Origin: Rhodobacter sp. Har01
Lineage (GTDB): Bacteria > Pseudomonadota > Alphaproteobacteria > Rhodobacterales > Rhodobacteraceae
Direction of reading: 5' to 3'
Assembly (NCBI RefSeq): GCF_020564565.1
Contig: NZ_JAJCTD010000001.1
Coordinates: 372,001-436,000, forward strand
Length of the DNA: 64,000 nucleotides
Shown here: one piece after another, positions 1 through 64,000 of the stretch
Numbering within the stretch: the stretch's first letter is position 1
Layout: every line of letters begins with the position of its first letter
The notes under the pieces: generated by a model
The model's database searches: none
Told to the model about the DNA's origin: nothing
What the model saw: only the letters and a program-made list of their open reading frames with translations
Translations under genes and position numbers: made by a program

Positions 1-37
1 GCTGTGGGACGCGAAGAACGAGCGCTTGCGCGCGTGA
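1..37 (+). CDS. 3' end of an upstream gene (likely GcvT-type dehydrogenase)
   Basis: Only the last eleven codons are inside the window. They read LWDAKNERLRA followed by TGA at 35-37. The ending resembles the C-terminus of the next gene (MYDPKSERVKA) and the usual ending of dimethylglycine/sarcosine dehydrogenases that carry a glycine-cleavage T domain. The inference is a second flavoprotein of this family just upstream, in the same orientation. The evidence is short, so this is a suggestion only. Confidence 0.45.
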   Translation, partial: LWDAKNERLRA

Positions 38-44
38 CCGGCCG

Positions 45-67
45 CCGGGGGGCTTTCTGCCCCCCGG
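45..67 (+). terminator. GC-rich hairpin after the upstream gene
   Basis: Arms CCGGGGGGC (45-53) and GCCCCCCGG (59-67) enclose a five-base loop. A further C run and GAGGATATTTT follow at 68-85. A GC hairpin followed by GGATATTT is common after genes in Rhodobacterales, from memory. It probably ends or trims the upstream transcript. Confidence 0.55.
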
Positions 68-108
68 ACCCCCCGAGGATATTTTCAGACAGATGAAAGA
101 CGGAAGAG

Positions 109-2565
109 ATGGCTGAGATTCCGACGAAGGCGCAGGCGGTGGTGATCGGGGGCGGGGTCTCGGGCTGTTCGGTGGCCTATCACCTGGCCCGGGCGGGCTG
201 GGAGGTGGTGCTGCTGGAGCGCAAGCGGCTGACGTGTGGCACCACCTGGCATGCGGCGGGGCTGATCGGGCAGTTGCGGGCGAACCAGAACATGACGCGG
301 TTGGCGAAGTATTCGGCCGAGTTGTATTACCGGCTGGAGGCCGAGACCGGGGTTGCGACGGGCATGAAGCGCGTCGGCTCGATGACCGTGGCGCTGACCG
401 AGGACCGGATGCAGGAGATCCTGCGGCAGGCCACGGTGGCCAAGATCTTCGGCATCGAGGTGAACCGGTTGTCGCCGGCCGAGGTGAAGGCCTTGTATCC
501 GCTGCTGAACACCGACGGCGTGGTCGGCGGGGTGCATATTCCCAATGACGGGCAATGCGATCCGGCCAACATCACCATGGCGCTGGCCAAGGGCGCGCGG
601 ATGGCGGGCGCGCGGGTCATCGAGGGCGTCAAGGTGACCGGGGTGACGGAAGGCGCCGCGCCGGGCGGGCAGCGGCGGGTGACCGGGGTGAACTATGTCG
701 GGCCGGACGGGCCGGGGCGGATCGAGGCCGTTGTGGTGGTGAACTGCGGCGGCATGTGGGGGCGCGACCTGGCGGCCGCGAGCGGCGTGACGGTGCCCTT
801 GCACGCCGCCGAGCATTTCTACCTGGTGACCGAGCCGGTGCCGGGTCTGGGCGACATGCCTGTGCTGCGGCTGGTGGACGAATGCGCCTATTACAAGTCG
901 GACGCCGGCAAGATGATGATCGGGGCCTTCGAGCCGAAGGCCAAGCCCTGGGGCATGGGCGGCATCCGCGAGGATTTCGAGTTCGACACGCTGCCCGAGG
1001 ACTGGGACCACTTCTCGCCCATTCTGGAAATGGCGATGAACCGGATGCCGCTGTTCCAGACCACCGGCATTCACACCTTCTTCAATGGCCCGGAAAGTTT
1101 CACCCCCGACGACCGCTATTACCTTGGCCCGGCGCCGGAATTGGGCGGGTACTGGGTGGCGGCGGGCTACAACTCGATCGGGATCATCTCGTCCGGCGGG
1201 GCGGGGATGGCGCTGGCCGAGTGGATCACCGAGGGCGAGCCGCCGTTCGACCTCTGGGACGTGGACATCCGCCGGGCGCAGCCGTTCCAGAGGAACCGGA
1301 AGTACCTGCAGGAGCGGGTGAGCGAGACGCTGGGCCTGCTCTACGCCGACCACTACCCCTATCGGCAGGTGGAAACCTCGCGCGGGGTGCGGCGGACGCC
1401 GCTGCACGAGGCGCTGAAGGCGCGCGGCGCGGTGTTCGGCGAGGTGGCGGGCTGGGAGCGGGCGAACTGGTTCGCCGAGCCGGGGCAGGAGCGGGCGTAT
1501 CGCTATGCCTGGGGCCGGCAGAACTGGTTTGCCAACCAGAAGGCCGAGCACATGGCGGTGCGGACGGGCGTGGGCCTGTTCGACATGACCAGCTTCGGCA
1601 AGATCCGGGTCGAGGGGCGCGATGCCTGCGCCTTCCTCAACCGGGTCTGTTCGGCCGAGATGGACGTGGCCCCGGGGCGCATCGTCTACACCATGATGCT
1701 GAACGGCCGCGGCGGCATCGAGGCCGACCTGACGGTGACGCGACTGAGCGAGCGGGCCTATCTGCTGGTGGTGCCGGGGGCGACCCTGCAGCGCAACCTG
1801 GCCTGGCTGCGCGGGCATCTGGCCGAGGATTTCGCCGTGGTGACCGATGTCACCGCCGGGGAGGCGGTGCTGTGCGTGATGGGGCCGAAGTCGCGCGAGG
1901 TGATGCAGGCGGTGTCGCCCGACGAATTCTCGAACGCGGCGCATCCCTTTGGGACGGCGCGGGAAATCGAGATCGGCATGGGGCTGGCCCGGGCGCATCG
2001 GGTGACCTACGTGGGCGAGCTGGGCTGGGAAATCTACCCCTCGGCCGACCAGGCGGCGCATGTGTTCGAGACGCTGATGGCGGCGGGCGAGGGGCTGGGG
2101 CTGAAGCTGTGCGGGCTGCACGCGCTGGATTCCTGCCGGATCGAGAAGGCCTACCGGCACTGGGGCCATGACATCACCGACGAGGACCATGTGCTGGAGG
2201 CGGGCCTGGGGTTCACGGTCAGCCGGAAGAAGACCGGCTTCCTGGGCCGCGAGGCGGTGCTGCGGAAGGCCGAGGCGGGGTTGTCGCGGCGGCTGCTGCA
2301 GTTCCGGCTGACCGACCCGGAGCCGCTGTTGTTCCACAACGAGGCCCTGGTGCGGGATGGGCGCATCGTTGGGCCGGTGACCTCTGGCAACTACGGGCAT
2401 TTCCTTGGGGGGGCGATCGGGATGGGCTATGTGCCCTGTGCCGGCGAGAGCGAGGCCGAGGTGCTGGGATCGGTCTACGAGATCGAGGTGGCCGGGGTGC
2501 GGCATGCGGCCGAGGCGAGCCTGGCGCCGATGTACGATCCGAAATCGGAACGGGTGAAGGCATGA
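109..2565 (+). CDS. FAD-dependent dimethylglycine/sarcosine dehydrogenase-like protein
   Basis: This 818-residue protein has the layout of dimethylglycine and sarcosine dehydrogenases. An N-terminal DAO-type FAD fold carries the nucleotide motif GGGVSG at residues 14-19. The motif TTWHAAGL follows at 45-52; its histidine is the covalent FAD-attachment residue in this family. The C-terminal half is a GcvT aminomethyltransferase-like domain that in characterised members binds tetrahydrofolate and captures the formaldehyde unit. The expected reaction is oxidative N-demethylation of a methylated amine in the cytoplasm. The stop overlaps the next start by four bases, so the two are translationally coupled. 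The exact substrate cannot be read from sequence. Confidence 0.88.
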   Translation: MAEIPTKAQAVVIGGGVSGCSVAYHLARAGWEVVLLERKRLTCGTTWHAAGLIGQLRANQNMTRLAKYSAELYYRLEAETGVATGMKRVGSMTVALTEDRMQEILRQATVAKIFGIEVNRLSPAEVKALYPLLNTDGVVGGVHIPNDGQCDPANITMALAKGARMAGARVIEGVKVTGVTEGAAPGGQRRVTGVNYVGPDGPGRIEAVVVVNCGGMWGRDLAAASGVTVPLHAAEHFYLVTEPVPGLGDMPVLRLVDECAYYKSDAGKMMIGAFEPKAKPWGMGGIREDFEFDTLPEDWDHFSPILEMAMNRMPLFQTTGIHTFFNGPESFTPDDRYYLGPAPELGGYWVAAGYNSIGIISSGGAGMALAEWITEGEPPFDLWDVDIRRAQPFQRNRKYLQERVSETLGLLYADHYPYRQVETSRGVRRTPLHEALKARGAVFGEVAGWERANWFAEPGQERAYRYAWGRQNWFANQKAEHMAVRTGVGLFDMTSFGKIRVEGRDACAFLNRVCSAEMDVAPGRIVYTMMLNGRGGIEADLTVTRLSERAYLLVVPGATLQRNLAWLRGHLAEDFAVVTDVTAGEAVLCVMGPKSREVMQAVSPDEFSNAAHPFGTAREIEIGMGLARAHRVTYVGELGWEIYPSADQAAHVFETLMAAGEGLGLKLCGLHALDSCRIEKAYRHWGHDITDEDHVLEAGLGFTVSRKKTGFLGREAVLRKAEAGLSRRLLQFRLTDPEPLLFHNEALVRDGRIVGPVTSGNYGHFLGGAIGMGYVPCAGESEAEVLGSVYEIEVAGVRHAAEASLAPMYDPKSERVKA

Positions 2566-3389
2566 CCCTGGCAGCGCGCCACCAGGCCTTTCACGACTTG
2601 CACCAAAGCGGGTGTTTCGTCATTCCGAACCCATGGGATGCCGGCTCGGCCCGGATGATGGCGGCACTTGGCGCGCGTGCTCTGGCGACGTCTTCCGCGG
2701 CACATGCCTTCACGCTGGGGCGCGCGGACGGGGGTGTCACGCGGGACGAAGCGCTGGCCCATGCGGCCGACCTGCTGGCGGCGACGCCGCTGCCGGTGTC
2801 GGGCGACTTCGAGGACGGGTTCGGCGAGGCGCCGGAGGACGTGGCCGCGACGGTGCGGCTGGCCGGCGAGGTGGGACTGTCGGGCTGTTCCATCGAGGAT
2901 ACCACGAACCGGGACGGGTTTTCGGCCTATGGCTTCGAGCAGGCCGTCGAGCGGGTACGTGCCGGGGCGGCGGCGGCGCGGGCGCTGGGGCGGCCCTTCG
3001 TCTTTTGCGCCCGGGCGGACGGGGTGATGAACGGGCTTTACGACCTAGCCGAGGGCATCCGCCGGTTGCAGGCCTTCGAGGCGGCGGGGGCGGACCTGCT
3101 GTACCTGCCGGTGCCGCCGGGGCGGGCCGAACTGGCGCAGGTGCTGGCCTCGGTCACCAGGCCGGTGAACGCGCTGGCGGCCGGGCCGCTGAAGGCGCTG
3201 ACGGTTGCGGACCTGGCGGCAATGGGGGTGCGACGCATCTCGACCGGCAGCCAGATCGCGCGGGCCACGCATGCGGTGATCCGCGACTCGGTGGTGGCGA
3301 TGCTGGGGGCGGGGTCGTTCGCGCCGCTGGCGGCGGCGGCGTCCGGAGACGAAATCGACGCGCTGCTGCGGCAGGGGGCCGGACAATGA
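2562..3389 (+). CDS. isocitrate lyase / PEP mutase family protein
   Basis: This 275-residue single-domain TIM-barrel protein belongs to the PEP mutase/isocitrate lyase superfamily. The acidic metal-binding stretch GDFEDGFG lies near residues 79-86 and SIEDTTNRDG near 110-119. FCARADG follows. The KKCGH catalytic motif of true isocitrate lyase is absent, so a small C-C or C-P lyase or decarboxylase role is more likely. It starts inside the stop of the dehydrogenase gene and ends inside the start of the MttB-like gene, which argues for one operon. The substrate is unknown. Confidence 0.8.
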   Translation: MTLAARHQAFHDLHQSGCFVIPNPWDAGSARMMAALGARALATSSAAHAFTLGRADGGVTRDEALAHAADLLAATPLPVSGDFEDGFGEAPEDVAATVRLAGEVGLSGCSIEDTTNRDGFSAYGFEQAVERVRAGAAAARALGRPFVFCARADGVMNGLYDLAEGIRRLQAFEAAGADLLYLPVPPGRAELAQVLASVTRPVNALAAGPLKALTVADLAAMGVRRISTGSQIARATHAVIRDSVVAMLGAGSFAPLAAAASGDEIDALLRQGAGQ

Positions 3390-4960
3390 GCGAAGGGAAA
3401 CCGCAGATGAACGATCTGGGCGAGGCTTGCGAACCGGCACGAGCGCGGCGGTCGGGGGGGCGGTCGGCGCGGGTGGCGCTGCGGGCGGCGCCACTGGCTG
3501 ACGACGTGCGGCCGGTGCGGCCGGGGATGCCGGGCGGGCGGTATCGGCCGCTGGACCCGGCCGGGGTGGAGCGGATTCACCAATCGGCGCTGCAGGCACT
3601 GGAGGAGATCGGGCTTTCCAACGCTCCGGCAAGCGGGGTGGAGATTCTGACCGGGGCGGGGGCCATCCAGGGCGACGACGGGCGGATAAGGTTTCCGCGC
3701 GCACTTGTCGAGGACATGCTGGCGGTGGCGGGGCGCAACATCACGCTGCACGCGCGCGATCCGAAGTTCGACCTGCAGCTGTCGGGGACCAACGTGCATT
3801 TCGGCACCGCAGGGGCGGCGGTGCATGTGGTGGACCTGGAGCGGAACGAATACCGCGACAGCACCGCGCAAGACCTGCATGACGCGGCACGGATCGTGCA
3901 GAACCTTGACAACGTTCACTTCTACCAGCGGACCATGGTCTGCCGGGATGTGGTGGACAACAAGGAGATGGACCTCAACACGCTTTATGCCTGCCTTGCC
4001 GGCACCACCAAGCACGTCGGCACCAGCATCTTCGACCCCGACCATGTGGCCGATTGCTTCGAGATGCTGCACATGGTGGCGGGGGGCGAGGCGGCCTGGC
4101 GCGATCGGCCCTTCGTCAGCAACTCGAACTGCTTTGTCGTGCCGCCGATGAAGTTCGCCGAGGAATCCTGCAAGGTGATGGAGGATTGCATCCGCCGCGG
4201 CATGCCGATGCTGCTGTTGTCGGCGGGGCAGGCCGGGGCCACCGCGCCGGCGCCGATCGCGCTGGCCATCGTGCAGGCGGTGGCGGAATGCCTCGCGGGC
4301 GTGGTCTACGTCAACGCCATCCGGCCCGGCGCTCCGGCGATCTTCGGCACCTGGCCATTTGTCAGCGACCTGCGGACCGGGGCCATGTCGGGCGGATCGG
4401 CCGAGCAAGCGCTGCTGACCGTGGGCTGTGCGCAGATGCACCGGTTCTATGACCTGCCGGGGGGGGCGGCGAGCGGCATTTCCGACAGCAAGCTGCCCGA
4501 CATGCAGGCGGGCTGGGAGCAGGCGATCACCAACACCCTTGCCGGCCTGTCGGGGCTGAACATGTGCTATGAGGCGGTGGGGATGCATGCCTCGCTGCTG
4601 GGCTTTTCCCTGGAAAGCCTTGTGCTGGGCGACGATATCCTGGGCCAGGTGATGCGGTTGGTGCGCGGCATCGACGTGACCGAGGATTCCACCAGCATCG
4701 AGGCGATGAAGCAGGTTTGCCTGGGCGGGCCGGGGCATTATCTGGGCAGCGACCAGACCCTGCGGCTGATGCAGACGGAATACATCTACCCCACGCTTGG
4801 CAACCGGATGAGCCCGAAGGAATGGGTCGAGGCCGGCAAGCCGCAACTGTTGGACCGTGCCATCGCGCGCAAGAACGAAATCCTTGCCAAGGCGGGGTGC
4901 ATGGTGGACGCTGAAATCGACCGCGCCATCCGTGAAAAGTTCAATATCTACTTCAAGTGA
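3386..4960 (+). CDS. trimethylamine methyltransferase (MttB) family protein, non-pyrrolysine
   Basis: This 524-residue protein belongs to the MttB/COG5598 family. Members transfer a methyl group from quaternary or tertiary amines to a corrinoid protein; known non-pyrrolysine members act on glycine betaine, proline betaine or carnitine. The frame is read through with no in-frame amber codon, so it is not the archaeal-type pyrrolysine enzyme. The start at 3386 is inside the previous stop (ATGA). Another ATG lies seven codons on, at 3407. The first 45 residues are Arg/Ala-rich and probably disordered. No corrinoid-binding protein is encoded in the window, so the methyl acceptor is unclear. Confidence 0.85.
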   Translation: MSEGKPQMNDLGEACEPARARRSGGRSARVALRAAPLADDVRPVRPGMPGGRYRPLDPAGVERIHQSALQALEEIGLSNAPASGVEILTGAGAIQGDDGRIRFPRALVEDMLAVAGRNITLHARDPKFDLQLSGTNVHFGTAGAAVHVVDLERNEYRDSTAQDLHDAARIVQNLDNVHFYQRTMVCRDVVDNKEMDLNTLYACLAGTTKHVGTSIFDPDHVADCFEMLHMVAGGEAAWRDRPFVSNSNCFVVPPMKFAEESCKVMEDCIRRGMPMLLLSAGQAGATAPAPIALAIVQAVAECLAGVVYVNAIRPGAPAIFGTWPFVSDLRTGAMSGGSAEQALLTVGCAQMHRFYDLPGGAASGISDSKLPDMQAGWEQAITNTLAGLSGLNMCYEAVGMHASLLGFSLESLVLGDDILGQVMRLVRGIDVTEDSTSIEAMKQVCLGGPGHYLGSDQTLRLMQTEYIYPTLGNRMSPKEWVEAGKPQLLDRAIARKNEILAKAGCMVDAEIDRAIREKFNIYFK

Positions 4961-4967
4961 GGCTCCG

Positions 4968-6398
4968 ATGACCCCGAAAAACATGACAAAATTCTATATT
5001 GGAGGGGCCTGGGTCGAGCCGCTGTCGGATGCCCGGATGGATGTGGAGAACCCGGCGACCGAGGAAATCGTCTGCGAAGTGGCGATGGGCAACGCGGCCG
5101 ATGCCGACCGCGCCATCGCCGCGGCCCGCGCCGCCTTTGATGCCTGGACGGTAACGCCGCTTGCCGACCGCATCGCCCTGGTGAAGCGTATCCTTGAGGT
5201 CTACAACGCGAAGTACGAGGAACTCGCCCAGGTCATGTCGACCGAGATGGGCGCGCCGATCACCTGGGCGCGCGAGGCGCAGGCCTGGGCCGGGCAGGTG
5301 CATATCGAAAGCACCATCAAGGCCGCCGAGCAGATGACCTGGGAATACATGCGCGGCGACACCCGCATCGTGCACGAAGGCATCGGCGTCTGCGCCCTGA
5401 TCACGCCCTGGAACTGGCCGATGAACCAGATCGCGTGCAAGGTTGCTCCGGCCCTGATCGCGGGCTGCACCGTAGTGCTGAAACCTTCGGAAATCGCGCC
5501 CTTGTCGGGGGTTCTTTTCGCGGAAATCTGCCATGACGCGGGTGTTCCGGCTGGCGTTTTCAACCTGGTGAACGGCACCGGGCCTGAGGTTGGGACCCGT
5601 CTGTCGGCACACCCCGAGGTGGACATGGTCAGCTTCACCGGCTCGACCCGGGCCGGGACGGCGGTCGCGGCGGCGGCGGCGCCGACGGTCAAGCGGGTGG
5701 CACAGGAACTGGGCGGCAAGTCGCCCAACATCATCCTGGCCTCGGCCGACCTTCTGGCGGCGGTGAAGGGGGGCGTCGAGGGCTGCTTCGGCAATACCGG
5801 ACAAAGCTGCGATGCGCCAACCCGGATGTTCGTGCATCGCAGCCAGCACGATCAGGCCCTGGTCCATGCCAGGGCGGCGGCCGAGGCTGTGGTCGTGGGC
5901 GACCCGCGCGACACCGCAACCACCATGGGGCCGCTGGTCTCGAAGCTGCAGTTCGACAAGGTGCAGCGGCTGATCCAGGCGGGGATCGACGAGGGCGCGA
6001 CGCTGGTCTGCGGCGGGATCGGGCGTCCGGCGGGGATGAACCGCGGCTGGTTCGTGCGGCCGACGATCTTTGGCAACGTCACCAACGAGATGACCGTCTC
6101 GCGTGAGGAAATCTTCGGGCCGGTGCTGGCGATCCTTCCGTATGACTCGCTGGATGAGGCGGTGGCGATGGCCAATGACACGCCCTATGGCCTGGCCGCC
6201 TATATCGCCGGCCCGGTCGAGGAGGCACGGCCGCTGGCGCGGCGGCTGCGGGCAGGGACGGTGAACCTGAACTACCCGGCCTGGGATACCTTTGCGCCCT
6301 TCGGCGGCTACAAGCAGTCGGGCAACGGTCGCGAGTATGCCGACTGGGGCATCCATGACTTCTGCGAGGTCAAGGGCATCGTCGGCTGGGGGGCCTAG
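4968..6398 (+). CDS. NAD(P)-dependent aldehyde dehydrogenase
   Basis: This 476-residue aldehyde dehydrogenase oxidises an aldehyde to the acid. Family landmarks are TPWNWPMNQ (NAD-binding loop), FTGSTRAG, the general-base region QELGGKSPN and the catalytic cysteine in GQSCDAPTR. The motif EEIFGPVL is near the C-terminus. Start 4968 is chosen for the GTGAGG Shine-Dalgarno just before it; an alternative ATG lies at 4983. It begins seven bases after the MttB-like gene, so it is probably in the same operon, oxidising an aldehyde released from the methylated substrate. Confidence 0.9.
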   Translation: MTPKNMTKFYIGGAWVEPLSDARMDVENPATEEIVCEVAMGNAADADRAIAAARAAFDAWTVTPLADRIALVKRILEVYNAKYEELAQVMSTEMGAPITWAREAQAWAGQVHIESTIKAAEQMTWEYMRGDTRIVHEGIGVCALITPWNWPMNQIACKVAPALIAGCTVVLKPSEIAPLSGVLFAEICHDAGVPAGVFNLVNGTGPEVGTRLSAHPEVDMVSFTGSTRAGTAVAAAAAPTVKRVAQELGGKSPNIILASADLLAAVKGGVEGCFGNTGQSCDAPTRMFVHRSQHDQALVHARAAAEAVVVGDPRDTATTMGPLVSKLQFDKVQRLIQAGIDEGATLVCGGIGRPAGMNRGWFVRPTIFGNVTNEMTVSREEIFGPVLAILPYDSLDEAVAMANDTPYGLAAYIAGPVEEARPLARRLRAGTVNLNYPAWDTFAPFGGYKQSGNGREYADWGIHDFCEVKGIVGWGA

Positions 6399-6456
6399 GC
6401 GAAATCCGCAGGGATGGCGCGATTTCCAGGTTGGCAATCGGCAGGGGAGGAACGCG

Positions 6457-7356
6457 ATGAACTATGGCTACATCGGCCTTGGCAACCTGGGCGGGCATCT
6501 TGCGGCCAGCCTGATCCGCGCGGGCCACCAGGTCACGGTCTATGACCGCAACCCTGCGCTGGCCGCCCGCCATCGCGACATGGGGGCGGCGGTGGCCCGG
6601 TCGGTCAGCGAGTTGGCGGCGGCGGTGGACCATGTCTTCACCTGCCTGCCGAAGCCGGCAGCGTCCGAGGCGGTGCTGGCCGAACTGATGACCGGGTTGA
6701 AGCCGGGTGCGACCTGGATCGAGAACTCGACCCTGGGCCGCGATGACGTGCTGCGGCTGGCCGGGCTGGCGCGGGTGGGCGGCGTACGGATGCTGGAGGC
6801 GCCGGTCACCGGCGGCGTGCATCTGGCGGCGCGGGGCGAGATCACGGTGCTGGCGGGGGGCGAGCAGGAATTGTTCGACCTGCACCGCCCGACGCTGGAG
6901 GCGATGGGGAAGAAGATCTTCCACATGGGGCCCTTGGGCAGTGCCGCGGTGATCAAGGTCATCACCAACATGCTGGCCTTCATCCACCTGGTCGCGGATG
7001 GCGAGGCCTTGATGCTGGCCAAGCGGGGCGGGCTGGACCTGAAGACGGCGTGGGAGGCGATTGCGGCCTCATCGGGGACCAGTTTCGTGCATGAGACCGA
7101 GGGGCAGCTGATCCTGAACGGGTCCTATGACATCGCCTTCACCATGGACCTGGCGCTGAAGGACCTGGGCTTTGCCATGGGCTTCGGGCGCGAGTTCGGG
7201 GTGCCGCTGGATCTGGCTTCGATGACGGCGCAGACCTTCCTCAAGGGCAAGGCGGTCTATGGCGGCGAGGCGCAGTCGACCCAGATCGTCAAGCTGCTGG
7301 AGGATGCCCTGGGAACCGACCTGCGGGCGGCGGGGTTTCCGGCCCGGCTGGAATGA
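6457..7356 (+). CDS. 3-hydroxyisobutyrate dehydrogenase-like NAD(P) oxidoreductase
   Basis: This 299-residue protein belongs to the beta-hydroxyacid dehydrogenase family. It has the N-terminal Rossmann motif GLGNLGGHLA, the substrate-binding segment EAPVTGGVHLA and the catalytic lysine in AAVIKVITNM. It should oxidise a short beta-hydroxyacid, or reduce the matching semialdehyde, in the cytoplasm. The start at 6457 has a strong AGGGGAGG ribosome-binding site; an open frame extends further upstream but overlaps the aldehyde dehydrogenase. The position suggests it completes the same catabolic route. Confidence 0.85.
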   Translation: MNYGYIGLGNLGGHLAASLIRAGHQVTVYDRNPALAARHRDMGAAVARSVSELAAAVDHVFTCLPKPAASEAVLAELMTGLKPGATWIENSTLGRDDVLRLAGLARVGGVRMLEAPVTGGVHLAARGEITVLAGGEQELFDLHRPTLEAMGKKIFHMGPLGSAAVIKVITNMLAFIHLVADGEALMLAKRGGLDLKTAWEAIAASSGTSFVHETEGQLILNGSYDIAFTMDLALKDLGFAMGFGREFGVPLDLASMTAQTFLKGKAVYGGEAQSTQIVKLLEDALGTDLRAAGFPARLE

Positions 7357-7357
7357 G

Positions 7358-7439
7358 TGTCCCATGATGGGACAGGATTCGGCGCAAGCGAAATCAAAGG
7401 GTTGGCGAGCCAACTTAACGATCTGTTAAGGGTTGCGCC
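7358..7439 (+). promoter_or_regulatory. nested inverted repeats before the cystathionine gamma-lyase-like gene
   Basis: The 17-base palindrome TGTCCCAT-G-ATGGGACA lies at 7358-7374, directly after the preceding stop. From 7381 to 7439 an outer pair GGCGCAA (7381-7387) and TTGCGCC (7433-7439) encloses two hairpins: GTTGG/CCAAC at 7401-7414 and CTTAAC/GTTAAG at 7414-7430. The layout resembles a small multi-branch RNA or a set of operators. It does not match the SAM-II or SAM/SAH riboswitch patterns known to me. Function unknown. Confidence 0.4.
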
Positions 7440-7493
7440 GGTTTGCGGGGCGGGGAAGACTCGGGCCGCAAGGGCTTTGCCAAAGGTGCCGCC

Positions 7494-8600
7494 ATGACCG
7501 ATTCGCCCGAGGCCCGCGTCGCGCGGATGCTGCATCACCGCAAGGCGGCGTTGCAGCAGGGCGATCCGGTGGTGCCGCCGATCACGGCATCGGCCACCTT
7601 CCACCTGCCGCATGTGCAGGCGGGCGGGCAGGTCTATGGTCGCAACGGCAACCCCAGCTGGGAAGCGGTCGAGGCGCAACTGGCGATCCTGGAAGACGCC
7701 GAGACGGTCGGTTTTCCCAGCGGCATGGCGGCCATCGCGGCAGCGCTGTTCGCCACGCTGCGGGCCGGGGACCGGCTGGTGATCCCCTCGGACGGCTACT
7801 ACGTCACCCGAGTGCTGTCGCAGGGGTTCCTGAAGCCGCTTGGGGTCGAGGTGATTGGCCTGCCGACGCGGGCCTATGACAGCTCGGATTTCGCCGGGGC
7901 TGCGGTGGTCTATCTGGAGACGCCATCCAATCCGGGCCTTGACGTGGTGGACATCGCGGCGGTCGCAGCGCGGGCCAGGGCCGCGGGGGCGGTGGTCATT
8001 GCCGACAACACCACGATGACGCCGCTCCTGCAAAGGCCGCTGGACCTGGGCGCCGATCTGGTGGTGGCGGCCGACACCAAGGCGCCCTCGGGGCATTCGG
8101 ACGTGCTCTTCGGCCATGTCGCCGGGCGGGATGCGGCGCGGATGGCGCGGGTGCGCGACTGGCGGCGGATGGCCGGGGCGATTCCGGGGCCGTTCGAGGC
8201 CTTTCTGGTGCACCGGGGGCTGGAGACTCTGGAGCTGCGGCTGGAGCGGATGTGCGCCAGCGCCCAGAGGATTGCCGAGCGGCTGGCGGCGCATCCGGCG
8301 GTGCGCGGGGTGCGGTTCCCCGGTCTGCCGGGGGATGAGTCCTTTGCGGTTGCGCGGGCGCAGATGGCAGCGTCGGGGTTCCTGATCGGCTTCGAGCTGG
8401 CCGATGCAGGTGCGGCGGAGGGATTTCTGGCGCGCTGCCCGTTGATCGAGCAGACCACCAGCTTTGGCGCCACCCATACTTCGGGCGAGCGGCGGGCGCG
8501 CTGGGGCGATTCGGTTTCCGAGGGGTTCGTGCGGCTGTCGGTCGGGATCGAGCCGGTCGAGGTGCTGTGGGCGGCGATGGCCGAGGCGCTGGCGGGGTAG
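7494..8600 (+). CDS. cystathionine gamma-lyase family PLP enzyme
   Basis: This 368-residue protein belongs to the Cys/Met-metabolism PLP family. The cofactor region reads VIADNTTMTPLLQRPL and then AADTKAPSGHSDVLFG, in which the lysine forms the PLP aldimine. Members eliminate or exchange thiol groups at the gamma or beta carbon (cystathionine gamma-lyase, methionine gamma-lyase, O-acylhomoserine sulfhydrylases). Length is slightly below the usual 380-400. It is separated from the cluster upstream by a structured gap of about 140 bases, so it may be a separate unit. The exact reaction is not decidable here. Confidence 0.82.
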   Translation: MTDSPEARVARMLHHRKAALQQGDPVVPPITASATFHLPHVQAGGQVYGRNGNPSWEAVEAQLAILEDAETVGFPSGMAAIAAALFATLRAGDRLVIPSDGYYVTRVLSQGFLKPLGVEVIGLPTRAYDSSDFAGAAVVYLETPSNPGLDVVDIAAVAARARAAGAVVIADNTTMTPLLQRPLDLGADLVVAADTKAPSGHSDVLFGHVAGRDAARMARVRDWRRMAGAIPGPFEAFLVHRGLETLELRLERMCASAQRIAERLAAHPAVRGVRFPGLPGDESFAVARAQMAASGFLIGFELADAGAAEGFLARCPLIEQTTSFGATHTSGERRARWGDSVSEGFVRLSVGIEPVEVLWAAMAEALAG

Positions 8601-8607
8601 GGGAAGG

Positions 8608-8655
8608 CGATTTCCGAAGTCGGAAATCGCGCACGGAATTCGACTTCGAATTCCG
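8608..8655. repeat. 48-bp twin-hairpin element, copy 1
   Basis: Two 22-base inverted repeats are separated by the four bases CGCA. The first (8608-8629) has ten-base arms CGATTTCCGA/TCGGAAATCG around AG. The second (8634-8655) has arms CGGAATTCGA/TCGAATTCCG around CT. The apical hexamers GAAGTC and GACTTC are reverse complements of each other. It lies between the convergent ends of the PLP-enzyme gene and crtC. Matching copies are at 31971 and 36078. Confidence 0.9.
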
Positions 8656-8666
8656 GTTCCCTGCCG

Positions 8667-9608
8667 TCAGCCGGGGTGCGTCCAGCCCGACCGTCGCGGC
8701 ACCCGCACCGCGATCATCGGCTTGATCCAGGGTGAGCGGAAGCGGTCCAGGTCCAGCGCCTCATGCACGCCGGTCGTCTCTTCGCCGAACAGTCGCGTCG
8801 TCACCTGCGATCGGCAGTAGAACGGCGCATCCAGCATCGGCGCAGCCTGGCGGGGCATATGGCCGTCGTCCGAACGGGTTTCCCGCCGCACCCGCCAGGC
8901 CGAGGGTTTGAACCGGGTGAGCGGCGGCGGGTCGATCTGGTTGACACGGCCATCGGGCAGCACCTCGACCCCCAGTTCCAGCGTGGTGCCGTCGCGTCGG
9001 GTGGCGTCGTAGAAACACAGGGCGCGATCCTTCATCGGGAAGCGGCCCCAGGTCCAGAAGTTGAAATCGGCCTCCAGCGCCGCCGCGCCGAAGTTGGCGT
9101 CGAAATAGCCGTGGCCTTCCCAGCGGTGGCCGGGCGAGATGTCGACCTTGATCCGCGCGGTGGGGGCAAAGGGGCGCCAGGTGTGGCGGCCGTCTGGCGT
9201 CAGCAGGACTTCGGTCGAAGTCACCGCCTCGGGGATGAGTGTGATGGTGCCTCGCACCGGGCCAAGCCGGGGCAGGGCGCCCATTTCGTTCACCTCGACC
9301 ACCAGTTCGGTGCCGGTCCAGGTGACGGACGAGGGGCCGACGGTCAGCCGGTCATGGGTCTGCCGCAGCGCCGCGCGGCCGCGGTCGGTCATGGTGAAGC
9401 GACCGTCCGGGCCATAGGTGGCGACGTTGATGCAGACGTGGTTCTGCGGCGAGGCGCGTCCCGCCCAGGCGTACCAGGGCGAGAACACAGAGCCGATGAA
9501 GGCGATTACCGAGACCGATCGGTTCCCGTCGTCGGAGATCCCGTCGAGGTACCACCAGGCGTAGCCGTCCGGTTGGACGTAGACCGAGAACCAAGGTCCC
9601 GCACCATC
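8667..9608 (-). CDS. crtC: hydroxyneurosporene synthase / carotenoid 1,2-hydratase (start unresolved)
   Basis: CrtC adds water to the 1,2 double bond of neurosporene-type carotenoids on the way to spheroidene. Family landmarks are GYAWWYLDGISDDG, AFIGSVFSPWYAWAG, FTMTDRGRAAL and the tryptophan-rich DFNFWTWGRF. The conserved N-terminus is in this frame, yet no ATG, GTG or TTG occurs in frame between the distant ATG at 9884 (deep inside crtD) and the conserved region. The next in-frame ATG is at 9392, well inside the conserved domain. The end given (9608) is therefore only the approximate edge of homology. It overlaps crtD in another frame by about 100 bases. A missing or extra base, an unusual start or a frameshift from crtD are all possible. 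Confidence 0.8.
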   Translation of the reverse strand, partial: DGAGPWFSVYVQPDGYAWWYLDGISDDGNRSVSVIAFIGSVFSPWYAWAGRASPQNHVCINVATYGPDGRFTMTDRGRAALRQTHDRLTVGPSSVTWTGTELVVEVNEMGALPRLGPVRGTITLIPEAVTSTEVLLTPDGRHTWRPFAPTARIKVDISPGHRWEGHGYFDANFGAAALEADFNFWTWGRFPMKDRALCFYDATRRDGTTLELGVEVLPDGRVNQIDPPPLTRFKPSAWRVRRETRSDDGHMPRQAAPMLDAPFYCRSQVTTRLFGEETTGVHEALDLDRFRSPWIKPMIAVRVPRRSGWTHPG

Positions 9609-11065
9609 GCTTCGGCCGCGAACTTCCCGGAGCGGGTTGCCATCGGCACCCCCGCCCCCGGATGCGCCCCGCCCCCGCAGAGGTAGAGTCCCCGCAACTG
9701 GCTGCGCGCCTGCGGCTTGGCGAAGGCTGCCAGCGTTCCTTCCGGGCTGCGGCCGTAGATTGCCCCCTGCGACGCCGGGAACAGCTCTTCCAGCGTCGTC
9801 GGCGTGGTCAGCATGTTCGGTCCCGGTGGCGGATCGAAGGTCAGGCCCATCGCCGCCAGTTTCGGGAAGGTTCTCAGCGCGCATGCCTTGGCCTCATCGG
9901 GTTCGACGTGCCCTGCCGGGGCGTTGACAATGATCTCGAACCGTTCCAGCGCCCTTGGCGGCTTGCCGATCGCCCGGTCTTCGGCGCAGACGTAAAGCGT
10001 CGGGTCGTCCTGCGGCTTGCCGGACAGCAGCGGGTCGAACTCGGCCTCGGGGCGCCTGGAGAAGAACAGGTTGTGGTGGCCCAGCTTGGCGGCCAACGGG
10101 CCCTTCGGCGTGGCCGCGAAGGCCCAGACCTGGGCCGACAGGCTGCGCGGGCCGACGGCCTGCGGCGAGACGGCGTTCTTGGCGGTCGGGCCAAGGTAGC
10201 CCTGCGACAGGGCCGCCGGGTCGCCGTTGAAGATCACCGCCTTGCCTTCCAGCACCCGGCCGTCTTCCAGCGACACCGACATGGTGCCATCCGTCGCGCG
10301 GCCGATGTTGCGGGCCTTGACGCCGTAGTGGAAGGTCACGCCGTTGCGGACAGCCAGTGTCGCCAGCGCCTTGGCCAGCGCCGACATGCCGCCGTCGATG
10401 CCCCAGACGCCCGCCGCTTCGGCCTGCCAGATCAGCGCCATCACGGCCGGGGTCTTCGAGGGCCGGCCGCCGACGTAAGTGGCATAGCGGCCGAACAGCT
10501 GGATCAGCCGCGGGTCCTTGAAATGCGCCTTCAAGAGCGAGGGCAGCGAGCGGCCGGGCAGCAGCGCGGGCCAGAGCTTGGGCGATTTCATCGCGGCCTT
10601 GGCGACCGAGGGGATCTCGGGGCTGGAGGACTGCATGACCGGAGCGCGGAAGGTCTTGTAGAGGCCCGAGGTCAGGTCATAGAACTTGCGGAACCCCGAG
10701 GCCTCGTCCTCGCCGGCGAACTTCATGATCGCCTTCTCGGTCAGCCGCGGGTCGGCGAAGATGTCCAGCGACGAGCCGTCAGGCCAGAAGTGACGCGCCA
10801 GGATGGATTGCGGGACAAGCCGCACATGGTTGTCGAGCTTCTCGCCGAATCGCTCGAAGAGCGAATCGAACTCGGAGCGGAAGGTCAGGACGGTGGGTCC
10901 GGTATCGACCGGGCCTGCCACGGTGCGCAGGGTGCGGGCTTTGCCGCCGGGGGAATCGGCCGCCTCGACGACGGTCACGTTCCATCCCGAAGCGCGCGCG
11001 GAAAGGGCGGCGGAGAGGCCCCCGAAACCGGCGCCGATGATGATGACGCGAGGAGTGTTTTCCAT
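9506..11065 (-). CDS. crtD: methoxyneurosporene (hydroxyneurosporene) dehydrogenase
   Basis: CrtD is a phytoene-desaturase-family flavoprotein that introduces the 3,4 double bond of spheroidene-type carotenoids. The 519-residue product starts with the FAD motif GAGFGGLSAALSARASGW near residue 10 and ends with the family signature YLCGGGAHPGAGVPMATRSG. About 45 residues follow this signature, a Ser/Thr-rich tail (SRSTSNRTATPGG) that overlaps crtC. Start 11065 is chosen over an upstream ATG (11101) because it matches the family N-terminus. It is divergent from crtE across a region with two PpsR-type boxes. Confidence 0.93.
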   Translation of the reverse strand: MENTPRVIIIGAGFGGLSAALSARASGWNVTVVEAADSPGGKARTLRTVAGPVDTGPTVLTFRSEFDSLFERFGEKLDNHVRLVPQSILARHFWPDGSSLDIFADPRLTEKAIMKFAGEDEASGFRKFYDLTSGLYKTFRAPVMQSSSPEIPSVAKAAMKSPKLWPALLPGRSLPSLLKAHFKDPRLIQLFGRYATYVGGRPSKTPAVMALIWQAEAAGVWGIDGGMSALAKALATLAVRNGVTFHYGVKARNIGRATDGTMSVSLEDGRVLEGKAVIFNGDPAALSQGYLGPTAKNAVSPQAVGPRSLSAQVWAFAATPKGPLAAKLGHHNLFFSRRPEAEFDPLLSGKPQDDPTLYVCAEDRAIGKPPRALERFEIIVNAPAGHVEPDEAKACALRTFPKLAAMGLTFDPPPGPNMLTTPTTLEELFPASQGAIYGRSPEGTLAAFAKPQARSQLRGLYLCGGGAHPGAGVPMATRSGKFAAEAMVRDLGSRSTSNRTATPGGTSTGSPTTGTDRSR

Positions 11066-11094
11066 GGGCGCGAGTCTAGGCAAGGCCTCGGCGT

Positions 11095-11136
11095 TGTCCA
11101 TAGCGAATTACATGTTTGTGTAAGTTTTGATTTACA
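11095..11136. promoter_or_regulatory. paired PpsR/CrtJ-type boxes between crtD and crtE
   Basis: Two TGT-N12-ACA palindromes lie in the divergent region: 11095-11112 and 11119-11136. They are separated by six bases. The second, TGTAAG...TTTACA, is the better match; the first has weaker inner arms. In Rhodobacter, PpsR/CrtJ binds such pairs cooperatively and represses crt and bch genes in the presence of oxygen, so both crtDC and crtEF are likely under aerobic repression. The usual spacing is eight bases. Confidence 0.8.
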
Positions 11137-11198
11137 CTTCAGCGCCATGCGTGCAAACTGCGCGGCATTCGGCCGATGCGTCTGAAGGGGTGAGCACG

Positions 11199-12071
11199 AT
11201 GGATCTTTCCGCGCGGATCGAGGCGGCGGTGACGGCCGCCGTAAGGCTGGGGCAGGGCGGCTCCGAAGCCCCTGTCCGGCTTGCGCAAGCCTTGGAATAT
11301 GCTGTGACTCCTGGCGGCGCGCGGATCCGCCCGACGCTGTGCCTGTCGGTCGCGTTGGCCTGTGGCGACGACCGCCCGGCGCTGTCCGACGCGGCCGCGG
11401 CGAGCCTGGAACTGATCCATTGCGGCAGCCTGGTGCACGACGACTTGCCCTGCTTTGACGACGCCGACATCCGCCGCGGCAAAGCGACGCTGCACCGCGC
11501 CTACAGCGAGCCGCTGGCGGTTCTGGCGGGCGACAGCCTGATCACGCTGGGCTTCGAAGTGCTGGCCCGCGCGGCGGGCGACCGACCCGACCGCGCGCTG
11601 CGGCTGGTGACCGAACTGGCGCAGCGCACCGGCATGCCGGGCGGCATCTGCGCCGGGCAGGGCTGGGAATCCGAACCCAAGGTCGATCTGGCCGCCTATC
11701 ACCGCGCCAAGACCGGTGCGCTGTTCATCGCGGCCACGCGCATGGGCGCGATCGCCAGCGGCCAGGACCCCGACGCCTGGGAAGAGCTGGGCGACCGAAT
11801 CGGTGCCGCCTTCCAGGTGGCCGACGATCTGAAGGACGCGCTGGACAGCCCCGAGACCATCGGCAAGCCGGCCGGCCAGGACGTTGCCCACGGCCGCCCC
11901 AACGCGGTTACCGAAATGGGCGTGCCGGGGGCCATCGTACATCTGAAGGACATCCTTGCCGGCGCCATCTCGTCGATCCCGGCCTGCCCGGGCGAAGCGA
12001 TGCTTGCCCGCATGGTGCGCGCCTATGCCGAGCGCATGACGCCCGTTCACCACGCGACGGCCGCCCAGTGA
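11199..12071 (+). CDS. crtE: geranylgeranyl diphosphate synthase
   Basis: CrtE condenses farnesyl diphosphate with isopentenyl diphosphate to give GGPP, the precursor of carotenoids and of the bacteriochlorophyll tail. The 290-residue product has both aspartate-rich prenyltransferase motifs: HDDLPCFDDADIRRG near residue 80 and VADDLKD near residue 208. Start 11199 follows AAGGGG at a good distance; an in-frame GTG lies three codons upstream. It is eight bases from crtF and heads the crtEF-bchCXYZ-puf superoperon. Confidence 0.93.
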   Translation: MDLSARIEAAVTAAVRLGQGGSEAPVRLAQALEYAVTPGGARIRPTLCLSVALACGDDRPALSDAAAASLELIHCGSLVHDDLPCFDDADIRRGKATLHRAYSEPLAVLAGDSLITLGFEVLARAAGDRPDRALRLVTELAQRTGMPGGICAGQGWESEPKVDLAAYHRAKTGALFIAATRMGAIASGQDPDAWEELGDRIGAAFQVADDLKDALDSPETIGKPAGQDVAHGRPNAVTEMGVPGAIVHLKDILAGAISSIPACPGEAMLARMVRAYAERMTPVHHATAAQ

Positions 12072-12078
12072 GCGCCCT

Positions 12079-13236
12079 GTGAGCCGCACCGCCGTGCCGA
12101 CCGACGGGCCCGCGGACCTGTCCGCGGCGCAGGACCACAGCGAGAAGGCGCCGCTGGCGCTAAGCACCCGGCTGGGGCTGTCGGCCGAGTTTCATCGGCT
12201 GGCCGGGCGCGTGCCTGGCCTCAGGCAGATCGCCCGTGCCGAAGGCCGGGCGCTGTTCGACATCGTGCAGGGCTTCGTCGCCAGTCAGGTGCTGGTCGCG
12301 CTGGTTGAAACCGGGCTGTTGCGCGCCCTGGCCGAGTCTCCGGCGGATGCGCCGCGGCTGGCCCGGCTGGGAGGCCTGCCGCTGGAGCGGGCCGAAGTGC
12401 TGCTGAAGGCCGGCGCCGGGCTGAAGCTGATTCACCGCCGCGCCGGGCGCTGGCATCTGTCCACCCGGGGCGCCGCGCTGCAGGCGGTTCCGGGCCTTGA
12501 GGCGATGGTCCGCCACCACGGCGTCCTGTATCGCGACCTGGCCGACCCGGTGGCCTTTTTCCGCGGCGAGACCACGCCGGAACTGGCCGGGTTCTGGCCC
12601 TATGTCTTCGGCGCGGGGGCCGCAAAGGACCCGGGCCTGGCCGAGCGCTATTCCGAACTGATGGCCGACAGCCAGGGTCTGGTCGCGGAAGACACACTGA
12701 AGCTGGTGGATTTCAAGGGCATCACCGAACTGATGGACGTCGGCGGCGGCTCTGGCGCCTTCCTGGCGGCGGTGGGCGCGGCCTATCCGGCCCTGAAGAT
12801 GGTGCTGTTCGATCTGCCCGCCGTGGTGCCCGCCGCCGAAGCGCGGTTCCGCGACCCCGGCATGGCGGGCCGGGTCCGCATCCTGCCCGGTTCGTTCCGC
12901 GACGACCCGCTGCCCAGGGGCGCCGATGCGATCAGTCTGGTCCGGGTGCTGTTCGACCATGCCGACGCCACCGTGGCCGCGCTGCTGACGTCGGTCCATG
13001 CGGCGCTGCCCCCCGGCGGGCGGCTGATCGTGTCGGAACCGATGGGCGGTGGAGCCTCGCCAGATCGGCATACCGACGTGTACTATGGGGTTTACACTCT
13101 GGCCATGCAGACGGGGCGTTCCCGCGCCCCGGAAGAGATCGCCGGGCTGTGTTCTGCGGCCGGATTCGTCGATGTGAAAATCCGCAAGGGATTCAGGACC
13201 TTCGTAACCTCGGTTGTCGAGGCGCGCCGGCCCTGA
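12079..13236 (+). CDS. crtF: hydroxyneurosporene O-methyltransferase
   Basis: CrtF uses S-adenosylmethionine to methylate the 1-hydroxyl of demethylspheroidene. The 385-residue protein shows the class-I methyltransferase glycine motif LMDVGGGSGAFLAAVGAAYP near residue 215 and the later segment LIVSEPMGGG. The N-terminal half is the helical dimerisation domain seen in this family. It begins with GTG at 12079, directly after crtE. Its 3' end runs into the bchC promoter. Confidence 0.93.
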   Translation: MSRTAVPTDGPADLSAAQDHSEKAPLALSTRLGLSAEFHRLAGRVPGLRQIARAEGRALFDIVQGFVASQVLVALVETGLLRALAESPADAPRLARLGGLPLERAEVLLKAGAGLKLIHRRAGRWHLSTRGAALQAVPGLEAMVRHHGVLYRDLADPVAFFRGETTPELAGFWPYVFGAGAAKDPGLAERYSELMADSQGLVAEDTLKLVDFKGITELMDVGGGSGAFLAAVGAAYPALKMVLFDLPAVVPAAEARFRDPGMAGRVRILPGSFRDDPLPRGADAISLVRVLFDHADATVAALLTSVHAALPPGGRLIVSEPMGGGASPDRHTDVYYGVYTLAMQTGRSRAPEEIAGLCSAAGFVDVKIRKGFRTFVTSVVEARRP

Positions 13237-13254
13237 TCCTGCGACAAAGATACT

Positions 13255-13298
13255 TGTCCATTCCGTTTGACACCGCCGAATGTAAGTTTAGACTTACA
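13255..13298 (+). promoter_or_regulatory. bchC promoter with paired PpsR/CrtJ boxes
   Basis: Two TGT-N12-ACA boxes lie at 13255-13272 and 13281-13298 with the canonical eight-base gap. A sigma70-like promoter overlaps them: TTGACA at 13267-13272 and TAGACT at 13289-13294, 16 bases apart. Repressor binding would cover both promoter elements. This is the arrangement known for bchC in Rhodobacter species, where PpsR/CrtJ represses in oxygen. Confidence 0.85.
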
Positions 13299-13362
13299 CC
13301 TAAGCAGAATCCGACCCGCCCCCGACTCTGTCGGGGCTGAGCCGGGCAGAGAGGGAACCGTT

Positions 13363-14307
13363 GTGAGAACCACTGCCGTCATCCTTGAGGGACCGCGCAA
13401 GCTGGGGCTTGAAAGCCTTGGCCTGGTGACGCCCGGGCCGGCGGACCTGGTGGTCGAGGTTTCTCATTCCGGAATCTCCACCGGCACCGAAAAGCTGTTC
13501 TATACCGGCACCATGCCGCCCTTCCCCGGCATGGGGTATCCGCTGGTTCCCGGCTATGAATCGGCGGGCGAGGTGGTCGAGGCCGGCCCCGACACCGGGT
13601 TCCGGATCGGCGAACGGGTCTTCGTGCCCGGCGCAAACTGTTTCACCGGCGACGTGAAGGGCCTGTTCGGGGGCGCCAGCCGCCGGCTGGTCACCAAGGC
13701 GTCGCGCGTCTCGAGAATCGATCCGGCGCTGGGCGCCGAGGGTGCGCTGCTGGCGCTGGCCGCGACCGCGCGGCATGCGCTGGCCGGGTTCAACACCGCG
13801 CTGCCCGACCTGATCGTGGGTCATGGCACGCTGGGCCGGCTGCTGGCGCGGCTGACGATTGCCGCGGGCGCCCCGGCGCCGACGGTCTGGGACATCAATC
13901 CCGCCCGCCGCGACGGCGCCGAAGGTTATTCGGTCATCGCCCCCGAGGATGATCCGCGCCGCGACTACCGCTCGGTCTATGATGCGTCGGGCGCCAAGGG
14001 GATGCTGGACCAGTTGGTGATGCGCATCGCCAAGGGCGGCGAGGTGGTGCTGGTCGGGTTCTACACCGAGCCGGTGGCCTTTGCCTTTCCGCCGGCCTTC
14101 ATGAAGGAAGCCCGCTTCCGGATTGCCAGCGAATGGCAGCCGGACGATCTGGTCGCCACGCGGGCGCTGATCGAATCCGGTGCGCTGAGCCTGAAGGGGC
14201 TGATCACGCACACCCGTCCTGCCGCCCAGGCGGCCGAGGCCTATGAGACCGCCTTTGGCGACCCGGCCTGCCTGAAGATGATCCTCGACTGGAGTGGCAC
14301 CGCATGA
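13363..14307 (+). CDS. bchC: 3-hydroxyethyl bacteriochlorophyllide a dehydrogenase
   Basis: BchC oxidises the 3-hydroxyethyl group to 3-acetyl late in bacteriochlorophyll a synthesis. The 314-residue product is a zinc-alcohol-dehydrogenase-like protein with the segments [25 protein letters not shown] and [12 protein letters not shown]. It uses a GTG start at 13363, preceded by GAGAGGGA; the frame runs further upstream through the promoter but that part is not conserved-looking. The stop overlaps the bchX ATG. Confidence 0.93.
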
Positions 14308-15308
14308 CCCTGGACGTCCCCAACATCAAGGACTACGACGCCGGTCTGCGCGCCGAGGCGGCAGAAGAGCCGACGCTGGAAATCCCGCAATCGGAGCCGA
14401 CCAAGAAGACGCAGATCATCGCGATCTACGGCAAGGGCGGCATCGGGAAATCGTTCACCCTGGCCAACCTCAGCCACATGATGGCCGAGATGGGCAAGCG
14501 GGTGCTGCTGATCGGCTGCGATCCGAAGTCGGATACCACCAGCCTGCTGTTCGGCGGCAAGGCCTGTCCGACCATCATCGAGACCTCGACCAAGAAGAAG
14601 CTGGCGGGCGAAGAGGTGAAGGTCGGCGACGTCTGCTTCAAGCGCGGCGGTGTCTATGCGATGGAGCTGGGCGGGCCGGAAGTCGGCCGCGGCTGCGGCG
14701 GTCGCGGTATCATCCACGGCTTCGAGACGCTGGAGAAGCTGGGCTTCCACGACTGGGATTTCGACTACGTGCTCTTGGACTTCCTGGGCGACGTGGTCTG
14801 CGGCGGCTTCGGCCTGCCGATCGCCCGCGACATGGCGCAGAAGGTGATCGTGGTCGGCTCGAACGACCTGCAGTCGCTGTATGTGGCCAACAACGTCTGC
14901 TCGGCGGTGGAGTATTTCCGCAAGCTGGGCGGCAATGTCGGCGTGGCGGGCCTTGTGATCAACAAGGATGACGGCACCGGAGAGGCTGCCGCCTTTGCCG
15001 AGGCGGTGGGCATTCCGATCCTGGCCAGCATCCCGGCGGATGAGGATCTGCGGCGGAAATCGGCGAATTACCTGATCGTCGGCAGCCATGCCACGCAATG
15101 GGGCGCGCTGTTCGAGGAACTGGCGATCAACGTGGATGTGGCACCGCCGCTGCGTCCCAAGCCCTTGAGCCAGGATGGCCTTCTGGCGCTGTTCTCGGCC
15201 GAGACCACGGGGGCCGGCTTCGTGCTGGACCCGGCCACCGACGAAGACATGCGCGGCAAGTATGCGGGCCAGAAGGTCTCGCTTGAAGTGGTGTACGACA
15301 ATGCTTGA
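14304..15308 (+). CDS. bchX: chlorophyllide a reductase iron protein subunit X
   Basis: BchX is the nitrogenase-iron-protein-like ATPase that feeds electrons to BchYZ to reduce ring B of chlorophyllide a. The 334-residue product has the P-loop GKGGIGKS at residues 43-50. The two cysteines that bridge the 4Fe-4S cluster in the homodimer are C131 (GRGCGGRG) and C166 (VVCGGFG). It overlaps bchC by four bases and a 24-codon frame at its 3' end. Confidence 0.95.
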
Positions 15309-15375
15309 TCTCGAGGCCCTGAGCCGTCTGGAAGAAGCCCTGAAGATGCTGGGATCGCGGGGAGTGCGGAAGTGA
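15301..15375 (+). CDS. 24-codon ORF bridging bchX and bchY
   Basis: The small frame starts with ATG at 15301, inside the last codons of bchX, and its TGA at 15373-15375 overlaps the GTG start of bchY at 15372. The product ([16 protein letters not shown], then eight residues) would form one amphipathic helix. Its last codons contain the GGGGAG Shine-Dalgarno of bchY. It may serve only to carry ribosomes from bchX to bchY. No family is recognised. Confidence 0.35.
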   Translation: MLDLEALSRLEEALKMLGSRGVRK

Positions 15376-16919
15376 CCGAACTGCGCACCCAATTGGTGGC
15401 CGATGCGCCCGACCTGAACGGGGAGGCAAGCGCTTCCCTGTCCGGGGACGGCCTTGGCTGCCATGCCGGTGCGGAGATGGCCGCCGCCGCCAAGGCCGCA
15501 GGGAACGCCGGACTGCTGGAGCAGTTTGCCGCGGATTACCCGAAGGGCCCGCACGAAAAGCCGCAAAGCATGTGCCCGGCCTTTGGCAGCTTGCGCGTCG
15601 GGTTGCGGATGCGCCGGGTGGCGACGGTGCTGTCGGGCAGCGCCTGCTGCGTGTACGGGCTGAGCTTCATCTCGCATTTCTACGGCGCCCGCCGCTCGGT
15701 CGGCTATGTGCCGTTCTCCAGCGAGACGCTGGTCACCGGCAAGCTGTTCGAGGACATCCGCGATGCGGTGCACGAACTGGCCGATCCCGACCGCTATGAC
15801 GCGATCGTGGTGACCAACCTTTGCGTGCCCACCGCCAGCGGCGTGCCGCTGCGGCTGCTGCCCAGCGAGATCAACGGCGTCCGCATCGTCGGCATCGACG
15901 TGCCGGGGTTCGGCGTGCCGACCCATGCCGAGGCCAAGGACGTGCTGGCCGGCGCGATGCTGAAATACGCCCGCCACGAGATCATGGCCGGCCCGGTGCC
16001 GGCCCCCGTCTCGGGCCGCGGCGACCGGCCGACCGTGACCCTGCTGGGCGAGATGTTCCCGGCCGACCCGATGATGATCGGCGCGATGCTGGCCCCGATG
16101 GGTCTGGCCGTCGGCCCCACCGTTCCCTGCCGCGAATGGCGCGAGCTTTACGCCGCGCTGGACAGCAAGGTGGTCGCCGCGATCCACCCGTTCTATTCCG
16201 CCTCGATCCGCGAGTTCCAGGCCGCCGGCCGCGCCGTCGTCGGCAGCGCTCCGGTGGGCCATGACGGCACGATGGACTGGCTGGCTGCCATCGGCGAGGC
16301 TTACGGTGTGGCCGCCGACAAGATCGCCGCCGCGCAGAATGCCTTTGGCCCGGCCATCAAGGCCGCGCTGGCCAAGGCGCCCATCAAGGGCCGCATCACG
16401 CTGTCGGGCTATGAGGGCAGCGAGCTGCTGGTGGCCCGCCTGCTGATCGAAAGCGGCGCGGATGTGCCTTACGTCGGCACCGCCTGCGGCAAGACCGAAT
16501 GGAGTGCGGCCGACCGCGCCTGGCTGGAAGCCCGCGACGTGGTGGTGAAATACCGCGCCTCGCTGGAAGACGACCTGGCGGCGATGGAAGCGTTCAAGCC
16601 CGATCTCGCCATCGGCACCACGCCGGTGGTGCAGAAGGCCAAGGAACTGGGCGTTCCGGCCCTTTACTTCACCAACCTGATCTCGGCCCGCCCGCTGATG
16701 GGCCCGGCCGGGGCGGGAAGCCTGGCGCAGGTTGTCACCGCCGCGATGGCGGGCAAGGCCCGGATGGACCAGATGCGCACCTTCTTCGAAGGCGTGGGAA
16801 CCGGCGACACCGCCGGCATCTGGGAAGGCGCGCCGAACCTGCGGCCGGACTATCGCGCGCTGCATCAGAAGAAACTCGACAAGGCCGCCCGCGCGGCCAA
16901 GTCCGAGGAGATGATCTGA
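15372..16919 (+). CDS. bchY: chlorophyllide a reductase subunit Y
   Basis: BchY forms the catalytic heterotetramer with BchZ and is related to NifD and BchN. The 515-residue product contains the conserved cysteine stretch [16 protein letters not shown] and [12 protein letters not shown], which supplies cluster ligands, and the conserved NLCVPTASG segment. Start is GTG at 15372, with GGGGAG seven bases upstream. The stop and the bchZ start share one base (TGATG). Confidence 0.94.
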
Positions 16920-18415
16920 TGCTGGTGCTGGACCACGATCGGGCAGGGGGCTACTGGGGCGCGGTCTACGCGTTCTGCGCCGTCAAGGGCCTGCAGGTGG
17001 TGATCGACGGCCCGGTGGGCTGCGAGAACCTGCCGGTCACCAGCATCCTGCACTACACCGACGCGCTGCCGCCGCATGAACTGCCCATCGTCGTCACCGG
17101 CCTGGGCGAGGAAGAGCTGGGCCGCGAAGGCACCGAAGGCGCGATGAAGCGGGCCTGGAAGACCCTGGACCCGGCGCTGCCGGCGGTGGTGGTCACCGGC
17201 TCGATCGCCGAGATGATCGGCGGCGGCGTCACCCCGCAAGGCACCAACATCCAGCGCTTCCTGCCGCGCACCATCGACGAAGACCAGTGGCAAGCGGCCG
17301 ACCGGGCAATGACCTGGATCTTCACCGAATTCGGCATGACCAAGGGCCGGATGCCCCCCGAGGCCGACCGCCCCGAAGGCGCGCGCCCGCGGGTGAACAT
17401 CCTGGGGCCGATGTACGGCACCTTCAACATGGCGAGCGACCTGCACGAGATCCGCCGCTTGGTCGAAGGCATCGGCGCCGAGGTCAACATGGTGATGCCG
17501 CTGGGCGCCCATCTGGCCGAGATGCGAAATCTGGTGAATGCCGACGCCAATGTGGTGATGTACCGCGAGTTCGGCCGCGGCCTGGCCGAGGTCTTGGGCA
17601 AGCCCTACCTGCAGGCGCCGATCGGGCTTGAGTCGACCACGCTGTTCCTGCGCAAGCTGGGCGAGATGCTGGGGCTGGACCCGGAGCCGTTCATCGCCCG
17701 CGAAAAGCATTCGACGCTGAAGCCTCTGTGGGACCTTTGGCGTTCGGTCACCCAGGACTTCTACGCAACGGCAAGCTTCGGCATCGTGGCGAACGAGACC
17801 TATGCCCGCGGCATCCGGAACTATCTTGAGGGCGATCTGGGCTTTCCCTGTGCCTTCGCGGTGGCCCGAAAGGCCGGGCAAAAGACCAACAACCAGGAAG
17901 TTCGGGCGCTGTTGCAGCAGCACCGGCCGCTGGTGGTGATGGGGTCGATCAACGAGAAGATGTATCTTGCCGAAATGAAGGCCGGGCATGGACCTGCGCC
18001 CAGTTTCATTCCGGCCAGCTTTCCCGGTGCGGCGATCCGGCGCGCGACGGGGACGCCCTTCATGGGATATGCTGGCGCCGTCTACCTGTTGCAGGAAGTT
18101 TGCAATGGCTTGTTCGATGCCTTGTTCCATATCCTGCCGCTCGCTTCCGAAATGGACAGCGCTGCGGCGACGCCCACGACGCTGCGCCGCGACATGCCCT
18201 GGGACGTCGATGCCCAGGCCGCGCTTGACCGCATCGTCGCTGAGCATCCGGTCTTGACCCGCATTTCGGCGGCCAAGTCCCTGCGCGATGCGGCCGAGAA
18301 GGCCGCGCTGGACCAGGGCGCCGAGCGGGTGGTGTTAGAAGTCGTCGAGGCCCTTCGCGGCGGTGCCGCGGGCCAAGGCAGCAAGAACAAACAGAGCAAG
18401 GGGGACCCGGCATGA
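16919..18415 (+). CDS. bchZ: chlorophyllide a reductase subunit Z
   Basis: BchZ is the NifK/BchB-like partner of BchY. The 498-residue product has the N-terminal [12 protein letters not shown], in which the cysteine is an iron-sulfur ligand, and the conserved segments [15 protein letters not shown] and [18 protein letters not shown]. The C-terminus is a charged low-complexity tail. In Rhodobacter the puf promoter lies within the end of this gene, so the region around 17700-18400 probably contains it, but no clear promoter could be picked out. Confidence 0.94.
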
Positions 18416-18636
18416 GTGACCAGACCGCCAGCGAAACCGCCGTCCAGCATGCGCAACGCACGCCGAAAACCGAGTTCTACATCTACTTCGCCCTGATCTT
18501 CGTCGTCGCGATTCCGATTGCGATGGTGAACTGGGTGTTCCGGCTGATCGTCGACCGCCGCCTGCCGGTGCACGGGCCGCTTGCCCGGGCCTGGCGCGAA
18601 GCCGGTTCGATCACCCCGGCGATCTTCCGGCCCTGA
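18412..18636 (+). CDS. pufQ: PufQ, bacteriochlorophyll synthesis cofactor
   Basis: PufQ is a small membrane protein restricted to Rhodobacter relatives and needed for normal bacteriochlorophyll and antenna levels. The 74-residue product has one membrane helix ([20 protein letters not shown], about residues 23-42) after a charged N-terminus containing KTEF. The ATG overlaps the bchZ stop by four bases. Confidence 0.92.
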
Positions 18637-18653
18637 GCCGGATGTCTTCTGTC

Positions 18654-18747
18654 CCCGGCCCGGAGGCCGGGACGGAAGCGTGACCTTCCCCGGCCATTGC
18701 GCCCAAGGCCGGGGTCAATCTCTCGCCGTATCCCGGGGCAACCCGGG
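18654..18747 (+). other. hairpin cluster between pufQ and pufB
   Basis: The 198-base gap holds at least two stable stems: CCCGGCC/GGCCGGG (18654-18671, four-base loop) and CCCCGGCC/GGCCGGGG (18688-18714, eleven-base loop). A third CCCGG/CCGGG pair lies at 18732-18747. In Rhodobacter the pufQ-pufB junction is processed by RNase E, and structures protect the downstream pufBA message. A similar role is inferred. Confidence 0.5.
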
Positions 18748-18834
18748 GTGCGGGGAAACTCGGGGAAGCATCCTGCCGAACCGTGAACCCAGCCGCAGGG
18801 CATGCGGTGTCAGTCTGACCATCCGGAGGATAGA

Positions 18835-18984
18835 ATGGCTGATAAATCCGACCTGAGCTTCACAGGTCTTTCCGACGAGCAGGCGCAAGAACTGCACTCC
18901 GTGTATATGAGCGGGCTCTGGCTCTTTGTGACCGTCGCCGTCATCGCCCATATCGCCGTGTACATCTGGCGTCCGTGGCTCTGA
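18835..18984 (+). CDS. pufB: light-harvesting 1 (B875) beta subunit
   Basis: This 49-residue antenna polypeptide has one membrane helix and the bacteriochlorophyll-binding histidine H39 in [14 protein letters not shown]. The second conserved histidine is H21 in [17 protein letters not shown] lies five bases upstream of the ATG. It pairs with PufA to form the LH1 ring around the reaction centre. Confidence 0.96.
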
Positions 18985-18997
18985 GGAGAACCTAGCA

Positions 18998-19180
18998 ATG
19001 TCCAAATTCTACAAAATCTGGCAAATCTTCGATCCCCGTCGCGTCTTCGTGGCGCAGGGCGTCTTCCTCTTCCTGCTGGCGGTGATGATCCATCTCGTGC
19101 TGCTCAGCAAGCCTGACTACAACTGGCTTGACATCGCGACGGCGGCGAAGCGCGCGCCGGCCGCGGCCGCTGCCCCGTAA
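18998..19180 (+). CDS. pufA: light-harvesting 1 (B875) alpha subunit
   Basis: This 60-residue antenna polypeptide has the typical N-terminus [17 protein letters not shown] and the bacteriochlorophyll ligand H32 in VMIHLVLLS. It ends with an alanine-rich tail ([10 protein letters not shown]) that may be trimmed in the mature protein. It is 13 bases downstream of pufB. Confidence 0.96.
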
Positions 19181-19196
19181 GGGAACGGCCCCTGTT

Positions 19197-19228
19197 GCGG
19201 GCGGCAGCGCTTTCGGCCTGCCGCCCGC
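19197..19228 (+). other. intercistronic hairpin between pufA and pufL
   Basis: Eleven-base arms GCGGGCGGCAG (19197-19207) and CTGCCGCCCGC (19218-19228) close a ten-base loop. In Rhodobacter a stem at this place blocks 3' exonucleases and stabilises the pufBA transcript, so antenna polypeptides are made in excess over the reaction centre. No U-tract follows, which fits a stabiliser rather than a terminator. Confidence 0.8.
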
Positions 19229-19309
19229 GACGATACGCGGGATTTCACTCGGAGAGACTGCTTCCAGCGCCAGGAGGCAGCCGAATCCGGCAAAAGCGGA
19301 GAGGGAAGC

Positions 19310-20158
19310 ATGGCACTGCTCAGCTTCGAACGAAAATACCGCGTGCCGGGAGGCACGCTGGTCGGCGGGAATCTGTTCGACTTCTGGGTCGGCCCTTTCT
19401 ACGTCGGCTTCTTCGGCGTCACGACATTCTTTTTCGCGGCGCTTGGCACACTCCTGATCCTCTATGGAACGTCCATGGAGGGGGTCTGGAACCCGCAGCT
19501 GATTTCGATCGAACCGCCGCCGATCGAGAACGGGCTGGCCTTTGCGCCGCTGGCGCAAGGGGGACTTTGGCAACTGATCACGATCTGCGCTTTGGGTGCC
19601 TTCATCAGCTGGGCCCTGCGCGAGGTCGAGATCTGCCGCAAGCTTGGCATCGGGTTCCACATCCCGGTGGCCTTCAGTTTCGCGATCATCGCCTATGCGA
19701 CGCTTGTCGTGTTCCGGCCGATCCTGATGGGTTCGTGGGGCTACGGCTTCCCCTACGGGATCTGGACGCACCTCGATTGGGTGTCCAACACGGGCTACAC
19801 CTACGGCAACTTCCACTACAACCCGGCGCACATGTTGGGGATCACCTTCTTCTTCACCACCGCCCTGGCGCTGGCGCTGCATGGCGCCCTTGTCCTGTCG
19901 GCGGCGAACCCCGAAAGGGGTCAGGAGATGAAGACGGCGGACCACGAAGACACCTTCTTCCGTGATCTCGTCGGCTATTCGATCGGCACGCTGGGCATCC
20001 ACCGTCTGGGCCTTTTCCTGGCTCTGGCAGCCGTGTCCTTCTCGATCGTCTGCATGATTATCACCGGCACCATCTGGTTCGACCAGTGGGTTACCTGGTG
20101 GGACTGGTGGCTTGAGCTGCCCTGGTGGTCCGACATTCCGGGAGGCGTCAATGGCTGA
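19310..20158 (+). CDS. pufL: photosynthetic reaction centre L subunit
   Basis: This 282-residue, five-helix membrane protein binds half of the reaction-centre cofactors. Expected ligands are present, one position later than mature numbering: H154 (accessory bacteriochlorophyll), H174 (special pair), H191 and H231 (non-haem iron). The start has AGAGGGAAGC upstream. The stop overlaps the pufM start by eight bases. Confidence 0.97.
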
Positions 20159-21074
20159 GTATCAGAACATCTTCACTCAAGTCCAAGTCAGCGGCGCGCC
20201 CGAACTGGGCCTGGCCGAGGGCGTGGACCTGGGAAGCCGAACCAAGGGGACGACCAACTGGTCCATCCTTGGCTGGTTCGGCAACGCCCAGATCGGCCCG
20301 GTCTATCTGGGCGGCTGGGGTACGCTTTCGCTGTTCGCAGGCGCCATGTGGCTCTTCACCATCGGTGCCTGGTTCTGGTACGAAGCGGGCTTCAACCCGG
20401 CGGTCTTCCTGCGCGACCTGTTCTGGCTGTCGCTGGACCCGCCGGCGCCGGAATACGGCCTTGGCCTGCCGCAGGACGCCGAGGGCATCATGTACATGAT
20501 CGCCTCGTTCTTCATGCTGGTTGCGGTCTGGGCCTGGTGGTTCCGCACCTACAACCGGGCTGCGGCCCTGGGAATGGGCAAGCACACCGCCTGGGCGTTC
20601 CTTGCGGCCATGTGGCTCTGGATGGTGCTGGGCTTCTTCCGCCCGATCCTGATGGGCAGCTGGTCGGAAGCGGTGCCCTACGGCATCTTCACCCACCTCG
20701 ACTGGACCAACAACTTCAGCCTTGTTCACGGCAACCTGTTCTACAACCCCTTCCACGGCCTGAGCATCGCCTTCCTTTACGGGTCGGCCCTGCTGTTCGC
20801 CATGCACGGGGCGACCATCCTTGCGGTGACCCGCTTCGGCGGCGACCGCGAGTTGGAGCAGATCGTGGACCGCGGCACTGCGGCCGAACGTGCGGCGCTG
20901 TTCTGGCGCTGGACGATGGGCTTCAACGCCACGTTCGAAGGCATCCACCGTTGGGCGTGGTGGTTCGCGTGCCTGGTGACGATCACCGGCGGTATCGGCA
21001 TCCTGCTGAGCGGCACCGTGGTCGACAACTGGTACGTCTGGGCGCAACAGCACGGCTACGCGCCGGTGCAGTGA
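20151..21074 (+). CDS. pufM: photosynthetic reaction centre M subunit
   Basis: This 307-residue partner of PufL has H182 (accessory bacteriochlorophyll), H202 (special pair), H219 and H266 (iron) and the iron-binding glutamate E234 in GDRELEQ. There is no cytochrome-subunit gene (pufC) downstream; PufX follows instead, as in Rhodobacter. Start ATG 20151 lies in the GGAGGCGTCAATG end of pufL. Confidence 0.97.
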
Positions 21075-21086
21075 GAGGACAAAGCC

Positions 21087-21314
21087 ATGGCTGAGTACAA
21101 CTACTCTCACGACCCGAAGTCGGTGACCCACCTGCGCTCTTGGGTTCTTGGGCAAATGAGCCGGGGAGCCTTCGTGGCCATGTTCTGGGTGATCCTGGTG
21201 GCCTGCTGGCTGGGCGTGACCTGGGTGATCGGCGCGCTTCTGCCCCCAGAAAGCAAGCTGGCACCTTCGCCCTACGGCGCGCTTGAGGTCGTCCAGACCA
21301 TCGACGTCGCCTGA
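21087..21314 (+). CDS. pufX: PufX, RC-LH1 core complex subunit
   Basis: PufX opens the LH1 ring so quinol can leave and organises core dimers in some species. The 75-residue product has a single membrane helix (about residues 29-50, [20 protein letters not shown]) after [12 protein letters not shown], and the conserved C-terminal segment [18 protein letters not shown]. It is recognised mainly by position and pattern, because the family diverges quickly. GAGAGGA precedes the start. Confidence 0.9.
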
Positions 21315-21326
21315 CGAAATCCGCGG

Positions 21327-21357
21327 AGGGCGGCGCAAACCTTCGGGACGCCGCCCT
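21327..21357 (+). terminator. first hairpin after pufX
   Basis: Arms AGGGCGGCG (21327-21335) and CGCCGCCCT (21349-21357) close a 13-base loop and are followed by only two more T. It is a weak or partial terminator and could protect the 3' end of the puf message. Confidence 0.5.
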
Positions 21358-21443
21358 TTGCAATCGCCGTTCGGGCCATTTCGCCGGCCCGGATCCGGGG
21401 CGCAACCACAGCCCGGTTCCCTTCCTGTTGGCGACAGGGACTG

Positions 21444-21478
21444 GTGCCGTGTGGAGCCTTCCACACGGCACTTTTTTT
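21444..21478 (+). terminator. strong rho-independent terminator of the puf operon
   Basis: Perfect twelve-base arms GTGCCGTGTGGA (21444-21455) and TCCACACGGCAC (21460-21471) with the loop GCCT are followed by seven T (21472-21478). It separates puf from dxs, although in Rhodobacter some read-through into dxs is likely. Confidence 0.93.
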
Positions 21479-21522
21479 CATTCCGGCCCCGCAGACGGGG
21501 CGGCTCATCGGAGGACGCAGCC

Positions 21523-23457
21523 ATGAGCGAGGCAGTATCATCGAAGCCGATCCTTGACCGGGTCGGCAGCCCCGGCGATCTGAAATCAATGACCGACGGC
21601 GAGCTTGCCCGCCTGGCCGACGAACTGCGGCGCGAGACCGTCGAGGTGGTCAGCCAGACCGGAGGCCACCTTGGATCGTCGCTGGGCGTGGTCGAACTGA
21701 CCGTGGCGATCCACGCCGTCTTCGACACCCCGCGCGACAAGCTGATCTGGGATGTCGGCCACCAGTGCTATCCGCACAAGATTCTGACCGGCCGCCGCGA
21801 CCGCATGCTGACCTTGCGGCAGGCGGGGGGGCTGTCCGGTTTCACGAAGCGGTCGGAATCGGAATACGATCCCTTCGGCGCGGCGCATTCCTCGACCTCG
21901 ATCAGCGCAGCGCTGGGCTTTGCCGTGGGCCGCGAGCTGGGAATGCCGGTGGGCGACACCATCGCAGTCATCGGCGACGGCTCGATCACCGCCGGCATGG
22001 CCTATGAGGCGCTGAACCACGCCGGCCACCTGAAGACCCGGATGTTCGTGATCCTGAACGACAACGACATGTCGATCGCCCCGCCGGTGGGCGCGCTGTC
22101 GCGCTATCTGAACGACATCGCGGCCAAGGGGCCGTTTGCCATGCTCAAGGCCGCGGCCGAGGGGTTCGAGGCGCATCTGCCGGGGCCGGTGCGCGAAGGG
22201 GCGCGCCGCGCCCGCCAGATGGTGACCGGGATGCCCGGCGGCGGCACCCTGTTCGAGGAATTCGGCTTCGAATACGTCGGCCCGGTCGATGGCCACGACA
22301 TGGGCCAGTTGCTGACCACCCTGCGCGCCGCCCGGGCGCGGGCGCGCGGGCCGGTGCTGATTCATGCCGTTACCACCAAGGGCAAGGGCTATGCCCCGGC
22401 TGAAGGCGCCGACGACAAGTATCATGGCGTGGGCAAGTTCGACATCGTCACCGGCGCGCAGGTGAAGTCGAAGTCGAACGCACCGTCCTATACCACGGTG
22501 TTCGGCAACACCCTGACCGAAGAGGCCGCGCGCGACCCGCGCATCGTGGCGATCACCGCCGCCATGCCGGGCGGCACCGGCCTGGACATCATGGCCAGCC
22601 GGTTTCCGGCCCGGGTGTTCGATGTGGGCATCGCCGAGCAGCACGGCGTGACCTTCGCCGCCGGGCTGGCGGCCGCCGGGATGCGGCCGTTCTGCGCGAT
22701 CTATTCCAGTTTCCTGCAGCGCGGCTATGACCAGATCGTGCATGATGTGGCCTTGCAGAACCTGCCGGTGCGCTTTGCCATCGACCGGGCCGGGCTGGTG
22801 GGCCAGGACGGCGCCACCCATGCCGGCGCCTTCGATACCGCGATGCTGGCGAACCTGCCGAACATGGTGGTGATGGCCTGCGGCGACGAGGCGGAACTGG
22901 TCCACATGGTGGCCACCGCGGTCGAGTTCGACGCCGGCCCGATCGCCTTTCGCTATCCGCGGGGCGAGGGCGCGGGTGTCGAGATGCCGGCCCGCGGCGT
23001 GCCGCTTGAGATCGGCAAGGGGCGGGTGGTGCGCGAAGGCACCGATGCGGCGATCCTGTCCTTCGGCGCGCATCTTGGCGAGGCGCTGGCCGCCGCCGAG
23101 GTGCTGGCGGCCGAGGGCATCTCGGTCACGGTGGCCGATGCGCGCTTTGCCAAGCCGCTGGACCAGGCGCTGATCGAGCAGTTGATGGAGCACCACGCCG
23201 CGCTGTTCACGCTGGAGCAGGGATCTTCCGGCGGCTTCGGGGCGCAGGTTCTGCATCACCTGGCCGCGACCGGCGGGCTGGACCGCGGCCGCGTCGTGCG
23301 CACGCTGATGCTGCCGGACCGGTTCATCGACCAGGCCAGCCCGGCGCAGATGTATGCTTGGGCGGGCCTGACGGCGGCCGACATTGCCGAAGCCGTGCGC
23401 GGCGCTCTGACCAAGGGCAAGGTGGCGCGGATGCCGGCGCGGCCGCGGCTGGTGTAA
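21523..23457 (+). CDS. dxs: 1-deoxy-D-xylulose-5-phosphate synthase
   Basis: Dxs joins pyruvate and glyceraldehyde 3-phosphate, the first step of the MEP pathway that supplies carotenoid and bacteriochlorophyll tails. The 644-residue product has [14 protein letters not shown] and [10 protein letters not shown] at the N-terminus, the thiamine diphosphate motif [18 protein letters not shown] and the transketolase segment [23 protein letters not shown] lies eight bases before the ATG. Its place after pufX is the classical Rhodobacter arrangement. Confidence 0.96.
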
Positions 23458-23652
23458 CGGCCGCGGCGACGGAACCGGATGCACCGGCGGCCCGGTCCCT
23501 GCGGCACGGGGGCCGGGGATTCTGTGTGAAACGGCCTTGGGGGCTGGCATATCCCTGCGGTCTGCGTCAGAAAGGCCCAGGATCGCTGTTGCCCCGCGGG
23601 CGGGGATATGGCAATACATTCAACAGGCACAATCTAAACCGAAGGGTTCAGA

Positions 23653-24306
23653 ATGACCGATTACGAGAACCGGCGCGTGCTGATGGTGGATACTCAGGTC
23701 CGGCCGTCGGATGTGACCAAGTTCCCGATCATCGAGGCGATGCTTGCGGTCCCGCGCGAGGTCTATGTGCCGGGCGACCGGCGCGAGGCGGCCTATGCCG
23801 GCACCAATGTCGAGATCGCCCCCGGCCGCGTGGTGCTGGACCCGCGGACGCTGGCCAAGATGCTGGATGCGCTGGACATCCAGCCTGACGAGCTGGTCTT
23901 GGACCTGGGCTGCGGCCTGGGCTATTCGGCGGCGGTCATTGCCCGGCTGGCCGAGACGGTGGTCGCGGTCGAAGACGACGAGGCGCTGGCGGCCGAGGCG
24001 CAGCGGCTTTTGTCCGAGGAAGGCGTGGACAACGCGGTGGTGGTGACGGCGCCGCTGGCGCAGGGCGCGGCGAAACACGGCCCCTATGACGTGATCACGC
24101 TGCAGGGCGGGGTCGAGGCCTTGCCTGCGGCGGTGGCCGGGCAGCTCAAGGACGGCGGCCGCATCGCGGCGGTCTTCGTCGAGGGCGCCCTGGGCACCGT
24201 GCGGATCGGTCACAAGCGCGACGGCCACCTGGTCTGGCGCGATGCCTTCAATGCGACGGCGCCGGTCCTGTCCGGTTTTGCCGCGCGGCGGGAATTCGTT
24301 TTGTAA
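23653..24306 (+). CDS. protein-L-isoaspartate O-methyltransferase family protein
   Basis: This 217-residue S-adenosylmethionine-dependent methyltransferase has motif I LDLGCGLGYSAAVIARL near residues 83-100 and the Pcm-type N-terminus VRPSDVTKFPIIEAMLAVPRE. True Pcm repairs isoaspartyl residues. Alphaproteobacterial relatives next to tolC are often a divergent subgroup, so repair activity is likely but not certain. It is 40 bases upstream of the TolC-like gene. The 195-base gap before it holds a GC stem around 23592-23605 but no other clear signal. Confidence 0.82.
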   Translation: MTDYENRRVLMVDTQVRPSDVTKFPIIEAMLAVPREVYVPGDRREAAYAGTNVEIAPGRVVLDPRTLAKMLDALDIQPDELVLDLGCGLGYSAAVIARLAETVVAVEDDEALAAEAQRLLSEEGVDNAVVVTAPLAQGAAKHGPYDVITLQGGVEALPAAVAGQLKDGGRIAAVFVEGALGTVRIGHKRDGHLVWRDAFNATAPVLSGFAARREFVL

Positions 24307-24346
24307 GACGTCCCTCAGGGGGCGGCACGGCAGAAGGACGGTCGGA

Positions 24347-25735
24347 ATGCGGATGTGGCTGAAGGCGATGATCCTGGGCGCGGCGGCGGTCACGGCGGCA
24401 GTCTCGGCGGCGGTGCCGGCAAGGGCCGAAACCCTGACCGACGCGCTGATCGCGGCCTACCGCAACTCGCATCTCCTGGACCAGAACGAGGCGCTGTTGC
24501 GAGCCGCGGACGAGGATGTGGCCGTCGCCGTTTCGGCCTTGCGACCGGTGATCGGCTTCGTGGTCAACTGGGGCCGCAGCTTCGCGCAGGACAATTCCGG
24601 CGCGGTGCGGGTCAAGACCGACACGCTGGACACCTCGATTTCGCTTTCGGCCGAGCTGATGCTGATCGACTTCGGTCGCACCGGTTTGCAGATCGACATC
24701 GCCGAAGAGTCGGTCAAGGCCACCCGGCAGGCCCTGGTCGGCATCGAGCAGGACGTGCTGCTGGCCGCGGTGCAGGCCTATGTCGATGTCAAGCTGGCCG
24801 CAGAGATCGTCGCGCTGCGGCAGTCGAACACGCGGCTGATCTCGCAGGAGCTGGGCGCCGCGCAGGACCGGTTCGACGTCGGCGAGATCACCCGGACCGA
24901 CGTGTCCATCGCCGAGGCGCGGCTGGCGGCCGCCCGGTCGTCGCTGGCCGCGGCGGAGGGCGATCTGATGATCGCGCGCGAGGCCTACAAGGCCGCGACG
25001 GGCGCCTATCCGGGCCGTCTGGCCGCGCTGCCTCCCAGCCCGAAGATCGGCAAGACGATCGACGAGGCGCGCGCGGTGGCGATGAAGACCCACCCCGCGA
25101 TCCGCCAGGCGCAGCATCAGGTCACGGTGGCCGATCTTGCCGTCAAGCTGGCCGAGGCGGCGATGAAGCCGACGCTGGGCCTTGGCGTCAGCCTGGGCAA
25201 TTCCTTTTCGCAAGAGCGGCTGAGCGGCCAGGTGGGCCTGTCGCTGAAACAGACGATCTACGCCGGCGGCAAGCTGTCCGCGCTGTATCGCAAGGCGCTG
25301 GCGCAGCACGAAGCCGCGCGCGCGGGGCTGCGCCAGAGCGTTGTCCTGATCGAGCAGAACCTGGGCATCGCCTGGGCCAACCTGGCGGTCTTCGGCGCCT
25401 CGATCGAGGCCTCGGACCGACAGATCCGGGCTGCGCAATCGGCCTTTGACGGCATCCGCGAAGAGGCCAACCTGGGCGCCCGTACCACACTGGACGTGCT
25501 GGACGCCGAGCAGGAACTGCTGGACGCCCGCGCCGCCCGGCTGGAGGCCGAGGCCGGCCGCTACGTGGCGGTTTACCGGGTGTTGTCGGCCATGGGCCTG
25601 CTGACCGTCGATCACCTGAAGCTGGGCATTCCGACCTATGACCCCGAGGCCTATTACGACGCGGTGAGAAACGCGCCGGCGACCTCGGCCCAGGGCCGCA
25701 AGCTGGACGAAATCCTGAAGAAGATCGGCAACTGA
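24347..25735 (+). CDS. TolC family outer membrane efflux protein
   Basis: This 462-residue protein starts with a Sec signal peptide (MRMWLKAMILGAAAVTAAVS, cleavage near ARA-ET) and has the two TolC-type helical repeats. The opening ETLTDALIAAYRNSHLLDQNEALL is typical. It forms trimeric outer-membrane channels for type I secretion or RND efflux. AAGGACGG precedes the start; a second ATG lies two codons on. No inner-membrane partner is encoded nearby. Confidence 0.87.
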   Translation: MRMWLKAMILGAAAVTAAVSAAVPARAETLTDALIAAYRNSHLLDQNEALLRAADEDVAVAVSALRPVIGFVVNWGRSFAQDNSGAVRVKTDTLDTSISLSAELMLIDFGRTGLQIDIAEESVKATRQALVGIEQDVLLAAVQAYVDVKLAAEIVALRQSNTRLISQELGAAQDRFDVGEITRTDVSIAEARLAAARSSLAAAEGDLMIAREAYKAATGAYPGRLAALPPSPKIGKTIDEARAVAMKTHPAIRQAQHQVTVADLAVKLAEAAMKPTLGLGVSLGNSFSQERLSGQVGLSLKQTIYAGGKLSALYRKALAQHEAARAGLRQSVVLIEQNLGIAWANLAVFGASIEASDRQIRAAQSAFDGIREEANLGARTTLDVLDAEQELLDARAARLEAEAGRYVAVYRVLSAMGLLTVDHLKLGIPTYDPEAYYDAVRNAPATSAQGRKLDEILKKIGN

Positions 25736-25855
25736 CCCGGCCCGCAATTCCGGCGTCGCCCGGAGCGAAATTCACTATTTCTTAACGGCTGTTGCGCCAA
25801 TTTCTTGTATGGGCATCTGGTTAAGACTAAACTGCCCGGAAAGTCGCAGAGCAGC

Positions 25856-26938
25856 ATGAACGGGCAGCAGAACATGGCGGGTTCCCTGACTTCGCACGAG
25901 ATCGAGGACGTGCTGTCCTCTATCCGTCGGCTGGTGTCCGAGGATTTCCGCATCACCCCGCGCGCCGCCGCCGCCCCGGCGCGCCCGGCAAAGCGACCGG
26001 AGCCTGACCCTGCGGAAAAGCTGATCCTGACCCCGTCTCAGCGTGTCCCCGAGGCTGAGGACGACGCCGGGTCGGCCCCGTCCGGCTTGCCCGATGCCGC
26101 GCTGACGGGCGAAGTGGTCGCCCCGCCCGAGGCCGAGCCAACCGCCTGGGACGAAGTCTTTGCCGCGGCGGATGAGGCCGAATGGTCGGCCCCCGGCGCG
26201 CCGGACCCCGCCTATGTCGAGGACCTGGAAACCGCACCCGCGTCGCCGCCGCCGGCAGCGGTGCGCGGCCACTGGACCGCCCAGACGATGCCCGAGGTCG
26301 CCTGGCTGGAGACGGAAGAGGATTGGGCGCCGGAAGCGCCGGTTCCGTTCGTCGCCCATCGCCGGCATTCGGTCGCGCCCGCACCCGCCGCCATGCCCGA
26401 GGCCGCCGCGACCGCGCCCGCGCCCGCGCCTGAGGTTGCAGGGCCGGCAGCCGTGCCGGCGCCCGAACCCGAACCCGAACCCGATCACCTGTCGCGGTCT
26501 TCCGCGCTTGCAGAGACGGCGCTGGCCGCGCCCGAACCGGTCGTCAAAATGGTCGCCGAGCCGGTGGCCGAACCAGTCGCCGAGCCGTTGGCCGAGCCGG
26601 TGGCCGAGCCGTTCCCTGATGCCGCCGACGCCCTGTCCGAGGCGGGCCTCGGTCAGATCGTGGAAGCGGCCATCGCGGCGAGTGTGGTCGAGTCGATTGC
26701 CGCCTCTGGCGCCGCCGTCGAAGCGGACACCCGCAACGATGAGGTTGCGGGCGTCACGGCAGAGCCGGCCTCGGCGGCTGCGCCGGTGCAGGTGGATGAG
26801 GATCAGCTGCGCGACATGGTGCGTCAGATCATCCGCGCGGAACTGGCGGGCACCCTGGGGGAACGGATCACCCGAAATGTCCGCAAGCTGGTGCGGATCG
26901 AAGTGAACCGCGCGCTGGCGTCTCGCGAATTCGAATAG
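25856..26938 (+). CDS. PopZ-like (DUF2497-type) polar organising protein
   Basis: This 360-residue acidic, Pro/Ala/Glu-rich protein has short conserved ends. The N-terminal helix HEIEDVLSSIRRLVSED lies near residue 12, and the C-terminal helices LRDMVRQIIRAELAGTLGER and VRKLVRIEVNRALASRE end the protein. The middle contains VAEP repeats (about residues 235-250). This is the plan of PopZ, which condenses at cell poles in Caulobacter and anchors the origin. Position after tolC also matches PopZ, from memory. The assignment is by plan and neighbours rather than clear homology. Alternative starts are ATG 25874 and an upstream frame. Confidence 0.6.
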   Translation: MNGQQNMAGSLTSHEIEDVLSSIRRLVSEDFRITPRAAAAPARPAKRPEPDPAEKLILTPSQRVPEAEDDAGSAPSGLPDAALTGEVVAPPEAEPTAWDEVFAAADEAEWSAPGAPDPAYVEDLETAPASPPPAAVRGHWTAQTMPEVAWLETEEDWAPEAPVPFVAHRRHSVAPAPAAMPEAAATAPAPAPEVAGPAAVPAPEPEPEPDHLSRSSALAETALAAPEPVVKMVAEPVAEPVAEPLAEPVAEPFPDAADALSEAGLGQIVEAAIAASVVESIAASGAAVEADTRNDEVAGVTAEPASAAAPVQVDEDQLRDMVRQIIRAELAGTLGERITRNVRKLVRIEVNRALASREFE

Positions 26939-26963
26939 GCGACCTGGCCGGACGAAATAGCCC

Positions 26964-27130
26964 GATGCCCGCCCCCGGGTGAGACAGGCCGCAGCCTGCC
27001 CCCGGGTGAAACGGCCCCGATGCCTGCGCCCGGGTGAGACTGGCCGCAGCCCGCCCCGGGATGAAACGGCCCGATGCCCGTCCCCGGGTGAAACGGCCAA
27101 TGCGCGCCCCCGGGTGAAACAGGCCGATGC
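26964..27130. repeat. 27-bp imperfect tandem repeat
   Basis: About six units of 26-28 bases share the core CCCCGGGTGAAACGGCC followed by GATGCCCG or GCAGCCTG. The two endings alternate for the first four units, which gives a 54-base higher-order period. The unit is near a multiple of three, so the array stays open in several frames, but no gene is likely. The SmaI-type CCCGGG core in each unit is self-complementary. It starts 25 bases after the PopZ-like stop. Confidence 0.85.
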
Positions 27131-27167
27131 CGCCCCGATGCGCGCCTCCGCGATTCCGGAAAAGAAA

Positions 27168-27191
27168 AAGGCGCGCCCGCGGGCGCGCCTT
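27168..27191 (-). terminator. rho-independent terminator
   Basis: A perfect 24-base palindrome (half AAGGCGCGCCCG) is followed on the minus strand by CTTTTTCTTTTCC. It ends the small gene at 27215-27541, and could also slow transcription arriving from the other side. Confidence 0.85.
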
Positions 27192-27214
27192 GACCTTGTG
27201 GCCTGACCTGAGCT

Positions 27215-27541
27215 TCAGGCCGCTTCGGCTTGCTCGGCTTCCAGCGCGGCGCGGCGCTCGGATTCCTCGCGGCTGAGCGCGACAGAGGTGCGCACGCCCT
27301 TGGAGACGAAATCCATCAGCCCCTTCACGACACGTTCGTTGGGGTCGATCCCGGCGCAGGACAAGACTTCGCGCCCGTCGCGCGAGCGCGCCCAGCGGGC
27401 AATCTGTTCCGGTCCGTTGCCATATTTCTTGTCGTCGGCGATCGCATCGTCCAGGGCCGCAAGCACCACCGCCGCAAAAAGCTTGCGGGTGCGCGTCCCC
27501 TGTTCGAAGTTGAAGGCCGTGCTGTCGATCGAATCCAGCAT
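27215..27541 (-). CDS. conserved hypothetical protein (possibly DUF6280)
   Basis: The 108-residue cytoplasmic protein carries the motif KLFAAVVLAALDDAIADDKK and EQIARWARSRDGREVLSCAG, and a charged C-terminal helix. It looks like a small conserved protein of Rhodobacterales, which I believe is the DUF6280 group; no function is known to me. ATG at 27541 is preferred to a GTG one codon upstream. It is monocistronic with its own terminator. The 254-base gap upstream (27545-27798) holds one small hairpin, GCCATGC/GCATGGC at 27640-27660, and no gene. Confidence 0.7.
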   Translation of the reverse strand: MLDSIDSTAFNFEQGTRTRKLFAAVVLAALDDAIADDKKYGNGPEQIARWARSRDGREVLSCAGIDPNERVVKGLMDFVSKGVRTSVALSREESERRAALEAEQAEAA

Positions 27542-27798
27542 CACAGGTTCCTTGAATTCCGGTCTTGGTCTTGTTTTTCCCCGCGCCCTGCGCTTGTAAC
27601 GTTTTGGTCACGATTCGGGGTTTCCGGTTTGGAATAACAGCCATGCAATCCAAGCATGGCAGTCCCGGGTCACCACAGTATCTAGTCGTTACGGGAAGGC
27701 AGGAAATGCCACATATGGGGCTGGGGCCCCACCTGTCAACCATTTGGAAACGATTTCCGCGTTTTTGCAGGTGGCACCGGCGCGGGGGGCTGCGCGCG

Positions 27799-28572
27799 TC
27801 AGGTCCTGCGGAGCCGCGCGGTTCCGGCGACAAGCGGTGCGTCGATCCGGTCGAAGCGCAGATGCGCCAGCGCCCGGCTGCCGGACACGGTGCCCAGCCG
27901 CCCGGCCTCGCGCCCGTCCTCAAGCGTGATCGGCGTTCCGGGCAGGGCGGTTCCGTCCAGGGCCAGCCGCACCAGGCCCTTCTTCAACTCGGTCTTGTGC
28001 TTCATCCGGGCGGTGACTTCCTGGCCGACATAGCAGCCCTTGCGGAAATCGACGCCGTGCAGGCGTTCGAACCCCATTTCAAGGATGTAGCTGTCGTCGG
28101 GCACCAGGTCGGCGGGAAATTCCGGCACCAGATGTTCGACGCGCAGCGCATCCCAGTCGGTCTGCACCGGGCCACCTGCCCGGGCGCCGTAGAGGCGCCA
28201 GCCCAGTGCGGGATGGCGCGGGTCGGGAAAGGCCCCGGCAGGGGGAGCGGCCAGGCCGCGGGTGACGCACAGGGGGGCCGGCGCGATCTGTACCTCGGCG
28301 CGCAGACGATACAGCATCAGGCGCCGGAGCGTCGGTTCCGCCAGGGCGGCAGGCAGGTCGAGAAGGTAGTGCCCCTCGGGGTCCTCGGCGCGGCGGGCCA
28401 GGAAGAAATCGGCCAGATACTTGCCTTGCGGCGTCAGCAGCGCGGCCCAGACCAGGCCGGGGCCGCGACCCAGCGGCAGGACGTCGTTCGAGACCAGGCC
28501 CTGCAGGAAGGGCAGCACGTCCTTGCCGGTCAGCTGCCAGATCATCCGGCCCGGGGTTTCCTCGGCGGTCAT
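27799..28572 (-). CDS. ygfZ: YgfZ/GcvT-type folate-binding protein
   Basis: This 257-residue protein has the YgfZ signature KGCYVGQEVTARMKHK near residues 187-202. YgfZ (IBA57 in mitochondria) is a folate-binding protein required for maturation or repair of some iron-sulfur enzymes. The start at 28572 gives the family N-terminus, with the TGKDVLPFLQGLVSNDV segment soon after. It lies 52 bases downstream of the ABC exporter gene on the same strand. Confidence 0.85.
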   Translation of the reverse strand: MTAEETPGRMIWQLTGKDVLPFLQGLVSNDVLPLGRGPGLVWAALLTPQGKYLADFFLARRAEDPEGHYLLDLPAALAEPTLRRLMLYRLRAEVQIAPAPLCVTRGLAAPPAGAFPDPRHPALGWRLYGARAGGPVQTDWDALRVEHLVPEFPADLVPDDSYILEMGFERLHGVDFRKGCYVGQEVTARMKHKTELKKGLVRLALDGTALPGTPITLEDGREAGRLGTVSGSRALAHLRFDRIDAPLVAGTARLRRT

Positions 28573-28624
28573 GCGGCACTCCTTTGGCCCCGATAGTGGG
28601 CTTGCGCTTCGCGGAAGGAAAGGG

Positions 28625-30415
28625 TCAGTCGCGGAATTGCAGGGCGTGCAGGCGGGCGTAAAGGCCGCCCCGGGCCAGCAGCTCGTCGTGGGTGCCCTCC
28701 TCGGCCACCCGGCCGGCGTCCAGCACGACGATCCGGTCGGCGTCGCGCACGGTGGCCAGGCGGTGGGCGATGACCAGGGTGGTGCGACCGGCGCGGGCGT
28801 GGTCCAGCGCATTGGTGACCGCGGTTTCCGAAGCCGCGTCCAGCGCCGAGGTCGCCTCGTCCAGCAACAGCACCGGCGCCTCGGCCAGCAGCGCGCGGGC
28901 GATGGCGATGCGCTGGCGCTGCCCGCCCGACAGCGCCGAGCCGCGCGGGCCGGCGGGAGTGTCCAGTCCGGCCGGCAGGCGGACCAGGAATTCGACCGCG
29001 TTGGCATCGGCCAGCGCGCGGTCCAGCCGGACCGGGTCGATGCCGCGGCGGCCGAAGATCAGGTTTTCGCGCAGGGTCTCGTCGAACAGGGCCGAATCCT
29101 GGGTGACGGCGGCAAACAGCCGGCGCTGGTCGGCCAGCGCAAGATCGGTGGCCGGCACGCCACCAATCAGGATGCGCCCTTCGGCCGGGTCCGCCAGGCC
29201 GGCAAGCAGGTGGAACACCGTGGACTTGCCCGCCCCGGAGGCACCGACCAGCGCGGTGACCTTGCCCGCCTCGGCCCGGAACGACAGCCCGCGCAGGACC
29301 GGCGAGCCGTCGTCATAGCCGAAGCGGACATCCTGGAAGACGATCTCGGGGGGCAGGCGGTCGGGCTTGGCGCGGCTGGTGTCGGGGCGCTGGGTCACCG
29401 GCCGGATGTCGAAAAGCTCGTAGAGCCGCTCGAGCGAGGCGCGGGCGATCTGCCAGACGCCGGCCATGTCCGACAGCCGACGGATCGGCTGGAAGGTCAG
29501 CGCCATGGCGGTGAAGAAGGACATGAATTCGCCGGTCGTGCGCTCGCCGGCCACGACCTGTGCGCCGCCCAGCATCAGCACGGCGAAAAAGCCGATGCCG
29601 GTGACGATGTCGACCAGCGCCGGGATGGCGGCGCGGCCGGTGGCCGACTTCACCTCGGCCCGCACGATGCGCTCGACGATGCGGTCGTAGCGGCCGGCCT
29701 GGTAATCCTCCATCTGGTTCAGCTTGACCTGCTGGATGCCGTGAAAGATCTCGTCCAGCCGGGTGGCCCGCAGGCCGGCCTGTTCGCGCGTCTGCAGCGT
29801 CTTGCGGCGGATGTAGCGCCGCAGGGCCGCGGCCGGCAGGATCAGCAGCGGTGCGCCCACCAGCGCGGCGAGCGTCCAGCGCGGGTCGATCGACAGTGCC
29901 ACCGCGAACAGGCCGACAAGCGCCACGAGGTCGCGGGCGACACCGGTGATCACCACCTGGGCGCCGCCCTGGGCAGCGACGGTATCGCCCTGCACCCGCT
30001 CGATCAGCGTGCCGGGCGGGTTCAGCTGGAAGAAGGCGCCGTCCAGGGTCAGCAGGTGGCGCAGCATCGCCGACTGCATGGCCGCCGCGGTGGACAGGTT
30101 CACCCGCGCCAACAGCCAGCGCCCCAGGATCGAGGTCAGGCCGCGGACCGCGAACAGCATCAGGATGCCCAGGCCCACCCAGAGCAGAAGCCCGCCCGAC
30201 CGCTGCGTGAAGACCTGATCGAACAGCGGTTCCAGAAGCCAGGACAAAGCCCCCAGCGTCGAGCCTTCGACGACCGAGACCAGCATCGCCAGCACCAGCA
30301 TCCCGGACCGCGGCCGCAGGAATTCGCGCCAGTAGCGGCGAAAGAGGTGCGGCGGCGATGGGTCGAGTGTGGCCAAGGCGGGTGTCCGGCTGGGGTTCGG
30401 GGGGGTGTAGCCCAT
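28625..30415 (-). CDS. MsbA-like ABC exporter (fused membrane and ATPase domains)
   Basis: This 596-residue half transporter has six membrane helices in the first 320 residues. An ATPase follows with Walker A GASGAGKST, signature LSGGQRQRIAIARAL, Walker B VLLLDEATSALD and the H-loop VIAHRL. Homologues flip lipid A or export lipids or drugs as homodimers. Start 30415 gives the usual short cytosolic N-terminus; the frame upstream runs through the G-rich repeat and is not coding-like. The substrate cannot be inferred. Confidence 0.87.
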   Translation of the reverse strand: MGYTPPNPSRTPALATLDPSPPHLFRRYWREFLRPRSGMLVLAMLVSVVEGSTLGALSWLLEPLFDQVFTQRSGGLLLWVGLGILMLFAVRGLTSILGRWLLARVNLSTAAAMQSAMLRHLLTLDGAFFQLNPPGTLIERVQGDTVAAQGGAQVVITGVARDLVALVGLFAVALSIDPRWTLAALVGAPLLILPAAALRRYIRRKTLQTREQAGLRATRLDEIFHGIQQVKLNQMEDYQAGRYDRIVERIVRAEVKSATGRAAIPALVDIVTGIGFFAVLMLGGAQVVAGERTTGEFMSFFTAMALTFQPIRRLSDMAGVWQIARASLERLYELFDIRPVTQRPDTSRAKPDRLPPEIVFQDVRFGYDDGSPVLRGLSFRAEAGKVTALVGASGAGKSTVFHLLAGLADPAEGRILIGGVPATDLALADQRRLFAAVTQDSALFDETLRENLIFGRRGIDPVRLDRALADANAVEFLVRLPAGLDTPAGPRGSALSGGQRQRIAIARALLAEAPVLLLDEATSALDAASETAVTNALDHARAGRTTLVIAHRLATVRDADRIVVLDAGRVAEEGTHDELLARGGLYARLHALQFRD

Positions 30416-30490
30416 GCAGAGCCTCGGCTCAAGCATGGGGCGTCCACGCGGCCAGGCGTCCGCGGGTGGGTGTTCGCTGGGGCTTTCGCA

Positions 30491-30717
30491 GGGAGGGCGT
30501 TGACGGGACGGTGTTGACAGGGGGGAGGCGGTTACGAGGGGGGCTTTTATGCGGTGGCTTTGATGTGGGGGCATTGATGCGGGGGGCTTGATGTGGGGGC
30601 TTGATAGGGAGGGGGCTTGGGGGGCTTGAAAGGGGGGGCGTTGACGGGGGTGTTGAGGGGGCGCTGACAAAGGGGGACGCTGACACCGGACGTTGACGGG
30701 GGGGGACCGGGGGGCTA
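30491..30717. repeat. G-rich degenerate repeat between divergent genes
   Basis: The 338-base gap between the ABC exporter (minus) and the aminotransferase (plus) is dominated by runs of 4-8 G, alternating with TTGAT or TTGAC on the plus strand. Units are about 10-16 bases (for example GGGGGCTTGAT and GGGCGTTGACGGG). Many G-tracts close together can form G-quadruplexes in the non-template strand of the aminotransferase transcript. No conventional promoter stands out, and nothing else is seen from 30416 to 30490. Confidence 0.8.
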
Positions 30718-30753
30718 GCCATGGCAGGCCTTTGCGACGACGGAGCCCATCGC

Positions 30754-31959
30754 ATGTCACTTGCCCACGGCCACCCCTACCTGGCGATCCCCGGCCCTTC
30801 GGTCATGCCCGAGCGGGTGCTGCGCGCCATGCATCGGGGCAGCCCGAACATCTACGAAGGGCCTCTGGTCGAGATGGTGGCGGGCCTGTGGCCCGACCTG
30901 CGGGCGGTGGCGGGCACCACGGCGCATGTGGCGGCCTATATCGGCAACGGCCATGCCGGATGGGAGGCGGCGAATGCCAACCTGTTCTCGCGCGGCGAGC
31001 GGGCGCTGGTGCTGGCAACCGGCCAGTTCGGGCTGTCCTGGGCCAACCATGCCCGGCAGATGGGGATCGAGGTCGAGGTTCTGGACTTCGGCCGCGCGGC
31101 GCCGGCGGACCCGGGCCGGCTGGAAACGGCGCTGCGGGCCGACCGGGAAGGCCGGATCAAGGCGGTGCTGACGACACATGTCGATACCGCGACGACCGTG
31201 CGCAACGACATTCCGGCGCTGCGCGCGGCGATGGATGCCGCGGGGCACCCGGCGCTGCTGGCGGTGGATTGCATCGCCTCGCTGGCCTGTGACGAATACC
31301 GGATGGACGACTGGGGCGCGGATGTCACCGTGGCGGCCAGCCAGAAAGGGCTGATGACGCCACCGGGCCTGGCCTTCGTCTGGTTCAGCGAGGCGGCGCG
31401 GCTGCGCTGCGGCGAGGGCGACCTGGCGACGCCCTATTGGCGTTGGGGGCCGCGGGCCGAGCCCGCCGAGTTCTGGCAATACTGGGACGGCACCGCGCCG
31501 ACGCATCACCTTTACGGCCTGCGCGAGGCGCTGACGATGCTGGTGCACGAGGAAGGCCTGGCACAGGCCTGGGCGCGGCACGAGGCGCTGGCGCGGGTGG
31601 TCTGGGCGGCCTTCGAGGCCTGGGGCACAGGCAATCCGGCGATTGCGATGAACGTCCCGCGGCCCGAGTGGCGCGGGCGGTCGGTCACCGCGGCCCGGCT
31701 GGGTGCGCCGGATGCGGCGCGGCTGCGCGCCTGGTGCGAACGCCACGCCGGGGTGACGCTGGGCATCGGCCTCGGCGCGGCCACGCCCGAGGACCCGAAG
31801 GCCGAGGGGGCGCTGCGGGTGGCGCATATGGGACATGTGAACGCGCATATGACGCTGGGCGTGCTGGCGGTGATGGAGGCCGGGCTGAAAGCTTTGGGGA
31901 TAGCGCATGGCGATGGCGCGCTGGAGGCGGCGGCCCAGGTGGTTGCGGACCGTGCCTGA
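30754..31959 (+). CDS. class-V aminotransferase, serine/alanine-glyoxylate type
   Basis: This 401-residue PLP enzyme belongs to the AGXT/serine-glyoxylate aminotransferase group. The N-terminus reads YLAIPGPSVMPERVL, the acidic PLP contact lies in AVDCIASLACDEY, and the Schiff-base lysine is in VAASQKGLMTPPGLAF near residue 199. It should transfer an amino group to glyoxylate or pyruvate. The ATG at 30754 is preferred because the family starts close to GHPYLAIPGP; an upstream ATG lies at 30721. One of the 48-bp twin-hairpin elements follows 12 bases after the stop. Confidence 0.87.
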   Translation: MSLAHGHPYLAIPGPSVMPERVLRAMHRGSPNIYEGPLVEMVAGLWPDLRAVAGTTAHVAAYIGNGHAGWEAANANLFSRGERALVLATGQFGLSWANHARQMGIEVEVLDFGRAAPADPGRLETALRADREGRIKAVLTTHVDTATTVRNDIPALRAAMDAAGHPALLAVDCIASLACDEYRMDDWGADVTVAASQKGLMTPPGLAFVWFSEAARLRCGEGDLATPYWRWGPRAEPAEFWQYWDGTAPTHHLYGLREALTMLVHEEGLAQAWARHEALARVVWAAFEAWGTGNPAIAMNVPRPEWRGRSVTAARLGAPDAARLRAWCERHAGVTLGIGLGAATPEDPKAEGALRVAHMGHVNAHMTLGVLAVMEAGLKALGIAHGDGALEAAAQVVADRA

Positions 31960-31970
31960 CGCCAGGGCGC

Positions 31971-32018
31971 CGGAAATCGAAGTCGATTTCCGTCCACGAT
32001 TTTCGACTTCGAAAATCG
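31971..32018. repeat. 48-bp twin-hairpin element, copy 2
   Basis: The first inverted repeat (31971-31992) has arms CGGAAATCGA/TCGATTTCCG around AG. The linker is TCCA. The second (31997-32018) has arms CGATTTTCGA/TCGAAAATCG around CT. It aligns with the reverse complement of copy 3, including the linker, and all stem differences are paired changes. It sits between convergent genes (aminotransferase and exoD). Confidence 0.9.
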
Positions 32019-32024
32019 TTCTGG

Positions 32025-32753
32025 TCAGAACGCCCCGGTGATGACGAAGATCGCCGATTTCAGCAGCGCGTAGCCCAGACCGCCGACATAGATCAGCGCC
32101 CCTGCCGCGGCCAGCATGCCCAGGATGATCCAGAGCCCGTCGCGTTCCAGCACGCCCAGCCCGATCAGGCAGATCGCCACCGAAGGCGCCATGTTCGCGA
32201 AGGGGATCGGCAGCGCCAGGGCGATGGACAGCACCAGGCACAAGGCGCCGATCAGCCGCTGCGACGCCGGCCAGGCCAGCGGCTGGAGCCGGGCTTTCAA
32301 CAACCGTTCGGCCCGCTCGAGCCAGGGGTTGATCCGCTGCACCATGCCCGCGAAGGTTGCCCGCGGCATGGATCGTCGGGCGATGAAGTCGGGCAGCCAG
32401 GGCGACTTGCCCAGCATCATCTGGGTGGACAGAAAGATCAGCGGCAGGCCCAGCACGCCGGCAAGCCCCGGCGGCGACGGCAGGATGTTGGGAAAGGCGA
32501 AGATCAGCAGCAGCGCCCCGAAGGCACGCGAGCGCATCGTCTCGAGCATGTCGGCGATGGCCACCCGCTCGCGGCCCGGCTCCTCGGCCAAGGCGGTCAG
32601 GATCTCGGTCAGCCGCGGCGGGCGCGGGCGCGGGGTGCCGGCGTCTTCGGCCGCGTGGCCGTCGGGCGTGGACCACAGCGCATCCGGAATCACCGGCTGT
32701 CCGGGCGGAGCGACCGGTTCGCCGGCGGTGTCTTGGTCCTTCGGGTCTTGCAT
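32025..32753 (-). CDS. ExoD family membrane protein
   Basis: This 242-residue protein has a disordered Pro-rich N-terminus and then the ExoD domain: LTEILTALAEEPGRERVAIA, the membrane-associated FGALLLIFAFPNILP and three to four hydrophobic helices to the C-terminus. ExoD in rhizobia affects exopolysaccharide production and alkaline tolerance; the biochemical role is unknown. It lies 22 bases downstream of the DMT permease gene. Confidence 0.85.
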   Translation of the reverse strand: MQDPKDQDTAGEPVAPPGQPVIPDALWSTPDGHAAEDAGTPRPRPPRLTEILTALAEEPGRERVAIADMLETMRSRAFGALLLIFAFPNILPSPPGLAGVLGLPLIFLSTQMMLGKSPWLPDFIARRSMPRATFAGMVQRINPWLERAERLLKARLQPLAWPASQRLIGALCLVLSIALALPIPFANMAPSVAICLIGLGVLERDGLWIILGMLAAAGALIYVGGLGYALLKSAIFVITGAF

Positions 32754-32775
32754 CTTGGTCCTGCGCCGTGGCCGT

Positions 32776-33687
32776 TCAGGGATGCGGCAGTCCTGCCGCC
32801 GGTCCGGTCCCGTCTACATAGGGCTTCGTGGCGCGTCTTTCACGCCAGGAAATGCTGACCGCCGAAGCGATCAGGATGACGACCCCGGCAAAGGTCCAGG
32901 CATCGGGCCAGTCGTCGAAGAACCACCATCCCAGGGCGGTGGCCATGACGATCTCGGCAAAGGCCAGCGGTGCCAGCAGCGAGGCCTCGGCGTGTTCATA
33001 GGCGCGGGTGATCAACAGGTGCCCGACCGTGGCGATGATGCCGATCGCGGCCAGCATCAGCCATTGGCCGGAATCCGGCCTCTGCCAGGCCAGCGGCAGG
33101 ATGAGGGTCAGCAGCAGGGCGCCAAGCGCATTGGTCTGGAAGGTCAGCACCGAGGCCTCGGCCTTGCCGGCAATGGCGCGGGTCATCACGAAATAGCTGC
33201 CCAGCATGAAACCCGCGGCCAGCGCCAGCAGCGTGCCCGGGTTCACCTCGACGAGGCCGGGGCGGATGATGACCAGCGTGCCAAGAAAGCCCGTGGCGAC
33301 GGCGGCCCAGCGGCGCGGTCCGACCTTTTCGCCCAGCACCAGCGCGGACAGCAGCGTCACCACCAGTGGGTTGACGAAGAAGATCGCCAGCGCATCGGCG
33401 ATGGGCAGGTATTTCAGCGCCTCGAAAAAGCAGAAGGTGGCGCCGAACAGCAAGAGCGCGCGGCCCAGGTGGTGCAGCGGCGCCTGCGGGCGGAAGACCG
33501 CCGGGCCGGCGGCGCGCAGGGCAAAGGGCAGGGTGGCAAGCGAGCCGAACACCGCCCGCGCCCAGACCACGATGACAATGGGCAGTCCCGCCTGGCCAAG
33601 GACCTTGGCCAGGACGTCGATGAAGGGCAGGATGGCCATGGCGGCAAGCATCAGGCCGATGCCGATCAGGGGGCGGGGTTCGCTCAT
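32776..33687 (-). CDS. EamA/DMT superfamily permease
   Basis: This 303-residue protein has ten predicted membrane helices in two EamA repeats (for example ALAIFFVNPLVVTLLSALVLGE in the first and ASLLAPLAFAEIVMATALGW in the second). Such permeases export amino acids, purines or other metabolites. The start at 33687 precedes MSEPRPLIGIGL. It is divergent from the metallo-hydrolase with a 66-base gap. Substrate unknown. Confidence 0.84.
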   Translation of the reverse strand: MSEPRPLIGIGLMLAAMAILPFIDVLAKVLGQAGLPIVIVVWARAVFGSLATLPFALRAAGPAVFRPQAPLHHLGRALLLFGATFCFFEALKYLPIADALAIFFVNPLVVTLLSALVLGEKVGPRRWAAVATGFLGTLVIIRPGLVEVNPGTLLALAAGFMLGSYFVMTRAIAGKAEASVLTFQTNALGALLLTLILPLAWQRPDSGQWLMLAAIGIIATVGHLLITRAYEHAEASLLAPLAFAEIVMATALGWWFFDDWPDAWTFAGVVILIASAVSISWRERRATKPYVDGTGPAAGLPHP

Positions 33688-33753
33688 GCGGCCGGACCCT
33701 AGGCGGGCCGGCCGGGCCATGCCAGTCTGAAAGCGACGCAATGGGGGGGCAGG

Positions 33754-34446
33754 ATGTGGTTTCGCTGGAATGCGGTGGCCCCCGGCGTCTGGCGTGGCGA
33801 AGAGCCGGCGGTGGACCCGATGTTCCGCGCTGCTTTCGTTTCGGTGACAGGCCGCGACGCCGACCTGCAGTACGACTTCGGCTGCGGGCTGGTGCCCTTG
33901 CGCCCCGCGCTGCCGCTGTCGGGCGGGCCGGTGATCGCGGTCGCCAGTCACGCCCATGTCGACCACATCGGCGGCTTTCACGAATTCGCCGATCGCCGCG
34001 GCCATGCCTCCGAGGCGGTGGGCTTCGCCGGCCTGCCCGGCTGTCCGACCTTCGCAGAGGAGTTCCGCACCTGGCCGGGCGGGCCGGCTGAGGCGGTCTC
34101 GGTGGAAGGCTGGACCCTGCGGCCCGCCGCCCTGACGGCGACCCTCGCTGAGGGCGACCGGATCGACCTGGGTGACCGGGTCTTCACCGTGCTGCATCTG
34201 CCCGGCCATTCGCCCGGCGGCATCGGGCTTCTGGACCCGGCCGACGGGCTGTTGCTGTCGGGCGACGCGATCTATGACGACGTGATCTTGGACGATCTGC
34301 CCGGGGCCTCGATTGAGGACTATTTCGCCACGATGGAGCGGCTGCGCCGCCTGGACTGCCGGCTGGTCATCGGCGGGCACGGGCCGCCGATGGGCCGGGC
34401 GCGGATGGTCGCGGTGGCCGAGGCCTGGCTGAAGGCCCGCAGCTGA
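33754..34446 (+). CDS. metallo-beta-lactamase fold hydrolase
   Basis: This 230-residue protein has the zinc-binding motif SHAHVDHIGGFHEF near residue 67, the later histidine in LHLPGHSPGGIGLL, the bridging aspartate in LLSGDAIYDD and the last histidine in VIGGHGPP. It is a glyoxalase-II-like or general hydrolase of the superfamily. No signal peptide is seen, so it acts in the cytoplasm. The substrate is not known. Confidence 0.84.
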   Translation: MWFRWNAVAPGVWRGEEPAVDPMFRAAFVSVTGRDADLQYDFGCGLVPLRPALPLSGGPVIAVASHAHVDHIGGFHEFADRRGHASEAVGFAGLPGCPTFAEEFRTWPGGPAEAVSVEGWTLRPAALTATLAEGDRIDLGDRVFTVLHLPGHSPGGIGLLDPADGLLLSGDAIYDDVILDDLPGASIEDYFATMERLRRLDCRLVIGGHGPPMGRARMVAVAEAWLKARS

Positions 34447-34450
34447 ACCC

Positions 34451-34819
34451 TCAGTTGCCGTGAGTTGCCAGCCATTCGGTCATCCAGGCAATCTCGGCCT
34501 CTTGCGCGGCAATCACGCCTTCGGCCAGCTTGCGCACTTCGGGATCGGCGCCGTGGTCCAGCACCACCCGGGCCATGTCGATGGCGCCCTGGTGATGCGG
34601 GATCATCCCGCGCACGAAATCGACATCGGCGTCGCCGGTGAAGGCGATGTCCATGCCGGTGTGCATCTTCATGTTGGCCTCCATGTAGGCCAGGGTCGAG
34701 GCGGATTCGGCGCCGGTCATCATGTGGCCGCTGTGGTCCATCGTGCCTTCGGCCAGAAGCGGCAGGGCGGCCAGGCCAAGGACGGCGGCGGCAAGGGCGA
34801 GGCGGGGCTTCGGGATCAT
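34451..34819 (-). CDS. DUF305 family periplasmic protein
   Basis: This 122-residue protein starts with a signal peptide ([20 protein letters not shown], cleavage near LLA-EG). The DUF305 core follows: the Met/His-rich [19 protein letters not shown] and [20 protein letters not shown]. Proteins of this type are ferritin-like helical bundles often found in copper-handling loci. The upstream region holds a MerR-type dyad, which supports a metal-related role by inference. Confidence 0.82.
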
Positions 34820-34867
34820 CGGGGTTACCTTCCGGGTTTACCTTCCAGTCTGCCCGGACAGGATCGC

Positions 34868-34892
34868 ACTCTCCGGTAACTGGAAGGAAAGT
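34868..34892 (-). promoter_or_regulatory. possible MerR/CueR-type dyad upstream of the DUF305 gene
   Basis: On the minus strand the seven-base half-sites ACTTTCC and GGAGAGT (one mismatch) are 11 bases apart, 49 bases before the DUF305 start. This resembles MerR-family metal operators between -35 and -10. The -10 is poor. Two direct copies of GGAAGGTAA lie nearer the start (about 34826-34853). Confidence 0.35.
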
Positions 34893-35015
34893 CACGGTTG
34901 GGTGAGCGTCCGCACTTTCGCAAGGCAAGAGACAGGCTGTGCGCGGCTTGGCTCTTCACCGGCGCGGTCAAGGGGCGTATCCTTCGACCAAATCGGGCTT
35001 TCCGGAAATGCGGGC

Positions 35016-35807
35016 ATGTCCTGTCTCACCTGCCGCCGTCCAGTCGTCGGGATCATCGGCAACGCTTATGCGTTGAACGACCGCTATCCGGTGCATGCCG
35101 GGGGCACGATGAATTCGGAAGCCGTGGCCGATGTGGCGGGCTGCCTGCCGCTGATCATTCCATCCGACCCGCGCTACGTCTCGGTCGAGGAACTGTTGGC
35201 GCTGTGTGACGGGTTCCTGCTGACCGGAGGGCGGCCGAACGTGCATCCCAGCGCCTATGGCGAGCAGGAAACGCCCGCGCATGGCGCTTTTGACCGCAGC
35301 CGCGATGCGATCACGCTGCCCTTGATCCGGGCCTGCGTCGAGCGTGGCCAGCCGTTCTTCGGCATCTGCCGCGGGTTCCAGGAACTGAACGTGGCCATGG
35401 GCGGCAGTCTGCACCCTGAAATCCGCGAGTTGCCGGGGCGGATGAACCACCGGATGCCGCCCGAGGCCAGTCTGGAGGAACAGTTCGCCCTTCGCCATCC
35501 GGTGCGGTTCACGCCCGGGGGGGTGTTCCACCGGCTGATGGGGGCGGATGAGGTGATGACCAACACCTTGCACGGCCAGGGGATCGCCCGGGCGGGGGCG
35601 CGGATCGTGGTTGACGGGGTGGCCGAGGATGGCACGCCCGAGGCGATCTATGTCCGGGACGCGCCAGGGTTCACGCTGTCGGTGCAGTGGCACCCCGAGT
35701 GGCGCGCGGGCGAGGACCCGGTGTCGCGGCCGCTGTTTCAGGCCTTTGGTGCGGCCTGTGCCGACTGGGCGGCAGGCCAGCGCGCGCGGGCGATGGTCGC
35801 CGAATAG
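35016..35807 (+). CDS. class-I glutamine amidotransferase-like (gamma-glutamyl-GABA hydrolase type)
   Basis: This 263-residue protein belongs to the peptidase C26/PuuD group. The nucleophile cysteine is in FFGICRGFQELNVAMGG near residue 115, and the catalytic histidine in SVQWHPEW near residue 225. GFLLTGGRPNVHP is a family segment. PuuD releases GABA from gamma-glutamyl-GABA in putrescine breakdown; other members act on different gamma-glutamyl amides. The start at 35016 fits the family N-terminus RRPVVGIIGNAY. Confidence 0.84.
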   Translation: MSCLTCRRPVVGIIGNAYALNDRYPVHAGGTMNSEAVADVAGCLPLIIPSDPRYVSVEELLALCDGFLLTGGRPNVHPSAYGEQETPAHGAFDRSRDAITLPLIRACVERGQPFFGICRGFQELNVAMGGSLHPEIRELPGRMNHRMPPEASLEEQFALRHPVRFTPGGVFHRLMGADEVMTNTLHGQGIARAGARIVVDGVAEDGTPEAIYVRDAPGFTLSVQWHPEWRAGEDPVSRPLFQAFGAACADWAAGQRARAMVAE

Positions 35808-35847
35808 GCATAACGTTTCGTTAACGATGCTGCGGCAGGCTGGCGGC

Positions 35848-36075
35848 ATGACCTCAGCCCTGCACGCCACGCCACAGCAGTTCTATTCCGAGCTTTTCGG
35901 ATCGCGCGCTGCGCGCAACGGCGAGGTCATTCGCCGCAAGATTCGGGATGTTGAGCGCATTGTCGGTCGCGAAGCATTTCTTCAAGAGATGCAGCGGCGC
36001 GGCTACGCGGTCGTCGAGAATGCCGGTCAGTATGTGATCTTCTGCAACCGAGATCCCATTCGCCGCCTGGCGTGA
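35848..36075 (+). CDS. small conserved alphaproteobacterial protein
   Basis: This 75-residue basic protein contains the patterns QQFYSELFGSRAARNG, IRRKIRDVERIVGREAF and VIFCNRDPIRRLA. Similar small proteins in Rhodobacterales are sometimes labelled phosphoribosylanthranilate isomerase, which the size and sequence do not support. The function is unknown. An in-frame ATG also lies at 35827. A twin-hairpin element follows two bases after the stop. Confidence 0.6.
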   Translation: MTSALHATPQQFYSELFGSRAARNGEVIRRKIRDVERIVGREAFLQEMQRRGYAVVENAGQYVIFCNRDPIRRLA

Positions 36076-36077
36076 CC

Positions 36078-36125
36078 CGATTTCCGAAGTCGGAAATCGT
36101 GGACGGAATTCGACTTCGAATTCCG
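36078..36125. repeat. 48-bp twin-hairpin element, copy 3
   Basis: It is the same as copy 1 except for the linker (TGGA instead of CGCA). Arms are CGATTTCCGA/TCGGAAATCG (36078-36099) and CGGAATTCGA/TCGAATTCCG (36104-36125). Here it lies between two genes in the same direction, 63 bases before the lyxose isomerase-like start, so it would be transcribed in the intergenic RNA. Confidence 0.9.
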
Positions 36126-36188
36126 GCGCCCGGTGACATCTGGCGGGAAATGCCGTCAAATGGTCGCGCCAGTCAGGGAGGGCGGCGC

Positions 36189-36875
36189 ATGAAACGGTCC
36201 CGCATCAACGCGATCATGTCAGCCGCGGACGAGATGATCCGCCGGCACGGCTTCGTTCTGCCGCCCTTCGCCTTCTGGTCTCCGGACCAGTTCCGCGCCC
36301 GTCGCGACACCGCCCGACGGGTGATCGAGGCCCGCTGCGGTTGGGACATCACCGACTACGGCCAGGGCCGGTTCGACGAGATGGGGTTGTTCCTGTTCAC
36401 CCTGCGCAACGGCAGCTTGGCCGACCTGCAGCGCGGTGGCGGCATGTGCTATGCCGAAAAGCTGCTGATCAGCCGGCAGGACCAGCTTTCCCCCATGCAC
36501 ACCCATATCCTGAAGGCCGAGGACATCATCAACCGGGGCGGCGCCACCCTTGTGGTGCAGCTATACGGCAGTGACGACGCCGGCCGCTTTGCCGAAGACC
36601 GCGGCGGTCGGGTGCGCTGCGACGGCATCGACCGCGCCTATGGCCCGGGCGAGAAGCTGCGCCTTGCCCCCGGAGAAAGCGTCACCCTGATGCCCGGCGA
36701 CTGGCATGCCTTCTGGGGCGAAGGCGGCGACGTGCTGATCGGCGAGGTCTCGACCGTCAACGACGACCTGACCGACAACATCTTCCGCGAGCCTATCGGC
36801 CGCTTTGCCGACGTCGAGGAGGACGAGCCGCCGACCCATCTTCTGGTCAGCGACTACGACCGCTGGCTGGCCTGA
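36189..36875 (+). CDS. D-lyxose isomerase-like cupin protein
   Basis: This 228-residue cupin matches the D-lyxose ketol-isomerase family in length and pattern. The metal-binding region is SPMHTHILKAEDIINRGG near residues 99-116, and the last histidine is in MPGDWHAFWGEGG. It should interconvert D-lyxose and D-xylulose (and perhaps mannose and fructose). Start 36189 follows GGAGGGCGGCGC. Its 3' end overlaps the WYL regulator on the other strand by 29 bases. Confidence 0.8.
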   Translation: MKRSRINAIMSAADEMIRRHGFVLPPFAFWSPDQFRARRDTARRVIEARCGWDITDYGQGRFDEMGLFLFTLRNGSLADLQRGGGMCYAEKLLISRQDQLSPMHTHILKAEDIINRGGATLVVQLYGSDDAGRFAEDRGGRVRCDGIDRAYGPGEKLRLAPGESVTLMPGDWHAFWGEGGDVLIGEVSTVNDDLTDNIFREPIGRFADVEEDEPPTHLLVSDYDRWLA

Positions 36876-37557
36876 CTCCGGCGCGCAACTGGTCGATGAA
36901 GCGGCGCAGAAGCGCCACGCGGCGGGGGCGGAAGCTGTCTTCGGCAAGCCGGACTTCGGACATTTCCGACAGGTGAAACCGCCGGAAATCCTGGCGCAGG
37001 CAGCACCAGGCCAGGCACATCAGCGCGCTGTCCAGATAGACCAGCGCCAGGGGCCAGATCCGGCGGCGGGTCAGGCTGCCGTCCCGGTCGCGGTAGGCGA
37101 TGTCCAGAGCGCGCTCGTCCCAGGCGGCTTGGCGCACCAGGGCCATGTGTGGCGGTGCCGGCGGCCGGGTCTCGCCGCGATAGACCTGGTGGGTGGCGTG
37201 GATCGCCTGCCGCTGGACGCGCTCGGGCAGGGTGGCGACGATCTTGGCCAGCGCCAGATCGGCTGCCCGGGCCAGCTCGGCATCGCCGGCCAGCCGCACT
37301 TCGGCAAGGCCCATCACCAGCGCCTCGACCTCGAGCCGTGTGAACATCTGCGGCGGCAGGGCCGGGTCTTCGGCCAGGGTATAGCCCAGACCCGCCGCCC
37401 CTTCGATCCGCGCCCCTCCGGCGCGCAGCGCGTCGATGTCGCGATAGAGGGTCCGCAGGCTGACCGAGGTTTCTGCGGCCAGGCGCGCGGCCGTCACCGG
37501 CTGCGGCAGGCGACGCAGCACATCGAGAAGGCGGAACAGGCGGTCGGCACGGGCCAT
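36847..37557 (-). CDS. YafY-type HTH-WYL transcriptional regulator
   Basis: This 236-residue regulator has an N-terminal winged helix (RLFRLLDVLRRLPQPVTAAR, recognition SVSLRTLYRDIDAL) and a C-terminal WYL domain with PLALVYLDSALMCLAWCCLR. WYL domains sense ligands or nucleic acids. It is divergent from the glutathione-S-transferase gene. CTGACAG repeats just upstream of the start suggest control of itself and of that gene. Confidence 0.85.
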   Translation of the reverse strand: MARADRLFRLLDVLRRLPQPVTAARLAAETSVSLRTLYRDIDALRAGGARIEGAAGLGYTLAEDPALPPQMFTRLEVEALVMGLAEVRLAGDAELARAADLALAKIVATLPERVQRQAIHATHQVYRGETRPPAPPHMALVRQAAWDERALDIAYRDRDGSLTRRRIWPLALVYLDSALMCLAWCCLRQDFRRFHLSEMSEVRLAEDSFRPRRVALLRRFIDQLRAGVRPASGRSR

Positions 37558-37562
37558 GGCTG

Positions 37563-37579
37563 CTGACAGATTCTGACAG
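37563..37579. promoter_or_regulatory. CTGACAG direct repeat, likely YafY-type operator
   Basis: Two copies of CTGACAG (37563-37569 and 37573-37579) are ten bases apart, one helical turn. They begin five bases before the WYL regulator start and lie in the divergent region with the GST gene. The same heptamer forms a palindrome before the related regulator at 60416-60775. Confidence 0.55.
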
Positions 37580-37646
37580 GAGACCGGCAGTATACCGGGG
37601 CAGGGCCGGATCGCAACGACCGGGCCAGGCCAAGAGGAGACCGCCC

Positions 37647-38264
37647 ATGCTGACCTTCTTTCATGCCCCGAACAGCCGCTCGACCCGCGTCCTGGCGCTG
37701 CTGCGCGAGATGGACGCGACCGACGCGGTGGACATCCGCCTGACCGACATCCCGCGGCGGGACGGCACCGGCCACCGCGACCCCGGCAATCCGCACCCCG
37801 AAGGCAAGGTGCCGGCGCTGCTGCATGACGGGACCCTGGTCACCGAGACTGCCGCGGTGATGCTGTATCTGACCACGCTGTTTCCCGACCGGGGACTGGC
37901 GCCGGTGCCGGGCGATCCGGCCCATGGCGCCTGTCTGGGCTGGCTGTTCTGGTATGGCAACGTGATGGAGCCGGTGCTGATCCATGAAGCCGCGGACCTG
38001 TCGCACCCCTTCCTCGACGCCACCTTCCGCGGCCCGGCCGAGGTCGCGGCGCGCATCTCGGCCGCGCTGGAACGGGGGCCCTGGCTGTTGGGCCAGCGGT
38101 TCTCGGCGGCGGACCTGCTGGTGCATTCGGCCTATGCCTGGTTCCGCGAGACGATGCCGCAGGATGCGCGCATCCGTGACTGGGTGGACCGCTGCGTCGA
38201 CCGCCCGGCGCTGCGCTGGGCGGCCGAGCAGGATGCGGCCTGGGCGGCTGCGGCAGCCGCCTGA
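37647..38264 (+). CDS. glutathione S-transferase family protein
   Basis: This 205-residue protein has the thioredoxin-like N-terminal domain (FFHAPNSRSTRVLALLRE, then GKVPALLHDGTLVTETAAVM with the glutathione-contact loop) and the helical C-terminal domain (RFSAADLLVHSAYAW). It probably conjugates glutathione to an electrophile. AAGAGGAG precedes the start. The divergent WYL regulator is a likely controller. Confidence 0.85.
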   Translation: MLTFFHAPNSRSTRVLALLREMDATDAVDIRLTDIPRRDGTGHRDPGNPHPEGKVPALLHDGTLVTETAAVMLYLTTLFPDRGLAPVPGDPAHGACLGWLFWYGNVMEPVLIHEAADLSHPFLDATFRGPAEVAARISAALERGPWLLGQRFSAADLLVHSAYAWFRETMPQDARIRDWVDRCVDRPALRWAAEQDAAWAAAAAA

Positions 38265-38269
38265 CTGCA

Positions 38270-38298
38270 GCAAGGGCCGCCCGATGGGCGGCCCTTGC
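38270..38298. terminator. bidirectional hairpin between convergent genes
   Basis: Thirteen-base perfect arms GCAAGGGCCGCCC and GGGCGGCCCTTGC surround GAT. The U-tract is missing on both strands, so termination may be weak or rho-aided. It separates GST from the L,D-transpeptidase. Confidence 0.65.
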
Positions 38299-38323
38299 CA
38301 GGACAGGGTTGCGATGCGCCGGA

Positions 38324-39292
38324 TCAGTTCGACGGGCAGGCGCCGTTGACCAGAGGCACCGCGCAGGCCGGGGCCGGCGCGACCGCCGGAGCCGGGGCCG
38401 CCGGAGCCGGGGCCGCCGGAGCGGCCGGAGCGGCGGCGGGCACCACCGGGGCAGCGGGGGCCGGCGCAGCGCCGGTCACGATCGAGGGCGGCGGCAGGAC
38501 ATTCAGCGTCGGCATCGCCGGGGCGGCCACGACCGCTGCGGCGGGCTTTTTCGACACCGCCGGCGGTTTCGGGATCGACAGGCCCTTCGGCATCTCGCCC
38601 GAGGCGGTGAGCACGATCACCTTTTCGCCGCCCTTGACCCGCTCGAACAGGTCCATCACGTCCTGGTTGATCATCCGGATGCAGCCGGACGAGGCATTCC
38701 GGCCGATCGACTGCCATTCCGGGGTGCCGTGGATGCGGTAGCCGTAATCCACCCCGCCCGAGGTCAGGTAGATGGCACGCGCGCCCAAGGGGTTGGTCGG
38801 ACCGCCGGGCTGGCCGTTTTCCCACTTCGACAGTTCCGGCTTGCGGGCGATCATCTCTTTCGGCGGCGTCCAGGTCGGCCAGTGCTTCTTTTCGGCCACG
38901 ATGGCCGTGCCCGACCACTGGAAGCCGGCCTTGCCGACGGCGATGCCGTAGCGCAGGGCCTTGTTGCGGCCCATGATGTAGTAAAGCACCTTTTGCCGCG
39001 GGTCGATGATGATCGTCCCCGGGGCTTCGTTGCTGGTGTATTCGACGACCTGGCGGCGGAAGGCGGCGGGGATCTGCTCGACCGGCAGGGCCGGGACCGT
39101 ATAGACGCCGTCCGATTTGGCGACATAGACGTTGTCGTCGGCCTTGGGCAGCGCGGGCGCGTTCGAGGTGCTGCCAACCGGCTGGCCGGTCATCGGATCG
39201 ACGCAGGCGGCAAGAAGGCTTGCGGCCAGAATGGCCACGACGGGGGTTTTCAGCAGGGCGGGCACACCGGACAATCGCATCGCTTGGCTCAT
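38324..39292 (-). CDS. L,D-transpeptidase (YkuD domain) lipoprotein
   Basis: This 322-residue protein has a lipoprotein signal (VVAILAASLLAAC, cysteine at residue 30). The YkuD catalytic motif HGTPEWQSIGRNASSGCIRM contains the essential histidine and cysteine. It forms 3-3 peptidoglycan cross-links or attaches proteins to peptidoglycan in the periplasm. The C-terminal 75 residues are an Ala/Pro repeat ending with two cysteines (CAVPLVNGAC). Upstream is a small stem at 39304-39323. Confidence 0.87.
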   Translation of the reverse strand: MSQAMRLSGVPALLKTPVVAILAASLLAACVDPMTGQPVGSTSNAPALPKADDNVYVAKSDGVYTVPALPVEQIPAAFRRQVVEYTSNEAPGTIIIDPRQKVLYYIMGRNKALRYGIAVGKAGFQWSGTAIVAEKKHWPTWTPPKEMIARKPELSKWENGQPGGPTNPLGARAIYLTSGGVDYGYRIHGTPEWQSIGRNASSGCIRMINQDVMDLFERVKGGEKVIVLTASGEMPKGLSIPKPPAVSKKPAAAVVAAPAMPTLNVLPPPSIVTGAAPAPAAPVVPAAAPAAPAAPAPAAPAPAVAPAPACAVPLVNGACPSN

Positions 39293-39397
39293 CTGTTTAT
39301 GTCCCGGGAACGGAGGTTCCCGGAAACGGTTGCCGCGACCCTAGAGGATGCCTGCCTCAGCGTCAAACCGCGCATCGATCCCGATGATGACAGGATT

Positions 39398-39435
39398 GTG
39401 AAAATCCGTCGGTGTTGTGAGAATCCGTCGGTCTT
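39398..39435. repeat. 19-bp tandem direct repeat
   Basis: Two adjacent copies, GTGAAAATCCGTCGGTGTT (39398-39416) and GTGAGAATCCGTCGGTCTT (39417-39435), differ at two positions. They lie between the 3' end of kynU and the start of the transpeptidase gene, both on the minus strand. Copies at this phase could be a regulator site for the transpeptidase. Confidence 0.75.
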
Positions 39436-39449
39436 GCCGGCGTCGCAGC

Positions 39450-40646
39450 TCAGGTCACGCCGGCGCGGGTCTTGAATTCCGGACGGTCCCAGGTGCCCTT
39501 GGCCATGATGGCTGCAAGGATCGCGGCCGCGCGGTCGATGTCGGCCTCGTCGATGTAGAGCGGCGTCACACCGAAGCGCAGGATGTCGGGGGCACGGAAG
39601 TCGCCGATCACGCCTTCGGCGATCAGGGCCTGCATGATGGCATAGCCTTCGGGGTGGCGGAAGCTGACCTGGCTGCCGCGGCTTTCGTGGTCGCGGGGGG
39701 TGGCCAGGGTCAGGGCGGGGCAGGCGGCTTCGACCGCGGCGATGAAGCGGTCCTGCAGCGCCAGCGCGCGGGCGCGCAGGTCGTTCAGGTCCACGGCGTC
39801 CCAGACGTCCAGCGCGGCATCGAGGGCGGCAAGTTGCAGGATGGGGGGCGTGCCGACGCGCATCCGCTCGATGCCCTGGCCGGGGCGATAGTCCAGGTCG
39901 AAGGCGAAGGGCGCCGCATGCCCCAGCCAGCCCGAAAGCGCGGGGCGGGCGGCGTCCTGATGGCGCGGCGCGACGTAGATGAAGGCCGGGCCGCCGGGGC
40001 CGGAGTTCAGGTACTTGTAGCTGCAGCCCACGGCAAAGTCGGCGCCGTCGCGGGCCAGGTGCACCGGAAAGGCGCCAGCGGAATGCGCCAGGTCCCAGAC
40101 CACCAGCGCGCCGTGCGCATGCGCCTTCCGGATCAGTCGCGCCATGTCGTGGCGGCGTCCGGTGCGGTAGTCGACCTCGGTCAGCATCAGGACGGCGACG
40201 GTGCCGTCGATGGCCTCTTCCACCGCCTCGGGGGCGACGGTGCGCAGGGCATAGCCCTGGCCCAGGGTGCGCACCAGCCCGTCGGCCATATACAGGTCGG
40301 ACGGGAAGTTGCCGGTGTCGGACAGGATCACCCGGCGGCCGGGGTTCATTTCCACCGCCGAGGCCAGCGCCTGGTAGACCTTGATCGACAGCGTGTCGCC
40401 CATCACCACGCTGCCGGGTTCCGCGCCAACCAGTCGGGCGATGCGGTTGCCGACGCGGGCCGGCATCTCCATCCAGCCGGCCGCGTTCCAGCCGCGGATC
40501 AGCATCCGGCCCCATTCGGCGGTGACTGTGGTCTGCAGGCGCTGTTCCACCCCGCGCGGCAGCGGACCCAGCGAGTTGCCGTCAAGGTAGATCACCCCTT
40601 GGGGCAACAGGAACTGGCGCTTGGTGGCGGCGAAATCGGTGGACAT
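39450..40646 (-). CDS. kynU: kynureninase
   Basis: Kynureninase cleaves kynurenine to anthranilate and alanine in tryptophan breakdown. The 398-residue PLP enzyme has the family N-terminus YLDGNSLGPLPRG, the WDLAHSAGAFP segment and the PLP lysine in VGCSYKYLNSGPGGPAF. No tryptophan dioxygenase is present in the window. The alpha/beta hydrolase at 49031 could be the formamidase of the same pathway, but is 9 kb away. Confidence 0.92.
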   Translation of the reverse strand: MSTDFAATKRQFLLPQGVIYLDGNSLGPLPRGVEQRLQTTVTAEWGRMLIRGWNAAGWMEMPARVGNRIARLVGAEPGSVVMGDTLSIKVYQALASAVEMNPGRRVILSDTGNFPSDLYMADGLVRTLGQGYALRTVAPEAVEEAIDGTVAVLMLTEVDYRTGRRHDMARLIRKAHAHGALVVWDLAHSAGAFPVHLARDGADFAVGCSYKYLNSGPGGPAFIYVAPRHQDAARPALSGWLGHAAPFAFDLDYRPGQGIERMRVGTPPILQLAALDAALDVWDAVDLNDLRARALALQDRFIAAVEAACPALTLATPRDHESRGSQVSFRHPEGYAIMQALIAEGVIGDFRAPDILRFGVTPLYIDEADIDRAAAILAAIMAKGTWDRPEFKTRAGVT

Positions 40647-40788
40647 GCGAGGACCCTTTTTCTGCTGGTCCGGTCATGCCTCAGGGCCGGCGGAATGCCA
40701 AGGTCCAAGTTCCCTTGGCGCGGCATGCTGGCGGCTTGCCATTCCGCGGCAGGACCCCGAAGCTGGTGCCACAAGAAGGGGATGCAGG

Positions 40789-41274
40789 ATGCGCGAACTC
40801 AAGGAACTTGACTATCCGCCGGTCTGGACGGCGATGGCGGTGCTGGTCGCCTGGCAACTGGGGCGGCTGTGGCCCTGGGGTTTTCTGGGAGTGGTCGGGT
40901 CGTTTCTGGGCCTGGCGCTGGCGATCTTCGGCGCGATTCTGATGGTCTTCGCGTCGGGGCAGATGTTCCTGGCCCGCACCACGGTCATTCCGCACAAGAC
41001 CCCGACCACGATCGTGCGAAGCGGGCTTTACGCCGTCACCCGCAACCCGATCTATCTGGGCGATCTGCTGATCTTTGCCGGCGCGCTGGTGTATTTCGGG
41101 GCGCTCTGGGCGCTGCCGCTGCTGGTGCCGTTCGTCTGGATCATCGAGACCCGGTTCATCCTGAGCGAGGAAGCGCGGTTGCGGGCCGCCTTCCCGGCCG
41201 AGTTCGACGCCTGGTCGCAGCGCACGCAGCGCTGGATCAACTGGCTGCCCTTCGGCAACGGCCTGCGGCGATGA
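40789..41274 (+). CDS. isoprenylcysteine/phospholipid methyltransferase-like membrane protein
   Basis: This 161-residue integral membrane protein belongs to the ICMT/PEMT-like family. It has three to four hydrophobic helices and the signature GLYAVTRNPIYLGDLLIFAG followed by the C-terminal IIETRFILSEEARLRAAFP. The family uses S-adenosylmethionine; the substrate of bacterial members is usually unknown. AAGGGGATGCAGG lies before the start. It is divergent from kynU. Confidence 0.8.
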   Translation: MRELKELDYPPVWTAMAVLVAWQLGRLWPWGFLGVVGSFLGLALAIFGAILMVFASGQMFLARTTVIPHKTPTTIVRSGLYAVTRNPIYLGDLLIFAGALVYFGALWALPLLVPFVWIIETRFILSEEARLRAAFPAEFDAWSQRTQRWINWLPFGNGLRR

Positions 41275-41368
41275 TGCATCTGCAGCACGCGCAATTCGGG
41301 ATTGAAAGAAAGTTGCGCGCCGCGTAGGGACGCGGTGGTGAAATCGGCCGGCACGGGAGGTGAGGGCG

Positions 41369-42940
41369 GTGAAGATCGGTGCTTTGACGGAAGTGTTCGC
41401 AGGCGAGAACCGGGTGGCGATGACGCCCGAATCGGCGCTGGCCATCCAGAAGCTGGGGCACAGCTGCTGCATCCAGGCGGGCGCGGGCGAAAAGGCGGGC
41501 TTCACCGACGCGGCCTATGCCGCGGCCGGGGTCGAGGTGCTGGCGGATGCCGCGGCGGTGCTGAAGGCCGCCGAGGTGGTGGTCAAGGTGCGCGGGCCGG
41601 ATGCGGATGAGGCCAAGGCCCTGGGCAAGGGCCAGACGCTGATCAGCTTCTTCTGGCCGGCGCAGAACCCGGAATTGCTGGAAACCGTCAAGGACCGCGG
41701 CGCCACCGTTGTCGCCATGGACATGGTGCCCCGCATCAGCCGGGCGCAGAAGATGGATGCGCTGTCGTCGATGGCCAACCTCGCCGGCTACCGCGCGGTG
41801 ATCGAGGCGGCGAACAACTTCGGCCGCTTCTTCACCGGGCAGGTGACGGCCGCCGGCAAGATCCCCCCGGCCAAGGTGCTGGTGGTGGGGGCGGGCGTGG
41901 CCGGTCTGGCGGCGATCGGCGCCAGCGTCAGCCTGGGCGCCGTGACCTATGCCTTCGACGTGCGCCCCGAAGTGGCCGAGCAGATCGAATCGATGGGGGC
42001 CGAGTTCGTTTTCCTCGACTTCGAGGAAAAGCAGGACGGCGCGGCGACGGGCGGCTATGCGGCCCCCTCGTCCCCTGAATTCCGCGAAAAGCAGCTGGCC
42101 AAGTTCCGCGAACTGGCGCCCGAGATGGACATCGTCATCACCACGGCGCTGATCCCCGGCCGCCCGGCGCCCAAGCTGTGGACCGAGGACATGGTCCGCG
42201 CGATGAAGCGCGGCAGCGTGATCGTCGATCTGGCGGCCGAGCGGGGCGGCAACTGCGACCTGACGGTGCCGGATGAAAAGATCGTCACCGACAATGGCGT
42301 GACCATCGTCGGCTACTCCGACTTCCCCAGCCGGATGGCGGCCCAGGCCAGCAGCCTTTATTCCAACAATATCCGCCACATGCTGACCGACCTGACGCCC
42401 AAGAAGGATGGCGTCATCCACCACAACATGGAGGATGACGTGATCCGCGGCGCCACCGTGGCGCATGACGGTGCGGTCACCTATCCGCCGCCGCCGCCCA
42501 AGGTGCAGGCCATTGCCGCCGCGAAACCCAAGGAAAAGGCCAAGGAACTGACCCCCGAGGAACGCAAGGCCAAGGAACTGGCTGCGTTCAAGAAGCAGAC
42601 CCAGACCCAGGTGGGCATGCTGGCGGGCGGCGGGTTGCTGCTGGCACTGGTCGGGCTTTACGCGCCCGCCAGTTTCATGAGCCACTTCATCGTCTTTGCC
42701 CTGGCCTGCTTCGTGGGCTTCCAGGTGATCTGGAACGTCTCGCATTCGCTGCACACGCCCTTGATGGCGATCACCAACGCGATTTCCGGCATCATCGTGC
42801 TGGGGGCCCTGTTGCAGATCGGCTCGGGCAACTTCTTCGTGCTGATCTTCGCCACCGTCTCGGTGCTGATCGCAACCATCAACATCGTCGGCGGCTTCCT
42901 GGTCACGCGCCGGATGTTGGCCATGTTCCAGAAGTCGTGA
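41369..42940 (+). CDS. pntA: NAD(P) transhydrogenase subunit alpha
   Basis: PntA carries the NAD(H)-binding domain I and part of the membrane domain of the proton-translocating transhydrogenase. The 523-residue product has the alanine-dehydrogenase-like domain ([42 protein letters not shown]) and about four C-terminal membrane helices after a lysine-rich linker. GTG at 41369 is preferred because GGAGG lies eight bases upstream; another GTG is at 41360. With PntB it drives NADPH formation from the proton gradient. Confidence 0.93.
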
Positions 42941-42950
42941 GGGCCGCGCC

Positions 42951-44396
42951 ATGAGCATCGGATTGACCCAGGGCGCCTATATCGCGGCTGCTGTTCTGTT
43001 CATCCTCGCGCTGGGGGGGCTTTCGGGCCAGGAAAGCGCCAAGCGGGCCGTCTGGTACGGCATCGTCGGCATGGGCATCGCGGTTGTCGCCACGATCTTC
43101 GGGCCGGAAGTGTCGCTTGGCTTCTTCAGCGGCCTGTTCCTGATCGCCGCGCTGGCTGGGGGCGCGTTCCTCGGCTGGAAGGCCGCGACCATGGTGCAGA
43201 TGACCGAGATGCCGCAGATGGTGGCGGCGCTGCACAGCTTCGTCGGCCTGGCGGCGGTGTTCATCGGCCTGAACGCGCATATCGAGGCCGCCCGGGTGCT
43301 GGGCATGGACGAAGCGGCGCGGCAGGCCCTCGCCGGGTTCGGCGCCGTTCTGGCGCACAAGACGCCGGTCGAGTTCAACATCCTGCGGGTTGAGGTGTTC
43401 CTGGGCATCTTCATCGGCGCGGTGACCTTCACCGGCTCGGTGGTGGCCTTCGGCAAGCTGGCCGGCAAGATCGACGGCAAGGCCAAGCAATTGCAGGGCG
43501 GGCACCTGTTGAACGCTGGCGCGGCGCTGCTGTCGGTGCTGATGCTGGTGTTCTACCTGCAATCCGCCTCGATCTTCCCGCTGTTCCTGATGACGGCGCT
43601 GGCCTTCTTCATCGGCTATCACCTGATCATGGGCATCGGCGGCGCCGACATGCCGGTGGTGGTGTCGATGCTGAACAGCTACTCGGGCTGGGCCGCGGCG
43701 GCGATCGGCTTTACCCTGGGCAACGACCTGCTGATCGTGACCGGCGCGCTGGTGGGCTCCTCGGGGGCGATCCTGAGCTACATCATGTGCAAGGCGATGA
43801 ACCGCAGCTTCATCAGCGTGATCCTCGGGGGCTTCGGCAACACCACCGGCCCGGCGATGGAGATCGCCGGCGAGCAGATCGCCATCGACGCCGACGGCGT
43901 GGCGGCGGCGCTGAACGACGCTGACAGCGTGATCATCGTGCCGGGCTACGGCATGGCGGTGGCGCAGGCGCAGCAGTCGGTCAGCGAATTGACCCGCAAG
44001 CTGCGCGCGCGCGGCAAGACCGTGCGCTTTGCCATCCACCCGGTGGCGGGCCGTCTGCCGGGCCACATGAACGTGCTTCTGGCCGAGGCGAAGGTGCCCT
44101 ATGACATCGTGCTGGAGATGGACGAGATCAACGACGATTTCCCCTCGACCGACGTCGCCATCGTCATCGGGTCGAACGACATCGTGAACCCGGCGGCGCA
44201 GGAAGACCCCAACAGCCCGATCGCCGGCATGCCGGTGCTGGAGGTCTGGAAGGCCAAGCAGGTGTTCGTCTCCAAGCGCGGCCAGGGCACCGGCTATTCC
44301 GGCATCGAGAACCCGCTGTTCTACAAGGACAACACGCGGATGTTCTACGGCGACGCCAAGAAAAGCCTGGATGCGCTGATCCCGATGATCGACTGA
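42951..44396 (+). CDS. pntB: NAD(P) transhydrogenase subunit beta
   Basis: PntB forms the rest of the membrane channel and the NADP(H)-binding domain III. The 481-residue product has about nine helices and then [18 protein letters not shown], the NADP fingerprint, near residue 325. The C-terminus contains [20 protein letters not shown] and the [17 protein letters not shown] segment. It lies ten bases after pntA and ends before a clear terminator. Confidence 0.94.
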
Positions 44397-44422
44397 TCCC
44401 GGGTCTGCAATCGACGACCGGC

Positions 44423-44446
44423 AAAGGGGGCTTCGGCCCCCTTTTT
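44423..44446 (+). terminator. rho-independent terminator of pntAB
   Basis: Arms AAAGGGGGC (44423-44431) and GCCCCCTTT (44436-44444) have a TTCG loop and are followed by two more T. It separates pntAB from the ABC importer. Confidence 0.92.
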
Positions 44447-44561
44447 CATCCGCACGGCGGCCGGCAAGCGCGGCGCCGGGGCCACTTGCCCGCCTGGGTT
44501 GAGAAACCCCTTCCGCCCGACAAAATTCCGGCTGCGGGCCGTGCCCGGCGTGCGAGGTGCG

Positions 44562-44592
44562 TTGACAGCCAGGGGGGCGGCTGGCCTATGCT
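44562..44592 (+). promoter_or_regulatory. candidate promoter of the polyamine-type ABC operon
   Basis: TTGACA (44562-44567) and TATGCT (44587-44592) are 19 bases apart, a little long for sigma70. They lie 150 bases upstream of the binding-protein gene. Nothing else is recognised in the rest of the gap from 44447 to 44741. Confidence 0.4.
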
Positions 44593-44741
44593 GCGACGCG
44601 CAGGGTTCCGTCAGGCCAGGCCACAATCTGATTGTTACCGGAAGGTGCAAGAAGGCGGTCGCCGGCGGAACCCGACCCAACGACGGCGGGACCACCCGCC
44701 GCGCAACTGAAAGACGTCAACCAGGGAGTACGACCTTGACC

Positions 44742-45860
44742 ATGAAATCCACTCTGAACCGCCGCCGGTTCCTGAAGGCCTCGGCGGCTGGCGCGGGCCT
44801 TCTGGCCGCGCCCTCGATCATCTCGGCGCAGACGACCTCTTCTTCGGGCGTCATCAACTTTGTCGGCTGGGCGGGCTATCCCGCGCTGACCGAAACGGTG
44901 TTCCCGGCCTTCGAGAAGGCCACCGGCATCAAGGTGAACTTCAAGGAACTGCCCGACCAGGACACCATGTTCGCCGAAGCCAAGGTGGCACTGGAAGCCG
45001 GCGGCATCGACATCATCGAACCGACCATCGACCGCTGGGGCGGCTGGAACTCGAACGGCCTGCTGCAGCCCTTCGACGAGGCGAAGCTGGCGATGGACAA
45101 CTATCTGCCGGGCCTGGCCGACGGTTCGGCCGGCGAACGCAGCCGGGCCGACGGCAAGCTGTTTTACGTGCCGTCGAACTGGGGCACCGAGTCGCTGGTG
45201 GTGAACGAAGCCGAGGCCAAGCTCAGCTCTCCGCCCAGCCTGGGCGACCTGTTCAACCCGGCGAACTCGGCGGTGCTGCGCCCGCATTCGACGCTGGCCG
45301 CGATGGGCCGCTGGCTGGACGCGCAGGGCAAGCTGCCGCGGCCGTGGATGGACGGCTACACCGACATGGCCGCCATGGTCGAGCTGTGGGACATCGCGCT
45401 GGCCGAGGCGACCAAGCTGAAGGGCAACGTCGTGCAATGGTGGTCGGGCGAGAACGAGGCCAACGCCGGCTTCACCGCCAATGGTGCCACCATCGGCCTG
45501 TGCTGGGATTCGACCGGCTTCAACCTGCGCAACGACGGCTACAAGTATGTGGCCCCGGTCGAGGGCGCCTTCGCCTGGCATCAGGGCTTTGTGCTGATGA
45601 AGAACGCCGCCAACATCGAACAGGCGCATGAGTTCGTCAAATACGTCTCGACGGCCGAAGGCGCTTCGGGATGGGCCTCGGCCTTCTCGTCGAACCCGGT
45701 CGGCAAGGGTGCGGCCGAACTGATGAACCCCGATGTGTCGACCTACTACAACGGCACCTTCAACGACGAGGCGCTGTCCAAGCTGTGGTGGTGGCCCGAC
45801 CAGTCGGCCGAATTCATCGCCAAGCGCACCGAATACGCCGACAAGTACAAGGCGTCCTGA
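44742..45860 (+). CDS. polyamine-type ABC transporter substrate-binding protein
   Basis: This 372-residue protein begins with a twin-arginine signal (NRRRFLKASAAGAGLLAAPS, cleavage near SAQ), so it reaches the periplasm through Tat; tatABC is also in this window. The mature part resembles spermidine/putrescine binding proteins (VINFVGWAGYPALTETVFPA; WWSGENEANAGFTANGA). It delivers a small cation or amine to the permeases encoded downstream. The ligand cannot be read from sequence. Confidence 0.85.
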   Translation: MKSTLNRRRFLKASAAGAGLLAAPSIISAQTTSSSGVINFVGWAGYPALTETVFPAFEKATGIKVNFKELPDQDTMFAEAKVALEAGGIDIIEPTIDRWGGWNSNGLLQPFDEAKLAMDNYLPGLADGSAGERSRADGKLFYVPSNWGTESLVVNEAEAKLSSPPSLGDLFNPANSAVLRPHSTLAAMGRWLDAQGKLPRPWMDGYTDMAAMVELWDIALAEATKLKGNVVQWWSGENEANAGFTANGATIGLCWDSTGFNLRNDGYKYVAPVEGAFAWHQGFVLMKNAANIEQAHEFVKYVSTAEGASGWASAFSSNPVGKGAAELMNPDVSTYYNGTFNDEALSKLWWWPDQSAEFIAKRTEYADKYKAS

Positions 45861-45883
45861 TCCGGCGCCGACCCGAGACGACG

Positions 45884-45909
45884 CGCCGGGCCCTTCTTGG
45901 GGCCCGGCG
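45884..45909 (+). other. hairpin between binding-protein and ATPase genes
   Basis: Ten-base arms CGCCGGGCCC and GGGCCCGGCG surround a six-base loop, with TGCCTGTTTT after it. A stem here commonly protects the binding-protein message and partly stops transcription, so the binding protein is made in excess. Confidence 0.6.
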
Positions 45910-46043
45910 TGCCTGTTTTCGGCGCGGGACGGTCGCTTTGGGCGCAAGCCCGCATCGCCGTCCGGCGATACCCATTGCGCGCGCGGCGCGGCCTGCTTAG
46001 CCTTGCGCCAAACAAAGAAAACACGACAGGGGGACCACGCGCG

Positions 46044-47126
46044 ATGAGCGCCGGAATCGATCTGGAAAACGTCTGCTGCGACTTCGGAAGCTTCCGCGCG
46101 GTGGATCATGCGAATGTCTCGGTGCGCCCGGGCGAATTCTTCTCGTTCCTCGGCCCTTCGGGCTGCGGCAAGACCACCATCCTGCGCATGGTCTCGGGCT
46201 TCATCGAGCCGTCGCGGGGCGTGATCCGGATCGGCGGCAAGGACGTGCGCGGCCAGCGCCCGAACCAGCGCCCGACGGCGCTGATCTTCCAGAACCTGGC
46301 GCTGTTCCCGCTGATGCCGATCTGGGAGAACATCACCTTCGGGCTTGAGGTGCGCGGGGTGGACAAGACCACCCGGCGGGCCAAGGCCGACGAGTTGTTG
46401 AGGCTGGTGGACCTGCCGGGCGCCGCCGACAAGATGGTCAGCCAGCTTTCGGGCGGCCAGAAGCAGCGCGTCGCCATCGCCCGCGCGCTGGCGGTCGAGC
46501 CGCAGGTGATGCTGCTGGACGAGCCGCTTTCGGCGCTGGACCTCAAGCTGCGCCAGCACATGCGGGCGGAACTGCGGGCGATCCAGAAGCGCACCGGCGT
46601 CACCTTCATCTACATCACCCACGACCAGGGCGAGGCTCTGGCGATGTCGGACCGGGTGGGCGTCATGTCCCAGGGCCGTATCCAGCAGATCGCCGACCCG
46701 CGCGACATCTACAACAATCCGGTGAACGGATTCGTCGCCGCTTTCGTGGGGGAAAACAACGTCTTCACCGGCGATGTTCAGAACCCGTCGCAAGGCATGG
46801 CCAGCTTTGCCACGCCGCATGGCACGTTTCGCGCCCGGCTGGGCGACATCGCCGGCCAGACCAACGTCAAGCTTTACGTCCGGCCCGAGCACACCGCGCT
46901 GACCAAGGCGCCGGGTCCCGAGAACTCGATCCCCGTGACCATCACCGAGGTGTCCTTCGAGGGCAACTTCATCTCGGTCCTGGCGCTGTCGGACAGCGGC
47001 GCCCGGCTGACGGCCGAGATCCGCAACGACGGCGCCGCGACGGTGCCGGAGATGGGCGCGAAGATGCACATGAGCTTTGACGCCGCGCGCGCCTCTATCC
47101 TGCCCGACGCCGACGTGCGGAGCTGA
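46044..47126 (+). CDS. polyamine-type ABC transporter ATP-binding protein
   Basis: This 360-residue PotA-like ATPase has Walker A GPSGCGKTT, signature LSGGQKQRVAIARAL, Walker B VMLLDEPLSALD and the H-loop ITHDQGEAL. A C-terminal TOBE domain begins near residue 280 (VRPEHTAL). It powers the importer. GGGGGACC lies upstream of the start; the next gene starts four bases after its stop. Confidence 0.92.
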   Translation: MSAGIDLENVCCDFGSFRAVDHANVSVRPGEFFSFLGPSGCGKTTILRMVSGFIEPSRGVIRIGGKDVRGQRPNQRPTALIFQNLALFPLMPIWENITFGLEVRGVDKTTRRAKADELLRLVDLPGAADKMVSQLSGGQKQRVAIARALAVEPQVMLLDEPLSALDLKLRQHMRAELRAIQKRTGVTFIYITHDQGEALAMSDRVGVMSQGRIQQIADPRDIYNNPVNGFVAAFVGENNVFTGDVQNPSQGMASFATPHGTFRARLGDIAGQTNVKLYVRPEHTALTKAPGPENSIPVTITEVSFEGNFISVLALSDSGARLTAEIRNDGAATVPEMGAKMHMSFDAARASILPDADVRS

Positions 47127-47130
47127 CGCC

Positions 47131-48057
47131 ATGCATGACATGATGCGCCGCTATGGCCCGGGGTTGACGCTGCTGATCTGCCTTCTGGTGGCGTTCTGGC
47201 TGCTGATGCTGGTGATCGTGCCGAACATCACGCTGTTCGAGCAGAGCTTCCGCCCCTACCTGCCGGTGGTCGAAGTGGGCGGGCCGAAGGATTTCTACTC
47301 GTTCGACAACTACATGAAGGTGTTCGACGGCAACGTCGAGAAATCCCTGTTCGGCATGTCCTTCGAGATTCCGGTGCATGTCTACACCTTCTTCCTGACC
47401 ATCCTCTATTCCATGCTGGTCACGCTGGTCTGCTTTGCGATGGCCTACCCGCTGGCCTATTACATGGCCAAGATCGTCAATCCGACGACGCTGCCGACGC
47501 TCTTGCTGATGCTGTTCATTCCGCTTTGGGTCAGCGAGGTGCTGCGCGCCTTTGCCTGGTGGATCATCCTGGCCTTCAAGGGCCCGCTGAACGCGCTGCT
47601 GCAGGGCATCGGCCTGATCGAGGACCCGATCCGCTGGACCAACATGGGCTATACCGGCGTGGTGATCGGGCTGATCTACACCTACGTCCTGTTCATGCTG
47701 TTCCCGATCTACAACGCGATCCAGTCGCTGGACACCAACCAGATCGAGGCGGCCGAGGACCTGGGCGCGCCGTGGTGGAAGACGCACTGGCGCATCGTGC
47801 TGCCGCATGCCAAGCCCGGCATCGCCAGCGGGTCGGTCATGGTCTTCATGCTGTCGGCGGGCTCGCTTCTGGTGCCGTCCATCCTGGGCTCGACCACCTC
47901 GCAATGGTTCACCCAGACCATCGACCAGTGGTTCAAGGACGCGCTGGACTGGAACACCGCCAGCGCCTACGCCTTCATCCTGCTTTTCCTGTGCACCGTC
48001 TTTGTCAGCCTGGCGCTGTGGGTGTTCAAGGTCAAGCTGTCCGACATCGCGAAGTAG
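47131..48057 (+). CDS. polyamine-type ABC transporter permease 1
   Basis: This 308-residue inner-membrane permease of the PotB type has six helices and the EAA coupling loop EAAEDLGAPWWKTHWRIVLP near residue 208, which docks on the ATPase. It forms the channel with permease 2. Confidence 0.91.
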   Translation: MHDMMRRYGPGLTLLICLLVAFWLLMLVIVPNITLFEQSFRPYLPVVEVGGPKDFYSFDNYMKVFDGNVEKSLFGMSFEIPVHVYTFFLTILYSMLVTLVCFAMAYPLAYYMAKIVNPTTLPTLLLMLFIPLWVSEVLRAFAWWIILAFKGPLNALLQGIGLIEDPIRWTNMGYTGVVIGLIYTYVLFMLFPIYNAIQSLDTNQIEAAEDLGAPWWKTHWRIVLPHAKPGIASGSVMVFMLSAGSLLVPSILGSTTSQWFTQTIDQWFKDALDWNTASAYAFILLFLCTVFVSLALWVFKVKLSDIAK

Positions 48058-48068
48058 GGGGCGGACCG

Positions 48069-48950
48069 ATGCACAAGCTGCGGCTGAACCTTTCCCACCT
48101 CTACGCGCTGCTGTTCCTGGTCTATCTGATCGCACCGCTGGTGGTGATGTCGGGGGCGGCCTTCAACGACAACAAGCTGCCGTCGATCGTGCCCTGGAAG
48201 GGTTGGACCGGGCGCTGGTTCGTCGATCTCTGGCACGACGAGCGGATGCTTCTGGCCTTTGCCAACACGCTGTGGGTTGCGGCGGCGGTGGCGGTGATCT
48301 CGGTCGTCGTCGGCACGGCGGCGGCAATCCTGATCAACTCGATCTCGGGCCGGGTGCGCACCGTGCTTTACGGCATGATGATCGCGACGATCCTGATCCC
48401 CGGCGTGGTGATCGGCATCTCGACGATGATCATGTGGACCAAGCTGGGCGGCGTCCTGTTCGGCGTGGACAAGCCGTTCCCGTTCATCCCCGGCCTGCAT
48501 CTCAGCGTTCTGGGCCAGGTCAGCTACATCGCCGCGATGGTGATGCTTCTGGTGCTGGCGCGGCTGCAAAGCTTTGATGCCGGGTTGGAGGAGGCGGCGC
48601 TGGACCTGGGTGCAAGCCACGGCCAGGTGATGCGGCGCATCTTGCTGCCGCATCTGTATCCGGCCATCGGGGCGGGCGCGGCGGTGGCCTTCTTCCAGTC
48701 GATCGAGAACTTCAACGTCACCCAGTTTACCCGCGGCGGTGCCGATACGCTGACGGTCTATGTGTTCTCGAAAGTGCGATCCGGGATCACCCCCACGATC
48801 AATGCCCTGGCCTTCCTGCTGATCTGTTTCACGCTGTTGCTGGCCGCGGCCTACGAGATCAACCGGCGCCGGCTGGCCCGGATCGAGGCCACCCGGCAGG
48901 CCGAGGCGCGACGGGCCGAAGAGATGGCGGAAGTCACCGGTCTGGCCTGA
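48069..48950 (+). CDS. polyamine-type ABC transporter permease 2
   Basis: This 293-residue inner-membrane permease of the PotC type has six helices and the EAA loop EEAALDLGASHGQVMRRILL near residue 176. A charged C-terminal tail follows. The stop codon lies in an 11-bp tandem repeat. It ends the operon; an alpha/beta hydrolase gene converges on it. Confidence 0.91.
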   Translation: MHKLRLNLSHLYALLFLVYLIAPLVVMSGAAFNDNKLPSIVPWKGWTGRWFVDLWHDERMLLAFANTLWVAAAVAVISVVVGTAAAILINSISGRVRTVLYGMMIATILIPGVVIGISTMIMWTKLGGVLFGVDKPFPFIPGLHLSVLGQVSYIAAMVMLLVLARLQSFDAGLEEAALDLGASHGQVMRRILLPHLYPAIGAGAAVAFFQSIENFNVTQFTRGGADTLTVYVFSKVRSGITPTINALAFLLICFTLLLAAAYEINRRRLARIEATRQAEARRAEEMAEVTGLA

Positions 48951-48980
48951 GTGTGGCCTGAGCTTGGCGTGAGCCTGGCT
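48941..48980. repeat. 11-bp tandem repeat at the end of the ABC operon
   Basis: Units TCTGGCCTGAG, TGTGGCCTGAG, CTTGGCGTGAG and a partial CCTGGC follow one another exactly. The first contains the last codons and stop of permease 2. It may be a recent slippage product. Confidence 0.6.
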
Positions 48981-49030
48981 CCGGAAGGCGCAGGGACCGC
49001 GCGGCGCCGTTTCGGGGCGGCGTCTTTGGG

Positions 49031-49828
49031 TTACCGCCCGATCAGGGTCGCGACCAGGTCCGAGCCGGGATCGGCCAGCGCGTCGATGACGTCGAAATGG
49101 TGCCGGTCCGGCGCGACGGTCCAGGGGCAGGCCCATTCCTCGGCCAGCACCCGCGCCTGCCACAGGAAGGCGGGCCGCTCGGCCGCGCCGACCCAGACAT
49201 GGGCCGAGGTTCCGGGCCGCAGGGCCAGCCGCGCCGGGCTTTCCGCGGCCGCCTCGGCCGGATCGATCCGCAGCGTTGCGTTCATCCGGGTGGCCATCAG
49301 CGGGCCAAGCTCTGCCAGTGGCGAGATCGGCACCACCCGCGCCACCGGCGCGGCGATATCGGCGCAGCCCATGCGGGCGGCCAGATGCCCGCCGGCGGAA
49401 TGCCCGGCCACCACCAGTGGCCCTGGCACCAGAGCCGCAACCGCCCGGCAGGCCGCGGCGATTTCCAGCGTGATCGCGGAAATCCGGGCCTGGGGCGCCA
49501 GCGTGTAAGACGGCAGCGCCACCGCCCAGCCCCGCGCCAGCGGCCCGGCCGCCAGATGCGACCAGACTTCGCGGCCGAAGGCCATCCAGTAGCCGCCATG
49601 GACAAACACCACGCAGCCCTGCGGGGCACCCTCGGGCAGGAACAGGTCGAACCGCTGCCGATCATCCGGGCCATGTGGCAGGCCCAGCCGCGCGCGGGTC
49701 GCAACGGCAGCGCGGAAGGCTGCGGCTTCTGCGGCCCAGCGGGCCGGATAGGCCTCGCCCCCGGCAATGAAGGCGCCGTTGGCATAGTCGCGGTCCGGGT
49801 CGGGCCAGGCATAGGGCGGGCGGGTCAC
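49031..49828 (-). CDS. alpha/beta hydrolase, arylformamidase-like
   Basis: This 265-residue serine hydrolase has the oxyanion motif FVHGGYWMAF near residue 75, the nucleophile in VVAGHSAGGHLAARMG, and a late aspartate and histidine (DRHHFDVIDAL). The HGGYW pattern matches alphaproteobacterial N-formylkynurenine formamidases and related esterases. A GTG start at 49828 with GGAG upstream is preferred to an ATG at 49867 without one. Kynureninase is encoded 9 kb upstream, so a kynurenine role is possible but not shown. Confidence 0.78.
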   Translation of the reverse strand: MTRPPYAWPDPDRDYANGAFIAGGEAYPARWAAEAAAFRAAVATRARLGLPHGPDDRQRFDLFLPEGAPQGCVVFVHGGYWMAFGREVWSHLAAGPLARGWAVALPSYTLAPQARISAITLEIAAACRAVAALVPGPLVVAGHSAGGHLAARMGCADIAAPVARVVPISPLAELGPLMATRMNATLRIDPAEAAAESPARLALRPGTSAHVWVGAAERPAFLWQARVLAEEWACPWTVAPDRHHFDVIDALADPGSDLVATLIGR

Positions 49829-50008
49829 GTCACTGCTCCGGACATTCGGGGCGGCACTTGGGCGCAAGAGCGCATCCGGGGCAGGCTGCGCAGTCCCGGG
49901 GAGAGGCCCTGCACCGGGTGTCCGGCGGGCAGGTTGCCAGGCACGATCACTGCCTTGTCGCGCGGCTGCAGGCGGCTGGTGCCCTTGGCCATGTCGTCCC
50001 CGGATTCC

Positions 50009-50041
50009 TTGACAGGCTGCCCCCTCGGCCTAACATGTTAG
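50009..50041 (+). promoter_or_regulatory. promoter and palindromic operator of the GntR gene
   Basis: TTGACA (50009-50014) and TAACAT (50031-50036) are 16 bases apart. The perfect palindrome CTAACATGTTAG (50030-50041) covers the -10. Transcription would start at or near the ATG at 50043, so the message may be leaderless. Self-repression by the GntR protein is inferred. Confidence 0.6.
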
Positions 50042-50042
50042 T

Positions 50043-50786
50043 ATGCTACATGAACGCGAAGGCCGGCCACAAGTGGAACCCGTCGATCAGCGGCTTCGGC
50101 CGCTGGGCAACTTTTCCGGCTCGCTGGGGCAGCGGGTCTATCAGTCGTTGCGCGAGGCGATTCTGCGGCTGAGCTTCAGGCCCGGCGATGCCCTGCGCAA
50201 GCCGGAAATCTGCAAGACGCTGGGGGTCAGTCGCAGTCCGGTCGCGGATGCCGTGGCGCGGCTTTCGGCGGAAGGCCTGGTTGACGTGGTGCCCCAGGCC
50301 GGCAGCTATGTCGCCCGCTTTTCGATGGCAGAGATCCGCGAGGGCGCGTTCCTGCGCGAGGCGATCGAACTGGCGGCGATCGAGCGCGTTTCGGGCAGTG
50401 TCACCGAAGCCCAGCTTGGCCTGCTGCGCCGCAATCTGAGGCTGCAGGCAGCCCTGGTGGCCGAGGGCGACGTCGCCGGTTTCTACCTGGCCGATGCCGA
50501 GATGCACGAGCTGATCCTGTCGTTCACCGGGTTTCGCCACCTGGCCCAGGTCAGCCAGACCGCCTGGCTGCATGTGAACCGTGCGCGCCAACTGGTGCTG
50601 CCGGTGTCGGGGCGGATGGAACAGACCCTCGCCGAGCACCAGGCAATTCTGGCGGCCCTTGAGGCGCACGATCCGCGGGCGGCCCGGATGGCGGTCAAGC
50701 TGCACCTGAGCCAGCTTGTGCGGTTTCTCGAACCGCTGGAACGCGACCACCCCGAGCTGTTCAACCCCGGCAAGGATGCCGGCTGA
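50043..50786 (+). CDS. GntR family regulator, FCD type
   Basis: This 247-residue regulator has a winged-helix domain (VYQSLREAILRLSFRPGDAL; GVSRSPVADAVARLSAEGLV) and a C-terminal helical FCD ligand domain with metal-binding histidines in YLADAEMHELILS and the later HQAILAALEAHD. It probably senses an organic acid or sugar acid. It lies 71 bases before the sugar kinase gene, which is the likely target besides itself. Confidence 0.87.
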   Translation: MLHEREGRPQVEPVDQRLRPLGNFSGSLGQRVYQSLREAILRLSFRPGDALRKPEICKTLGVSRSPVADAVARLSAEGLVDVVPQAGSYVARFSMAEIREGAFLREAIELAAIERVSGSVTEAQLGLLRRNLRLQAALVAEGDVAGFYLADAEMHELILSFTGFRHLAQVSQTAWLHVNRARQLVLPVSGRMEQTLAEHQAILAALEAHDPRAARMAVKLHLSQLVRFLEPLERDHPELFNPGKDAG

Positions 50787-50857
50787 TCGGCTTGCGCCGG
50801 GCCTTTCCGGCCCTGCGCTTTCGCGCTAGCGTCGGGCCGTCAGGAAAGGCGCGACCC

Positions 50858-52336
50858 ATGACCTACACCCTGGGCATCGACATCGGGACCTTCGAGTCGA
50901 AGGGCGTCCTTGTCGATGGCGACGGGCGGATCGCAGCCCAGGCCAGCAGACCGCACCGGATGCTGGTGCCGCGTCCCGGCTGGGCCGAGCATCGCGCAGA
51001 CGAGGACTGGTGGGGCGACTTCGTGGCGATCACCAGGGACCTGGTCGCAACCTCGGGCGTGGCGCCTTCGACCATCCGGGGCGTTGCGGCCAGCGCCATC
51101 GGCCCTTGCATGCTGCCGGTGGATGCGACCGGCAAGCCGTTGATGAACGGCGTGCTTTACGGCGTCGATACCCGCGCGACGGCCCAGATCGCCCGGCTGA
51201 ATGCGGCCATCGGCGAAGACCGCATTCTGGAGCATTGCGGCAATGCGCTGACCTCGCAGGCGGTGGGGCCGAAAATCCTGTGGCTGAAAGAGACCCACCC
51301 CGAGCTGTTCGCCCGGACGGCGAAGGTGCTGACCTCGACCAGCTACATCACCTGGAAGCTGACCGGGGAGCACGTCATCGACCACTACACGGCGGCGAAC
51401 TTCTCGCCGTTCTATGACGTCAACCGGCTGCGCTGGACGGCCGAACTGGCCGATTTCATCGGCCCGGACCGGTTGCCGCGGCTGATGTGGTCCACCGACA
51501 TTGCCGGGGCGGTCACCGCAGCGGCGGCGGCCGAAACCGGGCTGGCCGAGGGCACGCCGGTCACCTGCGGCACCATCGACGCGGCGGCCGAGGCGGTCAG
51601 CGTCGGCGTGCAGCATCCCGGCGAGATGATGCTGATGTATGGCTCGACCATCTTCATCATCCAGGTCACCGACCGGCCGGTGCGCGATGCGCGGCTGTGG
51701 TATGCGCCCTGGCTGTTTCCGGGCATGCATGCCTCGATGGCGGGGCTGGCCACCAGCGGCACGCTGACCCACTGGTTCCGCGATTGCCTTGCGCCGGGGC
51801 TGGACTTCGCCGATCTGACGGCCGAGGCGGCGGCCAGTCCCAAGGGGGCCAAGGGGTTGCTCTGCCTGCCCTATTTCTCGGGCGAGCGAACCCCGATCCA
51901 TGACCCGAAGGCAAAGGGCTGTTTCTTCGGACTGGACCTGACCCACACCCGCGGAGACCTGTATCGGGCGGTGCTGGAAGGGATCGCGGCCGGCACGGCG
52001 CATGTCCTTGACACCTGCCGCGAAGTGGGCGCGACGCCCGCCCGCGTGCTGGCCGTCGGTGGCGGGACGAACAACGCGGTCTGGATGCAGGCGACCTCGG
52101 ACCTGGCGGGGGTGCCGCAACTGGTTTGCGAGAAGACCATGGGCGCAAGCTATGGCAACGCCTTTCTGGCGGCGGTGGCGACGGGCGCGGTCATGCCGGA
52201 CGAGATCGGACGATGGAACCGGGTGATGCGCACGGTCGAGCCGCAGGCGGTGGCGGCCTACGGGCGGCAGTATCCGCTGTGGAAGGCGCTGTACCGCCAG
52301 ACCCGGGACATCGCCCACGCCCTGGCCGAGGGCTGA
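50858..52336 (+). CDS. FGGY family carbohydrate kinase (xylulokinase-like)
   Basis: This 492-residue kinase has the ASKHA N-terminal phosphate-binding motif LGIDIGTFESKGVLVD at residue 4, PKILWLKETHPELFA, and the C-terminal ATP motif VLAVGGGTNNAVWMQ near residue 400. The group includes xylulokinase, ribulokinase and related enzymes. The D-lyxose isomerase-like gene (36189) would make D-xylulose, a suitable substrate, but it is not linked. Sugar specificity is unknown. Confidence 0.88.
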   Translation: MTYTLGIDIGTFESKGVLVDGDGRIAAQASRPHRMLVPRPGWAEHRADEDWWGDFVAITRDLVATSGVAPSTIRGVAASAIGPCMLPVDATGKPLMNGVLYGVDTRATAQIARLNAAIGEDRILEHCGNALTSQAVGPKILWLKETHPELFARTAKVLTSTSYITWKLTGEHVIDHYTAANFSPFYDVNRLRWTAELADFIGPDRLPRLMWSTDIAGAVTAAAAAETGLAEGTPVTCGTIDAAAEAVSVGVQHPGEMMLMYGSTIFIIQVTDRPVRDARLWYAPWLFPGMHASMAGLATSGTLTHWFRDCLAPGLDFADLTAEAAASPKGAKGLLCLPYFSGERTPIHDPKAKGCFFGLDLTHTRGDLYRAVLEGIAAGTAHVLDTCREVGATPARVLAVGGGTNNAVWMQATSDLAGVPQLVCEKTMGASYGNAFLAAVATGAVMPDEIGRWNRVMRTVEPQAVAAYGRQYPLWKALYRQTRDIAHALAEG

Positions 52337-52371
52337 CCCCGGCCGCTGGCCCGTTGCAGGCCCGCCGGCGG

Positions 52372-54327
52372 TCAGGGATTGACGACCGGCGGGTTCAGTT
52401 GCGGGCCGCCCAGGTTCGGCACGGGGATCGCCGGTGCGGCCGGTTCGGGGGCGGGTGCGGGGGCGGGCGGCTCGGCGGTGCCGAAGCTGGGCGCGCCAAG
52501 CGCCGGTGCGCCGGGCAGGGCAGGTGCGGGCGCGGGCGCGGGCGCGGGCGCGGGGGCCGTGCCTTCGGTTCCGAAGCTGGGGGCGCCAAGGGCGGGCGGC
52601 GCCGTGCCGCCGCCGGTGCCGAAGTTCGGCACGCCGAGGCCGGGTGCTCCAAGGCCGGGTGCGCCCAGGCTGGGCGTTCCGGGGGCCGGGGCGGTGCTGC
52701 CGCCGGGGGCCAGCGGGACAAGGCCGGGCATCTTGATCTCGACCGAGGTCGGGTCCACCGTGGGGGCCTTGTAGTGCATCACCATGCCCGGGAAGCCAAT
52801 GGTCACCCCGATCATCACCACCTGGATCACCACGAAGGGAATTGCGCCCCAGTAGATCTGCCCGGTCGAGACGCCGGCCAGCCGCTCGCCCGTCACCTTG
52901 TCGGTATAGGGCGACTTGGGCGCCACCGAGCGCAGGTAGAACAGCGAGAACCCGAACGGCGGGTGCATGAACGAGGTCTGCATGTTCACCGCCAGGATCA
53001 CCCCGAACCAGATCAGGTCGATCCCCAGCGCCTCGGCCGGGGCGACCAGCAGCGGCACGATGATGAACGCGAGTTCGAAGAAATCCAGGAAGAAGGCCAG
53101 CAGGAACACCAGGATCGAGACGATGATCAGGAACCCGGTCTGGCCGCCCGGCAGGCCGACCAGCAGGTGTTCCACCCAGACATGGCCGTTCACGCCGTAG
53201 AAGGTCAGCGAGAATACCCGCGCGCCGATCAGGATGAAGATCACGAAGGCCGACAGCCGCGTGGTCGAGGCCAGCGCCTGCGAGATCACGCCATAGTTCA
53301 GCCGGTTCTTCATCGCCGCCAGGACCATGGCACCCATGGCGCCCATGGCACCGCCCTCGGTGGGGGTGGCGATGCCAAGGAAGATGGTTCCCAGCACCAG
53401 GAAGATCAGCGCCAGCGGCGGGATCAGCACGCGGATCACCTGGCTGGCCAGCCGGGACAGCAGGTTCAGTCCCAGCGCCCCGTCAATCAGGGCATAGACA
53501 TAGATCACGACGATGCCGATGGCGGCGCCGTAAAGGTCGGCGTCGGCGCCAAGGGTCGGATACAGCGTCACATGCGCCGCATAGCCGATCGCCATGCAGG
53601 CGGCCAGCGCGACCAGCAGCGAGGTGATGCCATGGCCCAGCGTGCGCGCCTCGGACGGCAGGGCAGGCATCCAGGCCGGCCGGATGATCGACACCAGGAA
53701 GACGTAGGCCATGTAAAGCCCGGTCAGCACCAGGCCCGGCACCAGCGCGCCGGCATACATGTCGCCGACCGACTTGCCCAGTTGGTCGGCCAGCACGATC
53801 AGCACCAGCGAGGGCGGGATGATCTGCGCCAGCGTGCCTGATGCGGCGATCACCCCCGAGGCCACCCGCCGGTCATAGCCGTAGCGCAGCATGATCGGCA
53901 GCGAGATCAGCCCCATCGCGATCACCGAGGCCGCCACGACTCCGGTGGTGGCCGCCAGCAGCGCGCCGACGATGATGACGGCATAGGCCAGGCCACCGCG
54001 GATCGGGCCGAACAGCTGGCCGACGGTGTCGAGCAGGTCTTCGGCCATGCCGGATCGTTCAAGCACGATGCCCATGAAGGTGAAGAATGGAATGGCCAGT
54101 AACGTCTCGTTCGACATCACCCCCCAGATGCGCTGCGGCATGCTGAACAGAAGTGGCCAGTCAAGCGTGATGGTGCCTTCGGAATAGGGCGCCAGCCAGA
54201 CGCCGATGGCAAAGAACACCAGGCCGTTGGCGGCCAGTGAAAACGCGACCGGATAGCCCAGCAGCAGAAAGATCACCAGTGAGGCGAACATGATCGGCGC
54301 CATGCTGATGGCGATGAATTCGATCAT
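52372..54327 (-). CDS. TRAP transporter large permease (DctM) with long low-complexity tail
   Basis: This 651-residue protein is longer than usual DctM (about 430). Many helices form the ion-coupled permease, with IRGGLAYAVIIVGALLAATTG and ASGTLAQIIPPSLVLIVLAD as family landmarks and an insert of extra helices in the middle, as in the long subtype linked to mannitol or chloroaromatic uptake labels. About 115 residues at the C-terminus are Pro/Ala/Gly repeats (LGAPGLGAPGLGVPNFG, LGAPSFGTEG, LGAPSFGTAE), probably disordered. The binding protein DctP is not in the window. Confidence 0.87.
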   Translation of the reverse strand: MIEFIAISMAPIMFASLVIFLLLGYPVAFSLAANGLVFFAIGVWLAPYSEGTITLDWPLLFSMPQRIWGVMSNETLLAIPFFTFMGIVLERSGMAEDLLDTVGQLFGPIRGGLAYAVIIVGALLAATTGVVAASVIAMGLISLPIMLRYGYDRRVASGVIAASGTLAQIIPPSLVLIVLADQLGKSVGDMYAGALVPGLVLTGLYMAYVFLVSIIRPAWMPALPSEARTLGHGITSLLVALAACMAIGYAAHVTLYPTLGADADLYGAAIGIVVIYVYALIDGALGLNLLSRLASQVIRVLIPPLALIFLVLGTIFLGIATPTEGGAMGAMGAMVLAAMKNRLNYGVISQALASTTRLSAFVIFILIGARVFSLTFYGVNGHVWVEHLLVGLPGGQTGFLIIVSILVFLLAFFLDFFELAFIIVPLLVAPAEALGIDLIWFGVILAVNMQTSFMHPPFGFSLFYLRSVAPKSPYTDKVTGERLAGVSTGQIYWGAIPFVVIQVVMIGVTIGFPGMVMHYKAPTVDPTSVEIKMPGLVPLAPGGSTAPAPGTPSLGAPGLGAPGLGVPNFGTGGGTAPPALGAPSFGTEGTAPAPAPAPAPAPALPGAPALGAPSFGTAEPPAPAPAPEPAAPAIPVPNLGGPQLNPPVVNP

Positions 54328-54947
54328 TTGCGGGCCTCCTCGGTGCGGCGGGCGGCTTCCGCCAGCCGCGCCACTTCGGCAGCCAGCTCGGCGCCTTCCA
54401 GTTCGGCCGCCTCATGCGCCGAGACGAACGGGTGCGGGTCCTCCATGACGCCTCGCATCACCGCGATCTTCTTGATGATTTCCGAAATCGCCTGGGCGAT
54501 CAGCAGAATGAAGCCAGCCGCCAGAAGGGCGCGTGCAGGCCAGATGATCAGGCCCCCGGCATTGGTCGAGATCTGGCCGATCTTCCAGGCCTGGTAGGCG
54601 TAGGGAACAAACATCCAGCTCATCAGCACCACGAAGGGCAGCAGAAAGAACACGTGGCCGAACAGGTCGATCCAGTGCTGGGTGCGGCGGGTGCGGGTGC
54701 CGTAGAAGATGTCGATGCGGATGTGCTCGTTCTGTTGCAGCGTGTAGGCGGCGGCGCCCATGAAGGCGGCACCGAACAGATACCATTGCAGTTCGAGAAG
54801 CGAGTTCGAGGACCAGTTGATCGCCTTGCGCATGATGGCATTGCCGGCGCTGACCAGGACGGCGATGAAGATCAGCCACATCACGCCCCGGCCGACCAGG
54901 GCCGTCATGCGGTCGATCAGGCGCGCCAGCGCCAGAAGTGGTTGCAT
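54324..54947 (-). CDS. TRAP transporter small permease (DctQ)
   Basis: This 207-residue protein has four helices and the DctQ landmarks NSLLELQWYLFGAAFMGAAA and NEHIRIDIFYG. A charged alanine-rich helix ends it. ATG 54947 follows GGGGGGAG. The stop overlaps the DctM start by four bases. The 221-base gap between it and the bpt gene upstream (54948-55168) shows no gene. Confidence 0.88.
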   Translation of the reverse strand: MQPLLALARLIDRMTALVGRGVMWLIFIAVLVSAGNAIMRKAINWSSNSLLELQWYLFGAAFMGAAAYTLQQNEHIRIDIFYGTRTRRTQHWIDLFGHVFFLLPFVVLMSWMFVPYAYQAWKIGQISTNAGGLIIWPARALLAAGFILLIAQAISEIIKKIAVMRGVMEDPHPFVSAHEAAELEGAELAAEVARLAEAARRTEEARK

Positions 54948-55168
54948 CGGGCTCCCCCCTTGCGTTCGTTCACGCGCGGACCCGGCGGACTGCCGCCGCC
55001 TTCGGGCCGGTTTGTGCCACATAGTCAGCCAAATCGGGGAGCGTCAATCTCGACCTTGCGGGAGGGCGAAGCAGTCGCGGCCCTAGGTCGCAGTCGGGTC
55101 GGGGCCGCGGTCGGCTCTGCGGGCGGACGGCGCGGCGGTTGCGCCTTGCTGCGGCGTTCCGGTCAGGG

Positions 55169-56005
55169 TCAGTCGCGGGTCAACCGCGCCTCGGGCAGCG
55201 CGATGCGGGCGACCTGCTCGGCGATGGGATCGACCGACAGCGGGTGCAGTTCGGCGCCGTGAGCCGAGACCTCGCCGATCGGTTGCCACTGGCCGGTCTT
55301 GTAGATCTCAAGGGCCGAGAAGCCCGCCTTGTAGCCCATCTTGCGGCTGCCGGGCACCCAATAGCCGAGATAGACGAAAGGCAGGCCCGCTTCGCGCGCG
55401 ATGGCGATGTGGTCGAGGATCACGTAGGTGCCCAGCGAACTGTCGGCGAGGTCGGGATCGTAGAAGCTGTAGACCATGGAGAGGCCGTCGTCGAAGACGT
55501 CCGTCAGGCAGACTGCGGCCAGCGGTCGGCCGCGTTCGCCGCGGCCAGAGGGACGGGTGTATTCGATCACCCGGCTCTTGATCGGGGTTTCCTCGATCAT
55601 CGCGGCGAATTCGAAGATGTCCATGTCGGCCATGCCGCCATCGGCGTGGCGGCTGTCCAGATAGCGGCGGAACAGTTGGAACTGGTCCTCGGTGGCCCAG
55701 GGCGAGGTGGCGTTGCGCCGCAGATCGGCGCTTTTCTTCAGGATGCGCTTCTGGGTGCGGGAGGGTGCGAAATCCGCCACCCGGATGCGGGCGGAAAGGC
55801 AGGCCGAGCATTCCGCGCAGGACGGGCGGTACAGCACGTTCTGGCTGCGCCGGAAGCCCTGCTTGGACAGCGTGTCATTCAGCCGCTGCGCATGTTCGCC
55901 CTGCAAGGCAGTGAACAGCTTCCGCTCCATCCGGCCCTCGAGATAGGGGCAGGACTGCGGCGCCGTCACATAGAACTGGGGCGCGATGGGAAGCGTGTGG
56001 CGCAT
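55169..56005 (-). CDS. bpt: arginyl/leucyl-tRNA--protein transferase (Bpt/Ate)
   Basis: This 278-residue enzyme adds leucine or arginine from tRNA to N-terminal acidic residues for ClpS-ClpAP degradation (N-degron pathway). The N-terminal zinc/haem-type [14 protein letters not shown] region contains the conserved cysteines, and the C-terminal GNAT-like part has [20 protein letters not shown]-type sequence (here [20 protein letters not shown]). Length and order fit the Bpt group. Confidence 0.9.
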
Positions 56006-56103
56006 GGGCGCGGATCGGGTCGGTTCCGGTGACTGTCGGGGCAGAGCCTAGCAAGCCGCGAGGTTTCCGCCAAGGTCACAGTTTTGTCTGAATCATGCAA
56101 ACG

Positions 56104-56132
56104 AAAACCCCGCCCGGGCGACCCGGGCGGGG
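56104..56132 (-). terminator. terminator after the DUF2852 gene
   Basis: Eleven-base arms CCCCGCCCGGG (56108-56118) and CCCGGGCGGGG (56122-56132) surround three bases. On the minus strand TTTT follows, so it ends the DUF2852 transcript 20 bases after the stop and isolates bpt. Confidence 0.88.
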
Positions 56133-56151
56133 CAGAAGGGTGCGCGAAGGA

Positions 56152-56637
56152 TCAGTATTCGCCGCGCCGGCTGGTGTCCTCGGCCGGGCCGGCTTCGGTT
56201 TCGGCCGCGGGGCCGGTTTCGCGGGCAATGCGGGCACGGTCTTCCATGAAGCTGTCGAATTCCTTCTTGTCCTTCGACTCGCGCAGGCGTTGCAGGAAGG
56301 TCTCGAAGGCCTCCTGCTCGTCTTCCAGGCGCCGCAGGGTATCGGCCTTGTAGGCGTCAAAGGCGGCGTTGCCCGAGGGACGGAAGGCGGCCCGGTCAGA
56401 GCGGCCCCAATCGCGGCCCCAGGCGCGCGACTGGTCGTGGTTGCGGCCGTAGCCGTGACAGTTCTTTGCGAACATGCGTTTTCCCCAGATCATGTAGGCG
56501 AGAAGGGCAAGCCCGACGGGCCAGAAGACCACGAACCCCGCCACCATGGCGGCAATCCAGGCCCCCTTGCCCCGGGCATCGAGCCAGGTTTCGGCCCGGC
56601 GGACCCAGCCTTGCTGGGCGGTGGCAGTGGTGTTCAT
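56152..56637 (-). CDS. DUF2852 family membrane protein
   Basis: This 161-residue protein has a hydrophobic helix pair (WIAAMVAGFVVFWPVGLALL) near residues 28-47, then charged helices rich in Glu, Lys and Arg (YKADTLRRLEDEQEAFETFL) that could form a coiled coil. It is widespread in Rhodobacterales but has no known role. Confidence 0.78.
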   Translation of the reverse strand: MNTTATAQQGWVRRAETWLDARGKGAWIAAMVAGFVVFWPVGLALLAYMIWGKRMFAKNCHGYGRNHDQSRAWGRDWGRSDRAAFRPSGNAAFDAYKADTLRRLEDEQEAFETFLQRLRESKDKKEFDSFMEDRARIARETGPAAETEAGPAEDTSRRGEY

Positions 56638-56732
56638 CGGCGGTGTCTCCCCGGTTGCGGTATGTGAATGGCTTTCACATCAGGCAAGATGGACCCTGTC
56701 GCCGAGTCGTTCAAGAGGGATGTGAAGAGAGT

Positions 56733-57209
56733 TTACATTGCACGGCAGAAGTCCGCGCGGATGGCCCCGGCGGCGCGGGCCAACTCGCCAGGGGCTGCGG
56801 GAAAGATGTGACGCGGGGTGCCGGCGGCGGCCCAGACCTGCGGGAAGTCCAGCAGCCTGGGGTCGATCCAGGCGGGCAGGGGGCTGAGATGGCCCAGCGG
56901 TGCGACGCCGCCGATGGCGAAGCCGGTGACATCGCGCACGGTCTGGCCATCGGCGCGGCCCAGCGGTTCACCCGTCAGCGCAGCGGCGCGGGCCTCGTCC
57001 ACCCGGTTGCCGCCGGCGGTCAGGAACAGATAGAGGCGGCCGCTGCGCAGGCCCTGGAACAGGATCGACTTGACGATCTGGTCCAGCGCGCAGCCGGCGG
57101 CGGCGGCGGCCTGAACGGCGGTGCGGGTCTCGGCCGGCATCTCCAGCGGTTCGGCCGCCAGGCCCGAGGCCTGCAAGGCGGCGCGGACGCGGGCAAGGCT
57201 TTTCGACAT
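56733..57209 (-). CDS. YbaK/EbsC-type aminoacyl-tRNA deacylase
   Basis: This 158-residue protein has the YbaK fold landmarks QIVKSILFQGLRSGRLYLFL, TGFAIGGVAPLGHL and WIDPRLLDFPQVWAAAGTP. Members hydrolyse misacylated Cys-, Ala- or Pro-tRNAs. The start at 57209 gives the standard N-terminus and is divergent from glnE across 114 bases. Confidence 0.85.
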   Translation of the reverse strand: MSKSLARVRAALQASGLAAEPLEMPAETRTAVQAAAAAGCALDQIVKSILFQGLRSGRLYLFLTAGGNRVDEARAAALTGEPLGRADGQTVRDVTGFAIGGVAPLGHLSPLPAWIDPRLLDFPQVWAAAGTPRHIFPAAPGELARAAGAIRADFCRAM

Positions 57210-57323
57210 GGGATGTCTCCGGGTTCGGCGGCAGCTTGGCCGGACCGGCCCCGCCGGGCAAGGCCGAAGCGTGCCGCCGGCGCCGCATTGACCCCGGCCG
57301 CAGCGCGCCACATTGTGCCGGCC

Positions 57324-60095
57324 ATGACCGACGCCTTTGCCGCCCGCCTGTCGCGCCAGCCCATCGCCTTCGATCCCGAGGCGGCCCGCGACACCGCCGC
57401 CGCCTTTGCCGACCTGCCGGCCGGGGTTCGCGACCTGATCGCCGCCACCGCGGGCTGTTCGCCCTACCTGCGCGACCTGGCGTTGCGTGACCCGGACTGG
57501 CTGCGCGCGGCCCTTTCCGGCGTGCCCGAGGCGGCGCTTGAGGCGGTGCTGTCGGCTGTGGCCGACGTACCGCTCGACGGCCTGGGTGCGGCGCTGCGGC
57601 AGGCCAAGCGGCGGGTGGCGCTGTTGTCGGCGCTGTGCGACCTGGGCGGGGTCTGGGCGCTGGAGCAGGTGACCGGGGCGCTGACCCGGCTGGCCGATCT
57701 GGCGGTGGACCTGTCGATGCGGCGGCTTGTGGCCGAGGAGATTCGTCGCGGCAAGCTGCCCGGGCAGAGCGAGGCCGATGCCGAGACCGCCGGCGGCATG
57801 GTGGCACTGGCCATGGGCAAGATGGGCGCCCACGAGCTGAACTATTCGTCCGACATCGACCTGATCTGCCTGTTCGACGAAACCCGCTATGGCAACGACG
57901 CCGGCGAGGCCCGCGCCGCCTTCATCCGCGTCACCCGCAAGATGACGGCCCTGCTCAGCGACGTCACTGCCGAGGGGTATGTCTTTCGCAGCGATCTGCG
58001 GCTGCGGCCCGATGCCAGCGTGACCCCGGTCTGCCTGTCGATGGCGGCGGCCTATGGCTACTACGAAGCCGAAGGCCGGACGTGGGAGCGCGCGGCCTAT
58101 ATCAAGGCGCGGCCTTGCGGCGGCGATCTGGCCGCGGGCGAGCGGTTTCTGCGCTCGCTTGCCCCGTTCGTCTGGCGCAAGCACCTGGACTATGCGGCGA
58201 TCCAGGATGCCCACGACATGCGCCTGCGCATCCGCGACCACCGGGGGCTGCACGGGCGGGTGATGGTGGAAGGCCACAACATCAAGCTGGGGCAGGGCGG
58301 CATCCGCGAGATCGAGTTCTTTACCCAGACCCGGCAGCTGATCGCCGGGGGACGTGACCCGAGCCTGCGCGACAGGACCACGGTTGGCGGGCTGGCGGCG
58401 CTGGCCTGGCAAGGCTGGATTCCGCCCGAGGTCGCAGAGGACCTGACCGAGCTATACCGCCTTCACCGCGAGGTCGAGCACCGGCTGCAGATGGTGAACG
58501 ATGCCCAGACGCATTCGCTGCCGGCCACAGCCGAGGGCGTGGCCCGCATCGCTGCCTTCTGCGGCCAGGACGAGGCCAGCTTCCGCGCCGGCCTGCTGGA
58601 CCGGCTGGCGCGCACCGACCGGCTGACCGAGGGGTTCTTTGCCCCGGCCGAGGCCGAGGACGGGCCGGAGTTGTCGGACCACGCCCAGGCCATCGTCGCG
58701 GGCTGGCAGCACTATCCCTGCCTGCGGTCGGACCGGGCGCAGGCGATCTTTCGCCGGCTGCGGCCGCAGTTGCTGAAACGGCTGATGCGGGCGGCGCACC
58801 CGGACGAGGCGCTGGTGGCGCTGGACGGGTTCCTGCGCGGGCTGCCCTCGGGCGTGCAGATGTTCTCGCTGTTCGAGGCCAACCCGTCGTTGGTGGACCT
58901 GATCATCGACATTGCGGCCACGGCGCCGGGGCTGGCGCTGTATCTGTCGCGCAATGCCGGCGTGCTGGATGCGGTGATCGGCGGCAGCTTCTGGGCGCCC
59001 TGGCCGGGGGTGGCGGGGCTGGTGCCGGACCTGGCCAGGCGGTTGGCCGAGGCGGGGGATTATGAGCGCAAGCTGGATGCGGCGCGCAACTGGGCCAAGG
59101 AGTGGCACTTCCGCGTCGGCGTCCACCACCTGCGCGGGCTGATCGACGCCTTCGAGGCGGCCAAGCTTTATGCCGATCTGGCCGAGGCGGTGACCTTGGG
59201 CCTTTGGCCCGAGGTGGTGGCCGAGTTCGAGGTCCGGCACGGCGCGCTGCCGGGGCGCGGCGCGGTGCTGCTGGGCCTGGGGTCGCTGGGCGCGGCGCGG
59301 CTGAATGCCGGGTCGGACCTGGACCTGATCCTGATCTATGACGCCGAGGGGGTCGAGCAGTCGGACGGCCGCCGCCCGCTGCCGGTGCGGACCTATTACG
59401 CCCGGCTGACGCAGGCCATGGTCACCGCATTGTCGGCGCAGACCGCGGCGGGGCGGCTTTACGAGGTGGACGTGCGGCTGCGCCCCAGTGGCCGGGCCGG
59501 CGCGGTGGCGACCTCGCTGGCCAGCTGGCGCGACTACCAGCTGACCGAAGCCTGGACCTGGGAGCATCTGGCGCTGACCCGCGCCCGGGTGATGGCGGGA
59601 GAGGCCACGCTTGCCGACGACGTCGAAGCCCTGCGGCGAGAGATCATCGCGGCCAAGGGCAGGGACGCGGCCAGGGTGCGCGCCGACGTGGCCGAGATGC
59701 GGGCGCGGGTGCAGGCGGCAAAGCCTGCGCTGGGGGCCTGGGACGCCAAGAACGGTCCCGGGCGGATCATGGACATCGAGCTTTGCGCGCAGATGGCCGC
59801 GCTGCTGGCCGGCAGCCCGGCGCGTCAGCTTGAACGCCAGATCGCCACGCCAGCGGGCGGCGTCGCGCCCGCCGACCAGGACGCCCTGCTGTCGTCCTAT
59901 CGGCTGTTGTGGCGGCTGCATGCCGCGGGCAAGCTGTTGACCGAGGCGCCGCTGGACATGCAGGCGCTGGGCGAGGGCGGGCGGGCCTTCCTGTTGCACG
60001 AAACCGGCGAGGCGACGGTCGCCGCGCTGGCCGAGCGGCTGGCCGCGTCGGTCGCCCTTGCCGGGGCCGCGATTGCGCGCCAGTTTGAAGGATAG
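57324..60095 (+). CDS. glnE: bifunctional glutamine synthetase adenylyltransferase/deadenylylase
   Basis: GlnE attaches or removes AMP on glutamine synthetase in response to PII status. The 923-residue product has two nucleotidyltransferase modules: GKMGAHELNYSSDIDLICLF near residue 170 and GLGSLGAARLNAGSDLDLIL near residue 650, each with a metal-binding DxD. The helical connectors and regulatory region lie between. The start is ATG 57324; no stronger ribosome-binding site is seen upstream. Confidence 0.94.
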   Translation: MTDAFAARLSRQPIAFDPEAARDTAAAFADLPAGVRDLIAATAGCSPYLRDLALRDPDWLRAALSGVPEAALEAVLSAVADVPLDGLGAALRQAKRRVALLSALCDLGGVWALEQVTGALTRLADLAVDLSMRRLVAEEIRRGKLPGQSEADAETAGGMVALAMGKMGAHELNYSSDIDLICLFDETRYGNDAGEARAAFIRVTRKMTALLSDVTAEGYVFRSDLRLRPDASVTPVCLSMAAAYGYYEAEGRTWERAAYIKARPCGGDLAAGERFLRSLAPFVWRKHLDYAAIQDAHDMRLRIRDHRGLHGRVMVEGHNIKLGQGGIREIEFFTQTRQLIAGGRDPSLRDRTTVGGLAALAWQGWIPPEVAEDLTELYRLHREVEHRLQMVNDAQTHSLPATAEGVARIAAFCGQDEASFRAGLLDRLARTDRLTEGFFAPAEAEDGPELSDHAQAIVAGWQHYPCLRSDRAQAIFRRLRPQLLKRLMRAAHPDEALVALDGFLRGLPSGVQMFSLFEANPSLVDLIIDIAATAPGLALYLSRNAGVLDAVIGGSFWAPWPGVAGLVPDLARRLAEAGDYERKLDAARNWAKEWHFRVGVHHLRGLIDAFEAAKLYADLAEAVTLGLWPEVVAEFEVRHGALPGRGAVLLGLGSLGAARLNAGSDLDLILIYDAEGVEQSDGRRPLPVRTYYARLTQAMVTALSAQTAAGRLYEVDVRLRPSGRAGAVATSLASWRDYQLTEAWTWEHLALTRARVMAGEATLADDVEALRREIIAAKGRDAARVRADVAEMRARVQAAKPALGAWDAKNGPGRIMDIELCAQMAALLAGSPARQLERQIATPAGGVAPADQDALLSSYRLLWRLHAAGKLLTEAPLDMQALGEGGRAFLLHETGEATVAALAERLAASVALAGAAIARQFEG

Positions 60096-60101
60096 GCAGG
60101 G

Positions 60102-60398
60102 ATGGGGAGACGCGCGGTGCGACTGGAAGAGGCGGACCCGAAGGGCCTGGTGCGGGAGAGCTACCGGATCGAAGGCATCACCCTGGGCGAATGCCGGTCG
60201 ATCTTTGTCGACTGGGCGCTGAGCCTGCCGCAGGACCGCTCGGTCACCGATGCGCTGCGCTGCCTGATCGCGGAATACGGGCCGGATGCGGCCGACCATC
60301 CGATGACGGCCACCCTGTTGCAGGGGCTGGACGCGCCCTCGGCCACCGGAAGGCGCGGCGGCCGGACGGCGCGGCAGCGCGAGGCAGGGCGGGCCTAG
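60102..60398 (+). CDS. hypothetical protein after glnE
   Basis: The 98-residue protein has a conserved-looking middle (YRIEGITLGECRSIFVDWAL, then IAEYGPDAADHPMTATLL) and a basic tail rich in Arg and Gly. It begins six bases after glnE, so it is in the same transcript. I do not recognise the family. Confidence 0.6.
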   Translation: MGRRAVRLEEADPKGLVRESYRIEGITLGECRSIFVDWALSLPQDRSVTDALRCLIAEYGPDAADHPMTATLLQGLDAPSATGRRGGRTARQREAGRA

Positions 60399-60415
60399 GC
60401 GTCCGCCCGCGGCCT

Positions 60416-60775
60416 TCAGCCTTCGCCCGGCGGGTCGATGCCGGCCTGCGGCAGGATGGTGGCGATCTTGTAAAGCAGCGCCCGGGCGGCGCGGGCGCGG
60501 CTGGGGTCGGTCGCCTCGACATGGCGCAGGCCGGTGGCCAGCGCGTCGATCTCGTCGGCGGTGAACATGGTGGGCGGCAGCATCAGGGGCGAGCGCAGGA
60601 TATAGCCGAGCCCCCGCTCGCCCGTCACCGGCAGGCCGGTCGCCGCCATCATCGCCATGTCGCGCCAGATCGTGCGGACCGACACGCCGCAGGCCTCGGC
60701 CAGTTCGGCCGCGGTGTGCAGCCGCCCGTCGCGCAGGATCTGCACCAGGTCATAAAGGCGGGCGTCGCGGGCCAT
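60416..60775 (-). CDS. short YafY-type HTH regulator lacking the WYL domain
   Basis: The 119-residue protein has the winged-helix start ([34 protein letters not shown]) and the linker [28 protein letters not shown]. It stops where full regulators continue into the WYL domain, as the homologue at 36847 does. It may be a genuine short form or a truncation. The ACTGACA palindrome before its start is the likely site it binds. It is divergent from tatA. Confidence 0.75.
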
Positions 60776-60790
60776 GGTCTCCTCAGAGCT

Positions 60791-60810
60791 ACTGACAAAA
60801 TACTGTCAGT
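60791..60810. promoter_or_regulatory. ACTGACA palindrome, likely regulator operator
   Basis: Seven-base arms ACTGACA and TGTCAGT surround six A/T-rich bases. The site is 16 bases before the short YafY-type regulator and 111 bases before tatA. It shares the CTGACAG core with the site before the WYL regulator at 37563. Confidence 0.65.
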
Positions 60811-60920
60811 TGAGGTGGGCGCGCAAGCCAGATGGGCCTTGGAACCGGGCAAAGCCTGGCCGTATGACGGGAACAGTCAAGTCATGCGCCCCGCCACCGG
60901 GGCCGGGAATGGAGGTCTCC

Positions 60921-61130
60921 ATGCTTAACAACATCGGTTTGCCGGGCCTGCTGCTGATTGCGGTCATCGTCCTGGTGCTTTTCGGCCGGGGCAAGGTTTC
61001 GTCGCTGATGGGCGAGGTCGGCAAAGGCATCACCGCCTTCAAGAAGGGCGTCAACGACGGCACCGCCGAGATCGACGCGGCCAAGGCCGAAACCGCCAAG
61101 GACGTGACCCCCGAGAAGGACAAGGTCTGA
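60921..61130 (+). CDS. tatA: Sec-independent translocase subunit TatA
   Basis: This 69-residue protein has the TatA layout: one short helix ([20 protein letters not shown]), the hinge FGRGK and an amphipathic helix followed by a charged tail. It forms the folded-protein pore with TatBC. The ATG at 60921 follows GGAGGTCTCC; an in-frame ATG lies at 60909. Confidence 0.91.
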
Positions 61131-61169
61131 GCGGCACCCCGCGGCTGACCTGATCCTGGAGGGAATGCA

Positions 61170-61742
61170 ATGGATATCGGCTGGTCCGAGTTGCTGGTCG
61201 TCGGCATCGTGGCGCTGATCGTCATCGGGCCGAAAGACCTGCCGGGCATGTTCCGCGAGCTGGGCCGCATAACGGCCAAGCTGCGCGCCATGGGGCGCGA
61301 ATTCAGCCGCGCGATGGAACAGGCGGCCAAGGAATCGGGCGTCCAGGACGTGGCGGATGACCTGAAGAAGGTCGCCAATCCCAAGGCAATGGGCCTGGAT
61401 GCGGTGAAATCCGCGGCCGACAAGTTCGAGAAGTGGGACCCGCTGAAGAACGCCGCCAAGCCGACGACCCCGCTGCCCAAGCGCGACCTGACCCCGCCGC
61501 CGATGCCTCCGACCCCGGCACCCGCGGCGCCCGCCGCCGCCGCCACTGCTGTCGGCCCGGAAACCGCCGCGCTGGCGGAAAAGGTGGCCGCCAGGAAAGC
61601 CGCTGCCTCCGAGAAGACCGCCGCGATCCGGGCCGCGAAGGCCGCACCCCCGGCTGAGGCGGCGCCCGCGCCGACCGCAGCCGCGCCGAAACGCGGCGGG
61701 CGGGTGCGCAAGCCTGCCGCCGACACCGGAGCCAAGGCATGA
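61170..61742 (+). CDS. tatB: Sec-independent translocase subunit TatB
   Basis: This 190-residue protein starts MDIGWSELLVVGIVALIVIG with the conserved glutamate at residue 7, then PKDLPGMFRELGRI and an amphipathic helix. The C-terminal 80 residues are Ala/Pro/Lys-rich and disordered. TatB with TatC recognises twin-arginine signals. The stop overlaps the tatC start. Confidence 0.91.
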   Translation: MDIGWSELLVVGIVALIVIGPKDLPGMFRELGRITAKLRAMGREFSRAMEQAAKESGVQDVADDLKKVANPKAMGLDAVKSAADKFEKWDPLKNAAKPTTPLPKRDLTPPPMPPTPAPAAPAAAATAVGPETAALAEKVAARKAAASEKTAAIRAAKAAPPAEAAPAPTAAAPKRGGRVRKPAADTGAKA

Positions 61743-62635
61743 GCGCGAAGGACGATATCGACGACAGCTCGGCCCCGCTGGTCGAGCATCTGGCCGAGTT
61801 GCGCAACCGGCTGATCTGGTCGGTCACCGCCTTTCTGGTGGCGATGATCGGCTGTTTCGTGGTGGCCGAGCCGCTGCTGGATTTCCTGCTGGGCCCGATC
61901 GAGCGCGCCATGCGCGGTCTGGGCGACCCGAACCCGGTGATGCAGTACACCGCGCCGCAAGAGTATTTCTTTACCCTGGTGCAGATCTCGGTCGTGGCGG
62001 GCCTGGCGGTCAGCTTTCCGGTGATTGCCTATCAGCTGTGGCGGTTTGTGGCGCCGGGGCTGTACCGCACCGAAAAGCAGGCGTTCCTGCCGTTCCTGAT
62101 CGCCTCGCCGGTGCTGTTCCTGGTGGGCGCGGGCTTTGCGCATTACGTTGTCACGCCCATCGCGATGTCGTTCTTCCTGGGCTTTGCCGATTCCTATTCG
62201 CTGCTGACCGCGATGATTCCCGGCCTGACCGACGCGCCGGTGACCGAGATTGCCCAGCCCACGGCGGACACCGGCATCGACATCGTCTTTCAGGGCAAGG
62301 TGAACGAGACGCTGAGCATCAGCCTCAAGCTGATCATCGCCTTTGGCCTGTGCTTCCAGTTGCCGGTGCTGTTGACGCTGATGGGCAAGGCGGGGCTGGT
62401 CACCTCGAAGGGCCTGAAGGGGATGCGGCGCTATGCCATCGTCATCATCCTGATCGTGGCCGCCCTGGTCACCCCGCCCGACGTGATGAGCCAGCTGATC
62501 CTGTTCTTCGCCGTCTACCCGCTGTACGAAGTGTCGATCTTCCTGATCAGCCGGATCGAGAAGCGGCGCGAGGCGGAACTGCGGGCCGAGGGCCTGTGGC
62601 AGGACGAAGAGCCCGAGGACGAAGGCAAGGCATGA
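61739..62635 (+). CDS. tatC: Sec-independent translocase subunit TatC
   Basis: This 298-residue protein with six helices has the signature LVEHLAELRNRLIW near residue 14, the FTLVQISVVAGL segment and the later YAIVIILIVAALVTPPDVMS. It is the main twin-arginine receptor. The C-terminus is acidic (DEEPEDEGKA). The stop overlaps the DUF815 start. Confidence 0.94.
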   Translation: MSAKDDIDDSSAPLVEHLAELRNRLIWSVTAFLVAMIGCFVVAEPLLDFLLGPIERAMRGLGDPNPVMQYTAPQEYFFTLVQISVVAGLAVSFPVIAYQLWRFVAPGLYRTEKQAFLPFLIASPVLFLVGAGFAHYVVTPIAMSFFLGFADSYSLLTAMIPGLTDAPVTEIAQPTADTGIDIVFQGKVNETLSISLKLIIAFGLCFQLPVLLTLMGKAGLVTSKGLKGMRRYAIVIILIVAALVTPPDVMSQLILFFAVYPLYEVSIFLISRIEKRREAELRAEGLWQDEEPEDEGKA

Positions 62636-63474
62636 CCGACGACCTGCCGCGCATTGCCGCCGCCTTGGAGCGGCTGGCGCCGGCGCCGATGCCGGCCCCC
62701 GATTTCGCCGCCGCCGAGGCCTTTGTCTGGCACACCGCCCCCGACCGGCTGGAGCCGGTGGTGCGGGTTTCCCGGGTGGACCTGGGGCTTTTGGTGGGGG
62801 TGGACCGGTCGCGCGATACGCTGTTGCAGAACACCCGCCACTTTGCGGCCGGGTTGCCGGCGAACAACGCGCTGCTGTGGGGCGCGCGCGGGATGGGGAA
62901 ATCGTCTCTGGTCAAGGCGGTGCATGCGGCCGTGCGGGCCGAGGGGCATGACCTGAAGATCGTCGAATTGTCGCGCGAGGACTTGCCATCGGTGCACCGG
63001 CTGCTGGCGCACCTGCGGGCGGCGCCGTGCCGGTTCGTGCTGTTCTGCGATGACCTGTCGTTTTCCCACGACGACCAGCACTACAAGAGCCTGAAGGCGG
63101 TGCTGGACGGCGGCATCGAGGGGCGGCCAGAGAACGTGCTGTTCTATGCGACCAGCAACCGCCGCCACCTGATGCCGCGCGACATGATCGAGAACGAACG
63201 CTCGACCGCGATCAACCCCAGCGAGGCGGTCGAGGAAAAGGTCTCGCTGTCGGATCGCTTCGGGCTGTGGCTGGGGTTCCATCCCTGCAGCCAGGACGAC
63301 TATCTGGAAATGATCCGCGGCTATTGCGCGGCGCATGGGGTGGCCGTGCCGGAAGACCGGCTGCACGCGGAAGCGGTGGAATGGCAAGCGACGCGCGGCG
63401 CGCGGTCGGGCCGGGTGGCCTGGCAGTTCTTCTGCGACCTTGCCGCCCGCGAAGGTGTGGCAGTTTCGTCCTGA
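62632..63474 (+). CDS. DUF815 family AAA-type ATPase
   Basis: This 280-residue ATPase has Walker A WGARGMGKSSLVKAV near residue 83, Walker B FVLFCDDLSF near residue 134 and the sensor segment FYATSNRRHL. DUF815 proteins are widespread and uncharacterised. The gene overlaps tatC by four bases, which suggests a link to the Tat operon or simply cotranscription. Confidence 0.84.
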   Translation: MTDDLPRIAAALERLAPAPMPAPDFAAAEAFVWHTAPDRLEPVVRVSRVDLGLLVGVDRSRDTLLQNTRHFAAGLPANNALLWGARGMGKSSLVKAVHAAVRAEGHDLKIVELSREDLPSVHRLLAHLRAAPCRFVLFCDDLSFSHDDQHYKSLKAVLDGGIEGRPENVLFYATSNRRHLMPRDMIENERSTAINPSEAVEEKVSLSDRFGLWLGFHPCSQDDYLEMIRGYCAAHGVAVPEDRLHAEAVEWQATRGARSGRVAWQFFCDLAAREGVAVSS

Positions 63475-63526
63475 TTGCAGCTGTGCCCTTGCGCGAAGGG
63501 GGGCGAGGCCGTATCTGCCTGCGACC

Positions 63527-64000
63527 ATGATCACCGAAATCCTAGTCATTCTGGGCCTCATCGTCCTGAACGGCGTGCTGGCCATGTCGGAACTGGCCAT
63601 CGTCTCGGCCCGGCCCGGCCGGCTGAAGCCGCAGGCCGAGCGCAGCCGCGGCGCGGCCATGGCGCTGGCGCTGGGGGAAAACCCGGGCAAGTTCCTGTCC
63701 ACCGTGCAGATCGGCATCACCGCCGTCGGCGTGCTGTCCGGTGCCTTGTCAGGCGCGACGCTGGGGCTGCGCTTTTCGGGTTGGCTGGAGGCGCAGGGGA
63801 TGGACGCCGAATGGGCCGCCCGGCTGGGCGTCGGCTTCGTCGTCGTGGTGATCACCTATTTCTCGCTGATCGTGGGCGAACTGGTCCCCAAGCAGCTGGC
63901 GCTGCGCAACCCCGAGGCGGTGGCCATCCGCATGGCCCCGGCGATGCAGGTGCTGTCGGTGGTGTCCAGCCCGGTGGTGTGGTTTCTGGAACGGTCAGGC
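63527..64000 (+). CDS. CNNM/CorC (hemolysin) family transporter, 5' part
   Basis: The first 158 residues are inside the window and the gene continues past the end. The CNNM (DUF21) membrane domain is seen: ILVILGLIVLNGVLAMSELA, TVQIGITAVGVLSGALSG and YFSLIVGELVPKQLALRNPE. Complete members have two CBS domains and a CorC domain, and act in magnesium or cobalt efflux. Confidence in the family is good; the substrate is open. Confidence 0.85.
   Translation, partial: MITEILVILGLIVLNGVLAMSELAIVSARPGRLKPQAERSRGAAMALALGENPGKFLSTVQIGITAVGVLSGALSGATLGLRFSGWLEAQGMDAEWAARLGVGFVVVVITYFSLIVGELVPKQLALRNPEAVAIRMAPAMQVLSVVSSPVVWFLERSG

Follow-up and report, generated by a model that had tools for sequence, protein, structure and literature searches.

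In GC-rich alphaproteobacteria a recognisable terminator of the hairpin-plus-U type is often missing, and the place and manner in which their transcripts end are therefore poorly predicted. For the terminators of B. cereus, compensatory evolution has been described, with a stronger constraint on those that are bidirectional (PMC5381666). Further, it has been proposed that hairpins in tandem or in clusters act as terminators that depend less on a U tract (PMC8355165), and in Haemophilus and Neisseria the DNA-uptake sequence forms terminators as an inverted repeat at gene ends (Kingsford 2007, PMC1852404). Here we describe a 48-bp element at 8608-8655 of the window, i.e. the whole stretch of 64,000 nucleotides of Rhodobacter sp. 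Har01 DNA that was analysed. From comparisons of its copies and their neighbourhoods, we consider it probable that the element is a bidirectional, tandem-hairpin, terminator-like 3'-end signal lying just past stop codons.

The unit consists of two palindromic units of 22 bases and a 4-base spacer (22-4-22). It occurs three times in the window (Table 1), with copy 2 in the orientation opposite to copies 1 and 3. This layout and the loops GAAGTC and GACTTC are in all three copies just as a sequence-only reading of the window had described them. The pattern GAAGTC N16-24 GACTTC is found 3 times, against a mean of 0.02 in dinucleotide shuffles, none of which reached 3. Folded as RNA, the 48-mer (-24.5 kcal/mol, z -5.3) forms a pair of hairpins, each with 9 bp and a loop of 4 nt, and each hairpin folded singly has the same shape (-11.7 kcal/mol). 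The spacer takes the forms TGCA, TGGA, CGCA, CGGA, GGGA and TGGC among the copies.

Copies 1 and 3 are identical in 44 of 44 hairpin bases, so the paired stem changes of the window come from copy 2 alone: C-G to T-A in hairpin A, and T-A to A-T in hairpin B. These changes, from which the sequence-only reading had argued for covariation, are indeed present; the inference from three copies was thin, because it rested on this one variant copy.

The gene calls come from a model of codon usage for which the window served as training set. All three copies are intergenic and lie 2 to 11 bases past a stop codon, in agreement with the earlier remark that they adjoin gene ends and are never inside a gene.

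Table 1. Parts of the three window copies and the genes beside them.
Feature	Position	Strand	Basis	Remark
Copy 1 hairpin A: CGATTTCC GAAGTC GGAAATCG	8608..8629	+	sequence, fold	
Copy 1 spacer CGCA	8630..8633	+		
Copy 1 hairpin B: CGGAATTC GACTTC GAATTCCG	8634..8655	+	sequence, fold	
Pyrimidine tail GTTCCC after copy 1	8656..8661	+		
GGGGAA, mirror of the copy 1 tail	8600-8605			on the opposite side
Copy 2 hairpin B variant (CGGAAATC stem)	31971..31992	-		same stem in the orthologous slot of G003
Copy 2 spacer	31993..31996	-		TCCA on +, TGGA on -
Copy 2 hairpin A variant (CGATTTTC GAAGTC GAAAATCG)	31997..32018	-		
Copy 3 hairpin A	36078..36099	+		as in copy 1
Copy 3 spacer TGGA	36100..36103	+		
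Copy 3 hairpin B	36104..36125	+		as in copy 1
Cys/Met metabolism PLP-dependent enzyme	7443..8600	+	Pfam PF01053	stop ends 7 bp before copy 1
Convergent gene without Pfam match	8667..9488 (open frame to 9884)	-		stop 11 bp past copy 1
Class-V aminotransferase	30754..31959	+	Pfam PF00266	stop ends 11 bp before copy 2
ExoD-family gene, convergent	32025..32753	-	Pfam PF06055	stop 6 bp past copy 2
Small gene, 82 aa, without Pfam match	35827..36075	+		stop ends 2 bp before copy 3
D-lyxose isomerase, next tandem gene	36189..36875	+	Pfam PF07385	start 63 bp past copy 3

A few other features were seen around these loci. The convergent neighbour of copy 1 (8667-9884, minus strand) differs in two members of the genus, G002 and G003, and the locus has therefore been rearranged in one of the lineages. 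In a third member, G012, a single hairpin GGAAACGCATTGCGTTTCC stands just past the orthologue of gene 7443-8600 (L265), and it may be that species' own repeat. Other gene ends of the window carry GC-rich, terminator-like hairpins (e.g. AAGGCGCGCCCGCGGGCGCGCCTT and GCAAGGGCCGCCCGATGGGCGGCCCTTGC; 27168-27191, 38270-38298 and 44423-44444), and a perfect 12-bp inverted repeat, GTGCCGTGTGGAGCCTTCCACACGGCAC, is located at 21444-21471 in a 274-bp tandem gap. The MttB-family gene at 3473-4960 (Pfam MTTB) contains a match to Rfam PYLIS_3, the pyrrolysine insertion element of mttB, at 4478-4577 (plus strand). Its frame is open without an in-frame TAG, and the match is probably coding conservation and not a pyrrolysine signal.

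Three copies turned out to be a gross undercount. In the 3.9-Mb genome GAAGTC N18-22 GACTTC has 25 matches, 24 of them the element and one a chance match, while the reversed control pattern has 0. All but one of these 24 exact-loop copies are identical in all 44 hairpin bases, with variation in the 4-base spacer. When two mismatches are allowed, about 60 type A hairpins are found; the loop differs in 27 (GAAGCC and GAATTC are among the divergent forms) and the stem in only one. A covariance model gives 170 matches at E up to 1, overlapping and both-strand hits counted, and the twin hairpin is present at 78 of the 79 candidate sites that were fetched. The tail of one copy (L121) is T-rich.

Hairpins with the six-base loop are perfect in 117 of 120 cases, compared with 23 of 32 for those with a four-base loop, and the six-base-loop subfamily therefore looks young beside an older four-base-loop one. 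This subfamily, with the stems CGATTTCC and CGGAATTC and loops such as GAAGTC, appears to have recently multiplied to about 60 copies in this lineage.

Related twin hairpins exist in most members of the genus and are patchy in Rhodobacteraceae. Within the genus, 12 of 13 members match the covariance model at E up to 1, most of them at about 2e-4 or better, with 58 matches in G003 and 19 in G002. Across the family, the model has matches at E up to 1e-4 in 16 of 248 genomes, counting the present one; one of the 16 has 23 copies. The relatives use the stems CGATTTCC, CGGAATTC, CGGAAATC, CGATTTTC, CGGAGTTTT and CGGTTTCTG with unrelated loops, and the six-base loops of our genome occur in none of the 13 genus mates. 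In the PR2 MAG (L185 and L063, around L185:3344-3410) there are three successive AT-rich hairpins with different stems, i.e. triple arrays and not twins. Rfam has no match at its gathering score, and no description of the element was found by text searches among the papers covered. Carriage by phages or plasmids was rejected, as viral contigs and plasmids contain no match.

The alignment used to study the stems was built by a search that takes structure into account, which biases it towards intact, paired stems; in its 55 matches 14 of the 18 pairs change on both sides, and 99.8% of the cells are paired. The covariation score is 0.316, compared with 0.105 after shuffling and at most 0.085 with the partners slid. 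Our genome also has weaker-scoring copies in which a pair is G-T or mismatched. Two slots that were located through neighbouring genes, independently of structure, are in agreement with covariation: the stem in the copy-1 slot is CGGAAATC in G002 versus CGGAATTC in G003 (a T-A / A-T swap), and in the copy-2 slot our genome has CGATTTTC versus CGATTTCC in G003. The covariation is real, it is found in the stems of other genomes, and the claim of the sequence-only reading that the structure is under selection is supported in so far as the structure is maintained.

Two further ideas on the stems were given up. Selection at the DNA level, suggested by an absence of G-T pairs, was dropped because the lower-scoring copies hold G-T and mismatched pairs and the high-scoring set is biased. 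An outer stem enclosing both hairpins, i.e. a three-way junction, was rejected: there is no covariation between the two flanks (z -0.47 for the duplex, and z 1.7 by a cruder score). The family-wide flank consensus of the element, GGGAA / TTCCC, is therefore treated as a tail consensus only.

The positions of the elements also speak for a function. Among 70 elements of our genome, 34 lie between convergent, 31 between tandem and 5 between divergent genes, and some of the divergent calls look like missed small genes. The corresponding gene pairs in the window number 9 (15%), 43 and 9. The convergent excess is significant (P = 2e-11), as is the divergent deficit under a model of random insertion in intergenic DNA (P = 2e-5). 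A stop codon is at most 30 bp away in 63 of the 65 elements with an adjoining 3' end (median 11 bp), and the suspected bias towards gene ends is thus both real and strong.

Further, tandem copies sit in wide gaps, with a median of 154 bp versus 52 bp for tandem gaps generally, and are therefore at the borders of transcription units. The element begins a median of 12 bp past the upstream stop and is followed by a median of 84 bp up to the next gene. An example is the 7.3-kb stretch at 128.6-135.9 kb of contig C4, where three copies mark the ends of successive transcription units and bracket the run ribBA-ribH-nusB (gene names from reading the proteins) with none inside it.

Orthologous gene ends in the genus were located through the genes adjoining the elements of our own genome (G000). 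Past the DAHP synthase gene, twin AT-rich hairpins are found in G000, G003 and G002, the latter with different stems, whereas a canonical hairpin with a T tract stands there in G009, G008, G005, G013 and G007 (identified by script) and in G010, G006 and G012 (identified by eye). The copy-1 slot, past the PLP enzyme, has twins in G000, G003 and G002 and AAAAGGGGGCCGTTTGGCCCCCTTTT in G007; the glmM slot has twins in G000 and G003 and canonical terminators in G012 and G009. In three orthologous slots there is thus a twin in some relatives and a canonical terminator in others, and the twin thus fills the place of an ordinary terminator. This replacement, a comparative argument, is the strongest evidence on function. 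In G003 the copy-2 slot holds a twin; in G002 it holds one AT-rich hairpin.

The reading that we favour can be put as follows. As RNA polymerase leaves a gene, two hairpins (about -12 kcal/mol each) would form successively behind it, and after them would come a short tail of pyrimidines, in most cases G-TTCCC. The two successive hairpins would destabilise the elongation complex, and this weak tail would be available on both strands. The opposite strand would give the same kind of twin hairpin from the same 48 bp, and because each hairpin is palindromic one copy could serve both genes of a convergent pair. In this way the element would substitute for the GC-rich hairpin and T tract found in several relatives at the corresponding gene ends. 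Termination is missing from the list of roles in the sequence-only reading, and it is the role that the comparison of orthologous slots favours; we infer termination itself, as opposed to protection of the 3' end only, from sequence.

Of the features of a canonical intrinsic terminator, a stable RNA hairpin just 3' of the coding region is present, and a U tract directly after the hairpin is absent, the tail consensus being G-TTCCC. A standard terminator scan did not flag the elements. Since the same scan misses those canonical terminators in which the T tract is paired within the stem, this result is weak evidence either way. The five elements called divergent also weigh against termination, as do orthologous slots in which relatives lack any hairpin, such as the CBS transporter slot of G012.

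The main rival is that the element protects Rho-made ends. According to this view transcription ends downstream (e.g. through Rho) and exonucleases trim the mRNA back to the twin hairpin, which then protects it in the manner of a REP/BIME-like 3' stabiliser. The same gene-end position, the stable hairpins and the lack of a U tract would all be expected, and GC-rich genomes are known with many REP-type palindromes without T tails (PMC12306157). However, the element fills the slots of canonical intrinsic terminators in relatives, and it is found where operons border on each other with a wide gap, not in the narrow gaps between genes of one operon. The "processing or stabilising signal" proposed earlier therefore stays as a possible but less likely reading, with the orthologous slots favouring termination.

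It is rather unlikely that the copies are a functionless mobile or repetitive palindrome of MITE or REP type, gathering at gene ends because insertion is harmless there. The patchy distribution in the family, the young look of one subfamily and its roughly 60 near-identical copies in one species, with those loops in none of the 13 genus mates, agree with such mobility. So does the CBS transporter slot, which is filled by a twin in our genome while G012 has no hairpin and only 7 bp between the convergent stops. However, convergent junctions make up 11% of the intergenic DNA yet hold 49% of the copies, and copies in orthologous slots have been retained across species, their stem changes compensated. 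The flanks show no conservation beyond the GGGAA/TTCCC tendency and no evident target-site duplication, and no transposase lies between neighbouring copies in the C4 stretch. Finally, none of 14 genus genomes gave a Y1_Tnp (PF01797) match in a search whose control was positive in 5 reference genomes. A RAYT origin is accordingly rejected for the genus, and the earlier proposal of a RAYT nicking site is not supported in our genome.

About 80 copies lie near stops, very often between tail-to-tail genes, and in terminator slots of several relatives, and from this we regard the element as a probable two-way signal of gene ends, undescribed and spreading. How the copies spread is something we infer. 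The copy-2 slot and the DAHP-synthase slot keep the hairpin order of G003, but their loops are both of the six-base form of our genome. This hints at conversion of older twin hairpins in place, although replacement by a new copy may also account for it. Quite tentatively, one may picture a terminator that spreads by itself. Such a family of short repeats would multiply without an encoded RAYT, either by capturing the slots of ordinary terminators or by conversion of older twins where they stand, and the termination signals of a genome would then evolve in concert.

The roughly 60 left hairpins, of which 27 have a different loop but whose 16 stem positions are essentially free of uncompensated change, could also be what a dimeric DNA-binding protein would read, for chromosome organisation or insulation. 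We find this improbable: the stem words differ between species and copies with pairing kept, the tie to stop codons is strict, and there is no protein candidate. That the loops GAAGTC and GACTTC kiss, as had also been suggested, is hardly credible, since they are complementary in 24 copies but do not covary: where the left loop is GAAGCC, GAATTC or GACTTC, the right one has not changed to match it, and the loops of relatives are unrelated.

A repeat that replaces canonical terminators at orthologous ends, as this one appears to do, is a directly testable terminator class for Rhodobacteraceae and would be a case of a terminator behaving like a repetitive element. Its covariance model could serve as a ready annotation of operon borders.

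In comparison with known systems, the element resembles the DNA-uptake-sequence terminators in being a repeated genomic word placed as an inverted repeat at gene ends. Unlike theirs, its words are only mildly over-represented outside the elements, far from the density of uptake sequences: they occur 7-8 times versus 1.1 expected in 189 kb, and about 3 of each are the window elements. The uptake-sequence reading was rejected because these counts are too low, with no strong genome-wide excess of a single word. With REP, BIME and REPIN sequences the element has in common that it is a palindromic intergenic repeat in inverted pairs, biased towards gene 3' ends and present in tens of copies; it differs in being one fixed twin unit, without a RAYT (Y1_Tnp) in the genus genomes searched. 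Nor was a GTAG-type REP foot seen in it.

In function the element would resemble bidirectional intrinsic terminators, which also have a hairpin just past the stop, common to convergent genes, in the same orthologous slots, and which in B. cereus show the same compensatory evolution of stems (PMC5381666). However, the element has two AT-rich hairpins and not one GC-rich hairpin, its tail is TTCCC and not a T tract, and its fixed stem words are repeated genome-wide. Cluster or tandem-hairpin terminators (PMC8355165) likewise have two adjacent hairpins near the stop and little dependence on a U tract; their hairpins are heterogeneous, whereas the element is one repeat family with a fixed layout and fixed stem words.
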